DNA of 64,000 nucleotides from NCBI GenBank assembly GCA_010405405.1, contig MU004230.1:2873744-2937743 (forward strand), given 5' to 3'. A model generated the notes under the pieces. That model was given only the letters and a program-made list of their open reading frames with translations. It was not told the DNA's origin and did no database searches. Of this stretch, positions 1-64,000 are shown one piece after another. The position numbers and the translations under genes were made by a program. The DNA comes from Microthyrium microscopicum (Eukaryota; Ascomycota; Dothideomycetes; Microthyriales; Microthyriaceae). How positions within the stretch are numbered: the first letter of the stretch is position 1; each line of letters opens with the position of its first letter.

Positions 1-1154
1 GAAAATAGAAATAATGGCATACCCTCTTGGGTACCAGTTTGGTCAAGCAATGCTAGACGATTTCATGCCCATTCTTATAATGCTTGTGGGGATGCTACTA
101 GGAACGAGGAAACTAACGACGAGGATGAAGATGATGCAGCTTGGGAGGATATGGTCAGTGACGACGAGGACCTTATTGTTCGGGAAGATGAAGCTAACGA
201 CGAGGACGACACCATAAAGCAGGGAAATCGGACCCCGACCCCCTCTGAAGAAAAAGCTCAAGAGACCATCACATTGGACGGTTATTTGGTTGATGTAATC
301 ACGGACCTCCTTCCCACTTGCGCGAGAGAACTCTTCAGAACCAGTAAAAGAGTCGGCACGAGAGTTGGAACTGAGGATGGAGAAGAGTCAACAATTTCGA
401 TCATCGAAAGAGCAGAAAACATCATGAAGCAAAAGAGATCTCCTTTTGCGCAAAAGTCTGATGCATTAGCTCGAACACTAGTGGTAGACATTTTATCAAC
501 ACCATTTGATCAACGCATTGATCCAGATGTTGACGCCAACCAGTTGTTGCTCAAAATCAAACAAGCTCAAATACAATCTGTGGTCGAGGATTTCTTCCTT
601 CTCGAAAGCTTCGACGATTGGACCACATTAGAAACAGTACATTGACAACATGGCATTACATATTTTACATGGTGCAAGGCTGTTCTTCACAAAAAATGGT
701 AAGATTTCCCCATATCAAACCAGGCGACTTAATGACATCAAGTAAACCTAAAAAACATCTTATGTCTCATGGCACTCAACGGTTTCCATAAGGTGTGTTC
801 CTAATCGAGAGCTATGGATTGCATCTGGATGCGACGGATGCTTTACGTACTTATTTACCGCGAAATACCCAATGTTCTGTTCGAAGCGTGTTGGTTCTGT
901 TCATAGTTTTATACTTACCAGATCCAGGCTATGTAGGCTTATCGCAACAGAAGCACTGTAAGGTTGGGGATGTCATTGTCATCTTAAAAGGCTCAACTAT
1001 CCCTCACATTCTACGGAGCTACACCATAAGTTTCAACTCCGAGCAAGATCACACTGAAACATTCGAGTTCATTTGTGAAGCTTATGTGCATGGAATCATG
1101 GATGGTCAGTTTGTGGCTCAAGATCCACCGCTCCGTTCTTTCACGCTGCAATAA
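1..1154 (+). pseudogene. HET-domain (heterokaryon incompatibility) protein, C-terminal part, 5' cut by window edge
   Basis: The reading frame is open from the first base and contains a motif of the type PSWVPVW, the usual landmark downstream of the HET domain. An acidic segment (DDED, EDED) follows. The last part spells GYVGLSQQ, GDVIVILKG, PHILR and CEAYVHGIMDGQ, the typical HET-protein C-terminus. An intron at 699-927 (GTAAGA...CCAG) joins FFTKN to GYVGLS and fits well. HET proteins trigger cell death when incompatible hyphae fuse. The frame is interrupted once upstream of that intron, so the copy is probably inactive, or the assembly has a base error. The HET domain itself lies outside the window. 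Family assignment is firm; functional status is not. Confidence 0.75.
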
Positions 1155-1563
1155 GAAGAGTCTTACTCGTTGTTAATCTCTTTTGGAAACTTGCAAGCAA
1201 GAGATACACAAAGAAAGATATATACATGACAACTTTCGAGGAATTGGCTTACTGAATTCTATAACTTGTAATTCAAAGATATGTAGTTTTAACAGAAACA
1301 ACTATATTCAAATTCGACATAAATTCTCTGCGGCTGAAGACAAGGCTGAAATTGAGACTGACCAATCACAGGAGGTCCCAAAACCAAATTTGGACACGTG
1401 GACGCTCGGCTCGCATAGTGCTCGTGTCACCTTGCTCTTTCCCATCTCCATCACGATATCTCAATATGTGACTATTACTGACGCGCCGAACTATCGCTTT
1501 GCAGCACTCCGCAATCATACAGATGCCAGCGACAAGCTAGCATTTATTGCCCACAATGTGACC
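1155..1563. other. Intergenic, HET 3' side and GPI2 5' leader
   Basis: I see no gene here. The reading frame of GPI2 exon 1 happens to stay open far upstream (from about 1183), but the peptide there is not protein-like and the ATG at 1564 has the better context. Confidence 0.5.
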
Positions 1564-2974
1564 ATGTCGCAACCCGGTCTCCCAGCCAATCTCTCCGCTC
1601 GACCTCCTCCTCATCTCTACTTCCATCCGCCGAGAGACTCGACGGATCCGCCAAGAAGAGAATCTTCAGAGACGGAGCGCGTAATACAACCCAGCAATGC
1701 CGCCAAAGCCTCGTTGAGTGCTGCGGAACCTTCAACTCGAGGTCGGACGAGGAGAAAGGAACGTCGTCGTCGAGGCGCAAGAACACAGTGGAAAAAGTTG
1801 CTCTGGGTGCGACAAAGCTGTATGTCACTACGACATAAACACGTTCGCGCATGCAGCCGTTTACTAACTTGTGCTTGTCCATATAGTACCGGATAACTAT
1901 ACTGATGCATCCACCTTCCTTGACCACCTTGTAAGGAATCCCAAGCTGCAGCCATACGAGTTCTGGCGGCTAGTTGCCGACTCCACCGTCATCGTACAGC
2001 ATGTCTGCAGTGTGGCCATATTCGTGTGTTGCTTTACCGGCATTTTCCAAGAACGCATCAGCCCGATCACCGTCGTCAGTTGGGGAAGTGCATGCACTGT
2101 TATAGGATGGATAACCTGGGAAGTCTGGGTCGATAACCATGAAGAGATGAACAATCGAAGACTAGGGAGTCAAGCCAGCTCGGAGGACGACCTTCCTAGC
2201 GGAGACTCTTTCACCAAGGAGACGAGTTCGGCCAGCGGAACCCAGACTCCGCATGCTGAAGTCATGGGAGATTTTCATGACGATTTCCATCCGCCGCCAG
2301 AGCAATGGCAGGGTGATCCTCTTTCCAATTTGTCGCCGAGGAATCAGCAACGACTTATCACCATCAAATCTGCAGCATTGATATATTGCGCCGTGCTTGG
2401 GCTCAGTCCGATACTGAAAAGTCTTACTAAGAGTACTACAAGCGATTCAATTTGGGCCATTAGCTGTTGGCTCATGTTTATTAATGTCTTTTTCTTTGAC
2501 TATGGTGGAGGAGTGGGAGCCAAGTAAGCCATGAGCTCCAGATTCCAAGTCCTAAGTGCCTCGCTAACTTAATCAAGGTTCCCGGCTTCATTATCGACGA
2601 ATGCCTCCCTTATGGCTTCCACAGTGCTTGCTTCCCGTCTCACCTCCACAACACACGTATTCTCGCTCACGCTGTTCAGCATTCAAGTTTTTGGCCTATT
2701 CCCAGTCTTCAGAAGACACTTGCTTCATATATCACGTACATTACATTACATCCTAACGTTCTGCCTAGTACTTGGTGCCGGCGGAGGCGTTGCAGTCACT
2801 GTAGGAGGTGGTTCTTGGACATTTTTGCTACTGGGCTGTACGCTGGGTTTAATTACTGCGGCCCTCACGATGGGAGGAGCTAGTTGGTGGCTGATCGGAC
2901 TCCAGAAATGGAAGGACGAGATTGTTGGCCCCTGGGATGCAGCACGACCGCGACTGCGGCGCCGTTGGGCGTAG
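1564..2974 (+). CDS. GPI2: GPI2/PIG-C, subunit of GPI-GlcNAc transferase
   Basis: Three exons (1564-1819, 1887-2523, 2578-2974) give 429 residues. The protein belongs to the ER-membrane complex that moves GlcNAc from UDP-GlcNAc to phosphatidylinositol, the first step of GPI-anchor synthesis. Family marks: WKKLLWVRQ joined across intron 1 to LPDNYTD, then FLDHLVRNP, then a hydrophobic hairpin around VCSVAIFVCCF. An acidic, serine-rich loop (about residues 180-225) precedes the membrane-rich C-terminal half with NAS-MASTVLASRL. Intron 1 has a perfect TTTACTAAC branch site; intron 2 has GCTAAC. The first 70 residues are basic and proline-rich and lie outside the conserved core. The start at 1564 is chosen because it begins the conserved frame shortly before the core. 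The last residues are basic (RPRLRRRWA). Confidence 0.93.
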
Positions 2975-3403
2975 ATAATGAAATCAACAAACTCTGGCCA
3001 TCTCTTGCGGCTTCATTCGTGATATATGTTCGATATGCCGTGGGATGATTATATTGTCTGGATTAACATTCGCGTAAGCTGTATCAGGAGTTATCTCCGG
3101 ATTGCTTTGTTTGCTTCCAGAATGATAAAAGGGGCAAGGGCAAAAATAGATTTGCGATAAGATAGATAAGTTTCAAAGGGCTACAATTAGATGTTTTAAG
3201 AAATGAGAAGGTTTCAACACCCTCAAATGTTTCAACACTTTTGTACGCGGCATCTCCCGTGAGCACATTTATTTGTGGAAGCCATCCCTATTAGGCTAGC
3301 CCCAAGAGCTCGCGATGATTTGCTCATTGCTGCGAAAGCGGCAACCATCAACCACCATTTTCTACCCTCCTCAACCTCGTATTTCCTCTCACAACCTACA
3401 GCC
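2975..3403. other. Intergenic, GPI2 terminator side and OPT promoter
   Basis: No gene seen. The OPT frame is open upstream to 3275, so a longer N-terminus (43 more residues) is possible, but the ATG at 3404 has a strong ACAGCCATGG context. Confidence 0.5.
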
Positions 3404-5658
3404 ATGGCACCAGATAGGGGTAATGCCCACGAGGCCCAGGACAACTCAACATTATCATCTCCAGGACCTGCAGACGGCCTCCGGATCCGCCATGTCCCCA
3501 CCAAGCCAGCAAGCGCTCTGGAAGCAACGCATTTTAGCTTCCGCAGTATCATGGTTGGACTCGCAATAGGAATTGTAATATGTTTTTCTAATATGTACTT
3601 TGGACTTCAGACTGGCTGGGTCAGCAGTATGGCTATGCCTTCAGCGCTGCTGGGCTTTTCGTACTTTAAACTGGTGTCGCGATACATCTCGTATCCATTT
3701 ACGCCTGTGGAAAATGTCTTGATTCAGAGTGTCGCTGGAGCAGTTGGGACTATGCCTCTTGGATGTGGATTTGTGGGTGTTGTGCCGGCTCTGAATTACC
3801 TACTAAAGCCTTCGGAAAATGGACCGCTGCGTATTAGCCTGCCTAGGATGATTGTTTGGTCGTTGGGAATCGCGTTCTTTGGAGTTGTTTTTGCTGTTCC
3901 TTTGAGAAGGCAGGTTATCATTAGAGAGAAGTTGAAGTTTCCGAGTGGAACGGCGGCTGCTTTGATGATCGGTATTCTACATGGGGAGAAGCCATCTGGA
4001 ATTGTCGATCGAGGGTCCACTGAAGCAACTGCTAAGGACGGCTTTGGGAGTCTGGCTCGAGACTCTACAGATGAGGAACCAGGCACGCCTTTGCGATCTA
4101 TCACTTCTGAGGACCCGGAGGATGGAAAGTCGGAACAGGAGGACTGGAGAGCACGTATCAGACTGCTGCTTTATGCTTTTGGATTCTCTTCAGTCTACGT
4201 AAGTTGGTGAATTCTTTTATAGTTTATGGTTCTGACATTCATCAGACTTTGTTCTCGTACTTTGTTCCGTTGAACAATGTGCCCCTTTTTGGTTCTTATT
4301 TAGCAGACCAATGGCTGTTCACTATGAACTTCTCACCAGCATATGTTGGACAAGGAATCATCATGGGAGCTCCAACCAGTCTCTCTATGCTTTTAGGAGC
4401 TCTCGTTGGCTATGGAATACTATCGCCCCTTGCCAGAAATAAAGGCTGGGCTCCTGGTCCCGTCGACGACTGGGCAACTGGCAGCAAAGGCTGGATCGTC
4501 TGGATTAGTCTAGCAATCATGCTAATAGACTCAATCGTGAGTCTCGGCTGGCTCGTCCTCCGCCCAATAATCCACCACGGTCCATCAGTTGCATCCAGCA
4601 TACTCGCAGCCACACGAACCGGAGACTGGAACCAAGTCCTCCAACAACTCTCCAGCCAACAGCGTGGCCAGTACTCTGCCATTCAAGGCGAAGACATGAC
4701 ACCACGCATCCCACAAGACGACGAGGACCGCGATGACGCGCCCCCATCGCATCTAATATCCACCCGTACCACCATAATCGGCCTCATCATCTCTTCCATC
4801 TTCTGCATCGTCGGCGTACACGTTGCCTTTGGCAGCCTCATCCCCGTCAGCCTAACAATCCTCGCGCTCCTCTTCGCTATGGTTTTGTCTGTCATGGGTG
4901 TGCGCGCCCTGGGTGAGACAGATCTCAATCCCGTCTCCGGCATCTCCAAACTAACCCAACTTCTCTTCGCCTTCTTCACGCCCGCCGGCAGCAAAAACGC
5001 CGTCATCATCAACCTTATCGCTGGCGCCCTGTCCGAATCTGGTGCATTACAGGCGGGCGATCTGCTGCAAGATCTCAAGACAGGCCATCTTCTCGGCGCG
5101 GCCCCCAGCGCTCAATTCTACGGGCAGATCATTGGCAGTGCGGTGGGCGCGGTGGTTAGCGCAGTGGTGTATGAGTTGTATACACGTGTATATACGATCC
5201 CAGGCGAACTTTTCGAAGTACCAACGTCGTATGTCTGGATCTACACAGCGCGCCTCGTCACGGGCTCTGGACTGCCGCCGCGCGTGCCAGAGTGGGCGGC
5301 TGGAGCGGCGGCGTTGTTTGCGTTGAGTAGTATGTTGCGAATTTGGCTGGCAGCTGGTGGGCAGTGGCGGAAGAATATCTTGCCGTATATACCTGGTGGG
5401 ATTGCTGTAGCTGTTGGTAAGTTATATCAAGTTGATATACTGAGAGCAATTTGACTAACATATGGAATAGGCATGTACAACTCGCCGTCATTTACCTTCG
5501 CGAGAGCAATTGGAGGCGTGTTGATATGGTGGTGGAAGTCATACTCCAAGCGACCCGAGGTGCCGATTATTGTGTTGGCGTCAGGCTTGATATTGGGCGA
5601 AGGATTGTTTTCGATTGTCAATTTAGTGATGGCATCTTTGGGCGTTCCGCATCTTTGA
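3404..5658 (+). CDS. OPT-family oligopeptide/metal-chelate transporter
   Basis: Three exons (3404-4198, 4246-5416, 5471-5658) give 717 residues. It is an integral membrane transporter of the OPT superfamily and by layout resembles the yeast YGL114W/YSL-like branch rather than the classical peptide-importing Opt1/Opt2. Visible: first membrane segment around SIMVGLAIGIVICFSNMYFG, the conserved FPSGTAAALMIG segment, NFSPAYVGQGIIMGAPTS, a long hydrophilic loop with an acidic DDEDRDD stretch (about residues 435-455), and repeated hydrophobic segments to the end (WWWKSYSKRPEVPII, LGEGLFS). Both introns are short (47 and 54 nt) with good splice signals; the second has CTAAC. The substrate cannot be read from sequence: small peptides, glutathione conjugates and metal chelates are known for the superfamily. 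Confidence 0.9.
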
Positions 5659-6752
5659 GCAGGACTTGAATACGACTAATGTAATGCATCCCATAGCCTG
5701 GTATTATGCAATGCTACAACAGGCTTTTTGTTAACGGCATAATGAAATGATTAGTATCGAAGCTCCATGTTCTAATTTTCGTCAGTCAACGGAAATAACA
5801 AAGCTAATGAGCTGTAATATCTATCAAATACGTCACGGTCTAGAAAGTAATGCAAACTGCATATTCCACTCCGGTTTCCATTCAAACAGGACTATTAGGC
5901 CCATCTAATTATGCTTAAGTACAGGGACGCTGGGGATGAACCCGTACTAAACTACAAGACAGATTTAGTGGATTGTCAGGAATGGGGGAGGCAAGTTAGA
6001 ATATGTAAATGTTTCTCAATGCACTAGCCGTCCTCTCATTATTGTGGAAACTGGGACGATGTGCTATACAGGTCCAGCGTGAATCCAGTGCCACGGGATT
6101 GGGCTTCCGTGTGAAATATGTGCCAAAGGATGACGGTTCCCTGAAGGGGACGAAGAGTTTCTTGGATTTGAAGCCTGTCATTTGTACACAGTGACTTGTT
6201 CCGCATCGGTCTGGGATTGGATCTAAGGTGCAGCTGTTTAGCGAATCGTGATCTTTTCGTTTGACAGCTTCGGAATTGGTAGTCGCAGGCAAAACAGCCA
6301 AAGTTAAGCTGCGGCTGATGTGATATAACGGTGGAGACTTGAGATGGAATGGAAGAAAAATCAATGGGAAAAGCACGGGTCAAACTCCGCCAACTCCGCC
6401 GCTTTGGTGACTAGGATGGATTCAATGCTGCACCAGTGAGTCCTAGTGCTTGATGAAATCGAGGTCATGAATGGAAAGCCAGGTTTGAAAAACAAAGATG
6501 GGTTTGATGAGGTTGAGCAACAACTTCGATCGAGTTGTTTTATGAAGAAACCATTGGCCAACACGGAAAAGCAGCAAGCAAAGCCCCATGAAACTCCAAG
6601 TGCTGTGCAATGCTGATATGAGTTTCCAATTCTATTAGTGGTTTTGAGCCAGTCGTAAAGTGCAAATGATCGCAAACAAAAGAAAATATCCAGTTAGTTT
6701 TAGCCAAAAAACCAGAGGGGTATGCATCGTGTGGGAGAGCGGAGAAAAATAA
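5659..6752. other. Intergenic between two converging 3' ends
   Basis: About 1.1 kb between the stop codons of the OPT transporter (+) and the kinase (-). Short open frames on both strands overlap and lack family motifs. I see no gene, RNA or repeat here; 3' UTRs of both neighbours are the likely content. Confidence 0.5.
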
Positions 6753-9433
6753 TTAAAAGACTGAGGGGAAGCTGCCAGGAATGTTTTTGCTCTGGCGACG
6801 ACTGAAGCGCTTTCGTCCTTTTTGGAGGTTGTTTGCGTCTTCCTCTTTGCGTAGTCGTGACGCGCTGCTGGGGATGTTGACGCCTTCAAGGGTTGAGTCG
6901 CTGCCAAAGAAGTTGTTATCTCCACCGTAGCTGCTACCTGCGGGTGACGATATTGAGGAAGACATGTCCATTGCTGAGTCATTGGAGTAGGATCCGGTTA
7001 GAGATTGCTGGGTCAAGTAGAGCTCCCGTGCTCTAAACAGGCAGTCTAACCATTCTTCTGCGGCAATTCGGGTGCCATCTGGCTCCGGTGGTGGTGTTAG
7101 GGGCACTTCAAAAAGGATGTGCTTTTCTCGCTGCACAGAATTAGCAACACGCTTTTCAAGAAGAGGCCGACTAGACTGACTGTATCTACACACCACTGGG
7201 TCAGTCCTTTCGAATCTTGGAAAGACTTCCAGGTAATGCTTTGCCCAACGAGAGGAATCTCCATCTTCGCCTTCTTCTCGTCACCACCGGAGGCAGCTAG
7301 CACGATGCGACCACTACTCGTAACCATGACTAGGCGTTGTCTCTTTTTGGTAGTTGGTCCAGACATGAAAAACCTTGAGAACTTTCTTGGTTGCTCTGGT
7401 TGTGAACTGTCGCCGTTTTTGGAATTGGGACTATGAGGTTGCGGGGAAACGGTGACAATGAGGTTGCCAAGTTTAAGAATTCGCTCATTGGATCGCGTCA
7501 GTACAGGAGACCATTCAATATCCAATTGAGAGGGTGCAGGAAGCTCTGTGATTAGTCTCGATGCAAGTGGCCGAGGCGTTGACGTGGGATTGAGCATCAT
7601 TGCAGACGGTACAGAAGTTGGTGCAACTGTTTACATTAGCCTATGCCATTTTGAAGGATAACTGAACTACATACCATTATTGAGACGAATAGGTGCTGGT
7701 GGGGGAGGAACATAAGGCTTCAGTCGTGGAGCTTTTTGTTCCCATAGTTTTGTTCCCCAATTGACTCCATCGAAGAATGGGTGGTTCTTGACATGGTCAA
7801 TCGTCAGTCGTTTAGATGGGTCTGGAACAAGGAGTCGTTCAACAAGATCTCGAGCTACGTCAGGAAAGCCAGAAGGAAAAGTGTAATCCAGTTTTAGAAT
7901 CTTGTCGAATGTCAGGTATTCCGTAGCTCCCTTGAAAGGTGGTCTGCCGGTCAATAACTGGAAAATAATGCACCCAAACGCCCATAGGTCGGTAGGTTTG
8001 CCACCCTCCTTAGCAGTAAGCAACTCCGGGCTTACATACTCAGCAGTGCCAACGAATGAAACGGCACGAGCTGACTCTTCCCGAGGAAATGGATCCGCGC
8101 CGTTGTCCATCTTTCGTGGTTTTGGTTCGTCTAGGATTTTGCCTGTACCGAAATCTGTAATCTTCACATGCATCTTCGAGTCCAGGAGTACGTTCTCAGG
8201 CTTCAAGTCGCGATGTAATACACCTCTTGAATGCATGTATTCGACAGCGTCCAAGATTTGAGACCCATAAAATCGCGTACATTCCTCATCGAATGTACCC
8301 ATTTTCTTGAGCACTCCTAGAAGTTCACCATTACTAGCCAAGTCCAGAACAAAGTAAAGTGATCGCTCATCTTGAAAAGTAAAATAGAGTTTGACTATTC
8401 CAGGGTGATTTGTGAGCCGGTTTAATGTATCCTTTTCAATGTTCACGTATTTGACCTTTTTCTCCTTGATGATGTGCTTTTTGTCGAGGACTTTCACAGC
8501 ATATTCGCGCAGAGTTGCACGGTCTGTTGCCGCTAGCACAGTGCTGTACGAGCCTTCTCCAAGAGTGCGGCCAAATTCGAAATCGTTGACTCCTTTTTTG
8601 GTCACTTTTGTAACCACCTGTCCGTTGGCATCCACTTCTCTCCTGACACCAACCGCAGCGCCCTTTTCCTTCCATTCCTCACTGCTGGCCGGTGGTCCGT
8701 TCTCCGCATAGGCTCCGGCGAGGGGAATTGAGGCGCCTGGTGTCGCTGGTAATGATGTTCCGGGCGATATCCGCCGGGAGCTGCGTCGGGGAGGAGGAAG
8801 ATTGTTCTGCGTTGATAGGGAATAATCTGCAGTGCCGCGATAGCCTGCGCCGGCTCGGGAAGATGTCCGTTGTGGGGGAGCTACAGGCTGTGGTGGTTCA
8901 TCACCGTATCTGTATGTACTATAATTCGATGCTTGAGAGCCTCCTGATACGTTCGGGTGATTATATATCCCGGACATTGGTCTTGCTGGTCCAGTCGCAT
9001 AATTTCGAGGGGCCGCCATACCATGATTAGAGTGGGGGGCGTATGGAAGTTGCTGTTGGGCCTGATGGGCGATGGGCATCGATTGGCGATGACTTAGGCG
9101 CTGATTATAATCCATCTGCGGCTGAGGGAAGTATGTATTGCTCTCCTGCACGTATGGAAGGCCAGCTGGTGTTACTTGGTTGGAAGTATTAGGGACGGGG
9201 AGGACATCGGCAAGGGTGGAGCCAGACTGGGCCGTAGTCGGTAATTGTGAGCGCGTGATAGTCGCGGTAGATGTACTGGATGATGAATGTGATGATTGTG
9301 GAGGAATAGATGAGACGGAGTCTGCGATTGAGGGGATTTCGGCGTTCGATGAGGTAGGAGAAGAAGTCACATCGTCTGGATTGGCTATCCGGAGGCCGCC
9401 CAAGGCCTGAGTTAGGCTCAAGTCGTCGTTCAT
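6753..9433 (-). CDS. PKH1: PDK1-like AGC kinase (Pkh1/Ksg1 type) with C-terminal PH domain
   Basis: Three exons on the minus strand (9433-7675, 7626-7181, 7130-6753) give 860 residues. The N-terminal 270 residues are Ser/Pro/Gln-rich and disordered. The kinase domain follows: glycine loop GEGSYSTV (about 290), AVKVLDKKH lysine, HRDLKPEN (about 408), DFGTGK (about 430), activation segment SFVGTAEYVSPELL, then WAFGCIIFQLLTGRPPF. The SFVGTAEYVSPE form is typical of PDK1, which phosphorylates the T-loop of other AGC kinases (Ypk, Pkc1, Sch9 in yeast) in eisosome and wall-integrity signalling. The C-terminal part (KRQRLVMVTSSGR, ITWKSFQDSKGLTQWCVDT, then REKHILFEV) is a PH-type domain as in animal PDK1. 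Introns of 48 and 50 nt join these parts cleanly. Confidence 0.93.
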
Positions 9434-11123
9434 TGTCGAGAAATGCGGCCAAGTTGACAGCAGCCAAACTCTTGGACAGATATTCAGGAATTGCTACCAC
9501 GCTGTAGACTTGTTACGTATGCAGTTGAAGAACAGGAAGGCAGAGAGGTAGAGTCTGGCGTCAAGACCAGCCAAGCGAGAGAAAGCGGTCGGTCGTGACA
9601 ACGGAGTCGAGGTCAGACCTGGTCATACCATCGGGCGATTTGGCATCGGAGGGTACCAAGAGATGGAAGCAGCGAGCCGGATTAACAGGAGATCGTATCA
9701 AAATCGGTGAGAGAGACGAGGCAGCGGCAACCGGTGGGTTCTGGCGACTTTGCGGAACAGTTGTAGAGTCGATACTGATCCAAAAGTCCATCCCGTACAA
9801 GGTTGAAGGAGGTAGGTAGTAAATCGATCGTCCCCGGAAGCACGTGAGTCGTAGTTGGTGGAGAGCATGGAGGGGGTGGAAGCTAGGTCTGTTCCAGTTA
9901 GGCTCACCGTACACGCGCATTGCTCCTTTCGCACGCGTGCGCTTGTCTCCCCAACTTCACTCCCTCCATCACTCGCCAGTTGTTGGAGATGGAAGCTCCA
10001 TTGTCGATATGAATGGCCAAACCCCCACTGATTCCGCTGTCAGCCAATAGGTTACCTGGAATCATTGCTCCCATGCTTGCTGTTGTACGGAATACTTCCT
10101 ATCACTCCTCTTTGAGTGACCATTACGAGACCCAAACATCTTCTAGCTTGTAAGTCGTACCTTGGCATCTGCATGCAATGAACGTTCTGCATCATTCCGC
10201 ATGATCTCGCCCTGTGCATGGTATGTTGAGCTAGGTATCTAGCACATGGTACTCGGCGGTTTGGTACTTTCTGCTTCGATAATGCTGCTGGAACAAATGC
10301 CGACTATACGGTGTATTGACTGACGGTATTCCCCTGAGCCTCTCCAAGCCTCCCAACTTGTCAGATGATTTGTCTTTGCTCTTCTTGTTTCCGTTCGCTT
10401 CTTCATGAATTCGATGACAGGTTTCTTTGGGCCCGCGGACTTGGCCCATCTTGTATCAGCCTGATGAAAGTTTCGCAGGTAGTGTGGTGATAAGCCGTAT
10501 GGGTCAATTCAATTCGCCCTAAAAACACACGTGGGTTGCTTCCCCCTCTTGAGTCGGGCGCCTTCAAGTTCGATCACAGATTCTTCCTTCTTTTGAGTTG
10601 CAATGAACCATATCCTGTAAACCAGCGGCTGTCAGAGCTATTTAACACTTTGTAGATCCCAGTATTGTGGTATTCGGCTGATAATTGTAGTTCATCGGAT
10701 GGGCAGTTGAGGGCTCTCGAGGTATATATCGTTCGCGTGGATGGTCATTGCTCTTGCTAGACTGTTGAGCTTCTTCGTTCTCTTCTTCTCGCTGCCGTAC
10801 TTGATGCGAAGTATACCTATGAGCCAATCACAGCATGTTTTCTCCACCATGCTGTGTAACTTACTTGAGGCACTTCAAGCTGTCCAGATGTAGTGCGCGA
10901 AACACTTACGCCCAACATTGAGATTGGCCAATGTATAGCAAGCAAGTTCGTCAACCCCTGTATAGCTCGTGTTCCTGTACAAACAAACGATGTATCCCGG
11001 TGTGTCCTGGTGTACGCCAATCCGCTGTCGATCCTTGTGTTCTCTTGGAGTGTGTTAAAGTCTCCAAGCTTGCTCTTTCTTCCACTCTTCGCCCGGTTGA
11101 TTCTCCTTTTGAGCAATTCTACC
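9434..11123. other. Divergent upstream region of kinase and PLP enzyme
   Basis: About 1.7 kb separates the kinase start (minus) from the PLP enzyme start (plus). It must hold both promoters and probably long 5' leaders. Short open frames are scattered but none shows a motif. The PLP frame stays open upstream to about 10893; I regard that as leader. No repeat or RNA gene recognised. Confidence 0.5.
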
Positions 11124-13076
11124 ATGGCGTCGCCATCTTCTGAGTCGGTATTTTCTGAGGAGAGCTCGAATTCTCTGTTTGGCCTCGGTGCCGCGGATTT
11201 GTTGAGGAATCGGGTCTATATCCAGGTGCTTGGATCAAAGTACATGTATCCGGCTGCGCGAAAACCTGAATATTTCAACACCGAATTTGCAGCCAACTCA
11301 AACCAAACTACTGGAGTAGAGTTCGTTCTGAGACCGCCAACCATTACCGATGAGAATGAGTTGAAGACCTTATCAGCCACAGTATACCGGCAATGGCTGA
11401 AAAAGCTCGAAACTTCGGCTTCAATGTTGGGCTGTCCAGAGATCCAGTTTGACGAGAAATTCAATTGTTTTGTTCTGTTCCTTCCTGGTCCTGAGGATCT
11501 TGTGCCTGACCTGGGCCTGGTTGCCGCATTGGATATCATCGAAAGTATTATTCTGGCTGAATGTGTTGCGAAACATCTCACAGAAGGAGGAGACGACAGA
11601 CTTCATCTTGATCCAGATACAGGAGTAAACAAGTACTTTTGCCCACCACGACCAGTACCCGATGAGACAATTCAAAGAAGTTCTTGTACTTGTTCTGCGC
11701 CTTCGAGATGTGGTTTTGTGACTGCATGCAACCTTTTGCAACAAATCTGGCTTGGTGCAATCGATTTCGACGATGCTTGCGAGGATGTTCGGACGAAAAT
11801 GAAAAGAGCTTTGAGACTGGAAACGCCGTCTTACGAAGTCATACTTCATCCATCTGGCTCCGATGCCGAGTTGCTGCCACTAGCTTATGCGCTTTCCAAG
11901 GCCAGGGCTATAGGGTGTAGTAATATTGTCAATATCGTTGTCGCCGCGGGAGAAGTAGGCTCGGGAACAGCAGCGGCAGCAGGAGGTTTGCATTTCAATG
12001 AGTATGTGCCAAGTGGAAGACTGGTCAAATCTGGCGAGAGAGTCACTGGGTTTCCAACAAATACTGTGGTTATAGACATTCCACCGCGAACATCCACTGG
12101 CTGTCTTGTGTTCAATTACGATAACGAGTTAAAGGAGAGGGTCGAAGCTGCCTGCAAAAGCTATTCCAACCCATTTTTTGTGATCCACGCAGTCGATGGT
12201 TCCAAAACTGGTCTGCGGCTGCCGAGCCAGTCGGTACTGGATGCTCTGCGGCAGCGATTAAAGGAGCGGCTTTTGGTGGTATTGGATGCTTGTCAAGGCC
12301 GGAGCGATGGCCAAGAGCTGGATTGGTATCTGAGTCGGGAGGCAATGGTTCTCGTAACGGCAAGCAAGTTTTTCGGGGCACCTGGATTCTGCGGTGCCGT
12401 GTTAGTACCGCAAGAGATATCTCTGCATCTGGAAACTTACAAACTGGATGTTTCTGGCCTGGGGGATTATATTACAAAGTATGAGATTGCGCATTCTCTA
12501 CCCAGGCTCCGCCACAGCCTTCCCGAAGGGCCAAAAAACATTGGACTCCTTCTTCGCTGGGCATGTGGTGTGACTGAGATGGAACGGTTTACAGAGATGG
12601 GTAGCGCAGCTCGCCATGTCATTAGGCAATGGGTCGAGGTCGTTGAGCGCCAAGTTAAGAAGCGAAACCCCTATCTGGAGTTGCTCGACAACCAGCAGAG
12701 GCAGCCCAAAACAAGGCGCGACGTGACCCGTCTGGGAGGCTACAATTCAGTTATTTCAATCAAAATTCTAGGGCCAGATGGAACTCACTACCTTGACACA
12801 GCGAAACTACGCCGCATCCACCAGCTGTTGACAATCGACGCCTCCCGCCTCCTCCCTGAGGACACCCCGCCCGATGATATACAGAAGGTTATAGTACAGT
12901 GCTATGTTGGTCAGCCAGTGAATCTTGGAAAATTCGGGGTATTACGGATGGCCATGGGTGCTCCGCTCGCGTGCGATTTGGCAATTGATATGGATCGGTT
13001 TGAGGTCGTGGTAAGGAAGGATGAACAAGTGCTTGATAAAATGATGGTTCTCGCTAAATATTATGAGAGAATATAA
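11124..13076 (+). CDS. Fold-type-I PLP-dependent enzyme of unknown substrate
   Basis: A single exon of 650 residues from the ATG at 11124 (context TACCATGGC). The N-terminal 200 residues are unfamiliar. The middle looks like an aminotransferase class V or group II decarboxylase fold: HPSGSDAELLPL, a glycine-rich VVAAGEVGSGTAAAAGGLHF, LVVLDACQGRSD (the acidic residue expected to touch the pyridine nitrogen), then VTASKFFGAPGFCGAVLVP, where Lys415 is the probable Schiff-base lysine. The C-terminal small domain carries a GGYNSVISIKI stretch. Such proteins act as transaminases, desulfurases or decarboxylases; the sequence does not tell which. No targeting peptide is visible. The single exon contrasts with its multi-exon neighbours but is not evidence of transfer by itself. 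Confidence 0.8.
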   Translation: MASPSSESVFSEESSNSLFGLGAADLLRNRVYIQVLGSKYMYPAARKPEYFNTEFAANSNQTTGVEFVLRPPTITDENELKTLSATVYRQWLKKLETSASMLGCPEIQFDEKFNCFVLFLPGPEDLVPDLGLVAALDIIESIILAECVAKHLTEGGDDRLHLDPDTGVNKYFCPPRPVPDETIQRSSCTCSAPSRCGFVTACNLLQQIWLGAIDFDDACEDVRTKMKRALRLETPSYEVILHPSGSDAELLPLAYALSKARAIGCSNIVNIVVAAGEVGSGTAAAAGGLHFNEYVPSGRLVKSGERVTGFPTNTVVIDIPPRTSTGCLVFNYDNELKERVEAACKSYSNPFFVIHAVDGSKTGLRLPSQSVLDALRQRLKERLLVVLDACQGRSDGQELDWYLSREAMVLVTASKFFGAPGFCGAVLVPQEISLHLETYKLDVSGLGDYITKYEIAHSLPRLRHSLPEGPKNIGLLLRWACGVTEMERFTEMGSAARHVIRQWVEVVERQVKKRNPYLELLDNQQRQPKTRRDVTRLGGYNSVISIKILGPDGTHYLDTAKLRRIHQLLTIDASRLLPEDTPPDDIQKVIVQCYVGQPVNLGKFGVLRMAMGAPLACDLAIDMDRFEVVVRKDEQVLDKMMVLAKYYERI

Positions 13077-13138
13077 ACTTACCCATTTAAGGCGCCCCCA
13101 TGGGCCAAGACATTCACATGATGGTGCTGTTTACCAAG

Positions 13139-13429
13139 TCAGTAATTGTCCAGTTCCAATTGCCATGGAAGTTTGCCACGAAGAGCAGCTGTGAACCTCT
13201 TAAGAGGGTAGCGATGTAAATTTAATACCATGGATGCAACCACCAGCTCTGGCTTTTGAATGGCCATGTCCCAAAAGAACTTACGCCAATAGGCATCGCG
13301 TAACAGGTCCAAATGAACCGCCAAATACAACAAAATCTCCGGGGCGAATACGACAAGAACGAAGACGACGGCCGCCATCCAAACTAGTAGGCGGGTTATG
13401 GCGCGCATAATGCGCTGGAGGAATGGCAT
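13139..13429 (-). CDS. Small single-pass membrane protein, unknown function
   Basis: Encodes 96 residues with a clear hydrophobic segment at about residues 11-37 (LLVWMAAVVFVLVVFAPEIL), followed by an amphipathic part rich in Trp and aromatic residues (YWRKFFWDMAIQKPE) and a basic stretch (LHRYPLKRFTAALRGK). It converges with the PLP enzyme, whose stop is 62 bp away. The amino-acid pattern looks like a real protein rather than a shadow, but I recognise no family. A longer overlapping frame on the same strand has no features. It could also be the last exon of a larger gene. Confidence 0.5.
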   Translation of the reverse strand: MPFLQRIMRAITRLLVWMAAVVFVLVVFAPEILLYLAVHLDLLRDAYWRKFFWDMAIQKPELVVASMVLNLHRYPLKRFTAALRGKLPWQLELDNY

Positions 13430-14037
13430 ATTGCCTTGTTGCTGTTGCTGTTGCTATTGCTGTGATGAGTGATTGTGGTCGACAGGTTTGAAGGTCTTGG
13501 AGTTGCTCAACAAGTTGATGTTGTGGGAAGACTGGAAGTGTCAATTTCGAATTTGGGGAGCAACACGGGGGTAATGCTGAAAATAACAACCGCAAGTGGA
13601 TGACCGATACACGTTGTTCATGCTTCTCCCCTGAGTAGTTCTTTCTAGGATAATACATATGGTTTCACTCTGAATAGCCTCTCAATTCCATTACGTTTAT
13701 ATACATTTGCCAACTACGCAATACAGCATGAAGCTTTATTATTCGCGGCACTGATAGCCAGAATCGCCAAGCCTGAGCTTGTCATGCTTGTAGCGTCCTA
13801 GGTCTTCGAAATCGTCCACAATGGCTCACTGACCAACTCCCAAACACCCTCCTATCTGCTTAGCATAATCACACCCACATTGTTTAAACATTCCAAAACT
13901 CCTCGCGTCCACTATATACAATCGCACAAAGCGCCGGGGATAGTTTTTATTAGTTTTGAGGTTGGTGGTGCGAAGTGACGCGGCTTGTTGACAACCTGTT
14001 GTCGAAACTTGACCAGCCAAAATCGCATCGAAGAATG
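13430..14037. other. Intergenic, nothing recognised
   Basis: About 600 bp between the small membrane protein and the decayed gene. No supported gene, RNA or repeat seen. Confidence 0.4.
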
Positions 14038-15000
14038 GATTTTTGGTCTATTTCTTCGAAACAACTTCACGGATACAGTTGAGCTTCATCTTAATAGCCA
14101 GCTCCGCTTCATATTCACGTCGCTGCATGTCGGATAGTCTCACTCTCGTCCCAAGGTATGACATCGCTAGTCTCATTTTCAGCACACTGCGTGCTCAAAA
14201 TCCGCTCAAATTCGCGTTTTGCACCTTCTGCCCTAATAACTGACTTAAATATCAGGCTGAGATAACTCGAAGCTTCATCCACTCTTCAATCTCCAGGATT
14301 GGCCTAACAGCATCTTTCAGCCTCACACAAGCATCCCGATAACCTTCATATTGACCAGTAAGTCTCAATGTCCTGTAGCTCCATAACACTCCATGGCTAG
14401 CATAGAACGCCACGGTGTTACGTGCCCGAAGAACCGTCTATCTCTTTCAGCGCGTGCTGGCTGGCTTCTACAAGATTCTTACATCAACCTTACACTGACG
14501 AATAATTTAGTCAAAGCCTCTGAAGTACGTTTTCCCATTACGCTTTTTTCCAACTGCTTTTCATGATGATCAAACATTATTCCAAAAGAGTCTTCATGCT
14601 TAGCGCCTGTTGACGGTGAAAACAACACAAATGCTATTTTCTGAACAGTCAAAGCTCACAGCTGCTGGTATTTCTACTTACATGGCGACATGCTAATACG
14701 TCTAGGAACAACAATTCTTTCAAATCAAATTGAGATAGAACTCTCTTCCGAATCCAGTTTCGGTTCGCTTTCCTTTCGATCGACTCTGACGACCGGCGGC
14801 ACATCTCCGGACCTGGAATACCACCCCCATCCTCCTCGTCGAATCCTCAATAACAAAAAGTGCAAATAATTCAAGTAGGTACATCCCTCTGGCTCTGGAC
14901 TACTGGAGTCCACAACTTCACAAGGTGGGCGATGATGATAGATTATCGCCTGCAGCGCGCGCGCATCCAATGCGGCTTTGATTAAAGACCACTGCGAGTT
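14038..15000 (-). pseudogene. Decayed multi-exon gene, family not recognised
   Basis: Minus-strand translation shows exon-like pieces that read like one protein: after a CTACTAACTCGCAG acceptor comes WSLIKAALDARALQAIIYHH and PPCEVVDSSSPEPEG, then NWIRKRVLSQFDLKELLFLD, then a piece with KHEDSFGIMFDHHEKQ, then ASQHALKEIDGSSG, YASHGVLWSYRTLRLTGQ and DAVRPILEIEEWMKLR, and finally REYEAELAIKMKLNCIREVV ending at a stop near 14041. Several junctions have usable intron signals (for example GTAAGT...TTCAG near 14660-14640), but at least two joins need a frame change that no splice site explains. I therefore call it a degraded host gene. The true 5' end is unknown and may lie past 15000. Confidence 0.45.
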
Positions 15001-16000
15001 AGTAGCTCAAGGTGGCGACACTCGTAGCTTAGGATGCAATGGTTATCCGCGACTGGTCAGGTAAAGGGCGCAGTGATGGGTAGTGGCCCTGAGAGCGACA
15101 TGCTTGGTTTTACCACCACGATGGTGGTAGTCTGAGCCCATTTTGTTATCCATATTTGATTTCATGTTTGGTTGTAAGCATCATGAGCTAACAGTTCTAT
15201 TTATACCAGATATAAAGCGCCAGAAAAAACAATAGGAAGCGGCTCCGACATCTTCGTCGTCAGAATAAAGGTCAGTGTCACCACCGATACATTGCATTGA
15301 CAAGTACTTGTCGGTCCAAGCTAACGGGTAGGCTAGGTTATTTGCTGAGACCAAAGAAGGGGACCGGAGCCTCTTCAATGTTGCCTATGATTCTAGTTTC
15401 AAGAACTGAATGTCGTGTGGTCTCACTACAGCTTCGTTGTCGAGAATACAGCCAAAGCTCCAAACAAATCCACCGTCTCAGCACAGCTTCAAGTTTCGAT
15501 TTTACCAGGTATTGCACTGGTAATCATTCATAAGGGTCATAAGCTTACCAGTTTATTCAGAGCATTACCTTACCGACGTCGAATGCTATCATGACATTGC
15601 CGCTGAATCCTTTATTATCATTCGGTCCATTCCTGCCTCCTGAGTCACTACTCCAGCAACGAGCACCACATGGTGTTTGAACTTTACTTAAGGGTTCCTT
15701 CAAAAACAGCAAGCGCATCAAGTCTATCCACGCTTTTCGGATTGGTTGGGTTACACTTCAAGAGTCGTGGAGACATGATAGTCTCTGATACCCAACTTTC
15801 AGCATTTTGACAGTTTAGCCCCTTTTCACGAAATCATGTCAACAAATCAGTTGATAGTCCGCCACGGCGAGAATTGAAAGTTCGAACACCGATATATCTG
15901 GAGGAGAAGTCCTCGCAATGCGGCTACAGCATAGTAGCTACAGGATGACCTACTTCTTCCCTGTTCAAACATAAAATCGTTGAGAATATTGAAGAGCCAG
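15001..16000. other. Gene-poor stretch, nothing recognised
   Basis: About 1 kb with short open frames on both strands and no motif. It may include upstream remains of the decayed minus-strand gene and the promoter of the putative snoRNA host transcript, but I can point to no defined element. Confidence 0.35.
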
Positions 16001-16113
16001 ATGCTAGCAGCTACTCCACGAAGTCGTATTCGCGGCGCGAAACTAAACACAGACAGTTGTCGTGGAAAGGTAAGTCAAAGCTTCTTTTCCTTTTGACATT
16101 CCTTTGCAAGTGA

Positions 16114-16212
16114 ATGATGATTTGTTTTATCTTCATCTTCTTTTTGATCCCACTCAGGGTAAGTGAAGGTAAGTTCGGTGGGCTCCATGATATAAAAACG
16201 CAAGAAATCTGA
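16114..16212 (+). ncRNA. Candidate box C/D snoRNA 1 (intron 1)
   Basis: C box AATGATGA ends at 16120, 44 nt after the donor. D box CTGA is at 16209-16212, 75 nt before the acceptor. The spacing is 99 nt. This unit lacks the conserved core of the later ones, so its C and D boxes are not merely copied from them. No convincing terminal stem was found by eye. Confidence 0.45.
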
Positions 16213-16374
16213 AGGTTTTCACAAATTCATCTCATCCATAATCTTGGACTTGATCTGAGCTTTGCTAACATCTTCCAAACTTCTCAGATTCCTAATGCGA
16301 ACTTGTTCCTATCTCGTCTCCAGTCAGTAAAGTTTTATCCCTGCTTCACTCATCCATATCCCATTGCAACTTTC

Positions 16375-16467
16375 ATGATGAATTTTGGATCGTTTCTTTG
16401 CGAACATATCCCTCGCGGATCCGACACGAGGATTCCTGTGTGTTAATGGCATCAATCCCAATTCTGA
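16375..16467 (+). ncRNA. Candidate box C/D snoRNA 2 (intron 2)
   Basis: C box ATGATGA 16375-16381, D box CTGA 16464-16467. Between them lies the core catatccctcgcggat (from 16405). The bases just upstream of the D box (guide position) read ggcatcaatcccaatt and differ from the sister units. Confidence 0.5.
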
Positions 16468-16620
16468 TCGATGGGCATCTGTTTTCCCAGATTCAAATAT
16501 TTTCTGCTTTGCCGCCTGTTGATAACTTCTATAATAGGCCTGTTCACAAAACGAGACGCGGAGATCAAAGCTAAGGTCAGTCGTGCTTACTTATTTCACA
16601 ATTACCCACCCGCGCTCTTT

Positions 16621-16725
16621 ATGATGAAACCATTGTACACATGTGTAGGCGTGCTTCTCTCGAGAGGCTGAAATTGCTTCGCAGCGAACATTTTTGTCCC
16701 ATGGCATATATGTTACCAGTTCTGA
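16621..16725 (+). ncRNA. Candidate box C/D snoRNA 3 (intron 3)
   Basis: C box ATGATGA 16621-16627, D box CTGA 16722-16725. The core is strongly diverged here (tctctcgagagg, then cccatggcata), yet both boxes and their spacing are kept. That favours selection on the boxes. Confidence 0.5.
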
Positions 16726-16876
16726 TCGATATCTTGCCTTTCTGGTCCATCTCGTCCCTTGTACGCGATTTGCTAATTCGTCATCTTCTTCGCAGTGCAA
16801 CACCTTTCCAAGACGAAAGAGTCTATAGGTCAGGCCTCCATTTCGCTCATTTCTCGTAGATCCCGACAGAGAATCT

Positions 16877-16974
16877 CTGATGATTGAACAAACATCTTGA
16901 GTTATTACACGCATATCCCTCACGAACACGACACAAGTTCTTTATGCCATGGCATGAAAATTTGTTCGTTCAGA
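16877..16974 (+). ncRNA. Candidate box C/D snoRNA 4 (intron 4), D box degenerate
   Basis: C box CTGATGAT 16877-16884. At the expected D position the sequence is CAGA (16971-16974) where the sisters have CTGA. The core catatccctcacgaa is present. This copy may be inactive. Confidence 0.3.
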
Positions 16975-17155
16975 TTTCTCATTCTTGTTGCATAGAAGTC
17001 ATCGTAGTGGTACTGGAGAATTCTAATAACCCAACGAATACATGCGTAGGATCAAAAGTTTCTAAGTCGACCTAGAGCTCTACCGTGGATTGAAAAACTA
17101 AGGTCAGTTTTCCATTTCCTTCTCCTTTAAACAGCGATTCCTCAACCTTGTTTCA

Positions 17156-17249
17156 ATGATGAACAAAAAATTTCCTTTTTTGCAAACATATCCCTCGCGG
17201 ATACGACACGAGTTCTTTGTGTTATGGCATAAAAATTCGCACATTCTGA
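17156..17249 (+). ncRNA. Candidate box C/D snoRNA 5 (intron 5)
   Basis: C box AATGATGA ends at 17162, D box CTGA 17246-17249, 94 nt in all. The core runs from 17187. The guide position reads aaaaattcgcacatt. Near the donor cagttttcca and near the branch site tggagaaactg can pair with one bulge, a possible external stem bringing the intron ends together. Confidence 0.5.
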
Positions 17250-17425
17250 TTTCTCGTTTATCTTCCTTTGCCCCAGTCATTCTGGAGAAACTGTGCTAAC
17301 TCGATGGCCACCTGCTTAGGATTGTATGCCTCTCAAGCATCTTAAAGTCCCCACCGTGAACATCAAAGTCAAAGTGAGTTCCTATCTCTTCCTTTTTCTG
17401 TTAACAACACCTCAACCATATTTCC

Positions 17426-17533
17426 ATGATGAACAAAATTCAAAGCTTGTCCTTCTTTGCACGCATATCCCTCGCGGACACAACACGAGTTCTTTGTGCC
17501 ATGGCATAAAATTGAATCCTAATCAATTTCTGA
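17426..17533 (+). ncRNA. Candidate box C/D snoRNA 6 (intron 6)
   Basis: C box ATGATGA 17426-17432, D box CTGA 17530-17533, core from 17464. The guide position reads gaatcctaatcaattt, unlike its neighbours although the flanking core is nearly identical. Confidence 0.5.
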
Positions 17534-17708
17534 CTCTTCGTCTATCTTCCCTGGTCTCAGTCGTTTTGGCGAACTTGGCTAACTCAATGGCTTCCCCGTT
17601 AGGATTGTGTGCCTGCTAATCACCTTGATATTCCTACCGCCATCACGAAGCTAATGTGAGTTCCCCAGTTCTTTCTTCTTCTAGTAGCAGCACTTCAACG
17701 TTGTTTCC

Positions 17709-17817
17709 ATGATGAACCAAAATCCAAAACTTCTTCGTCATTTGCAAGCACATCCCTCGCGGACGCGACACGAGTTCTTTGTGCCATGGCATAAAAATGG
17801 TCCTTATCAAATCCTGA
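17709..17817 (+). ncRNA. Candidate box C/D snoRNA 7 (intron 7)
   Basis: C box ATGATGA 17709-17715, D box CTGA 17814-17817, core from 17749 (cacatccctcgcgga). The guide position reads ggtccttatcaaatc. The acceptor of this intron (TTACTGAC...GAG at 17884) is the weakest of the array. Confidence 0.5.
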
Positions 17818-17884
17818 TGTCTTTCTTTCTATACTTGCATACATGCCCAATGTTTTATGTTTTACTGACTTCTTGCAATTCGAG

Positions 17885-19645
17885 GTATTCCATGACACAA
17901 AAAAGTTGTCCCACACAGTATCATGCACCCTACCAGCTAAACTACCGGCTCCAGGTTTAGTTGCCAGAAAGGATATTAAGGCTTGTAGCTCATCGAGGTC
18001 AAAGGGCCATGCCACATCCACTATGAGCAGAGGATGGTGGCAGCCACTACCATTGAAGGAAGCATGCAATCTGACTTGTCAGTTGCCAATTCAAAGCATC
18101 TGCAATACATGGATACTTTCAATGCTAAAAAAGACTTCGAACATGGATCTCATTTCTTTTGCGATCTTGTTCACCACCTAGTAGGAATCAAATCAAGAGG
18201 ACTCGCATATGATGCCTTCTTCTGATGAGACGACTTATTTTCCCTACACACAATCTTCTCAGCTTGGTTGAAAGTACTGCTAATAGTTCCTCTTGCTTGG
18301 TCCATATCTTGTCCAGTCTCACGGTCACACCTCGATCTATCTAATTTGGATCAACAACATTTATGCTCAAAGTACTACTCATCCTCTTGTATTATACAAA
18401 TCACGCCCAATTGTTTATGCGGAGATTACAGAAGCTGTCATTTTGATCCTAATGAGATTTAAGATTTCATATCTGCGTCAATGATCAACTGTGCTGGAAT
18501 ACCAAAACGGACGCTTAAGCTACAACACTCACGACGCTTTTGAAAAAAAAGTTGCAAAACTGAGAGGTGTCAAGAAGCAAATAATGCTTGCCTGCAGCGG
18601 TCGCATTCTCATTTCTACATTGTCCCGATCTCTTCGTGGAAAAGGTTAAACGCCTCATACAATGAGCAAGCTTTTTGAAAGGAGATGCTTATTGTCTAGG
18701 CCAAGGAGTCCCCTTGCTGGAGACAAGGAAGAGCTGATCATGGGCCTATCCACGAGGCAAGCTTTTATGTACGATGTGCGGGATCCTTGGTTGTTGTATG
18801 CACGTCTTCGTTTGTTTACCCCCTGACTTTCCTCAGGTATCGGTGATGTTAGTAAAAGGGATTTAAAAAATTGTAGGCAATGGTACAACAAGTGTTAGAA
18901 GAAAACCATCGTCAATACAAATCAGAGAGAACTCTTCTCGTTAGTGAAACACAAAGCTTCATCCTGGAGAATCGCCGACTGGCTGTTTCAAAGAGCAAGG
19001 AAATAAATATCTCATGACCCGGCCATGTCTCCTCACAACATCAATGCACTCCGCGAACAAGCTCATTTAACCACCACTAGAACGACGATCATCAAGCTCC
19101 CTGGTCATCCGGATCACCGATCTGTCAGTAAGCAGAAACCGATGAGCAACTTCGTGCCACTCAACACGAAATGTTGTCATTTCTGCGCCCAAGGTTACAC
19201 TCCGTCAAGCTGCATCCACCATGATCAAATCCTTTGCCTAGCTTACCAGCTGTCTATTGGATAATTTGAAGGCCCTGCTCACTCAAGCTATACCTGTTCG
19301 CAGTGGGGAACCTTCATGAGCAGGGCTGTTCCGGTCGAAGAACAACCCAAAGGCTGGCAGATGAAAAAAGTAGAGTACAAATGACAACCTAGGCCGGCAG
19401 ACGTAATATTAAACCAATATGCCGACCGCCCGGTAGGCATACTATCTATTTAAGTAATAACTAGTCCGTGAGCCATTGGGGTTAAGGTGACCATAAAAGC
19501 TTGCCCAATTATTTCCTAACTGCAATATTAATTCTTAAAGGGCGCTATAATATCCCAGCTTTTGGTCAACATCACTAGTTGTTGTCTGTACTTGAAGCAT
19601 CCCACCACTCTTGTTGGAGTCTGTTGTTGCGGTAATAATTTCGAT
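17885..19645. other. Gene-poor stretch
   Basis: About 1.8 kb. A minus-strand open frame over 17885-18069 has a protein-like peptide (WPFDLDELQALISFLA) but no start, partner exon or known motif, and its continuation falls on the snoRNA array. A 10-bp inverted repeat lies at 19272-19326. Otherwise nothing recognised. Confidence 0.35.
19272..19326. repeat. Short inverted repeat (10-bp stem, 35-nt loop)
   Basis: GCCCTGCTCA at 19272-19281 is perfectly repeated inverted as TGAGCAGGGC at 19317-19326. It lies about 320 bp upstream of the aldose epimerase start and could be a hairpin or the remnant of a small element. Confidence 0.4.
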
Positions 19646-21107
19646 ATGGCCCGGCATCACTTGGCCGTTCTTTTTGCATGTCTGGTTTCGCAGACTCTGG
19701 CAAAGTATGATTGGCATGCTCCTCCACCAGCTGGAACAAACGATGCGCCTATACCGGTAGGGCCAGACGGAAAATATACAATTGTCTCGGAGGGAATTCG
19801 AGCTCAGTTCATTCCATATGGCGCCAGCATAACGAACCTTTTCATAAACGACACGCATAACGTGGAAAGAGACATTGTTCTGGGATTCGACAATGCAACT
19901 GCATACACTTTGGATACATCTCATCCTCATCTAGGCGGAGTTCCAGGTACGAGAAATCTGTGGAAGAATGAGTAAAGGGCAGTCGCGCTGACACGTTTGA
20001 TTGAAGGTCGTTATGCGAATCGTATAAAGAACAGGTAACACGATTGGACTACGTTATATGGCTTCGTTAACGATAGTACAGTACATTCACCATCGACGGC
20101 GTAACATCCAAGGTCATACCGAATGAGAACAACGGCGCTGATACTCTTCACGGAGGGCCTGACGGTTGGGACTATGTATGATGCCTGCTTTATGATCAAT
20201 TTCAATACTAATCGAACGCAAAGCGCAACTTTACCGTAGTCAAGCACACCCGTTCGACAATCACCTTCAAAATCGATGATCCAGATGGCAAAGAAGGATT
20301 CCCAGGAGCCGTGACCTCCTACATTCACTATGGACTCTCACCATACCGGTGGCACTTCTACATGAACGCTACCGCGACCAAGGTTACACCCGTCATGCTC
20401 TCATCGCACACGTACTGGAATCTCGACGGTTTCCAAAACCCAAGCACCAATCTCGCACTCAACCACAGCCTCCTATTACCATTTTCTGGCCAGCGTGTCG
20501 ACGTGGATGGCATCCTAATTCCCACGGGAAATATCATTCCAAACAAAATTGGCAGTGTCAACGACTTTTGGACAAAATCCAAGCAACTAGGCGCAGACTT
20601 GACCAAGAAGGAGGCACAAGGAAACTGCGGTACAGGGTGCACTGGCTACGACACTTGCTACCTGGTGAACCGCGAGCAATTTGGCCCCAACTATTTTGCA
20701 CCACTGACTGATGGAGGCGCGTGGTGGGAGGGCGATCCAGTCGCAACAGTCCGAAGTGATTTCAGTGGCATCCAGCTTGATATCTTTTCTGACCAGGATG
20801 CTTTCCAGGTGTACAGCTGCAATGGACAGAACAGTAAGCATGAAATGTGGTCCAAATCACACAAGGCTAATGTGTTATGACAGGTACCATGCCGCTGAAG
20901 AAAACCCAAGGCTTTTTCGGAGCAAACGCTACTTTTCCGCGCGTAGTACCACAATACGGATGTTTTGTGATGGAGGTTGAAGATTGGATTGATGGCATAA
21001 ACAATCCAGAATGGGGACGCGATGCGAAGCAAATTATTGGACCCAAAACTTTGCCATACGAGCTGGAAGCTATCTACTCATTCTCGATAGCAAACAAAAA
21101 GCAGTGA
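19646..21107 (+). CDS. Secreted aldose 1-epimerase (galactose mutarotase family)
   Basis: Five exons (19646-19946, 20007-20034, 20082-20175, 20224-20833, 20884-21107) give 418 residues. The first 19 residues (MARHHLAVLFACLVSQTLA) are a signal peptide. Family motifs: FIPYGASITNL, DIVLGFDN, GGVPGRYANRIKN assembled across introns 1 and 2, TLHGGPDGWDYRNF across intron 3, SSHTYWNLDG, and YELEAIYSF near the end. The His of SSHTYWNL and the Glu of PYELEAIY are the usual acid/base pair. The enzyme interconverts alpha and beta anomers of aldoses; the secreted form would act on sugars outside the cell. Exon 2 is only 28 nt, so automated gene finders may miss it. Cysteines (NCGTGCTGYDTC) fit a secreted, disulfide-bearing protein. 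Confidence 0.92.
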
Positions 21108-21229
21108 GTAGGAATATATCAATAATTGAGGCAGCGATAGGGTGTAGCGAGTTTGCGTATTTGTTTCCCATATGAACGGAAGCATAATAACGACCTAATG
21201 GAACTTGAGCGTCGTTGTCTAATGCGTTT

Positions 21230-23838
21230 TCATATATTGGTGAGATCTAGCTGATCGAATTCCTGCCATCGTGATCCACCGCGCGGGCGTTTGGAGTTTT
21301 GCGGACTGTTGTCGAATGTGAATGCTCCTGGTAGGCTTTCTCGTACTCGTATCCGTTGCTTGTTAAGATTGGCTACGCCGAGAGGTTTTCCTGGAGGTAC
21401 ATCTGAAGCACCAACGAGCTGTGACTTTGACGACTTGAAAGATGAAGAGATGCTCGATTGCATATTTGTGTGGTGTGGAGGTACATCTTTTGACAGCTCT
21501 AGCCGGCTAACAGGCGCACTCTCGTCGTTACCAAGTCTCCTAGAACTTGATTGTGATCGAGAGAACATGTGGCGAGATTGTGGAGTTTTTGATGGTGAGT
21601 TTGGAGGAGATGATGCAGTCAGGTCGATTGCTAGAGTTGCTGCAGCTCTTATAGATGAAGACGAACTGGGCTTATCGACGACAGTGTTGGCCACCAGCGC
21701 ATTGATTTTTTGCGCGGAGCTTTGAAATTGTGGTTGGTGTATTCCTGATGGTTTCGCAGGTGAAGACATTGTCAAGTCCATACAGTCGATTTGTCTAGTC
21801 TTGGAAGGCGAAAAGTAGTGTGTTATTATACCTCTTCCAGATGGAGAATCCACTGAGACAGGTCTTGCACTCCGCTTATTTGCTTTGGGAGTAGCCGCTG
21901 GCGATTGCACGTTGGCCTTCCTTTTGGTGGCTGTGATCGAAATTCCCAGCTCGGGCTCATCATATCGATTATCCCCTTCTGTTTGCACTCGTCTGAAAGC
22001 TGTTCGCCGTCCTCTACTAGGCTTCATTGGTGGAAGGTCCGTCCCAAAATGCTTAACAGCAACACTGGTATTGACCGACCGTGAGTCCTGTGGGCGAGGA
22101 GGCGAGGAGGAGAGAAGACTGATAGACTGAACTGGCTCCTCCTCCAGGGGTACGGGTGAGAGAGTGCGAAAAGATGGGACTTGACTCCGCATTGGTATCT
22201 CCCGAAAAGTTGGTGTTGAGGCTTGCTTTGAGGGATTACTCCCGGCTGGAGACTGTGTTGATGAAATACCTTTGGTGACTCTAGTAAATTTATGCAAAGC
22301 ACCTGCCGGCATGGCTTTGTCGATACCTTCCTTTTTTGCTGGAGCTCTAGCGGCTTTTGTTGTAGCTTTGGACGCTTTCTGTAGTTGCGAGTCCGTCCAT
22401 TCACGAAATATCCGTTTCTCGCCCAACTGAACGTAGTGTTCCGAGATCCACTCTTTGGCAATATCGCTTGGCTCGAAGAGGTACGGCCGTCTCTCCTGGG
22501 TGCTCCCAATTGTTTCAGCAGGCTCATTATCTTCCAGGTCTGCCTCTTCATCATCTGGATCGGCTGCCATGACCTGATCATCAGGTCTTTCGGTTGAAAG
22601 ATCAATATCAACCACGTCTAGAGGTATGAAGCTAACTCGTAGCTCCGGTATGTTGTCAGTCGATGAGTGCGTCCGAGCTTGATGTATTTTCTTGAGAATA
22701 TTCGACGGTTGATTTTCCGAACTTGATCTCAGCTTTCTCACCAACAACGCCGGAGCGAGAGTGCGAATAAACTTTTTGGCACCGGTAAGGTTCTCCCATT
22801 TGAATGCTTCCTCTGTAAATTTTCTCAATGCTGGGAGATCCATGGGTTTCTCCCAAACGAGCTTTTCGCGTATCTCATCCAGCGCCTGCGCAGATGAAAT
22901 TGCAGGATGTGTGTAGTACTTGAGGATATCGCGATTGGGAAACGATTCCGGAATTTGCAATGCGCCGTGTTTTCGCTTGAATAGTTTGTTTTCGTTAGTC
23001 TTGAGCTCGTTAGATAGTCGTTCCTTCCATTCCTCGTACCCCTTCTTATCATTACGTTTTATTTTGCACAGATCCAGACCAAAACCAGCTCGCGCAGCCT
23101 CGCATGCTAGCTTAGGACCACAACCTGGAATGCCCTCAGGAATATAATCGCCACCACTCATCATGGCAACCAAAATCATGCCTTCTCTATCCAAACCTGA
23201 TACACCGGCTTTTATCTTGACTGAATCGTAAACGTTGACATGGGTGGGGGTCTTTCCTTTCCCCTCGGGAGACCAACTGCGCAGAGTGATTCCGCTTCCA
23301 AACATGATTGTATCAACATCCTCACTCAGCACCGCATCCACGATTCTCTCTCTCTGCAGCAAGGCGCATTCTGCTTCAGCTTCGCCGGGGGCAGTATGAT
23401 ATGGTAAGCCAAACTCTTTCAACAGCTGTTTTGCGAGGAACTCGGGAACAGTCGCAACGTTGGGACCGCTCCATTTATTGCGCTTGAATTGAGGTTTATT
23501 TGGGCCATCGAAGACGAAAAGGGGTTGGATTGCAAGAGACGTGAGCCTAAGGATACGATAATAGAATGTGCGGAGTGCTGGTTGTTCGCCACCTAATACT
23601 GTCAGCGCTGTAAAGATTCGAAGGAAGTATGCCGACCTTTGGAGGCTTTGATCTGGAACAGCCATATAGATATGTCAACGGCTAATCTCAAAGGCCGTCC
23701 AGTCTCTTTGAACTTCTGTAGAGCAAACTTGGAAAGAGCAATGCGCTCTCCGGGGCCAATTTCCTTGTAAATGCTACAGGCTTGATTAATATGGATATTT
23801 GAGAGCAAAAGAAGAATTACATACCCGTGAATACCCAT
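21230..23838 (-). CDS. GEN1: GEN1/Yen1-type Holliday junction resolvase (XPG family)
   Basis: Three exons (23838-23825, 23773-23637, 23592-21230) give 837 residues. Exon 1 is only 14 nt and encodes MGIHG, matching the invariant MGxxG start of XPG nucleases once the acceptor CTGTAG is used. Nuclease motifs follow in order: LAVDISIWLFQIK, LFVFDGPNKPQFKR, GEAEAECALLQ, LSEDVDTIMFG, MMSGGDYIPEGIPGCG (helix-two-turn-helix entry). After about residue 330 the protein is long, Ser/Pro-rich and basic, as in Yen1, where this part carries regulatory phosphosites. Three short hydrophobic-acidic patches (MDLTMSSP, AIDLTASSP, LDLTNI) resemble SUMO-interaction motifs. It resolves four-way recombination junctions in the nucleus. 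It is divergent from the AT-hook-like gene. Confidence 0.93.
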
Positions 23839-24229
23839 ATTTAAATAATGGAATAATTAGGAAGACATCTTGCTTTCCGAAAGTAGGGATCAGGCAGTTT
23901 ACGGAGCGGTGGAATAGCAGGTAGTTGATGTTTTGAAAGTATCTCAATGAGGAAAACATGATGCGGCTCAGGTTGCTATGGGGGTGCCGTGACCAATGAT
24001 AGCACCCCCCGATGTTGAGCCGGAACTCGGCGCGTCCCTCCAACGCGACTTTCGACTCCGGTTTTTATTTACTCCACCCAGCATCTCCAGTGATGGCATA
24101 ATTCGATCCCTACACAATTGAGAAGGGAAAAACGCAGAACACAAAAGGACAAGTCTGCGCCAGCATTCCTAAATTACATTCTTTGCGCCAATAGCCGCGG
24201 GAGCCTATGACATCAATCTGGGCAACAGC
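23839..24229. promoter_or_regulatory. Shared upstream region of GEN1 and AT-hook-like gene
   Basis: The two start codons are 391 bp apart and point away from each other, so one stretch must serve both promoters. It contains TTGGCGCAAAG-like text read on the minus strand near 24180-24190 (tttgcgccaat on plus), loosely similar to an MCB/E2F-type box. This is a weak visual match only. Confidence 0.4.
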
Positions 24230-27200
24230 ATGGCTCCCAAACGCCCACGCGCTGCTCTGGATGACAGCGTGTCGTCGCTGGATCCTTTAGCATACTCTGC
24301 TATCATGCAATCTTCGCCTATGCGGAAGACTCCTGCGCGACAAACCCAGGACATATTCGTGGAACCCACAACATACCTTCGAGGCCCATCTCCACAGAAG
24401 ACCTTGATAATTGATCCCGAGCCCAACTTTGGACAGGGAAAGAGTCCTTATAGGATACGAGTGACGGTGCAAGCTGAGCCTCAGGAGGAAGACAGTTTTC
24501 AGGGAGGCGTGGTCGAAGATTCACCGTTAGAGGACAAGGTTAAAAGATCTATCAGCCCAAAAAAGTCGCCTGTGAAAAAGGCCAAAACAATCACTGTACC
24601 TTTACATGATCCTGATGATCTATCCAAAACTCCTCGAAAACGGAAACCGCGGCGATCAGGAACGCCCGCTCCCAGGCGGCGCCGGGCAACTCCAGGCACG
24701 AATAAAGCAATCAATGAGTGGTATGATAGCGACTTTAGACCTGGGCATGCTAGACCAGCCCGTAGACTTTCTGCGGCTGGCAGGGCCAAGAGGCAAGAGC
24801 AATCAGACGATGATCACATAGAAGACCGCTCCTCGGAGCCAGGTTTGAGAAAATCAAATACGCCAGCTGCGTCGTCACAATCAAAGAACCCGACTGATCG
24901 AGGAGCGGCTCGGAAAGCAACCCGGTCTACATCTCGGCAACCTTCAATCGGATTGATCAGCGATTTTGCTCGAGGTCAGAATATATCATCACCAGGGCCG
25001 CAGCTCCTTGAGGCCGAAGATTTCTCTATCGCCGAACAGTTATCGGGAGCCTCGGAGTCAAATGAGGATGATGATGAGGAGTCAGAAATAGTACGACAGA
25101 TCACTCCGCAAGACAGGATTGGATCCCCTTCGTATACCATTCCAACTCCACAGTTTCCCTCAACCTTTGATCTGGAAGCAATGTCTATGCGAAATGCTAT
25201 GGATTCTTCCAACCCCAACAAAATTTCGCAGAGACGCGAAACACCCGAAACGACACAGGAGAAGAACTCGACACTCAACAGATGGACCCAATTCAGTACC
25301 ATACCGAAGCGAGCGCCAATTGAAAACGAGACGTTGGACTTGGCTGAGGCAGAAGGTCAACTATCTGAGGCAGAAGACGAGCCCATTCTGGATGCGATTG
25401 GTGGTGCGTCGGACAGCGACAGTGACGATGATAAAGCCTCCCCACCTCAAGATGATGGGGATGAGATACTCCTCGCCTCAGAAGAGGACGAGGCTTCCGA
25501 GGATGAATTAATAGAAGAGGAGCCCGTGATTGAAGATATCGACATGGAGATGACAGGTGTCGTAGGTGATGATGGACCAATCGGAGATGCAACGATGCAG
25601 AGAAGTATGGATATGACAATTGTCTCGCCAAGTGCTTTGTACAGCAAGCTGGATATTGGTAGCAGCATTGTGCACGCGTCACCTGAAAAGCGTGTCGCGT
25701 CCCAGACAACGAACAAAGACGCGTTCTTGCCCAGGCCATCTCCAGTCCCACCATTCTCACCTGCCGTTCCAACAATCGAAAATACCGACCAGTCACTCGA
25801 GTCTTCTCCGCACGTCAGATTCAGCTCACCGCTCATTATTACACAGTCTAGAAGAAGGTCCCCATCGGAACAAATCAGAGAAACAACTCCTGGAATCATC
25901 AGGCCTCCATCAGTTAGAGGAAACTCTCCAACTCCCCACCTTCCAACCCCAGAATCGGACGAAAAATTTGCAAAACAAGAAGAGATTTCACAACATTCGG
26001 CGTCCATGGCTGGAGGGCTTGATGCAAACACGGCGGAAGTCGCAAACCAATCGCCTCACTCGGACCTATCGTCACCCAAACCAAGAAGTTCTCCACCTCA
26101 GACGGAAAGCGCGAACCGTAAACAAGAACTAGAGGAACGTTGGCAAAATGAACGCGAGAAAGTCAAAGAGCAAGCTCGACAAAGCTCAGCAAGCAAACAA
26201 CTCACGATCGACGACGATGAAGATGAAGCCAGCGATGTAGATATGTGGGCAGAAGCTGCAGGCGATTCTTCACCGCCTATTGAGTCAAGCCGCATCTCGA
26301 ATAGGCCTTCTGTTGCCTCATATCGTGCGGCGCAACGGCAAACTTCCAATAGTTTCCAAGCTATAGGCCACATGGCGGATTCGAAACGTCCTCGACCTAC
26401 GAAGAAATTGGCTAAAGACAAATTACGCGTTGCAAGTGGTGGAATGAGCCAGGCTAAGGAAGAAGTTGCTGCTTTATTCGCAACTCTGGCGAAGGACAAA
26501 GAGGCGCTACCTGCAGAGATCACGGAAATTGAGAGCTCTGATGAAGAATCTGGTGTCCACCAGAATAACGCACACAACTTCAGTTCTATCATCAGGAACA
26601 AAGTTAGAAACATGATGGAGGACGTTGACTTTTCTATCACCGGAGCCAACAGAAAACAGCACAAAACGCCATCTCCACCGCCAATGCCACTACAGCCATC
26701 GCCGATTATCGTACAGAAATCAAGCGAACATGCAAAACCATTGCTTAGCCCTCCTCTCCTAGCACCTCCTTCATTGCCTCATTCGCCACGTCGAAGTAGT
26801 CCTTTAAAGCACCGCCTGGATCTAGATGAAGAAGAAGATACGACCGTAAATAATACTATGGCATCTGATGTACGACAGCTCCAACACGAAACCCGAGCCG
26901 CAAAACGGCCAGCCTTGGAGCGAAATACATCTCCCAAATTGACACAGCCACGCCCACCACCACGACCACATCGCACATCGTTGTTGAAGTCTACTCAAAA
27001 GCGCCTAGCGCGTGCCGCCATGGAGAAGTCTTCTCACGTCGCAGCTGTAGACAACTCAATATTTTCCAGAATTTCGTCTCTGATCTCTCCCGACGAGACG
27101 AGCATCAATGCAAGCCTCGCGTCAGCCACAGACACCATATCACCGCCAGACCACCCAAATCATCCTTTATTACAAAACTTCCGAATGTTGCCGCAGGATC

Positions 27201-27670
27201 ACCCTTGGACTGACGACCATTTCCAAGCACTGCTTTCACTTTATAAGCATTGGTTACTACACGAAGACATGTATTCACCACGGCATGCTATCAATGCGCG
27301 CCTCATCACGCCAGAGTGGAGCAAATTGATCAACATGTCATTCTCGAATTGGGGATATGAGATGCTCGTTACTGAAGGGCTTGTCGTGATTGCTGCACTT
27401 TTCGAACAACTGCTACGATTACGTGACCAGGCTGAATTCGAGGAATTGTATGGTGCTGAATTGAGAATTGGAGTTGTTGGCGCCCGTACAGTTGAGAGCG
27501 GCCCGATTTCCAAATGGCACATTGCCTTGCGCCTATTCACGGTGATGGTGGGAGACTTGATCCGAGCCGATGAGAGAAAGGGCGTGCCTATTGATCGCAC
27601 CCCGAAACTCAAGTGGCGGTATAGGGATCAGTGGCTTTGGCGACGCGGCTGGTTCTCTGGTCTTCTCTAA
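24230..27670 (+). CDS. Large AT-hook-like nuclear protein, Pezizomycotina-type
   Basis: Single exon, 1146 residues. The start has a good context (GCATGGCTCCC). Most of the protein is predicted disorder: many SP/TP sites, acidic runs (SEEDEASEDELIEEE), and a basic cluster at about 130-150 (KTPRKRKPRRSGTPAPRRRR) that looks like AT-hook or nuclear localisation sequence. Only the last 160 residues look folded: HPWTDDHFQALLSLYKHWL, WGYEMLVTEGLVVIAALFEQ, WRYRDQWLWRRGWF. This layout matches proteins annotated in other filamentous ascomycetes as AT DNA binding protein. The many S/T-P sites and divergence from GEN1 suggest a cell-cycle or chromosome role; that is inference. Confidence 0.75.
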   Translation: MAPKRPRAALDDSVSSLDPLAYSAIMQSSPMRKTPARQTQDIFVEPTTYLRGPSPQKTLIIDPEPNFGQGKSPYRIRVTVQAEPQEEDSFQGGVVEDSPLEDKVKRSISPKKSPVKKAKTITVPLHDPDDLSKTPRKRKPRRSGTPAPRRRRATPGTNKAINEWYDSDFRPGHARPARRLSAAGRAKRQEQSDDDHIEDRSSEPGLRKSNTPAASSQSKNPTDRGAARKATRSTSRQPSIGLISDFARGQNISSPGPQLLEAEDFSIAEQLSGASESNEDDDEESEIVRQITPQDRIGSPSYTIPTPQFPSTFDLEAMSMRNAMDSSNPNKISQRRETPETTQEKNSTLNRWTQFSTIPKRAPIENETLDLAEAEGQLSEAEDEPILDAIGGASDSDSDDDKASPPQDDGDEILLASEEDEASEDELIEEEPVIEDIDMEMTGVVGDDGPIGDATMQRSMDMTIVSPSALYSKLDIGSSIVHASPEKRVASQTTNKDAFLPRPSPVPPFSPAVPTIENTDQSLESSPHVRFSSPLIITQSRRRSPSEQIRETTPGIIRPPSVRGNSPTPHLPTPESDEKFAKQEEISQHSASMAGGLDANTAEVANQSPHSDLSSPKPRSSPPQTESANRKQELEERWQNEREKVKEQARQSSASKQLTIDDDEDEASDVDMWAEAAGDSSPPIESSRISNRPSVASYRAAQRQTSNSFQAIGHMADSKRPRPTKKLAKDKLRVASGGMSQAKEEVAALFATLAKDKEALPAEITEIESSDEESGVHQNNAHNFSSIIRNKVRNMMEDVDFSITGANRKQHKTPSPPPMPLQPSPIIVQKSSEHAKPLLSPPLLAPPSLPHSPRRSSPLKHRLDLDEEEDTTVNNTMASDVRQLQHETRAAKRPALERNTSPKLTQPRPPPRPHRTSLLKSTQKRLARAAMEKSSHVAAVDNSIFSRISSLISPDETSINASLASATDTISPPDHPNHPLLQNFRMLPQDHPWTDDHFQALLSLYKHWLLHEDMYSPRHAINARLITPEWSKLINMSFSNWGYEMLVTEGLVVIAALFEQLLRLRDQAEFEELYGAELRIGVVGARTVESGPISKWHIALRLFTVMVGDLIRADERKGVPIDRTPKLKWRYRDQWLWRRGWFSGLL

Positions 27671-28356
27671 TGTTTGGATGCATAGCGTGCACTTGTACAG
27701 TGTAGTTGTTTTTGTTTTGAGCGATCATTTTCAGATACCCCTTGTATAACGCGCTCTGTTGGATGTGCACCCGCTGATATAGCAGCGATGAATGAAATGA
27801 CGAATTTGAATAGACGAGGCCTGACTTGGATGTTAGTCGCTTACGATGCTGGTGAATAATGTCTTTCGCTATATGCAAGCAGGAATGCCGTTGCACACTC
27901 AATACTACCATTGGCTGTAGTTTGACGCCCGCTTGTACCTGGCCTTCGAGCAGAGTCCATCGACGTAGCTGCCAAATCGTGTGGTAAATTTTCTAGACAC
28001 GCGCATAAGTGCTGTAAAAGGTGACCGTGTCTCAAGCAAACAAGCGCATCGCCGCATGCCTGCGGGTACCACGGACGCAGTGCAAAGGCCCTAATATAAA
28101 ACGAGAGTTGGAAGCCCTTGTTGACGTGACGCAAGCCTAGCTAGAACTATTTCAAGCTTTAGCAAATTGCAGCAGGAACCGTGAAGTTTAATAGAAATAT
28201 TGTGAGCACTGAAGTTGTGGCTCTGAGATCTCCACAACGTGGGTGGCTTTTGGTTGGACGATTTAATGACTTGCATCTGACGTTTCATGTTTGCCTTGTT
28301 TCACTTTGCGCCTAAACACTTTCATAGCACAACATTTCTTTGCATATACCACCAAC
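27671..28356. other. Intergenic, 3' side of AT-hook gene and ceramidase promoter
   Basis: About 690 bp; short frames only. No gene or repeat recognised. Confidence 0.45.
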
Positions 28357-30761
28357 ATGGCATTGCAAGGCGTGTTATCGCGACTGCTTTTGCTGGTGCT
28401 TGTGCTGGCGATATGCGCCACGCAGACCGCGCACGCGGCGCCGTCTTGGTGGAAGCGAAGCTTTAGTCGCTGGAAGATGGGGATTGAAGGTGAAGAGATG
28501 CTTGCGCCTGCTGCGCCGGATGGACATCATTATTTGTTAGGCGTCGGGAAAGGTGATATCACCGGGTAAGAATTTTCAATTGCTGGGCAAGAGGATGAGC
28601 TAATTTTTCTAGTCCGGTCGTGGATTTGATATTCATGGGATATGCGGATGCAAATCAGATTGGAAGTGGAGTCCGGCAGCGACTTTATTCTCGCGCGTTC
28701 ATCATTGGTGACCTAAAGAAACCCGAAGATCGAATTGTTTATTTAGTCCTCGATATCCAGTCTGGAGATATTGCCGTTCGGGATGGTGTTCTTAAGGGAC
28801 TCCAACAGCTAGGACCCGAGTATTCAATGTATACAAAAGACAATATTGCGCTTACTGGAACTCATTCCCATTCCGGACCTGGAGCATGGACGAACTATTT
28901 CCTACATCATGCAAGTACCAGAGGCTTTGATAGGCCATCCTGGGAGGCGATTGTGAACGGCACTGTTTTGTCGATCAAACGTGCTCATGAGAAGTTGAAA
29001 GAAGGACGCATTAGCTGGGGAAAAATAAGACTCGAGGATGCAAACTTCAATCGTAGCCCGTCTTCATACAGAGCGAATCCAGAATCAGAACGCACCCAGT
29101 ATACAGATAATGTTGATAAAGAAATGACCATGCTACGGTTCGCGGATCTGGATCATAAAGATTATGGGGTCTTGACTTTCTTTCCAACACATGGCACTTC
29201 AATGTATTTGAATCAAACTATGGTCACAGGAGACAACAAAGGCGTTGCAGCATACCTATTCGAGAGAAAAATGCAAGCCAAGTTTCCAGGATTCATTGCC
29301 GGCTTTTCTCAGTCAAATGTTGGAGACGTCACTCCTAATGTGCTAGGTGATTATTGTGAGAGTGGACCAGATCTTGGGAAGCGATGTAATGAGACGGATA
29401 CTACTTGTGGTGGTATAGTCGCTCCATGTCACTCAAGAGGGCCTTTCTTTGGTCTCAATGATGGTGGAAGGAAAAGTTGCTTCGAGATTGGCAAGCGTCA
29501 ATTTGAAAAAGCGTATGAACTTCATCAAATAATGAGTGTCCGAGGACCAAATGCAACAGAGATTCCGGTTCGAGGACCAGTCAAGGCATTTCACACTTTC
29601 CAAAACATGAGCTGGCAGGAATTTCCGCATCCAAATGGCTCTACTGTAATGACATGTCCATCCGCTATGGGCTACAGCTTTGCAGCTGGCACATCAGATG
29701 GCCCAGGAATTGCAGACTTTCGGCAAGGTTTGACGGGTGATCAACCACCAGTCAGTCCGATCTGGCCCATTCTAAGAGGACTCCTCAAGAATCCAACGCC
29801 GCGCCAGAAGGAGTGCCATGGAGTCAAGCCTATCTTACTAGACATCGGAGAGATGACAACACCATATGAATGGGGCCCCAATATTGCCGATATACAACTA
29901 ATGCGAGTTGGACCAATCATCTTGATCATTTCAACCGGTGAAGCGACAACCATGTCTGGTCGGCGATGGAAATCGGCAATCAGCAAGGCCGTACTTGATC
30001 AAGGCATCTTCAAAGATCATCCAAGGACGGCAAACGAAACTCCTGTTGTGGTTTTGGGCGGGCCAGCAAATAGTTATACTCATTACATCACAACGGAAGA
30101 AGAATACGCAAAACAGCGATACGAAGGTGCCAGTACGCTTTATGGTCCACACACGCTGAATGCGATGATCCATTATAGTATTCAGGGCCTCAGATATCTT
30201 TCGGCAACAAATGAGGTGAAACCACCAGCAGGACCACAACCTCCAATAAATGTTGATCGAGCTATGAGTCTCATTCCAAGTGTTTCTTCTGACTCCACGC
30301 CCTGGGGCAAGAATTATGGCGACGTACTGAATCCACCCAATGCCACATACAACAGAGGAGATACCATCAACGTGACATTCGTAGGAGCCAGTCCGCGAAA
30401 CAATCTTAGGCTTGAAGGTACTTTCGCCGCAGTGCAGAAGCTGAATGCAGAGAAAGCGATCAAGCGAGAACAAGCCGTGTTGCCAGATCCAGAACGTTCA
30501 GCATTTTCCACCAATGAGATCACACTTGACCAATCTGATGCTGAATGGACCACCGTACGGGATGATTTCGACTGGGAGTTGGTCATGGAGTGGAAGAAAG
30601 TCGGGACTGTTTTCAAACATAGCGAGTCTACAATAAGTTGGGAAACAGCCGCCGACACTGAACCTGGGACTTATCGATTTGTGTACAATGGGGATTGGAG
30701 AGCAATTAGTGGAGCGATTACTCCATTCCAAGGGATCAGTCCGTCTTTTACGGTCAGTTAA
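28357..30761 (+). CDS. Neutral ceramidase, secreted
   Basis: Two exons (28357-28565, 28613-30761) give 785 residues. A strong signal peptide opens the protein (LLLLVLVLAICATQTAHA). The neutral/alkaline ceramidase fold is clear: LGVGKGDITGPVVDLIFMGYA across the intron, the zinc-site segment ALTGTHSHSGPGAW, FFPTHGTSM with a further zinc histidine, YSIQGLRYLSA, and the C-terminal immunoglobulin-like part (TYRFVYNGDWRAISGAITPF). It cleaves ceramide to sphingosine and fatty acid. In characterised members the nucleophile is the Ser of GDVSPN. Here the codon reads Thr (GDVTPN, about residue 307). Thr may replace Ser chemically or the enzyme may be altered; see findings. N-glycosylation sequons (NGT, NQT, NAT) fit secretion. 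Confidence 0.93.
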
Positions 30762-31425
30762 TGATGTATCATAGTCACGACAAAACGAAGAGTTTGGAAA
30801 TTGAAATGTATTTCTGAAAGTCGTAAATTGCAATCTAGACCTGTACAAAGTTCGAGATGAATAGAGAGATCAAGAGAAGGAAAATCAAGTGCAAGCAAGT
30901 TTCGGAAAACAATCTATGACTTGAAGTCTTGGGAGGTATGAATACATTCACCAGCCCGATTGCAACATTCAAGAAGAAGCCAAACAGTGCCGGTACACGC
31001 AAAGACCACAGAATCTGCCAAAGTCCCGACTTTTTGGTTGCCCAAGATATGGTGAAGGCTCCTAAAAAAAGAAAGTTGTGGACCTTGTGCTTGACGATCG
31101 ATGTCCTTTAATGGGTGCTGAAACTTTCGTAGAAAGTCTGTCGAAATCCCAGAAAAACCGTGACCGCCTAGCAGAAAAGAAGAGTGAAACAATTTCAAGG
31201 GAATATTGTGAAAAGTGGTATGGGAGTTGGAGTTGGATATCAAGAGCAATGTGCAGATTCGGCCCCTCAAGAAAGGACTGGGACAACAGGGAAGTAGAAA
31301 GTTGAGCTAGGGAATGGCAACATATTAACTTGATTCGAGGCAAAATAGAATGCCCATTCTCGTGAGCTGGGAGTGTCCACGATGTCGGACAGGAATGAAG
31401 TGTGTGCCTGCTTCAGACTCGAGAA
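30762..31425. other. Intergenic; possible membrane-protein fragment on minus strand
   Basis: A minus-strand frame over about 30910-31110 reads FLFLGAFTISWATKKSG and RVPALFGFFLNVAIGLVNVF, plausible for a membrane segment, but it has no ATG and no clear upstream exon. I leave it unassigned. Confidence 0.3.
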
Positions 31426-32396
31426 TCACTCTTCGGACTTGACGTCCAACAGAGTTGGATTGAGCCAGACTTCCTGCTGAGATTGAATCCGAGCAACGCT
31501 CATCAAGTCCTTGAAGGTCTTATTGATGACGGTATGGAGATCGGGACCATCTTTCTCTGGGCCATTGTGCGGGCACTTGATGTTGGAGTTTTGAAGCATT
31601 TTGACAATGGAGTCGCCAGACTCAAAAGACTCTTGCAGTTCTGTGTGTGTCCGCGCAAGACACCAACCACAATGTGTGCCTTGAGCAACATTGGTATAGT
31701 GGCTGATCATTTTGTCCGCCATAGCCTTGTACGTTTCTCCACGAGCATGTGCCATTGCAGCTTGAACAATCCGGTTAGTATGACAAAAAGTAAATTAGAG
31801 GATGACTTACCTAGAACAATGACGGGGACCCATTTGATTTCGGGATCGTTGCCAGGGCCTCCCAGTGTATGAAGCTCTTGCTTCTGACCAATACGGTTGA
31901 CAAGTGCGGTCGCAATATGAGAAAAGACTTCCTCATTCTTAGCCCAGTAGGCCACACCAAGTCCCAGCCAAAGCATTTTAATGCTAGTTTTCTCTCCTTC
32001 AAGTATGTCGCGCCACTTTGGTTTGTCCAGCTCTTCGCTGATGACCAGCTGACCTGCGGCAATATGAAGCTCATCACACAGCCGGGCAGCAAGCCAGATG
32101 TTGGACAACTTGTCCAAGTTTGTCTCGCCGGTTACCACCAACTTCAGCTGAGAATGATGTAGGAAGTCCAAGAATACCTTAGCACCGGCTTCCAACTCCT
32201 CCTTATCCAAGATCTCGCAGCCGGCACGGAACTCGAGCTTGAGAGTGAGTTTAGTACCGGAACCTGTTGCTCCAGGAATATTAGGTCGGACTCTCCGAAG
32301 ATCGATCTTTCTCTTGGTGACGAAAGGTTTGTTGACGTTTGGGGGAATGGTGAAGACTACGCTGCCTCCATCGACGTAACCATCTTTCGGGGCCAT
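31426..32396 (-). CDS. Hypothetical protein with BTB/POZ-like middle and C-terminal CxxC segment
   Basis: Two exons (32396-31811, 31760-31426) give 306 residues. I start at MAPKDG because the ATG context is good (AAAGATGGCC); the frame is open further upstream to 32552. Residues about 60-180 resemble the back half of a BTB/POZ domain and its helical tail (KVFLDFLHHSQLKLVV, NLDKLSNIWLAARLCDEL, QLVISEELDK). The C-terminal exon carries GTHCGWCLARTHTELQE and, 30 residues later, a lone Cys (NIKCPHNGP), which could bind zinc. The next gene upstream on the same strand ends in a comparable CxxC...C block, so the pair may be old paralogues. Function unknown; BTB proteins usually serve protein-protein contacts such as Cullin-3 adaptors. 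Confidence 0.7.
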
Positions 32397-33431
32397 CTTT
32401 GATATGCTTGGAAGTGTGGAAGTTGTTGAAAGAGACGAACCTGGACGAGGATATGCTTTTCCAAGTCGGCCAATGAACAACTGTTTGTGAGGAGATGTTA
32501 TGTGTAGTTGACGGCAAGAATGAGTTGGGATAAGATCAAAACTGTCCGGCAATGCGGATCTAACTCTGAGACGGGTTGAGGAGATTGTAGGTGAATGTGG
32601 TCAATGTTGAGTGCCTGAGGATTGTTCGAAGAAGAGATCTTGGTTGAGAGGAAGGATTTGGTGTTCAGATGAAGTTGGGAGATTGAAGTGATCGGATTTG
32701 AAGATCTTTTGGAAAAGAAATTTGTAACTTGACTTCCCTCTATCTAGAGTGCTTGATATATGTGGGCTTTCGTGCAAGTTAAGAAGTGGATTGGGGATTT
32801 TTAGGATATCGGACAAGTTAGTGTGATGTTGGTTGGAGATCTTATAGACTTTAGGAGTTCTTCGAGTCAGGAATCAGAAGTGTTGTGATGGAATGGAGTG
32901 TAGGAAAGATGGTTAGGATGGAGAGTCGAATCGTTTAAATACAGAAGAATTGATCTTGATGGATGGTCGAGCTGCTTCGAGAAGGCACACAATTAAGTGA
33001 CTGCCTAGTGACTGCTAGGCAGTGAGGTTTGAAAAGTGCTGAACAAGTATTTCCAGTATGAGAATGTCTGATCGTGAAGTTGTGACTGGAAGTCGCGTAG
33101 GAGGTAGGAAGACTTTAGGCACTCAGTCAAGTGAGGACTAGTAAGAAGGTACATTGATAGAGAAAGTCATATGGAGTAAGAGTTGGGCAGAGTGACGACA
33201 GGACTCAGTAATTCAAAAAAGAGCTAAAAAACTCAATAGCTGGACTGAGAACTGGCTCAGTAAAACCTCGCTCAAGTTGTCATAGCATGCATCTGATAGG
33301 AGTGATGTTGCCTAAATGCCATTGCACTGAACGATGTATGATATTCAAGAATGGAAGATATATTTCCCCGTATCTCGAGTAAGATAGAAATTTGAAATTC
33401 TGAGGCGGAGATGAGATGAGCAAAGCAAATT
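32397..33431. other. Intergenic between two minus-strand genes
   Basis: About 1 kb, purine-rich on the plus strand, with an 8-bp perfect inverted repeat at 33001-33022. No gene recognised. It contains the promoter and leader of the upstream-adjacent gene and the 3' UTR of the following one. Confidence 0.45.
33001..33022. repeat. Short palindromic hairpin
   Basis: CTGCCTAG at 33001-33008 pairs with CTAGGCAG at 33015-33022 around a six-base loop. Small; may be chance or a transcript-end hairpin. Confidence 0.35.
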
Positions 33432-35739
33432 CTACCATCCAGCTGACGGTTTCTCTGGCTCCTTGGACCATTTTGATTGCTTGCCAGTCATATTCTTCTC
33501 CTTGCCCGGGTTCTTCTTCAGCGCGGACGTAGGATAGCCCAGGGACTCTTCCAGACCAATGACATCTGGAATCTGAATGTCAAACTCGGCCGAAGCAATC
33601 TCGACCGGGTCAGCAATCCAGTTTCCAAGCCGATGGTCTCGGCAATTCCAGGATATACGATTGCGGAAATGCTCAATCAATAAGCTGACTCTCCTATGAT
33701 CTCTGATGGTCTTGTAAGCATCCGCGAGCGAGGACTTGCAAAACTTGCAGACACCTGGTCGAGGATCTCGTCCGCCATCGCGGTCGGCAAGAAAACTGGA
33801 GGTGATCTGTAGCAGTGCCTGAGAGCGGCGTTCTTCTAGAAGATCTGAACTTGTTAGCTGATGACTTGCAAGGTGGAGACGATACTTACACCAGAAAGAG
33901 GCTGGAATATCTTCACTGAACTCTGGATTTTCAGCAGCTAGCTTCAGATATATATAATTCCACTTGGTCCCAATGTGCTTTGCCAACTTTCTGAATAAAT
34001 CATTGTCGGACATGGAATACGCATAGGCTAGTGCAGCCACGATATTCTTCCATTTCCAACCTTGCAGTTCCTCAAACATGCTATGAAAGTTTCGCTTCCT
34101 CAACTCTCTGTCCAAGTGATCGGCGAGATCAAACTCATGGGCTGTTTTGGCGGTGTGGTAAATGTTGGGTAGATCACTCGGATATGGCCAGCGCTCATGT
34201 ATCTTTTCGGCTTGAAATTGCACTATAGAGAGCAAGATAAACCAACGAGTTGCAACAGCTCTGTTTGTGTCTGGGCCATCATATCCAGGAACTCCATACG
34301 CGAGTGGAGATGTTCTGCTTTTGAAAACTTCGTTGGATGGAAGAAATGAATCGAATCTCGAGCTGGCGCGTCTGAGAAGCATAGAATCAACCTGGAAATC
34401 GAAATCACCGAGGATGAGACCAAGATCGCCATCCTCAGAAAAGGAGTGGCTATTGGTATGGAAGAGGACTGTAGGTGGTCCATTGGGCACAGTTGTGCAG
34501 ACTCTAGATCCTTGTGAGGCTGGTTTCGCGGCTGGAAAAACTTTGGGTGCATGCGTGGACGCTTGAGATGTTGCGTAGCGACTGGTATTTAGATTTGAGC
34601 CTGGATTTTGGTTTTCAGTGTAAGCTGAAGGTCGACGGGCTGAACTTTCGCCATGAGATACTACAGAAGGTGACTTAGGCCCACTCGGCGTTCTCTTCGT
34701 GGACCACCTTTGTTGGTGGGAGTAATTCTGGTTTGGTGAATTTGGTTCTGGCGAGAAGGGTTTCGGTGAATTCAGAGTTCGGGATCCATTTGACGACGCT
34801 TGTCTGCTCCATGATCTCCCCATCGCAGGAGGCCCCGCTGGGCCGCTGGCAGGCTCATTATGAAATTCGGGATCTTCATCCCATGGAATATTTTGGCGTT
34901 TTGGAAATGCATTGAAGTTCTGATCATTATTGCCGAACGGAATGTTCTTGTTTGGTAGACTCTCAGGATTAACATCCCAAGGATCTGCTTCCGGCTTAGC
35001 AGTCGCTGATGGCCAATTGTTATCCTCAGGCACAACTGGCTCAGAAGGCCAGTCATCATCCTTAGGTACAGCTGATGTATCCCATGGATCGTTGGATTGG
35101 CTTGGGGCTTTATATGTATCCCTCGGTTGCTTTGGCTCTCGCCAATTCTTCGGGCCAGTGGGTACCCCAGCCCAAGAATCTGCTGAATTGAATTGCCTCT
35201 TGACGGGTCCTTGTTGCTGTGGAGTCTTGAGATAGGAATTTGATGATCTAGAATCCAAGGCCGGACCCTTATGGATGGGCAAACTCAGAGTTTCGGGATC
35301 GAGATCCCAAGGATCAATTTCGGCTTGATTATCCACAGACGGCCAATCATTATCGGGCGGTTTAATGCCGCCAGGAATAGCCCATGGGTCTTCGGACTCA
35401 GTTGGATCTTGAGCCGCCGGTTCTTGAGCTTCTTCCTTTGTTGGCGATGGTTGATTAGAATGGGAATTATCCCATGACCCTGTAGATTTAACTTCAGGTT
35501 TTGCTTCTTTCGGTACGGGAAGTTGAAGTGTTTCTGGGTCAAGGTCTGAACTTGTTAGTACAAGAAACTATAGGAGTTTGGTGTTAGATATATCATCTTG
35601 AGCAAACGACTTGTTAATCTGCTTTTTCTACTATGTCAGAATTCCACAGAAGTAAATTTTACCAGAGGACCAAGTCATCGGCGCTAAATGTCCATATCAA
35701 CTGGGAAATCCTACCCCACGGATCTACTTCTTCTGCCAT
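33432..35739 (-). CDS. Low-complexity DPWD-repeat protein with BTB-like domain and C-terminal CxxC
   Basis: Three exons (35739-35715, 35545-33890, 33844-33432) give 697 residues. Exon 1 is 25 nt (MAEEVDPWD) and is followed by a 169-nt intron with a TACTAAC branch site. The N-terminal half repeats the theme DPWDLDPETLxLP (twice nearly exact) and DPWDxx...DDxWPS, probably disordered. Around residues 355-445 a BTB/POZ-like segment appears (TVLFHTNSHSFSEDG, LGLILGDFDFQVDSMLLRRA, RFDSFLPS). A helical region follows (FDLADHLDRELRKRNFHSMF, WNYIYLKLAAENPEF), then VCKFCKSSLADAYKTIRDH with a later Cys. The last intron is 45 nt and in frame (33845-33889), so a retained-intron isoform would stay open. 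Role unknown; protein-interaction scaffold is a guess. Confidence 0.75.
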
Positions 35740-36731
35740 TGGGAATTTGGGATTTCAGTCCCAATGTATCAACCCGAGATCAAGCTCCTGTCGAAAAAGT
35801 CTACCTTGTTGTTGTATCAGGCTGGAAGGCCAGGTAAATATATCGTCGATTTATCGACCAATTGATTGGCCCAAGGGGATTAAAAATAGTGATTGATTGG
35901 CTCTCATGCAGCCCACCGATATTGGTTTTCCGAGTGTTACAGACAAACAATTCCAGAGAAAATCGCGTTGAAGTACGCGAATACACGTGACTTAATTGTG
36001 GCTTGATTTTATGTCCAACTTCATCTGTTCGATTGAGTTGACAAGTTCTGCCTTTCTTATTCCAGAGCAAAAATTCTTTCTTCTTCTACATCTCTTGAAT
36101 ACATTGACTAGTACTTCAATTGTCCTCTGCCACCGGGAGTTCGAGGACTGGCTTTCCGAGCCCGCTAATATAGAGCTAGCTCACAATCTTTATCTGAACC
36201 TCCAAGACTACAGGTCGAATCTATGCTCACATTGGATCTCTATGCAGAGCCAACCTGATCCCTGAAACCCCAGAGTTTATTCAGAGCTTTGACAGTTGTC
36301 AATGGCTGAGACCTTATAGGCACGCGACTATCTGCGACAGGATGGTGTCGCCATTGGTCTATACCTTTCTGTACCTGATAGCTAGGATCAATCAGAAAAC
36401 TAATCCAATTCCTCGTGCTAGTAGCCAAGTTCGAGCGTACCTGTTATCTACCGGATGTGCAAGAGCCGCATCCGAACGTACTGACTGTACGAGCTTAACT
36501 TCACGGTCTAGGCATCCGTTGTCTGGGCTGGGATAACGGTCTATTCTACGACCCGTAGTCTTATATGTTCGTACTACTTTATGAAGTAAACAATAGTAGG
36601 CATGTGGTGGAGAATCAATAAACTTTTTAAGATGTAGACTTTTTGATGTTACTTCCATAAGCCAGCTGTCGTCTTGATCTGAAATATACTGGAATCGTAC
36701 CGAACCTTTCACGATCCTCAGAATCACCACG
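35740..36731. other. Intergenic between divergent genes
   Basis: About 1 kb upstream of both the DPWD-repeat gene (minus) and the phosphotransferase (plus). Open frames are short and without motifs. Nothing else recognised. Confidence 0.45.
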
Positions 36732-37953
36732 ATGACTGTAGAAGTCGAGGGTCCAATATTCGTGGATGACCCATTCGGCTCCAATTGGGTCATGCTGGAC
36801 TGCGCGGCAGAAGGCTTACTAGCAGCAATCGACTGGAAAGCTCTCGAAGAATACGCAATAACCGTCAAGCTAAAGAACTACGGTCACCATGTCACCTGCG
36901 ATCTCTCATCCGATATCAGTATGGGTGGGCGGAACGTGGTCAGGCGTCTTGATTTTAGCGACGGCACATCATGGATTGCACGAATCCAACGGCAGGAACC
37001 AACACCAGAAACACTATACCGTCTCGTGCGCGAGGTCAGCACCCTTCATTTAGCGCGCGAACGAACGAGCATACCTGTACCGGAAGTGTTTGCTTTCGAG
37101 GCTAATGGTACCAATCCTGTTGGTGTCGCCTTTACGATAATGGATTACATACCTGGAAATTCCGCAATGCATTCATTCGGCGGATGGCCGGCGCATGGTG
37201 GCAGAACTCCGCAGATATTCAAGAAGAAGTTTCACGCGCAAATGGCCGAGATACAAGTAGGTGATATCCCATGATCTGAGCCGCCCTGGCCAAGAGTTGA
37301 CCTTGAAGCAGGTCGGGATGGCGTCAATACGCTTCCAGCAGATCGGAAGCATAATCAAGCTTTCCGATGGAACATATTCCGTAGGCCCAATACCAGGCAT
37401 CGGCGGACCTTTCAAGACAGCAGCAGATTTCTTCAAAGCCTGGTCAACGAAAGCGCAATTTCCAGTCAACGAGGAAGTGATACGGGAGTGGGCGCCTCCA
37501 GACATGGTGGACAACATTCTCTCTTCCATACAAGCGTTTCCGTCTCGATTAAAGAGATTCGCGAAATCGCATCGTTGCCAGGACGGTCCATTTCCTCTGT
37601 TCCATGGCGATTTGTTCAAAAGCAACATTATCATCGACTCTAACTATAACGTACTATCCGTCATAGACTGGGAAGATGCCATCGTTGCGCCCTGGGAAAT
37701 GATTGAGTGTATCAAAGATCTCTGTATAGTTCCATCTGGGATGTCAGACACTCAGTATTGCGAGGGCGAGACTGCAAAGCAGATCTTTGCGGACAGAAAA
37801 CGGTACATTCGCATGGTCAGACAGCTGGAGAAGAAACATGAACGTGATAGCAGGCTATCCAAAACATTGAGTAATGAAAGGGGTCAGAGCATGGCACATG
37901 CCATGTGGATGTTCTTGGGCGGCAGAATCGGATCCTTTACGAATCTTCTTTGA
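36732..37953 (+). CDS. APH/choline-kinase-like phosphotransferase family protein
   Basis: Two exons (36732-37256, 37312-37953) give 388 residues; the 55-nt intron joins HAQMAEIQ to VGMASIRF. The protein-kinase-like fold of the aminoglycoside phosphotransferase family is shown by GGRNVVRRLDF and WIARIQRQEP (N-lobe with a putative ATP-binding Lys/Arg), VREVSTLHLAR, FTIMDYIPGN (hinge), the catalytic loop FPLFHGDLFKSNIII and the metal-binding LSVIDWEDA. Filamentous fungi carry dozens of such genes, almost all of unknown substrate. Nothing here indicates drug resistance; the family phosphorylates varied hydroxyl compounds. The end shows no targeting signal. Confidence 0.87.
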
Positions 37954-38252
37954 CGCCGGAGTTGTATGGAATCGGCCATTTGAGATGACCTATGTAGTTG
38001 ATGTAATAAAAATCATGGAAAAGTCTCATGCTGGATCAAGGGGATATCATGGTCAATAAACTTGATATAGCTCTGCTGACGTAAGCAAAGTTGGCTTGAC
38101 TGATTTGATAAGATCTTGAGCTTTTCATTCTTCGTCATCATACATGTTGATATTTTATTTACCAGACACTTATGACAAGTCCTTTTGAATCATAAAAGAA
38201 CTGGTATTCAATTGACCCACGAGTCACGCTCTCGACTTCACGGTCCCTCAAA

Positions 38253-39011
38253 ATGCCTTCTATATCACCTGCCGCCCTCCGCGTCCTCCGAGCTGCCATT
38301 GAGGGCACCCCATTTCGACCTGTCGCATGCCAGTCTTCCCGCATACTCTCGAGAGGCCATATTGTTCGATATCCATTACAGAGACAGCAACGGCCGTACA
38401 GTGCGGCAGCATCTCAGCATTCGACACCACCTACTCGTCCACCAGACGAGCACTTCGATCACCTACTCCAAAACCCACCCAAAACATACTACGACTTCTT
38501 TCCCAGCCTAAGCATCACAGGCCCACCACCAGACGGTCCATTCACTATCGACCAAGCAGCCCTCAAGCGGGACTTTATCCGCCTACAAGCCGTCGCCCAT
38601 CCAGACCGGCATCCAGCAGAACGGCGCCGAGCCGCCGAGCGTCTAAGTGCTCAAATAAACACTGCCTTCAAAACATTATCTTCGCCGCTACGTAGAGCGG
38701 AGTATATACTAGACCTCAGAGGGGCACGAGATAGTGCGGATGAGGAACGTGTGGTGGGTGATGGGGAAGGCGACCAGGAGACCTTGATGGAGGTCATGGA
38801 AGCTCAACAGGAGGCGGAGGAAGCGGCGGATGATGAGGAGATGATACGAGAGATGAGGAGGCAGAATGATACGAGGATGGGTGAGGTTATTGGGCAGTTG
38901 GACGATGCGTTTGAGAAGGATGATTTGGTGAGGGCGAAGAAGGAGGCGGTCAAGTTGAGTTATTGGGATGGATTGGAGGAGAGGTTGCGGTATGGAAGTG
39001 TGATGCATTAG
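38253..39011 (+). CDS. JAC1: Jac1/HscB, J-type co-chaperone of Fe-S cluster assembly
   Basis: Single exon, 252 residues. The N-terminus is Arg-rich and lacks acids (about residues 1-50), as for a mitochondrial matrix targeting peptide. The J domain follows (TYYDFFP..., FTIDQAALKRDFIRLQAVAH) with the HPD motif in AHPDRHPA at about residue 115, then INTAFKTLSSPLRRAEYIL, which is characteristic of HscB/Jac1. The C-terminal three-helix part (QEAEEAADDEEMIREMRRQ..., VKLSYWDGLEERL) is the scaffold-binding domain. Jac1 delivers the Isu1 scaffold to the Hsp70 Ssq1 in mitochondria. Length and layout are normal for the family. Confidence 0.93.
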   Translation: MPSISPAALRVLRAAIEGTPFRPVACQSSRILSRGHIVRYPLQRQQRPYSAAASQHSTPPTRPPDEHFDHLLQNPPKTYYDFFPSLSITGPPPDGPFTIDQAALKRDFIRLQAVAHPDRHPAERRRAAERLSAQINTAFKTLSSPLRRAEYILDLRGARDSADEERVVGDGEGDQETLMEVMEAQQEAEEAADDEEMIREMRRQNDTRMGEVIGQLDDAFEKDDLVRAKKEAVKLSYWDGLEERLRYGSVMH

Positions 39012-39443
39012 TATCTTAGTCAATAGGACTCTATATACCCCCTTATGTATGATCTTTATACTTACTCTTATGTAGCATACAAATGTTTATGGATGATGAG
39101 GTAGACAATGGATGTTGGCTGCAAAGACCTGATTCTTGCACGATCCCCTAAATGCCGCTTTTCTTGTTGAACTTTTCAACTGCTCATTAGATCTCAAACT
39201 GAAAGTAAACGAGTGAAATAATATAGACAATGATGGATGGTTGCAATTCGGTTGATGAGCGAGGAGTTTAGGAGCAGTTGGTCGCACGGATGGGAAGCGG
39301 CGATTGGTGAAAGCTCCGAGATGACATTCTGGCCTTTGACAACATCAATCTCCCAGCTCTCTCTCTTCAATACTTCATCATTTATACTTCTTCAACCTCC
39401 AACTAACCTGCAATTCTTTCACATAGACAGTAGAGTTCACACA
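39012..39443. other. Intergenic, JAC1 3' side and YOS9 promoter
   Basis: About 430 bp. No gene or repeat recognised. Confidence 0.45.
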
Positions 39444-41175
39444 ATGAAGAACTTCTGGGCTTTGCCCGCCTTCTTGCGCCTGGCCATCGCTACTCAACAG
39501 GCTTTCAATGTCAACGATGATCTGTTCGCTTTCCCGCAGGTATGGAACACTTTGTAGCTCTTCTTTGCGCGTACAGTCTCAATACTAATCATACAAATCC
39601 AATAGTACGAAATAATATACAACGACGAGTCTCCAGTCACGTCCGAATATGCTGCCGAAAAGCTTGGTCATGGTCAAACTACTCTCACACCCGGTTCCGA
39701 CCTCTCCAAACCACGACCTTCCGATCCTCCCGATATCGTGCACGACACACCATTAGTCTTGAAGTGGGAAAAGCTCACTTATCATGGCTCTCCATATCTA
39801 TGTTCGATACCAACGATACCTCCACCTCCCCCAAGCGTCGCATCGAACCGCACAGCCGAAGATGAGGCCAATGACCTCGCCCTTGCAGTACACCGTGGCC
39901 AAGAGCTACTGAAAGGCATGGAAGGCAATTGCATATACTTCGTCAGTGGCTGGTGGAGCTACAGCTTCTGCTACAACGAAGGCGTGCGCCAGTTTCACCC
40001 TCTCCCGTCTGGGAGAAACGTGCCCATTTATCCACCCGTTGAAGACAAAAGTGTAGGCGCGTATATCCTCGGGCGCTTCCAAGGCACTGAGCGTGAAGAG
40101 GATGACGATAATACTCCGGATGATATTGAGGAACCTAGCAAGAACCACAAGAGCACACCTAAGAAAGAGCAGGAGACTGGACTTGCGAAGCTAGAGGTCA
40201 AAGGACAAAAGGGCGCTATGAGATACTTGGTACACAACCTCAAAGGTGGAACAGTCTGTGATCTGACCGGCGAAGAACGTAGTATTGAAGTCCAGGTTGT
40301 CACCGCCCTTGATTACGGATTGTGATGAAGACTAACCTTTTTAGTTCCAATGCGAAAACATCCCAACTGATCGGATATCCATTATCAAAGAAACTTCTAT
40401 TTGTCAGTATCGGATGGTCATTAGCACTCCCCGTCTATGCAACGACGTCGCTTTTCAACCTCCTAAAGGCCCGAAGCCACACCCAATATCCTGTTCGCCC
40501 GTCATGGAAGCAGACAAAATCCAACCTTACATTGATGAGCTTCAAGCAGCTACCGCTGATTATGAAGCCGAGTACCAGAGAACAGCCAAGGAATACGTCA
40601 ACGAGGCTATGGAGGATATCAAGGCTATATTGGGTGTTGGATCCAAGGACGCGGACGTCGATGGAAACGAGCTTGTGGACGGCGAGTACGATATCGAAAT
40701 TCCGAAGACCAAGAATAAGGTGCCATCGATTATGGTTGGCGACATTGAGATTGGTGGCCACAATCTCGTACCCAAGAGTCTGAAATTGCCTAAACGGATA
40801 CCGATGGGTGCAGCTGGATCGGAGAAGGTGCTTGGAACTATTGCCAAAAGTGACGGGTTTACGGCGTCAGAGAAGGATTTGGCTAAACTCAACATTCAAG
40901 GTGGCAAAGAACTGGAGGTCATAAAAGATAAGGTTCGAAGGACCGCCGCTGGCGCCGACTGGCAGATCGATGTTGTGGAAACGGGGCGTGGCGTTCGTGA
41001 GCTTAGAGGGATCATAGGAGATGCGAAAGTGCCAGCAAAGGAGCCAGCTGCTGAGGGAAAGGAAGACAAGGAAGCCCCCAAAAAGAAAGAGGCTGAGGAC
41101 TTTACTGACACGAAAGATAAGAAAGATGACGAAGAAGAGACGGGAAGCGAAGAAACCTACAAAGAAGAGCTATAG
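39444..41175 (+). CDS. YOS9: Yos9/OS-9 homologue, ER lectin of ERAD
   Basis: Three exons (39444-39539, 39606-40295, 40345-41175) give 538 residues. Signal peptide at residues 1-20. The MRH lectin domain begins around residue 138 (GNCIYFVSGWWSYSFCYNEG), continues with VRQFH, YILGRF and MRYLVHNLKGGTVCDLTGE, and closes across intron 2 with FQCENIP and ETSICQYRMVISTPRLC. The conserved Cys, Tyr and Arg/Glu sugar contacts are recognisable. Yos9 reads trimmed glycans on misfolded glycoproteins and passes them to the Hrd1 ubiquitin ligase. The tail is acidic and Lys-rich and ends YKEEL, a KDEL-like variant that would explain ER retention. Upstream of the start there is no alternative. Confidence 0.93.
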
Positions 41176-41554
41176 TTGGGATGAATAGAGTCTTTCCAGT
41201 TTCATGGCAATGCCATTTGCATTAGCAGGAGCGTTCAGTACTAAGAGTAGTAATTATATTCCCCGTATTCCTTGTTTTCAAAGCTCCCAGACTGTGGGCA
41301 GATATTGTGTGGACTGCTACTTCCTTTTGTTTATGACTATTTTAGCTCTAGATCTTTACCTCACGACCATTGAGCTCCGACACTTTTAAAACACTTTCCG
41401 AATATCAATCCTCACCATCTACCTCGTTTTCACTCGGTTCACAAACGCTTCAACTCTCGGTAAATGGAGTAGCCTCTCGATCAGCGCACCATCGTCCTCT
41501 CCTCTTACTATCGAAAACTCTGACTGCAATAAAAACATCAAATCAAGCATCATA
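41176..41554. other. Intergenic
   Basis: About 380 bp between YOS9 and the next gene; no feature recognised beyond presumed UTRs and promoter. Confidence 0.45.
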
Positions 41555-43994
41555 ATGCCCTCCCTAGGTGCACTTAAATGTGAGATCCTTCTTCCCGGCA
41601 GTATCCCACTTTCAGAGCACGGCCTTAAATACGACGACTCAGCTGTAATCGTCTACATACCCACACCAGTCTACTCTGTTCCATTTTCCATCCGTCTTTG
41701 GGCCACTGCGCCAATTGTCTCTGGCCTTACAGCCAATGTCTACATCGACGGAACATATCAAGCCAGCCACACCTGGCTTCCGCACCAAGAGGACCTTGAT
41801 GTCACCTTCGATGGATCCGAAGAACGTTCCAAGTCGAAAGCCAATTCCACTGTCGTCAAACGCCCATGGCGGTTCGAAAAACTTCAAGTCGTGAATAAGG
41901 CAGCTTCCACGGATGAAGCAGACGAAGCCCGCTGGTGTGGTGTCGGATGTATTGAAGTCATCATTTTACGAGCTTCAGCAAAGCAGGATCCACGAAACGC
42001 ACAACGGTGGACGACAGGTCCACGATCTTTGCCTACCGACAACATGAGTGATCGCGAAATTGCTGAGCTCGCGTCCAAGGCGATGAAGCGGAAAGTAAGA
42101 CCGGTGACTGGTCTGGACGGCGCAAACGATTACACCGATGATGAAGGATACATTCGAGGTGCGAGGCGGCGTACTCGTCGCCGTGTTGAGGAAGAGCAGG
42201 TTCGCCAGCGAGATCAGGATAGAGGAGTACCGCCTGGATATAATCCGAATCAGGCGTGGTATCCTCCTCCTCCGCCTCCTCCGCTTGCGACATGGTACAT
42301 ACCGCCGAACACACATCAGGCTCCAATGGTCCCTCCGGAGCCGGTCCCAACGCAGCCTACGCAGCCTCAATTTCCAGGTTATCAGTATCCCTATGTGCCG
42401 CCACCTATATATCCATCTTATATGGGGTATCCACCGGCATTTCAACCACAACCACAGCCAAATGCTGGACAGCAAACTAGACAGGAAAAGCCTAAGAAGA
42501 AGGAAAAGAAGAAAGTCGCCGTGATACATGATTCTGATTCCGAGTCTGATTCTGATGCCAAAACTGCCAAGGGAGAGTATGTCAAAGTGGACGAGATCAA
42601 AGAACTGATTCGAAACTTGGACAACAACAAAAAGAGTCACAAGAAAGATAAGGACGAGGATAAAGATGCCATTCTTGCGGCTCTGCTGGCAAAACTTGGG
42701 ACAGACCACAAGAAGAAAATTGAAAGACAGATGGAAAAGACCAAGTCCAAAAAAGATGAACTGGATAAGATCCTTGATTTGCTGAAGGAGAAACAGAAAG
42801 AGAAAGGTGGAAAAGAAGATAGGAACAAGCACGATAAGGCCGATAAACCCAAGAAAGAGAAGACCGACAAGTCCAAAAGACGAAGCAAGGATGATGATGG
42901 CTACGCCTTCAAACTCGCAAGATTCTTCGGATACAATGAAACCGCCACGACTACCTCCTCGGCAGAATCTAGTGATTCTGAGCCCAATGAAGACATCACC
43001 GATGCTCTTGCACGGTTGCTTGGTACAGCATCTGACAAGAACAAGAAAAAGAAGAAGCATCGAAAGAGCAAATCAAAGACATCCAGCAAGAAATCCTCCT
43101 CTAAAAAGGCCGAGACGGTGAAATCCTTCAAGGCAGTCTCCTTGCAAGATGCATTCGCAAACAATAACAACTTCCAAGCTTTCAACGGCAATAACTCCAA
43201 CAAAAGTAGTAGCAAAAAGAACGACCCCTGGGCCACCAACGATAACGACAACAACAATGGCAGTTGGGGCAATGACGATAAGAAAGACAGTGACAAAGAT
43301 AAGACTGAAGACAACACATGGGAAAACGACAACAACAACAACAACGACAATGCAAGCGAACATAAGTCAGAAACCAAGGGCACTTCTACCAAGACATCTG
43401 ATCAAAATGTCGGAAAGCATCGTCTATATCGTTCATACTGGGAAGATCGTGAGACTCGAAAGATCGATAGCAGTCGGCAGCTGCAGCAGCAGTGGGCTCC
43501 TCAGTATGGCGTGCCAAAGGGTAAAGTTGCTGCGAGCGTTTTGCAGCAGGTCTCTGTTGGTCCGCCTTCAAAGCCCGTCCATAAGATGAAAGTGAAGAAT
43601 CCGAAGTGTATTGATAGCTTTGACAAGCCGTATGCTATCTTTCGGTTTCATTATCGCGATCCTAGTAAGTCAAAGGTTCGTTGCTGTACTGGGACTGTAT
43701 TAATTTCGATGTATAGAGGTTCTTAAGGAGAAGTATAAGTTCAAGATCAAGAAACTTACTCCGGAAGAACATAAGCAGATGCTTAGCGCGCTGCCACATG
43801 ATATGTTGGTTGAGATTGCTGTGGCCGGTGTACCGAAGAAGAATGACGATGATGGTGAGAATGAGGCTGAGAATGAGAATGCTACTGCTGGTGCAGATGA
43901 TAATTGGCCCAGTGCTGACAACAGCAATGACAACAAGGGAGGAAATGATGACTGGCCCGAATCTGTCAAGCCAAAAGCTGATAGCAGCTGGTAG
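41555..43994 (+). CDS. Lysine/asparagine-rich hypothetical protein
   Basis: Two exons (41555-43664, 43717-43994) give 795 residues. Only the first 140 residues look globular (LKCEILLPGSIPLSEHGLKY, VYIDGTYQASHTWLP, WCGVGCIEVIILRA): a beta-rich N-terminal domain I cannot name with confidence. Then come a Pro-rich block (WYPPPPPPPLATWY), long Lys-rich helical runs with KKDELDKILDLLKEKQKEK (possible coiled coil), a Lys/Ser tract and an Asn/Asp-rich low-complexity part. A short conserved-looking tail (IFRFHYRDPKVLKEKYKFKI) spans the intron and contains LPHDMLVEIAVAGVP. The tail ends in DDNWPS-type repeats that recall the DPWD-repeat gene at 33.4-35.7 kb. Function unknown. Confidence 0.8.
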
Positions 43995-44056
43995 AAAATC
44001 ATGTAGTAGTCCGCTGTTCCTTCTTCCATCGAGATTCAAGTCATAATGCATTACCA

Positions 44057-45724
44057 TTAACATCTAGTCTCTACCCCATCCTGACTGACAGTAACATATT
44101 TGACCCCTTTATATGGCTTGACACCAGCTCCCAGCCCAAGCGATCGCTGCGTATCTATCACCAACTTATCAACCTTGATGCCACTGGCTAGCCATCCCTT
44201 GACCTGAAAGCTCACGCTCGCACTACTCGGCATAAGCGACTCATTTGCCCGTGCCTTTTTCTTATTTCTCGTCTCCTCATCATCATCAGTCGGCTTCTCT
44301 GGCATATCTTTCGACGATTGATATGCATCCCCCTCATCATAGTCCCACTTTTGCCTATTCACCTCTTGCACTTCATCATCGGCTTGCGCATCATCTTCTG
44401 TCGCTCCTGATACACTACATCTGAGCGTGGCTACCACGTCTGCTGTAATGCCATGCGAATTTGCCACAAGAACGCCAACGTCTTTGCCGGAAACGCGCCA
44501 CTCTAGCTTGTCTTCACCTGGTGCCCATCGTGCTTCTCCCCTTGAGGGCTTTAGATCACCTAAACTGCGCACGCCGGTTGGTATCGGTACTTTGACCCAC
44601 ACATCTTCAACGACAGGATGTACCGACGTGCCCGCGGTCTTGGCAGCACTAAAACCAGTGGGCGGTTTGAACGCATCGGATTTATTTCCGGCGCGACTCG
44701 CAAACGTCGGGTTCAGTGCTAGTCGCACCTCAAAATCTGCCCCTGTTGAACCTAGTCCTTTGCGTACTGCGACGGTCGCTGGGACGTGGAGGGGAGACTT
44801 GGCGGTCTTCTTGCCTTTGGTAGCGCCTAGTGCGCGCTCGGCGTAGTCGGGCCCTAGTAGGTCAACTTCGTAGCCCATGAGCAGGAAACGGCCGTCTGGT
44901 GGGACGAAGCTGAGGTCACCGGGGCGGTCTTTCCAACGGGTTAAGCGCACGCACGGGTGGAAGACGGGAAGGTTGAGTGTCGTGGCAAGGGCGTTGGGTC
45001 CGCCTGCTTGGGAACCGAGGGAGAGGAAGAGATCTGGGACGCCGGAGACTTTGGAAGTGAAGACGATGGAGCCATGAGCGAATGCGGAAAGCGGTTGACC
45101 GGATGGAGCGGTGATGATGTGTAATGTTTCAACAATATCTGCGTATAGCTCATTGCTGGTGTGGCGGACATTGGACTTTCGCCAGGGTATCGTGGGCGCG
45201 TTGGCAGAGCTTGTATTTGATAGCGATGTCATGGACCGTGAGTGCGATAGTGATGGCGCAGGTGTAGTCAGACCAACATTGCCGAGCAATTTATTCATCC
45301 AGGAAGGTGCTTCCACCAGATCTCTAAGGGCGTTAGGCTCAGTGGTGGCGATGGCGCCGCAATCACACATTTCACCGAGGAGTTGGGCAACGACATCGTA
45401 GGAACTGGAGATTTTGCTGGGCAGCAGGGGTGAGCCTAGGAAGTCTTCGAAGACGTCAACTATCCGGTGGAGGAATTCGAGGACTATGAGAGGGTCTATG
45501 TCTTGCGAGGTTGGACACAAGAGAATTAGTCCATCTTGAACTATTGAATGTACCAGTGTGGATGGATTGGTGCTGGATTCGTATATCAATGAGGGCCTTG
45601 GGGTTGAGTGGGCCAAATACAATGGAAGTAGCACTTGGGCGGAAGGAGGCCGACTTGTCCAGACATGAGAGAGGACTAAGGAGTTGTTCTCATCGAATAT
45701 ATACAGGGCATCAATTGTGGCCAT
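44057..45724 (-). CDS. APM3: AP-3 adaptor complex mu subunit
   Basis: Single exon, 555 residues. The N-terminal longin-like half (MATIDALYIFDENNSLVLSH, DGLILLCPTSQDIDPLIVLE, FLHRIVDVFEDFLG) is followed by a linker and the mu homology domain (NELYADIVETLHIITAPSGQ, VPDLFLSLG, FHPCVRLTRWKDRPGDLSFVPP, FLLMGYEV, KLEWRVSGKD, VSFQVKGWLASGIKVDKL). The DxxxFxPPDG cargo-domain pattern and the end YKGVKYVTVSQDG fit AP-3 mu better than mu1 or mu2. AP-3 carries cargo from Golgi or endosomes to the vacuole. The Lys/acidic insertion (DDEETRNKKKA) is lineage-specific. It converges with the preceding plus-strand gene at 62 bp. Confidence 0.9.
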   Translation of the reverse strand: MATIDALYIFDENNSLVLSHVWTSRPPSAQVLLPLYLAHSTPRPSLIYESSTNPSTLVHSIVQDGLILLCPTSQDIDPLIVLEFLHRIVDVFEDFLGSPLLPSKISSSYDVVAQLLGEMCDCGAIATTEPNALRDLVEAPSWMNKLLGNVGLTTPAPSLSHSRSMTSLSNTSSANAPTIPWRKSNVRHTSNELYADIVETLHIITAPSGQPLSAFAHGSIVFTSKVSGVPDLFLSLGSQAGGPNALATTLNLPVFHPCVRLTRWKDRPGDLSFVPPDGRFLLMGYEVDLLGPDYAERALGATKGKKTAKSPLHVPATVAVRKGLGSTGADFEVRLALNPTFASRAGNKSDAFKPPTGFSAAKTAGTSVHPVVEDVWVKVPIPTGVRSLGDLKPSRGEARWAPGEDKLEWRVSGKDVGVLVANSHGITADVVATLRCSVSGATEDDAQADDEVQEVNRQKWDYDEGDAYQSSKDMPEKPTDDDEETRNKKKARANESLMPSSASVSFQVKGWLASGIKVDKLVIDTQRSLGLGAGVKPYKGVKYVTVSQDGVETRC

Positions 45725-45977
45725 GATACACTGACTTTGTTCTCTCCCTCTAGAGGATCGAAATTGGCGATGGGGATGGAGTTAAAGATGTGGCTTGGGC
45801 TTCAAGGCGAATGAGGAAGGAACTAAAAATAATCCCTGTCAGTCCACAATTTTCCCAACTTCATCTCATCAATCCCTTTTTATCCCTTCGAAGCACCAAT
45901 AAATCCCACACTACGCTCATCTGATATCTGCATTTTGAATCTCTGCGCGTCTCGGGATTCATCGGAGGTCGCGCAAA

Positions 45978-46316
45978 ATGGCACAAGATGGGATGCTTAG
46001 AGAGTTACAGACGCCTATATCAGCACGCGAGACCATTCGATCAGAGGTGAGAAACAACGACGACTGTTTAGGTTGTCGAATAGTCGGTAAGCCACACTTG
46101 ATTTTTTCGAATGAGAGAGATTAAAGTATCATAGGCTCAGCTGCTTTCGTTGGTCTTGGAGGCGGCATGCTATACACGGGCAATAGAGACTTGAATGCCA
46201 ATAGACAAAAAATACTCCAGTCAAAAAGCATATTTGGATTCAAGACAAGGCAATCGGCATTATTTGCTACATCATTCTCGATGATCGGGCTTGGTCTTTA
46301 TCGCTGGTTCAACTAG
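45978..46316 (+). CDS. Dmo2/DUF4536-like small mitochondrial membrane protein
   Basis: Two short exons (45978-46086, 46135-46316) give 96 residues; neither exon is long enough to stand out alone. The intron is 48 nt (GTAAGC...CATAG) and the join gives DDCLGCRIVGSAAFVGLGGG. The CxxCR-V-G signature followed by a glycine-rich membrane segment, and a second hydrophobic segment at the end (FATSFSMIGLGLYRWF), match the DUF4536 family (yeast Dmo2; animal DMAC1, a complex I distal membrane-arm assembly factor). By family it sits in the mitochondrial inner membrane. It is divergent from APM3, 254 bp between start codons. The identification rests on the short motif and topology. Confidence 0.78.
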
Positions 46317-47377
46317 ACAGTAGGAACCAAGGTTGAGTTGTTGTCATTATCCGTAGTGGTGGAATCCTGCTATAATCTTGGCAAATTGAAACAGAATGTA
46401 AGTATCAAGTTCTACATCACTAAATCATCAATAGCTAACTGTCGCCAAGGTCATAAATATTTTGGTGTAGACATAAAGCCTCTTTATTTCTCCCTGGATT
46501 CCAGGTTGACGGGTCCCACACACATCTAAGCACCGCCATACTTGTAATATTACATTGTCCCGATAGCAATCTCTCGAACCAAGCATAAATTCATGTCGCA
46601 TCCCATACTCAAATTGATTTCTTACAAACTAAGTTCATTTGCGGTTGCTCCTCTCCAAAGCGATAGCTTTGTCTAAAAAATCTTTCCGCTCTGTTTTGTC
46701 GTTTGTTATTTGCACAAAGAGCAGTGGACTCGAGAATAGGGTGATTGTTCAAACACCGGCCTCGAGGTTGCGCTTATACACTCGCACAGATCGGCCGGAG
46801 GACCGAAATTATGGGGTGCTTTTGGCAAACGGGCCATCAAATGACGCCGAAACTGTGACCCCCTTCGATTGTTCCCAGCTTCTTGTGGTGGCCCACCTCA
46901 ACTTTGTACCGCAAACACGCCAGTCAAACCATAGTTGATCAACACACTGATGCATATATTATTTTCAAAATGCGCTTCTGCTATTTTCCAGAACGTCCAG
47001 GGCCTATATTAGACCTCAGACATTGCTCATTCTTGGTCTCGCTACCTCTCATCTTGCAAAACCACGAATATAATCACAGAACTCACGACCTGTCAAGCTC
47101 AGAACAACAGCAACACTATTTCCACCAGGCTTCTTATCATCTACACCTTCTCAGCATATATTCATCCTCCCAAGCCAGCGATAACCACCAGTGGTAACCC
47201 CCAACAAGACCAACAACCACTGACCTCCTCTCACTGCTTCCTCAAACGGCCACGCCAACACCAACACCAACACCAACAAAATAACAACACCGAAACTTCT
47301 CCATAAGATCCACCCTCCAATCACACTCTCACCGCCACCAGTCCAGCCTGCCCAGCCAACCCATTCTCGTCGTACCC
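46317..47377. other. Intergenic, likely promoter and leader of the next gene
   Basis: About 1 kb with no gene recognised. The last 200 bp are CA/CCA-rich, as in fungal 5' leaders, and include a short CCAACA repeat. Confidence 0.45.
47255..47279 (+). repeat. CCAACA microsatellite
   Basis: Four copies of CCAACA in a row in the probable 5' leader of the Cys-rich gene. Confidence 0.6.
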
Positions 47378-48277
47378 ATGTGCTGGGTCAACCACGTCTA
47401 CTACACCTGCACCCACTGGAAAACCAGCGTCGCCCACCCCGGCTGCCCCTGCGCCAAACGTACCGGCCCATTCACCCTCCTCCCATGCCACAATGCGCAA
47501 GTCCTCGGCATGATGAGCGATCCGGGAAAATGTCCGTCATGCATTGGCATCGGGAGACGACATACGAGTCCTAGCCTTCCACTTCTCAAAGACTTTGGCA
47601 CTACGAGCTTTGGAAGTATGGACTGTGGGGTAAAGGAGTCTGGGGAGCGGCATGATGAGATTCTGAATGCAGGTGATGTAGGTAAAAAGGTATCGCAGGC
47701 GACGAGAGTAGTGAGACAGCCGTATTATGGTATGCTGGTGGATTTTCTGGGACGAGTGGATCCAGAGTCTGGGCTGACGCGGGAGGATATCTTTGAGCGG
47801 GCGCGGGCTTCGCCTGTGGAGGAGGTGCCGAGTATTACGGATGTTTTGGCGGAGGGCGAGGAGAGACGGGATAGTATGTTGGATGATGTGGATGATGGGG
47901 CGCCGTATCCGCTCGAGGGCAAACCAAGAGGTAATAGCGAAGTATCGGGGATGTCGACGAAACCTTCGATTCGGAGTCGGATGTCCTGGATTGACTCTGC
48001 GATTTCGGGGAATAAGAGAAAGTCGAGAGCTAAAATCGGAAATGCAAGCTCCGCTGAAGAAAAGAAACCGAAGAAAACCAAGACTGTGGATGGAGGGAAA
48101 GCGGTTGTTGATGAGAATGAGAAGCCGAAGCGGCCGAAGGCTGTATCGAGAGACTCATTTCATGTCAACATGTTTCGACGGAGAGGCTCCTCTGGAATTG
48201 ACTTTGGCAAGCTATTCAACTGGCAGCTGCGCAAAGCAAAGACCGCGACATCAGAAGACAATGGGGAAGAAAGATAG
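47378..48277 (+). CDS. Cys/His-rich N-terminus hypothetical protein
   Basis: Single exon, 299 residues. The first 60 residues hold a spaced Cys/His set (MCWVNHVYYTCTHWK, HPGCPCAKRTG, LLPCHN, GKCPSCIGIGRRH) that looks like a small zinc-binding module; this N-terminal pattern recurs in many ascomycete proteins of unknown role. The rest is Ser/Lys-rich, probably disordered, with basic patches (NKRKSRAKIG, KKPKKTKTVDG) suitable for nuclear localisation. It ends with a short hydrophobic-aromatic patch (IDFGKLFNWQLRKAK). No family name can be given. The reading frame has strong third-position GC, unlike the flanking intergenic DNA. Confidence 0.72.
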   Translation: MCWVNHVYYTCTHWKTSVAHPGCPCAKRTGPFTLLPCHNAQVLGMMSDPGKCPSCIGIGRRHTSPSLPLLKDFGTTSFGSMDCGVKESGERHDEILNAGDVGKKVSQATRVVRQPYYGMLVDFLGRVDPESGLTREDIFERARASPVEEVPSITDVLAEGEERRDSMLDDVDDGAPYPLEGKPRGNSEVSGMSTKPSIRSRMSWIDSAISGNKRKSRAKIGNASSAEEKKPKKTKTVDGGKAVVDENEKPKRPKAVSRDSFHVNMFRRRGSSGIDFGKLFNWQLRKAKTATSEDNGEER

Positions 48278-48650
48278 CACACAGAACTGCCCTCGCGCCG
48301 GTAATCTTGTACTCGGCTAAGAACACCGCATGAATGATTTACGGATAAGTGATACCCCTGATTTTGCCATATTGTCTTTGAATTTCACCGGAGGCAGTGG
48401 TCAAGAACTCCGTGCTGGAATTTTGATCTTTCGACATGGTGCTAGGAATTGGAATTTATGATTTTTGCTTTATAGGATACCCAAACGCTGCCGCGCAGCC
48501 ATGCATTTGATAGCGTTGGCCATTTCCCGCCATTTTGCATATGATATGATAGTAATAGTAATAGTTTTTTAGGAAGCCAACGATGATATTCAAGCGCGCC
48601 GAAACTCTTCTGTCCATGTCGCTTACAAGATGTTTAGTTCCATACGAGCC
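48278..48650. other. Intergenic between converging genes
   Basis: About 370 bp; nothing recognised except presumed 3' UTRs. Confidence 0.45.
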
Positions 48651-50101
48651 TCACTCCACTGAATGAAGCTCTCTGTAGCCGGCCATAACTAGACTTCTCT
48701 CTGCCACCGAGTCCCCAGTGACCGTCCAGTAAAATAGACCAGCCAATCCTCTAAAAATTGTTAGTATAATGGTACAATATCGAAACCCACAGGCGCTGGA
48801 AAGGCCATGTGGCTTTCGTGGTGAAATCCCATGGCGATCCATGGATGTCAACACGTTCGATTGGAGCCACCACACTCTGTCAAAAACGGCTACGTTAGGT
48901 ACACCATCGAGCGCGATGGCACACGCAACATATATTGACATCGTGGGAGATCAACTAGATGATTGAAATCAGGGAAAATCTTACCTCTCCTTCGCATACG
49001 CCGCCTTGACTCGCACCGTTTCCGGCACATCATAACTGATCCATCCACCCGCCTCATTCGTGCCCACACACCACGCAGCTCCCAACTGCAAGTCCACCTG
49101 CTCCACCGCGTCATTTCTTGGTAAGTCGCGGAACTCGAACGTGCCTTCATCGCCGGCAGAGCCAGCGTATGCCTGGCCTGCTGCTTGCGCGCCGAGAAAA
49201 CTGCGGCCGTAGACTGGGATGCCGAGTAGAATCTTTGAACAAGGTACTCCACATTTTACTAAATACTCGATTGCTGTGTTCGCACAAGGCGTATCGGGCG
49301 TGGGTGCGTAGAGGGCTGCTTGGTGGCCGGCGATGGGTGACCAGGGGCCAAAGAAATCGTAGGCCATGAGGTTGATGAGATCGAGAAGTTGGGCTGCTGG
49401 TGCGAGGGGGATGTACTGGAGTGCCCATTCACCGGCTGGTAAGGCCGAGGTGAGTAGATATCGTGGGGCGGGAAGGGCGGCACGCAGACATTGGAGGAGA
49501 GATAGAAAGTTTGTGCCTTGGATGGCGTCTGAGGGGTGTTCCCAGTCAACTATCAGTGGTTAGCTATTCACGATATCAGAAAAGGGGAGAAGGAAAGAGG
49601 TACTGTCTATGCCATCTAACTCGTACTTGTCCACCATAGCGCGTGCCGAGTCAGCGAACCGGGTGCGGGTTGTTGGATCTTGCGCCATGAGTGGAAATTT
49701 ATCGCTGCCTGCACCGCCGCCGCCGACGGAGAGGATTACTTTGACGTGGGTGTTACTCGGGATCTTTTTGAGAGCGGCGAAGGAGCGGAGACAGCCCTTG
49801 ACGCCGTCTACTTCCATTTCATCGTCTGCCCAGGAGTCACTCAGCTGGTTACGTTAGTGATGAACGTGAACAAAGGGGATTTCGAGGAACGTACACATAT
49901 CGAGCCGTCGTCGTCAATCCTGCAAATGGGTAACAATCAGTAAGTGTCTGGCCCAGACTTGCAAAGTAAAGTGATGCAGCAGAGGACAACAAACCGGGCA
50001 AAGGCGTAGAAGACATGCGAAATCATACCGAAATTGAGACTCGAGGGAGGTTGATTCCGGTAAACGCGCCAGTTTGGATAGTAAACGGCATTGGTATACA
50101 T
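48651..50101 (-). CDS. GH18 chitinase without signal peptide (ChiB-like)
   Basis: Five exons (50101-49995, 49919-49895, 49844-49604, 49549-48985, 48750-48651) give 345 residues. Exon 2 is 25 nt. The start MYTNAVYYPNWRVYRNQPPS goes straight into the first barrel strand, so there is no signal peptide, as in the autolysis-linked chitinase ChiB of Aspergillus. Motifs: HVFYAFARIDDDG, KVILSVGGGGAG, the catalytic DGIDIDWE assembled across intron 3 (Glu128 as acid), LMAYDFFGPW, LLGIPVYGRSF, GGWISYDVPETV and GLAGLFYWTVTGD. It hydrolyses chitin beta-1,4 bonds, probably in cell-wall recycling. The last intron is long for this genome (234 nt). Every splice join keeps frame and restores family motifs. Confidence 0.92.
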
Positions 50102-52501
50102 AGTGACTGCTCTTTGGGTATAGCTAGTTGAGCGATGCGTTCGATTGAATGATATCTGCTGCCTGTTAGAACAAACTGCTCATACATCTGGTAATAGGAT
50201 GCTGGAATGAATGCTTTTGTCGGGAATAGATGCAATACATTTTTCAGGCTTGATAGGTATCCAGGTATAATAGTGTTGATTGATGTTATGAATAAGAAAG
50301 TCAAAATGTCCAGTCGCTCTCGGTAATCTACCAGAAGACAAATGAAAGATGATAAAGAATTACGCGTCACAACGTACTTGTTCTCGTGTCAAAGGGGGTA
50401 GCCATCGCGGTGAAAGAGGACCGAACATTGGTTCGGAAACGTCAGAGGATCTGTTTTCTTGGGCCGGGAAGCACTCCGGCCGAGACCAAGGACCGGGCCG
50501 GAAGGGATAGTTAGTATCAAAGGTAGTAACGATGGCACTAGGGTAAATCTAGGGCCAGTGAGGCTGAAGTCTTGTGTCGTAAATTGGCAAGAAAGATGCT
50601 CAAGTTCGAATATAATGAGTCCAAGAAGTAAATACCAGGCAGAAGCACGACAAGTTGGCAGTGATGGTTTCGAGAGTAATATATGTCCATGATCATGATC
50701 GCACATATCTGCAACTAGTGGATTTACGGGATAAACGTATCAATACCCAATGATCTGACACGATGCAAGCCATAGTCTGCGCTAGTTATAGTATGATGTC
50801 CGTACGGCAAATCCCTTGACCCAAAGTAGGCAACCAGCTACCTGAGAAAGATTGGGAGTATTCAATCAGACCAAGAAACACGATTGGACTGACGGAGTGG
50901 GGAAGAGTGCAATAGCTCGTCTCAATGCGGATATGGGAAGACTCGATCTCGGTTACCCTGCAGGCATGGTGGTGTATCGATCCATGGATGAAGCCTGAAG
51001 CATCGGTATAGAGCGTGCTTCTGGCTAGCGCCCAAAGTGTCGGGACAATGATTTTTTTCTTCATCTCATACTAAGACCATGTAGAACGAGTACAGGCCTT
51101 TGTAAAAGTCAAATATATTAGTTCTTGAATTGGTCAGCGAGTACGAGCTTGTTACTCAAACATTCGCAAGCTGTACTATGCGCAGATATCGTTCGTTAGT
51201 TGCTAGTCCTTTGAGTGTAGTAGGTTAGGTTATAGGAACGCGGCTATATGCATATATCCCTGGAGAATATCAAGCATGATGTTCAGCTGCATACTGATAC
51301 AAATAATACCCGGATAGTCGATAGGGACAAGCGCACGAGATTACCGGAATCACAGGCTGGATGTCTCAGCTCACCGAAGACTACACCTTTCATTCGATGT
51401 TTGTGGGCAAAATTGCAGACGAAAGTATGTCGATATCGTATCCAAAGAGGCTTGTACTAAGCTAGCTTCGAAGAGATTGGAGAAACCAACAAATCAGGCG
51501 GAACGATATTGAAGGATGATTATTTCCAAGGTGCTTGTGTGGATGAAGTTGCATATTGAAGATATTATTGCCGGGGTTGGTGGGATGCAAGCTGCATGCT
51601 GCAGGTTTGGCGGTTTCTTGAGTCTAGTTCGCGGCCAGTTAAAGAGCACCCAGAAGTCGTGCATCGCGAAATCGACCCTATTGATTTTTGTCTTTTCCGC
51701 TCACCTCATGCTTTGTATCCGATGGAGAAGAGAGGCCGCAAGTAGTCCTCATACGATCAATCGATTGCCAAGTATTGCCAGATACGATACACAGATCCAT
51801 CGAGGTTCCATTTAAGGCTCATAGATGAAAGTTCTCCACGACCGGGTTTTGGGTAGAAGTTCAATATCGGCCTATAGCAGCATCAGGTCCGAGCAGGTTC
51901 AGGAACAAGTTCAATTCGTTGCTCAAGCGATTGAAAGATGCCTATCCAGGACATAGTAGCCGGCATATAGGTAGACAAACAGCTTGTCTCACTTACTCGC
52001 ATTAAGCCACGAGGGCAAAGAAGCAGAATCAAGCTGCCAGCTCATCGACCATGCCATGAGAGATTTCTTAAAAGTAAGGCTTGATGATTTTGACGAGCTG
52101 TCCTCATAGTAACCTTGGATCCAAAACGCTGATATCTCTAGCTGGAGGAAGATATTTCAAATGAAGCCATGAACTCGAGAACATAGGATATGAGACATTC
52201 GCATCAAAGGTGTGGATACACGAATAAGCGAAGTTGGAAGAGGAACGAGAATACGATGCATAGGAGCTGAACGTGCAGCTTGCTGCACTTTCGAACGCCC
52301 ACGATCTATAGGCTAGGTACGTGCATTTTCAAGGATCTCAAGATCTTGTTAGACCTTTCGCAGTATGCAGCCCTTGAGGTTAGTCCGAAGATAGTTGCAC
52401 AAAGTTGGAGAGGAAGTTAGAGAGACGAAAGGGAGGTGAATATTCTTGGCTGCTTTTTGATAAGCTACAAAACTGAAATGGTCTTGGCACTAGCGAGTGG
52501 G
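50102..52501. other. 2.4-kb gene-poor interval
   Basis: Scattered short frames on both strands without motifs. Parts around 51.5-52.4 kb read like decayed coding sequence but I can assign nothing. It ends at the MITE. No RNA gene recognised. Confidence 0.4.
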
Positions 52502-52654
52502 ATACCGTTTTTACCCTTTCAGTTGGGCCACGGTAGCGCGGTTTTTTAGGCGAGGTTTGTCCGTGAGCGATAGCGAGTCACTGCCTAAGTTCAAGGCGCC
52601 ACCAGCAAGAAAAAGCGCGCTACCGTGGCCCAACTGAAAGGGTAAAAACGGTAT
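52502..52654. mobile_element. MITE-like element with perfect 39-bp terminal inverted repeats
   Basis: The first 39 bases (52502-52540, starting ATACCGTTTTTACCC) are the exact reverse complement of the last 39 (52616-52654, ending GGGTAAAAACGGTAT). The match goes on imperfectly for about six bases inward (GTTTTTT against AAAAG). The centre is 75 nt with no coding capacity. If the outer A..T is flank, the termini are CCGTTTTTAC...GTAAAAACGG bounded by TA on each side, which would fit the TA target duplication of Tc1/mariner-type elements. A non-autonomous DNA transposon is the best reading. The perfect arms suggest recent arrival. It lies about 200 bp upstream of YTH1. Confidence 0.8.
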
Positions 52655-52656
52655 TT

Positions 52657-52686
52657 TGATTGGTGTATAGACAGCTTGTCCAATCA
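52657..52686. promoter_or_regulatory. Paired inverted CCAAT boxes upstream of YTH1
   Basis: TGATTGG (52657-52663) and CCAATCA (52680-52686) are a perfect 7-bp inverted repeat with CCAAT cores, placed about 170-200 bp before the YTH1 start. CCAAT is bound by the HapB/C/E complex in filamentous fungi. Binding here is inferred only from the motif. Confidence 0.5.
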
Positions 52687-52857
52687 CATGACTCGTATTT
52701 AAACCGCGACGTTTATCAGTCATCCTATATCGACAACATCTGAACCAGCTCGAAGATTCCATCCTCTGCTCAACTCTCAACTTCATCCTATCTAAGACGA
52801 TTGACCATTATCACTTCTCCATCATAGTGAATTCATCACACACGACCTACCAGAAAG

Positions 52858-53682
52858 ATGGCGATTGTTTCGCAAAATCAGGTCCAAGCCGCAGCAGTTG
52901 ATCAGATACTTCATCCATCCACCAGCCAAACACCACAATACGACTTTAACTTTTCTAATTTCTTAAAACGAGAATATCGATACGGCATAGACATCGACCG
53001 CCCAATATGTAAAGCATTTGTTCAAGGCCACTGCCCAGCCGGGTCAAGTTGTCCAGACCGTCATCCAGCGCAAACCGGCTTTAATAGGTATGTCAAACCA
53101 CATCACATGGCTTTGGAGATCACACTAACCAGTTACCCCGGCAGTTTAGTATGTAAGCATTGGATGCGTGCGCTATGCAAGAAAGGTGAAGGCTGCGAAT
53201 TCTTGCATGAATACAATCTACGTCGGATGCCTGAATGTCACAGCTACGCAGATGATAGCAAATGCCCCAACGGCGACGACTGCATGTATCAACATATCGA
53301 CAAGTCACGTAAGCGACCTCCATGTCCTCACTATGATCGCGGGTTCTGTCCCCTAGGGCCACTATGTGCGAATAAGCACGTCAAGAAAGCCAAGCTATGT
53401 CAGCTTTATCTTGCAGGCTTCTGCCCCAATGGCCGAGAATGCCAGCTTGGCGCACATGCAAGATTTGCTTTCGATCTTAAAAAGCCGGTGGTCAAGGGCC
53501 AAGAGCCGCCCGAGGAAGCAAAGGCAGAGACACATGCAGACCAAGAGCAGAAATATGACGATGATGGACGGTTCAGCAAGGATGACCGACAATTTGGTGG
53601 TGGACAGCAAAAGTTTGGACGAGGCGGATGGCAAGGGAAGAAGCGAGGACGGGGAGGCTTCAAGCCTAGAGGACGTGGATAG
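52858..53682 (+). CDS. YTH1: Yth1/CPSF30, CCCH zinc-finger mRNA 3'-end processing factor
   Basis: Two exons (52858-53087, 53145-53682) give 255 residues. Five CCCH fingers are visible: CKAFVQGHCPAGSSCPDRH, CKHWMRALCKKGEGCEFLH, CHSYADDSKCPNGDDCMYQH, CPHYDRGFCPLGPLCANKH and CQLYLAGFCPNGRECQLGAH. In the family, fingers 2 and 3 read the AAUAAA signal within the cleavage and polyadenylation factor. The C-terminus is a Gly/Arg-rich tail (GRGGWQGKKRGRGGFKPRG). The intron at 53088-53144 is 57 nt and has no stop, so the unspliced frame also stays open; splicing restores FNSLVCKHW, the conserved spacing between fingers 1 and 2. Retention would insert 19 residues between fingers 1 and 2. Confidence 0.95.
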   Translation: MAIVSQNQVQAAAVDQILHPSTSQTPQYDFNFSNFLKREYRYGIDIDRPICKAFVQGHCPAGSSCPDRHPAQTGFNRYVKPHHMALEITLTSYPGSLVCKHWMRALCKKGEGCEFLHEYNLRRMPECHSYADDSKCPNGDDCMYQHIDKSRKRPPCPHYDRGFCPLGPLCANKHVKKAKLCQLYLAGFCPNGRECQLGAHARFAFDLKKPVVKGQEPPEEAKAETHADQEQKYDDDGRFSKDDRQFGGGQQKFGRGGWQGKKRGRGGFKPRGRG

Positions 53683-54600
53683 TCTCCCGATCACCACCAG
53701 CGATTCGGACGCATGCAGCCACGGCCTAGCGAACTTCTGAAGTTTAGAAGGAGATATGCGGAAGAATAATAGCATTGTCTAATAGTCGAGTCAGTCGAAG
53801 ATGTCTCAAAACTCAAGGTTGAGATTGGACCGCATGGAAGAAGTATTGATACGATAACTCGCCGTGCAATTTCGGCAGCAACCACAAAGACAAACCACGA
53901 CTGAATCTAGTATTATAGAGCTGCTTTACGAGTCCGAAGGTCAAGTATGTACGATATTGTTACGAGTATTGCGCAGAAATGTGACTAGGCTGTTGGTTCT
54001 GATGAAGAGGAGAATTGAGAGACGATGTCCACCAGAGATACCAACGATCTTCAGGCCTAACAAACCAGCCAAAATAACAGATTATGTCTTAAATTTTCCA
54101 TTGTCTTTTGAGTATCTCATGAATTACCGTGTCTTTGAAAAGAAAACTGATGAGGCGGTGACCCCGCTCTGGTGCTGGTGCTGGCTGGCCCACTCTGTTG
54201 CTTGCCTGGTTCTGGTGGGCGGCGCGTCTCTGCGCAAAAGGGGGGCGTCAACCATCCTTCTCTTTTTCTCTCCACCGCGTCTTTGCACCAATTCCATCGC
54301 ATCAACAGATCCCCATCAATGCGACCGAGTGGTGTTGTCAACTAGTTTGTAGATCTGCTAGTCCGCACCTCCCAAACAAAACATGCAACCAAACGTCGGC
54401 GCCCGGAACTTTCCGCACCCAGCGCGCAACAAGACTGGTTAGTAGTACCTCTCCAACTACACCTCTACACACACCTGATCCTTTGCTCCAATATTCCATT
54501 TCCCACCACTCTTCCTCCTACATCCCATTATTCACGTGTATTCTCTCTTTCTCTCTGTACCGAAGTTGCTCTATACTTGCGCTCCTACCCGTTGCCCGGC
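53683..54600. other. Intergenic, YTH1 3' side and SNF12 promoter
   Basis: About 920 bp. The last 300 bp are pyrimidine-rich, as in fungal 5' leaders. No gene recognised; a first non-coding exon of SNF12 could be here. Confidence 0.45.
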
Positions 54601-56157
54601 ATGGCTACCCGCCACACGAGAAACAAGACTTCTCTTGGCAGCATTACATATGCCGATCTTGCTAACACTTTCCAACGTCCAGGCCTTCCTCCAGTTGGCG
54701 CGCAATATCAGTTAGGCCAGCCCGTCGCACCGCAACGAGTTTCTCAGGATGAATCTGCACGCGCCGCCATCTACAAACGGCTGTCCATAGTCCCTACCGA
54801 TCGCGAAATTCCAGATGGCGTAGCAGATCTAGTGGTCGGCGATGTGGTAGAGCGGTATCAGTCACTGCGCGAGCTCGAGAAAAAACTAGATGCCGTCCTG
54901 ATCAACAAGCGTCTGGCTGCTAAGGACTCGAGTCAGCGATACGAGCGCCGTTTGCGTACTATGCGCGTGTGGATCAGCTGTCAGTCTTTGGATAAAGATA
55001 ACGGCGACACGCGTATGGAGGACACATTCGACTTTGGCGATGAGTCCGGCGATCGCAGCTACAAGATGCAAATTCAAGGTCGTTTGCTACCTGAAGACGA
55101 CGAGGAAGCCGAGTCCAAGGACAAGTCCGATGACACAAGCGGCATGGATGTCGACAAACCCTCGGAAGAAGCAGCAAAGAAAGAGGGCTCATCAAAACCA
55201 TACTTTGAGAGACAAAAGTTTTCTCATTATTTCCAAACTATCACCGTCACCTTCAATCCGCCTCAACACGCTCTTCCCAACGCCACAGTTCCTGCTCCAA
55301 TACAATGGAAACGACCAACTCCTACCCAAGAAGGCCAATTTCCAACTAGCCCCAACGCAAATTTCGATTGCTTAGATATCGAGCGCAAACTCGAGGAAGG
55401 TGTCCAGAGCGTGACTGTAAAATTGGAGCGTGCGGATCCAAATGGCCGGGTCCGAGGAAAGCTAAGTCCCGCACTTGCTCGAGTTCTCGATCGACAATAT
55501 GAGGACCAGAGTGGTGCCATGATGGGCATTTACAATTATGTCCGTCTAAAGGGACTAGAACAGGAAGGCCAACCACAATACTTCAGATGCGACGAGGCTC
55601 TAAAAGCTGTAAGTATTGTAATACATTACCTGAAACATCTCTAACATAATTAGGTCTTCGGTCAAGACTCGATGCACTTCACATACGCCCCTGAAAAAAT
55701 CATGGAGAACATTACTCCACTTCCAGATATATCTCTCCCATTCACTATCCGTCTATCTAACCCACCCGCGCCACCAACTATCTACGACATCCCCGTTCTT
55801 GTGGATGATCCTCTCGATGTCTTCACATCCTACTTTCGATCTGCGACCAATCCTCGTGATCAAAACTTTGTCAAACGCCTCGAGACAATCGCCCAACTCG
55901 ATAAGGACATTGCCCTTGCTATTCAGGGCATGTATGCGAGCAAAGCCAAAATCGACTTTCTCAACCAGTTGGCCAAGGAACCAGTTGGCTTCATGAAAAA
56001 GTGGGTCAGCTCACAGCAGGCTGACGAGGCAGTCATTCTTGCCGAAGAGAACGCCAAAGGACCCGAGTGGAGTCGTGGCGGTCAAGAAAGTCTTTGGGCT
56101 TCGCAGGGTGCTAAGGAGAGTGTGGGGCTGTTGTTGGCTCGAACGAAGCCTTTGTAG
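54601..56157 (+). CDS. SNF12: SNF12/SMARCD subunit of SWI/SNF chromatin remodeller
   Basis: Two exons (54601-55608, 55654-56157) give 503 residues. The ATG at 54601 is chosen over an in-frame ATG 24 nt upstream because MATRHTRNK looks native; either is possible. The family core is clear: a helical region near ELEKKLDAVLINKRLAAKDS, RTMRVWISCQSLD, FSHYFQTITVTFNPP and IQWKRP, then the SWIB domain (VKLERADPNGRVRGKLSPAL, MMGIYNYVRLKGL, YFRCDEALKAVFGQDSMHF across the intron). The C-terminal part is helical (RLETIAQLDKDIALAIQGMY). SWIB proteins scaffold SWI/SNF or RSC in the nucleus. The stop TAG at 56155 is followed by a long open frame in the same phase; see the next entry. Confidence 0.93.
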
Positions 56158-56916
56158 TTCATTGGGGAGCAGCCGGAATCTCTGGCATCTCTGGGTCAGG
56201 TTCCTGGTTTTCCTTCAGTTGTGCCAGATGTTTTGGATGGAGGCTTGGTCGAAAAGTCACCAAGTTCTTCTTCAACCATGGCAAACATGCCGTATGTTTC
56301 GTCCCAAAAAGTCTCCAACCCCCCTTTAGCTAGGGCAGACAGTCCAAACGATGTTTTGATTGTAAACTCCCTCAAACCTCCTTCAACTATGGCAAACCTT
56401 TCGAATGATGATTTGATCGCAAGGATTTCCAAACCCCCTTTAGCTATGGCAAATGTACTGAATGATAATTCGATCGAAATATTCCCGGAACACTCTTCAA
56501 CTGTGCCAAATATTCGGAGGCAATCGCCACTTGTTGATCACAATCAGCAAGAGAGGCATAACAAAGTTTCAAATTTTATTCCGTTCGTAACTTCAAAAGA
56601 GGACAAATGCGGTGTCTGCAAAGAAGAGAGAAGGGAATGTCTCATTGAGAAGGATGGCGAAAGATGCAAGCCCTGCCGTTTGAAAGGACGCAAATGTAGT
56701 CTTATTGGGAAGCGAGCGGGGGATATCCGGGTCAAAAGCGAAAAATGCGATGCCTGCAAAAAGGACAGGAGAATCTGTGTCGTTGTCATGGCTGGCGAGA
56801 GATGTGTGTATTGCGAGTCAAGGGGATGCAGATGTACTCTTATTGAAGAGCGAACGCCGAAGGGGAAACTATCGAGAGACAAGAAGCGCGTCCTCTCAGA
56901 TGCCCAGAGTGTATAA
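56158..56916 (+). CDS. In-frame downstream ORF with tandem Zn2Cys6-like clusters
   Basis: An open frame continues in the SNF12 phase right after its TAG for 252 codons. The first ATG is at 56278 (ACCATGG), giving 212 residues as a separate gene. The front part is four or five degenerate 19-residue repeats (NPPLARADSPND..., KPPSTMANLSNDDLIARIS, KPPLAMANVLNDNSIEIFP); a repeat-like piece (VPDVLDGGLVEK) lies before the first ATG. The C-terminal third has two copies of C-x2-C-x6-C-x8-C-x2-C-x6-C (CGVCKEERREC...CKPCRLKGRKC and CDACKKDRRIC...CVYCESRGCRC), matching the spacing of fungal Zn(II)2Cys6 DNA-binding clusters, then a basic tail. Whether it is an independent gene, a readthrough or spliced extension of SNF12, or a fossil is open. 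Confidence 0.6.
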   Translation, partial: FIGEQPESLASLGQVPGFPSVVPDVLDGGLVEKSPSSSSTMANMPYVSSQKVSNPPLARADSPNDVLIVNSLKPPSTMANLSNDDLIARISKPPLAMANVLNDNSIEIFPEHSSTVPNIRRQSPLVDHNQQERHNKVSNFIPFVTSKEDKCGVCKEERRECLIEKDGERCKPCRLKGRKCSLIGKRAGDIRVKSEKCDACKKDRRICVVVMAGERCVYCESRGCRCTLIEERTPKGKLSRDKKRVLSDAQSV

Positions 56917-57103
56917 TAGTTGGACTTCATGAAAGGCTGGACACGCGGAAGCTTCGCAATAGATCCATTATTTGGTGTGACTAGTGTAATTTAATACATG
57001 CTTTCTTTTGGTTATCCGCTTTATCTCTTTTAGGCGCATCGATTCAGCTATAAACTTCTTGGGCAAGGCCATCACGATGACTACTTATCTATCCATCAAC
57101 AAG

Positions 57104-58863
57104 CTAAACCCCAATGAAATACAGGCGCGTAGCCTCATCATACTCCAAAACCACCTCCTCTTCCATCTCAACTAAGTCGACATCCATTTGCTGCCACACA
57201 TTCAACACATACGCATCCCTCAAGGCATACTCCGCTGACCGAAACGTAGCACAAACATAACAATTCCCCCCAACATTCGTTTTTCCGGAGCCGTGCATCT
57301 TGCCAAAAGCATCCACTGGACTCATCACCATCAGCAACTTACCCGCCTTTCGAACCACCATACCCGCTCTTACACGCCTTCGCCATTCAATACCTTGGTT
57401 CTCCTGAGCCTTGCTCGAATTCACTACCTCCTCCGCCTTGGCCGCGGCTCCACGCAAGCTGTCCACGTGCATCTTCCACAGCTTCATGCGTAATGCGACA
57501 GCTCGCTCGCGCGCTACGCCTTCCGCTTTGCAGCACCTCTCGTCGAACTCTCCTTCGGCCATGGCGAGGACTTGCGCACCCGTATGCCAGGGAGCCACAC
57601 ACTCCACGTCTACGGGCACGGCACTCGCGCTGAGCCAATCCCGCATGTGCTTGTTGTTCCAGGTACGTGGAGCTAACGGATCATACACAACCTCGCGCTT
57701 CGGCGGGACAGGTACGCGTAGGAGCGAGGCATAGCGGAGCGTATTATGGCTACTTCCCACATCAGGCTGCGCAGGTGCCAAACATGCCACAACGCGTGTT
57801 TTTGGCGTACGTGTGGCTAGTGGATCAAAGACGTGCTTCAGCACTTTCGTTAGCGCAGACTGGCGGAAGGGGATATATGGTGCTCGTCCCGGCTTTCCCT
57901 CCTCCGGGGTAAGCAGGGCGCGGCCACGAATACAGGCTTGTAGGACGGACAAGCTGGTATTGATGTCGCGGGCCTCATGCATGCGTTCTTTCGAGTGCGT
58001 GGTGGATGTATCGCGGAGTGCTTCACTGCCTGCGAGATCAACGAGGTATAACAAGCCATCCGGGGCGGCGGGCGTGACAGGGTCGGTGATGGTGATACGT
58101 GTAACCGCATGCGCTCTTGAACTCTGTGCATTTTTCACTGTCTCTGCTGTACTTCTCAGCCGAGCAGCATTGTCCACATGTGCTAAGAACTCAGATGCCT
58201 TCAAGACGCGGGGCTCAGAGCAGCCGACGAGACGTGTTTCGCCGAAAGAATCTTCAAGTAATGCGATGGGTTTTCGATCGGCGAGTAGATCATAGGCAGC
58301 GTTGAGGGTAGTTCCAAGCTCAAAGATAGCGATATGCACATTACGATAGCCACCGTCCTTATCGCGTTGGCCGCAAAGTTGATGAGCAAGTAGGTGCTGG
58401 AGGGCAGAAATGGTATGTGTTTTGCCACTGCCGGTTTGGCCGTAGGCGAAGAGTGTCGCGATACCGCCTTTGAGGGCGTGGGTGACGAGAGGAGCGGTGA
58501 GGTCCTCGTAGAGTGTTTCTGTGGACTCGGTGGGTCCGTAAATGCGGTCGAGGAAGAAGGCAGAGGACTGGTCTTTGTTAGCTGATGCTCTTGCGGACTG
58601 TTGGAGATACATACGCGAAGCTTGGGCCCACCTGGGAGGCCGAGAGCTAGATTGTGTAGTTCGACAATGTTGTTGGTTCGTGAATGGACGCCTGAAGTTT
58701 GCCCCTTCTCGGCTTCATGTTCGAGAATTGGACGGATGCGAGCAGTAATGACAGTATCGTCATTGCGTGGGAGGTTGACTTGTTCTTTATCGACGTTTAC
58801 TGGCCTGGTTCGAGCCTGTTCGACTAGAAATTGGAAGGTCTCTGTGTGTTCTGCTGGATTCAT
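57104..58863 (-). CDS. Compact kinesin-family motor protein
   Basis: Two exons (58863-58615, 58567-57104) give 570 residues. The motor domain fills most of the protein: VITARIRPIL near the start, FFLDRIYGP after the 47-nt intron (acceptor GACCAG), P-loop AYGQTGSGKTHT, switch I region NAQSSRAHAVTRI, switch II LVDLAGSEALRD, then RDINTSLSVLQACI and SALTKVLKHVF. The switch I motif is SSRAH where nearly all kinesins have SSRSH. After the motor comes a short helical region (DERCCKAEGVARERAVALRM) without a long stalk, and a C-terminal compact part ending in LEYDEATRLYFIGV. N-terminal extension plus NDDTV suggest kinesin-13/KIF24-like affinity, but class is uncertain. It moves along or depolymerises microtubules if active. 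Confidence 0.88.
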
Positions 58864-59470
58864 TTTGAGAATGTAAACAGTGGCGGCAAAAGGGGTTAGC
58901 AGCTTAGAGTAGATCAAGCGATTGAATTTTTTAGATAGTATTGATGGCAAGATAGTTGGAAATAACGATTTATTCAATGCTATTCTCTTTCAGTACTAAA
59001 AGGCGAGATTCAAATTCTAAAGGCGGATGTTCTATTTTATACTGATAGTGTTTTGTTGTTGCCTGGTTGCTCGGCGGGAAACAGTATTCAGGGGTTAGTG
59101 ATCATTGATAAACAAACCGCGTTCCATTAGGCAACACTCTTTGCACCCATTGACTGCTCATACCTACGGATAGCATCGAAGGCATTGATTGGAATGAATT
59201 ATTTTTTAGATTGGGAAGATTTGACATTAATGTCTTTCAGCCAAGTGAGCCATAATAAACTCCCATATGCTCTACCCGCGCCGCGGGTGTGACTGACAGG
59301 ACATCAAAAGGTACTTTACGTATCTTTATGTTTACGGACCTTTCATGAATCTTTCGATGAGCTTTGGACATTGATGTAGTTCTCACTTTCTACGAAGAAA
59401 AGAAAAAGGAATCACAAAATACGTAGTTGCTTGATGAAGCACCATTTTGTTCAACTTCAATATCAAGAGC
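58864..59470. other. Intergenic between two minus-strand genes
   Basis: About 600 bp, AT-rich. Promoter of the kinesin and 3' UTR of the next gene. Nothing else recognised. Confidence 0.45.
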
Positions 59471-62400
59471 TCATCTTCTCGGCACCAAAGGTATTCCAGA
59501 ACTTGAAGTTTGCTTGTCCGACTTCCTATCCCTCAACTCCGATTCTAGCTTTGCACAGGTACTATCCTGGACACGCGTATGTTGGCTTGATTTCTCCATA
59601 TACAACTGGATCTTGTCCTCCTGATTTTGAGATGCCCTATTGCTCGTGGCGTACTGGTGCTTGATGTCAACCTCGTTTTTCAAGGCAATTTCATCGATCA
59701 TTGAAAGATTATCCATATGATTTCTAGATAGAGTGGAGAAATGGTGAGCCGGTAAAGGCTCTGAACCAATAATTGTCTTTGACTGGTTCTCATTTGACCC
59801 GCCTAGGGCTCCAGACGATGTCACCGATGCTGAAGATGACTGGCCAAATATTACTGCTCCATTGGGATATTGAAACGGGTCAGAAGAATCTAGACGTCGC
59901 GACTGTTTTGGCACAGTCCACAGAGCCTGCCTCCTGTCACAGCAGGAAGGGGAGAGATTCAGTACCTGACACTTTTCGAACAGCTCATTCTGTTGGGGCC
60001 AATAGATGTTGCCCACAAGATTCCGCTTGTTGGACCAAGTTGTGGAATATTCGTCGCGAATATGTTGTAAAACTGAAATACTAACAGCCATCAGCCCTCT
60101 ATCCATTGGTACTTGAGACCAATTGCGACAAAGCTCTGCCCCTGAGGCTGGCTGAAGTAAACCCTGAAAATTCGAAGCAAATATGGTGATAGCATTGATT
60201 TCTGTAGTGAAGCTTGCCCAACCTCCACTTGTCAACTGGAGATATGTCTCCCGGGGACGAAGAGATGATTGCCCTCGGATTATATCGAGGAATTCCCAGC
60301 CTCGGACACCTGGCTGGCGAGAAGCATGCAAGAAGGTCTCCTCGTAGTCTTTGACTACCACTTGATAATCGTGAAGATCAAAGAGAAGATTTGTGTTTTT
60401 CCGTATCACTTCATGGAGAAGATTGTTTTTGGTTCTTTGAATTGTTTTCGTAGAGATAATGTCACCGTGCTCGTTTCGTGTAACCTCTTGGAATTCCTCA
60501 GCGGGCTCTTCTCCCACCTTGAGACCCCAGTTTGATTTATCCAGCAAAGCTGCGACCGCTGCATTCGGATCAGCGCCGTCAATTACATGATTGAACCTGT
60601 CAATCTCGAAGAATCGGCTCATGCTATGTGGGCTCTGAGCATGAGATAGCTGCGTACGCGTAAGTAATAAGATTGCACTTGCTCCATTGACAAGCCAGGC
60701 TCGATCATCTTGGCTGTCATAAAAGCTGACTCGAACATTCTTCTGGGCAGCTCTTATGAGAGCCTCAAAGCTGGTGTGAGAAGTGCCGTGAAAACTCCTA
60801 TTTAGATGTCCCCGGCCGACTGGCATCCCTCCTTGCACAATCTTTCCGACTGTGAGCGAGCTGTCTCGCAGGTTAAAGCCTCGGGCACTAAAGTAAGTAT
60901 TACTGGCACCAATCTCGTTGTAACCAAAAAATTCAGTACCTAAGTGAATTAGAAGAGATTTTCAAACTAAGCGTCTTTCTAAAGAAAGGACAGCAAAAGG
61001 ACATTCTCACCAGCAAGTGTTTTAACCGTTCTCGTCCATCCCACAAAGTGCCTCGCACTACTTTCGACTTCTTCTACCAGTTTGTCTGACGTTACTTTTG
61101 CTTGTAAATCAGCTGCCTTGGAAGATGCAATCCGATTTCCTGCGTGATCCCACATGAAATGCCATTGTATAGAGTCACTTGTGGCATCTGTTGCCACGAA
61201 CATTGTGGAGAATCCTCTCAATATTTTGGCCCCTTGGAAGTCCGTCAGCCAATCGGCGTTACCCAAAGTAACCATCAATGGTAGCGAGAGTTCGAGCCCC
61301 CGTTGACCTTCTGGTCGAGGTGAGATGGGAAACCCTTGTATCAATGTAGCATGCTCGAATAAATCAAACCAGCAACAGTTGACGAAGTCTTCGCGTTTCA
61401 GTGAGCTAGGCCTGGTCTCGGACACTATGAGTATTTCAGGATAACCCTCCTTTTGATTGCGGGGATTTACTGGTGTCTCCAGGACCTCAGAAATTGCTAC
61501 CCGATCTGTCATGTTGTCTGATATCAAAGCTGCACTAAGCCACGAGAGCAGCTCCCCAGTCTCAGACAAGCAGGGGGCCCGACCGAAAGCTAGAACATCC
61601 AGTCCTTTTTGCGTGATTTCGCATCGAACAACGGTTCCATCAAGTAAAGTTGCTGAACCTTTTAGTAATTGTTGTATGAAGCGTTATGAAACAAATACTT
61701 GCCTGAAGATTGCTGTCCAGTGTCCTTGAGTGCCTTTTGAACCACATCAAGGAGCTCGGGACCACCTAAGGGCCAGGTCTGCCGTACATATTGTTCAATA
61801 GACACTGCCTGAGCGTGGCTTGGCGAACCAGTCAGTGTAATGATTGAATGGAGAGGTCTTTCGCTTCCTTCGCTGTAGTATTTCTGAAAAAATTCCATGC
61901 AATTAACATCAACCAAGAAATTAATAAAGAGTGAACCCCCTTTCAAGAATATTGACTCATCGGATTTCAGATCATTGATCAGACTCATCATTGTCTTTCG
62001 CATCCATGATATTGCTCCACATTCATGGGAACTGAACAAAATGCGTAACTTTGCCAATAGCCAGAGATATTCCGCACCTGACAGTAAGATTGCCCATGTC
62101 TGACCATGGTTTTCATCAACGGAAGCATTTTCTATGGCGTCCTGTGATATACCATCACCATATGAGTCGCTATCTACTTCTTCAACTGGAGGTATCGATT
62201 GTTTATGTAATAGAGGCTTTATGAAGTCAGTCGAAGACGCCTTCGTTTGAGTAAGTTTACTGACATCGTCACCTCTACTTCCAGCATCTGCCAAAGCCTG
62301 GAGATATTCGTTCAATCTTTTTTCAAGGTCTCTCGCGATGGACCTAAGCGTCTTTAGTGACAGTGCTAGACAGTGCTATGTCCTAGAATGCTGGGGTGAA

Positions 62401-62771
62401 TCGAGAAAGAGAATCATTCTCAGCTCTATAATCCACGCTAACAACCAGGACGTACACCAAAGGAGCATGGTAAAATCATCTTACTCTGCGTTGTCTCGGA
62501 TGAGTGAAGCAACCTCACTGTGACCCTTTTGCCTGTACTTAAGATCCAATTTGTTCGAAAACTCCTTCAACAATAAGGTTATCGAGTGGTAGTTACGCCC
62601 AGCCGAAATTATTCGGGGACTGTAGGCTTTGATCTCGACCAACACATGTCGGGTAAATCGAGACATGAGTATCTCATTGGATCTATGAGAATAGTGTAGT
62701 TTTTTAATATGGGAGCCAGACGCTGCCTCTCCTATCGCTTGCGATGTATCGTCGCGAAAAAGATAATTCAT
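59471..62771 (-). CDS. Large fungal-specific protein of unknown function
   Basis: Four exons (62771-62485, 62343-61703, 61658-61011, 60939-59471) give 1014 residues; the start at 62771 is the first ATG of the open frame and an upstream exon is possible. The intron at 61659-61702 begins GCAAGT, a classical GC-AG intron, and only this reading restores QQSSGSATLLDGTVVRCEIT. Middle-region phrases (WFDLFEHATLIQGFPISPRP, ELSLPLMVTLGNADWL, AKILRGFSTMFVATDA, IQWHFMWDHAGNRIAS) match a type of large fungal hypothetical protein I have met in ascomycetes, but I cannot name a domain. The part after about residue 525 is mixed, with DLHDYQVVVKDYEETFLHAS. The tail is Ser/Gln/Lys-rich. No membrane segment or signal peptide. 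Confidence 0.72.
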
Positions 62772-63671
62772 TTCGAAGCGAGTCTGTTGGGCAATGTACA
62801 AGATAATTGTGATCTTCGATTCGAGTTATGCTCCGTACTGAAATATAGCTTCTCAACAAGCATGCTAGCGATTATTGAGCTTGGAACAAAAGTACGACAA
62901 ATGAATTGAGGAGCGACCGGATTTTAAGGAGTTCAGTAAAATGCCTCGCGTACATACTTGGTAGGTTGGGAAATGGCATCGGGCTGAGAGTGGCGCAGTG
63001 CATGCGTTTCTCAGGTGCAAGGCGTTCTCGGACAGTCAACGAATTGTTACGACGTGAAGTGCAGAAAATTGGTTGTCGTGGTTAGATCTGACCTTGAAGT
63101 ATTTCCGAATTTGCCATTCAGCCCTAAAGCTTGCAGAAGCCAATTCGCTTCAAGACTTGATTTTAGACTTCAAGGCGTTGAAGCTAAATTTGGTGGTTGG
63201 AAAGTAGCCAATTACCGTGGCCTGTGCCTGATGTTGGGCTTATAAGGCTGAAAACGACATCGGCTCACTGCGATCTACGGTAGACCTGAAATACAGGAAG
63301 CCACAGATATGGCGACTGCTTCCCAGAACTCGTCTGCCCTGAACTCGGAACCAGACAGCTTGACTTTGGCAAACGGGAATGCTTTCGAGAAAATGTAAAC
63401 ATACTAACATATGCATTGAATAGAATGTGTTTGGATTATATTACACACAAAAAGTAGGAAGAGAGCGACGAGTCTATAGTGATTTCGGGAAGTCTGTGGT
63501 AGCCTTGGAAGTATGGAGTTGCATCGTTTTCTTGATCTTTTCCAGAGCTGGAGCTGGCAATACAGTCCCAAAATGCAGCGAAGCTTTTCGATTGAAGGGA
63601 GGCCACAGCCTCACTATCAGATCGAACATTTTTGAAGAGGCCTGAGAAAGTTTCCAGACAACGGCCTAGAT
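62772..63671. other. Intergenic, upstream of the large protein and downstream of ERG24
   Basis: About 900 bp. A further 5' exon of the large protein may lie in 62800-62960, but the frames there do not connect cleanly. Nothing else recognised. Confidence 0.4.
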
Positions 63672-64000
63672 CTAGTAGATTCCAGGTAGGATACGCCATT
63701 TCACAATCTTCTTGTAGCGGGCCCAATCATCACCATATTTCTTTGCGCAGGCAGCATCGTCTCTGCCCTCACGATGGACGAGCAAAAAGGCAAAGTAGGC
63801 CACGTAGAAGTACGTGTAGAGCATACCCCACCCTTTCGCACCATCCTGAGCCACTATACGACCATCAAGCATTTTATTCACGCCCACGGTTGCCAACTGG
63901 CTGCCCGCCGGAAGAATGATGTAGCCAGAAATAGCAGTTGGCAGGCTGAACGGCGAGGCCTGAAGCCAGTCGCCAAAGTAATTGATATGTCGCGATACTC
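63672..64000 (-). CDS. ERG24: Delta(14)-sterol reductase (ERG24 type), C-terminal part, cut by window edge
   Basis: The minus-strand frame is open from the window end to a stop at 63672 and encodes the last 108 or so residues. SRHINYFGDWLQASPFSLP matches the NADPH-binding R-x-x-NYxGD signature of sterol reductases; LYTYFYVAYFAFLLVHREGR is the last membrane hairpin; KKYGDDWARYKKIVKWRILP and GIY are the usual C-terminus. The final IVKWRILPGIY is closer to C-14 reductases (ERG24, lamin-B-receptor family) than to the C-24(28) reductase ERG4. The enzyme works in the ER membrane in ergosterol synthesis. The rest of the gene lies beyond the window. Confidence 0.82.
   Translation of the reverse strand, partial: VSRHINYFGDWLQASPFSLPTAISGYIILPAGSQLATVGVNKMLDGRIVAQDGAKGWGMLYTYFYVAYFAFLLVHREGRDDAACAKKYGDDWARYKKIVKWRILPGIY

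Follow-up and report, generated by a model that had tools for sequence, protein, structure and literature searches.

Among the seven proteins scanned from the window (by which we mean the whole 64-kb stretch of DNA that was analyzed), six match Pfam domain models, namely those of a protein kinase, a GEN1-type nuclease, a neutral ceramidase, an HSCB co-chaperone, a CCCH zinc-finger protein, and an aldose epimerase. We take the gene content and the style of the introns to suggest a filamentous ascomycete. Between an open reading frame (ORF) that ends at position 13076 and the aldose-epimerase-like ORF at position 20311, the listed ORFs all fall short of 150 aa, and this interval holds an array of seven predicted introns on the + strand (16070–17884) that are 211–229 nt in length and are separated by micro-exons of 33–54 nt. 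When the window is divided into 16 stretches, its lowest G+C content (0.433) and its most negative GC skew (−0.114) are both found in the 4-kb stretch that contains the array (16001–20000).

The limits of the introns were set from splice signals, and the splice sites are predictions. Both the splice sites and the positional zones used in the tests described later were picked with the C/D boxes in view, the zones being fixed after the real positions were known. A first-pass annotation of the sequence had described seven introns of 215–229 nt; the number of introns is unchanged in our analysis, whereas the lengths had to be corrected (218, 211, 220, 221, 217, 229, and 229 nt from i1 to i7). The range of 33–54 nt given there for the micro-exons agrees with the measured lengths of 39, 38, 33, 53, 54, and 53 nt. 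The features of the array are the following:

16070–16287, + strand: intron i1, 218 nt; box C ATGATGA at 16114–16120, box D CTGA at 16209–16212, branch consensus CTAAC at 16265–16269; homology to the other introns not demonstrable
16288–16326, + strand: micro-exon 2, 39 nt
16327–16537, + strand: intron i2, 211 nt; box C ATGATGA at 16375–16381, box D CTGA at 16464–16467, no CTRAY branch site in range; member of the five-copy family
16538–16575, + strand: micro-exon 3, 38 nt
16576–16795, + strand: intron i3, 220 nt; box C ATGATGA at 16621–16627, box D CTGA at 16722–16725, branch consensus CTAAT; homology to the others weak or absent
16796–16828, + strand: micro-exon 4, 33 nt
16829–17049, + strand: intron i4, 221 nt; degenerate box C CTGATGA at 16877–16883, degenerate box D CAGA at 16971–16974, branch consensus CTAAT; member of the five-copy family, possibly decaying
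17050–17102, + strand: micro-exon 5, 53 nt
17103–17319, + strand: intron i5, 217 nt; box C ATGATGA at 17156–17162, box D CTGA at 17246–17249, branch consensus CTAAC; member of the five-copy family
17188–17234, + strand: conserved core between boxes C and D in i5; the core starts at 16406 in i2, 16913 in i4, 17465 in i6, and 17750 in i7
17320–17373, + strand: micro-exon 6, 54 nt
17374–17602, + strand: intron i6, 229 nt; box C ATGATGA at 17426–17432, box D CTGA at 17530–17533, branch consensus CTAAC; member of the five-copy family
17603–17655, + strand: micro-exon 7, 53 nt
17656–17884, + strand: intron i7, 229 nt; box C ATGATGA at 17709–17715, box D CTGA at 17814–17817, branch consensus CTGAC, acceptor GAG; member of the five-copy family

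In addition to the missing CTRAY motif of i2 and the GAG acceptor of i7, the donors of i2 (GTAAAG), i3 and i5 (GTCAGT), and i4 (GTCAGG) are not ideal. The donors GTCAGT and GTCAGG follow exons that end in AG, and exons that lack a terminal AG are followed by the donor GTGAGT (i6 and i7), with i2 (TCA/GTAAAG) as the exception; we take this complementarity between donor and exon end to reflect compensating pairing with U1.

All seven introns contain an NTGATGA motif (box C), which is exactly ATGATGA in six of them and CTGATGA in i4, and six contain CTGA (box D), which is replaced by CAGA in i4. Box C lies 44–53 nt from the 5′ splice site in all seven introns, and in six of them CTGA starts 82–98 nt past the end of box C (the CAGA of i4 follows after 87 nt), with a spacing of 93–109 nt from box C to box D across the introns. 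Box D ends 67–75 nt before the 3′ splice site (75 nt for the CAGA of i4). A CTRAY motif is present in six introns, and in these the distance from box D to the branch consensus is 45–52 nt, as measured from CAGA in i4. These positions are in line with the first-pass annotation, which had placed RTGATGA approximately 40–60 nt past the donor in six introns and CTGA approximately 90–110 nt further on, with CAGA in the seventh. According to a review, the optimum for the assembly of intronic C/D snoRNPs is approximately 50 nt upstream of the branch point (PMC8162545), and the available text of a survey of Neurospora crassa places the intronic C/D snoRNAs of this fungus mainly 41–60 nt from the 5′ splice site (PMC2780460). 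The placement of the boxes relative to the splice sites and the branch consensus is the best evidence for reading these introns as sources of C/D RNAs.

In dinucleotide shuffles of the individual introns (2,000 each), box C and CTGA both fell within the observed zones in 0–0.15% of cases per intron, compared with six of the seven real introns. A joint scan of both strands of the window for box C, box D, and splice signals gave five matches on the + strand, four of them inside the array, and none on the − strand, against a mean of 0.31 per strand and a largest value of three in 200 shuffles; the scan misses i2, i4, and i7. When the splice signals are disregarded, correctly spaced pairs of box C and CTGA show no enrichment in the window (14 on the + strand and 11 on the − strand, against 10.19 per strand in 200 shuffles). 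Approximately 1.4 kb upstream of the array, an intron-like segment on the + strand (14525–14705) has ATGATGA at 14563, CTGA at 14641, and CTAAT at 14693, and its best overlapping Rfam match is snR61 (E value 0.64, below the gathering score). Because the scan expects 0.31 matches per strand by chance, we do not count this candidate as an eighth snoRNA.

Homology among the seven introns was assessed by a leave-one-out nhmmer analysis, which recovered i2, i4, i5, i6, and i7 with E values from 7.4e-11 to 1.5e-25; i1 gave no hit, and i3 gave E values of 7.6 on the + strand and 1.8 on the − strand. The earlier description of seven homologous introns is therefore too strong, as only i2 and i4–i7 are demonstrably homologous, and the array is better described as a five-member paralogous family accompanied by two snoRNA-like introns (i1 and i3) whose relationship to it is unproven. 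Given that i1 and i3 have their boxes in place though they are not recovered by homology, they provide nearly independent support for C/D RNAs, with the caution that the splice sites were picked knowing the boxes. In pairwise alignments of the segments from box C to box D (z scores from 100 mononucleotide shuffles per pair, to which the common boxes contribute), the ten pairs within i2 and i4–i7 have z scores of 4.8–18.3, i3 has 3.9–5.7 to these five introns, and i1 has 0.8–4.8 to the other introns. A 15-nt stretch across box D (repeat family D14) is common to i3 and i2.

Outside the boxes of the five-copy family, the 5′ flanks exceed a z score of 3 in three of the ten pairs (those among i5–i7) and the 3′ flanks do so in two of the ten. 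Conservation among the copies is concentrated between C and D, and the strongest conserved block is a core of roughly 45 nt that extends from ATATCCCTC to ATGGCATAAAA. A relaxed pattern of the first half of this core has five matches in the window and none in 100 shuffles. The segment preceding box D is variable in the family, and the distance to box D from the ATGGCAT that ends the core varies between 21 and 32 nt, suggesting that box D may be positioned relative to the branch point and not relative to the core. Repeat families D3 and D4 span both exon and intron, which indicates that whole exon–intron units were duplicated, and no additional copy of the intron family above chance was found elsewhere in the 64-kb window.

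No terminal stem is consistent across the seven introns. A stem is present in i2 (p = 0.012) and i4 (p = 0.058), where it is offset by 1–8 nt from the boxes, it is absent in i3, i5, i6, and i7, and in i1 it is at the level of chance (p = 0.185), so that the caveat in the first-pass annotation that no convincing C/D terminal stem could be seen still applies. The two flanks of the same intron pair little better (mean −8.4) than mismatched flanks do (−7.33, SD 2.99); the own flank pair of i4 is the strongest of the 49 cells (−16.3), and external flank stems were dismissed as not convincing in this comparison of own with mismatched flanks. The seven C–D segments do not fold significantly better than their shuffles (z −1.16 to 1.48), and inspection of the alignments by eye revealed no clear motif for internal C′/D′ boxes. 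An 18-nt near-palindrome around CATGGCAT that is able to form a 7-bp hairpin is found in i4–i7 (16941–16958, 17216–17233, 17493–17510, and 17778–17795); the hairpin is present in the best folds of i4–i6 and in the centroid of i7, and at two of its base pairs i4 departs from i6 and i7 in one partner only, so that pairing is preserved.

A check against models of C/D RNAs had been proposed in the first-pass annotation, and it does not assign the array to a known family: no Rfam family matches the window at the gathering score, the lowest E value in the array below that score is 1.1, for a match on the − strand, and snoRNA matches on the + strand are limited to SNORD60 in i1 (E value 9.9). A 15-nt pattern of the core was found at 25 loci in viral contigs, whose exact matches to the core reach at most 20 nt, and we took these loci as chance; a longer pattern had no match, and a distant blastn search of the array against plasmids gave none, so that these searches yielded no relatives of the array. 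Repeat-induced mutation was also considered and rejected, as the indices of the array (TpA/ApT of 0.55 compared with 0.65 for the window and (CpA+TpG)/(ApC+GpT) of 1.43 compared with 1.32) resemble those of the rest of the window and give no sign of this process by the thresholds applied.

When the six micro-exons are joined (270 nt), their three frames contain five, three, and four stops, in line with the claim that the micro-exons do not keep a frame. In the predicted transcript the longest ORF has 64 codons (195 bp), starts with the ATG at 16001, and runs through exons 1–5; it has no Pfam match, and its length is reached in 29% of 500 shuffles of the transcript. The host gene appears to be without an evident protein product.

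To search for targets, we compared the C–D segments with LSU rRNA from three contaminating contigs (L026–L028), an 18S-like sequence (L029), and yeast sequences, the snRNAs being represented by U6 only. L026, L027, and L028 are titled as bacterial MAG contigs, yet they contain eukaryotic LSU rRNA; L029 (NZ_CP050525.1, 1–1764) is deposited as an Acinetobacter baumannii plasmid, is unannotated, carries eukaryotic 18S-like sequence that scores 92.7% against a 219-nt piece of yeast 18S, and is probably an assembly contaminant. For the five-copy family, no standard guide adjoining box D was found against this set of foreign rRNAs and U6, and by this measure the family is apparently an orphan.

The best of the 40 guide–target comparisons is that of i2 with the 18S segment GGTTCCGGGGGGAGTATGGTCGCAAGG, in which 23 of 27 positions are paired (20 Watson–Crick pairs and three GU pairs), and its score is reached in 0.2% of 1,500 shuffles and in 0.33% of 1,500 random stretches of the window. 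We treat this match as a weak lead because it is the best of 40 comparisons and its p value of 0.002 holds for that target alone. In the same register i5, i6, and i7 have more mismatches, and two of the four mismatches of i2 fall at columns that are conserved in most copies. In i1, ten Watson–Crick pairs to the foreign LSU rRNA of L028 lie directly at box D with a one-base overlap, and this match, which is absent among the matches listed for yeast 25S, could be a real guide. Other runs were set aside: those of 12–13 pairs with one GU for i1, i5, and i7 lie 44–88 nt upstream of box D and were obtained against single foreign rRNAs, and the 10-pair runs near box D were judged unconvincing, not only that of i1 with L028 but also those of i3 with L027 (which covers box D itself), of i6 with L029 (at a distance of 6 nt), and of i7 with yeast 18S (at a distance of 8 nt).

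Several other readings of the locus were weighed. If introner-like elements, which are known in Dothideomycetes (PMC4457414), or other introns without a small RNA product had multiplied here, homologous introns of similar length would be expected, as observed; we nevertheless find this very improbable, given that exon sequence is part of what was duplicated (repeat families D3 and D4), that the window has no further copy above chance, that conservation peaks between C and D instead of extending over the whole intron, and that i1 and i3 have boxes without demonstrable homology. Even harder to credit is a coding origin, in which the C–D segments would be repeated exons and the micro-exons intronic sequence, or in which the 64-codon ORF, which crosses four predicted introns, would encode a real protein. 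Two of the six frames of the 61-nt core (+0 and −2) are free of stops in all five copies, and some ORFs begin at ATGATGA; however, a coding signature was not found in the core, where indels are not multiples of three (the spacing between box C and the core does not change in steps of three, and an insertion of 4 nt is present in i2), the substitutions among i4–i7 are distributed 5, 3, and 3 over the codon positions, and synonymous changes are not in excess in any frame, and for the ORF itself both the frequency of that length in shuffled transcripts and the missing Pfam match argue against a protein.

Two further readings accept that C/D RNAs were or are encoded here. The family could represent a diverged rRNA guide or a snoRNA for pre-rRNA folding, the core of which would pair imperfectly with 18S near the conserved GGGGGGAGTATGGTCGCAAGG, while some of the other introns may be ordinary guides. 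The GGGGGGAGTATGGTCGCAAGG segment is the region of the yeast snR41 site. The 23 of 27 pairs of i2, rare among shuffles, and the ten pairs of i1 at box D would fit such a guide, but we consider it improbable in light of the number of comparisons made, the poorer pairing of i5–i7, the two mismatches of i2 at conserved columns, and the foreign origin of the rRNA matched by i1, and also because the guides listed for N. crassa pair without mismatches in nearly all of the rows consulted. The chief rival, which is somewhat less improbable though still unlikely, is a decayed snoRNA locus, where a once functional C/D unit was duplicated in tandem and most copies are now pseudogenes that are spliced and degraded. 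Most copies do lack a terminal stem, i4 has a degenerate box C, box D, and donor, and snoRNA pseudogenes are said to be marked by unstable terminal stems and by mutations in the boxes (PMC12309372, available text), so that some copies, i4 first, may be decaying. General decay is at odds with an exact box C in six of the seven introns and CTGA in six of the seven despite diverged flanks, with conservation that is focused between the boxes, and with a distance from box D to the branch consensus that is held at 45–52 nt in six of the seven.

We therefore favor the reading of the locus as a UHG-type host gene for functional C/D snoRNAs, which is probably correct because the boxes, the C–D spacing, the distances to splice sites and branch consensus, the exons without evident coding use, and the conservation between C and D all fit. 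A box C/D snoRNA host gene had been put forward in the first-pass annotation as well, and this part of it is supported, whereas its seven paralogs shrink to five plus i1 and i3. On the strength of the sequence, the five tandem introns i2 and i4–i7 are best read as copies of one apparently orphan box C/D RNA. The host would be transcribed on the + strand, and its introns would be released by splicing; the core proteins of C/D RNAs would assemble on both boxes of an RNA located approximately 50 nt upstream of the branch point, and debranching followed by exonuclease trimming would leave a small RNA of approximately 95–115 nt. Each intron would carry one C/D-type RNA (93–109 nt from box C to box D), with i2 and i4–i7 as tandem duplicates of one exon–intron unit that have retained the core of approximately 45 nt. 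This core would be the likeliest functional part, with a role in pairing or in protein binding, and in appearance it is unlike an ordinary guide for rRNA methylation.

Intron-hosted C/D clusters are known in fungi, as had been stated at the outset, from the UHG-like hosts of N. crassa, where the available text describes five snoRNA clusters (I–V) in hosts with short ORFs and places 45 of 55 C/D snoRNAs in introns (PMC2780460). Most fungal snoRNAs are described as independent units (PMC12309372, available text), which counts against an intronic host. Like the UHG/gas5-like hosts of N. crassa, the gene considered here would be multi-exonic, with a short ORF (159–267 bp there and 195 bp here) and intronic C/D RNAs; unlike the members of those clusters, which are different RNAs that mostly have predicted rRNA targets, its introns include five copies of one RNA without a recognized target (PMC2780460, available text). 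The host architecture is already known, and the new variation on it would be the arrangement of paralogs in tandem in a filamentous fungus: no such array was evident among the literature matches listed, as judged by titles and the beginnings of abstracts, and the study "The fungal snoRNAome" could contain one.

Tandem snoRNA isoforms, that is, paralogous C/D RNAs within one host transcript, occur in consecutive introns of Drosophila dUHG and in clusters of rice, and these mostly guide rRNA. The array also resembles the SNORD115/SNORD116 and 14q32 arrays, which likewise consist of tandem, intron-hosted paralogous C/D RNAs in a noncoding host and of which SNORD116 is an orphan (PMC8162545 and PMC5748676, available texts). 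It differs from these mammalian arrays in having five copies, compared with at least 28 for SNORD116 (PMC5748676, available text), in its compact introns, and in its probable occurrence in a fungus, and we claim no homology. A tentative and rather doubtful extension is that the array might be a fungal counterpart, by convergence, of the SNORD115/116 arrays, in which a dedicated host would supply several copies of an orphan C/D RNA whose core acts beyond mature rRNA (for example on an mRNA, an snRNA, or a pre-rRNA spacer).

Paralogous orphan C/D tandem arrays are best known from imprinted mammalian loci, which are hard to manipulate. Most snoRNA genes of N. crassa are reported to be singletons, a property that the authors of that survey link to repeat-induced point mutation (PMC2780460, available text), and the array described here, if real, would contrast with them. 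An array of this kind in a transformable fungus would open the origin of these arrays and the role of orphan C/D RNAs to experimental test.
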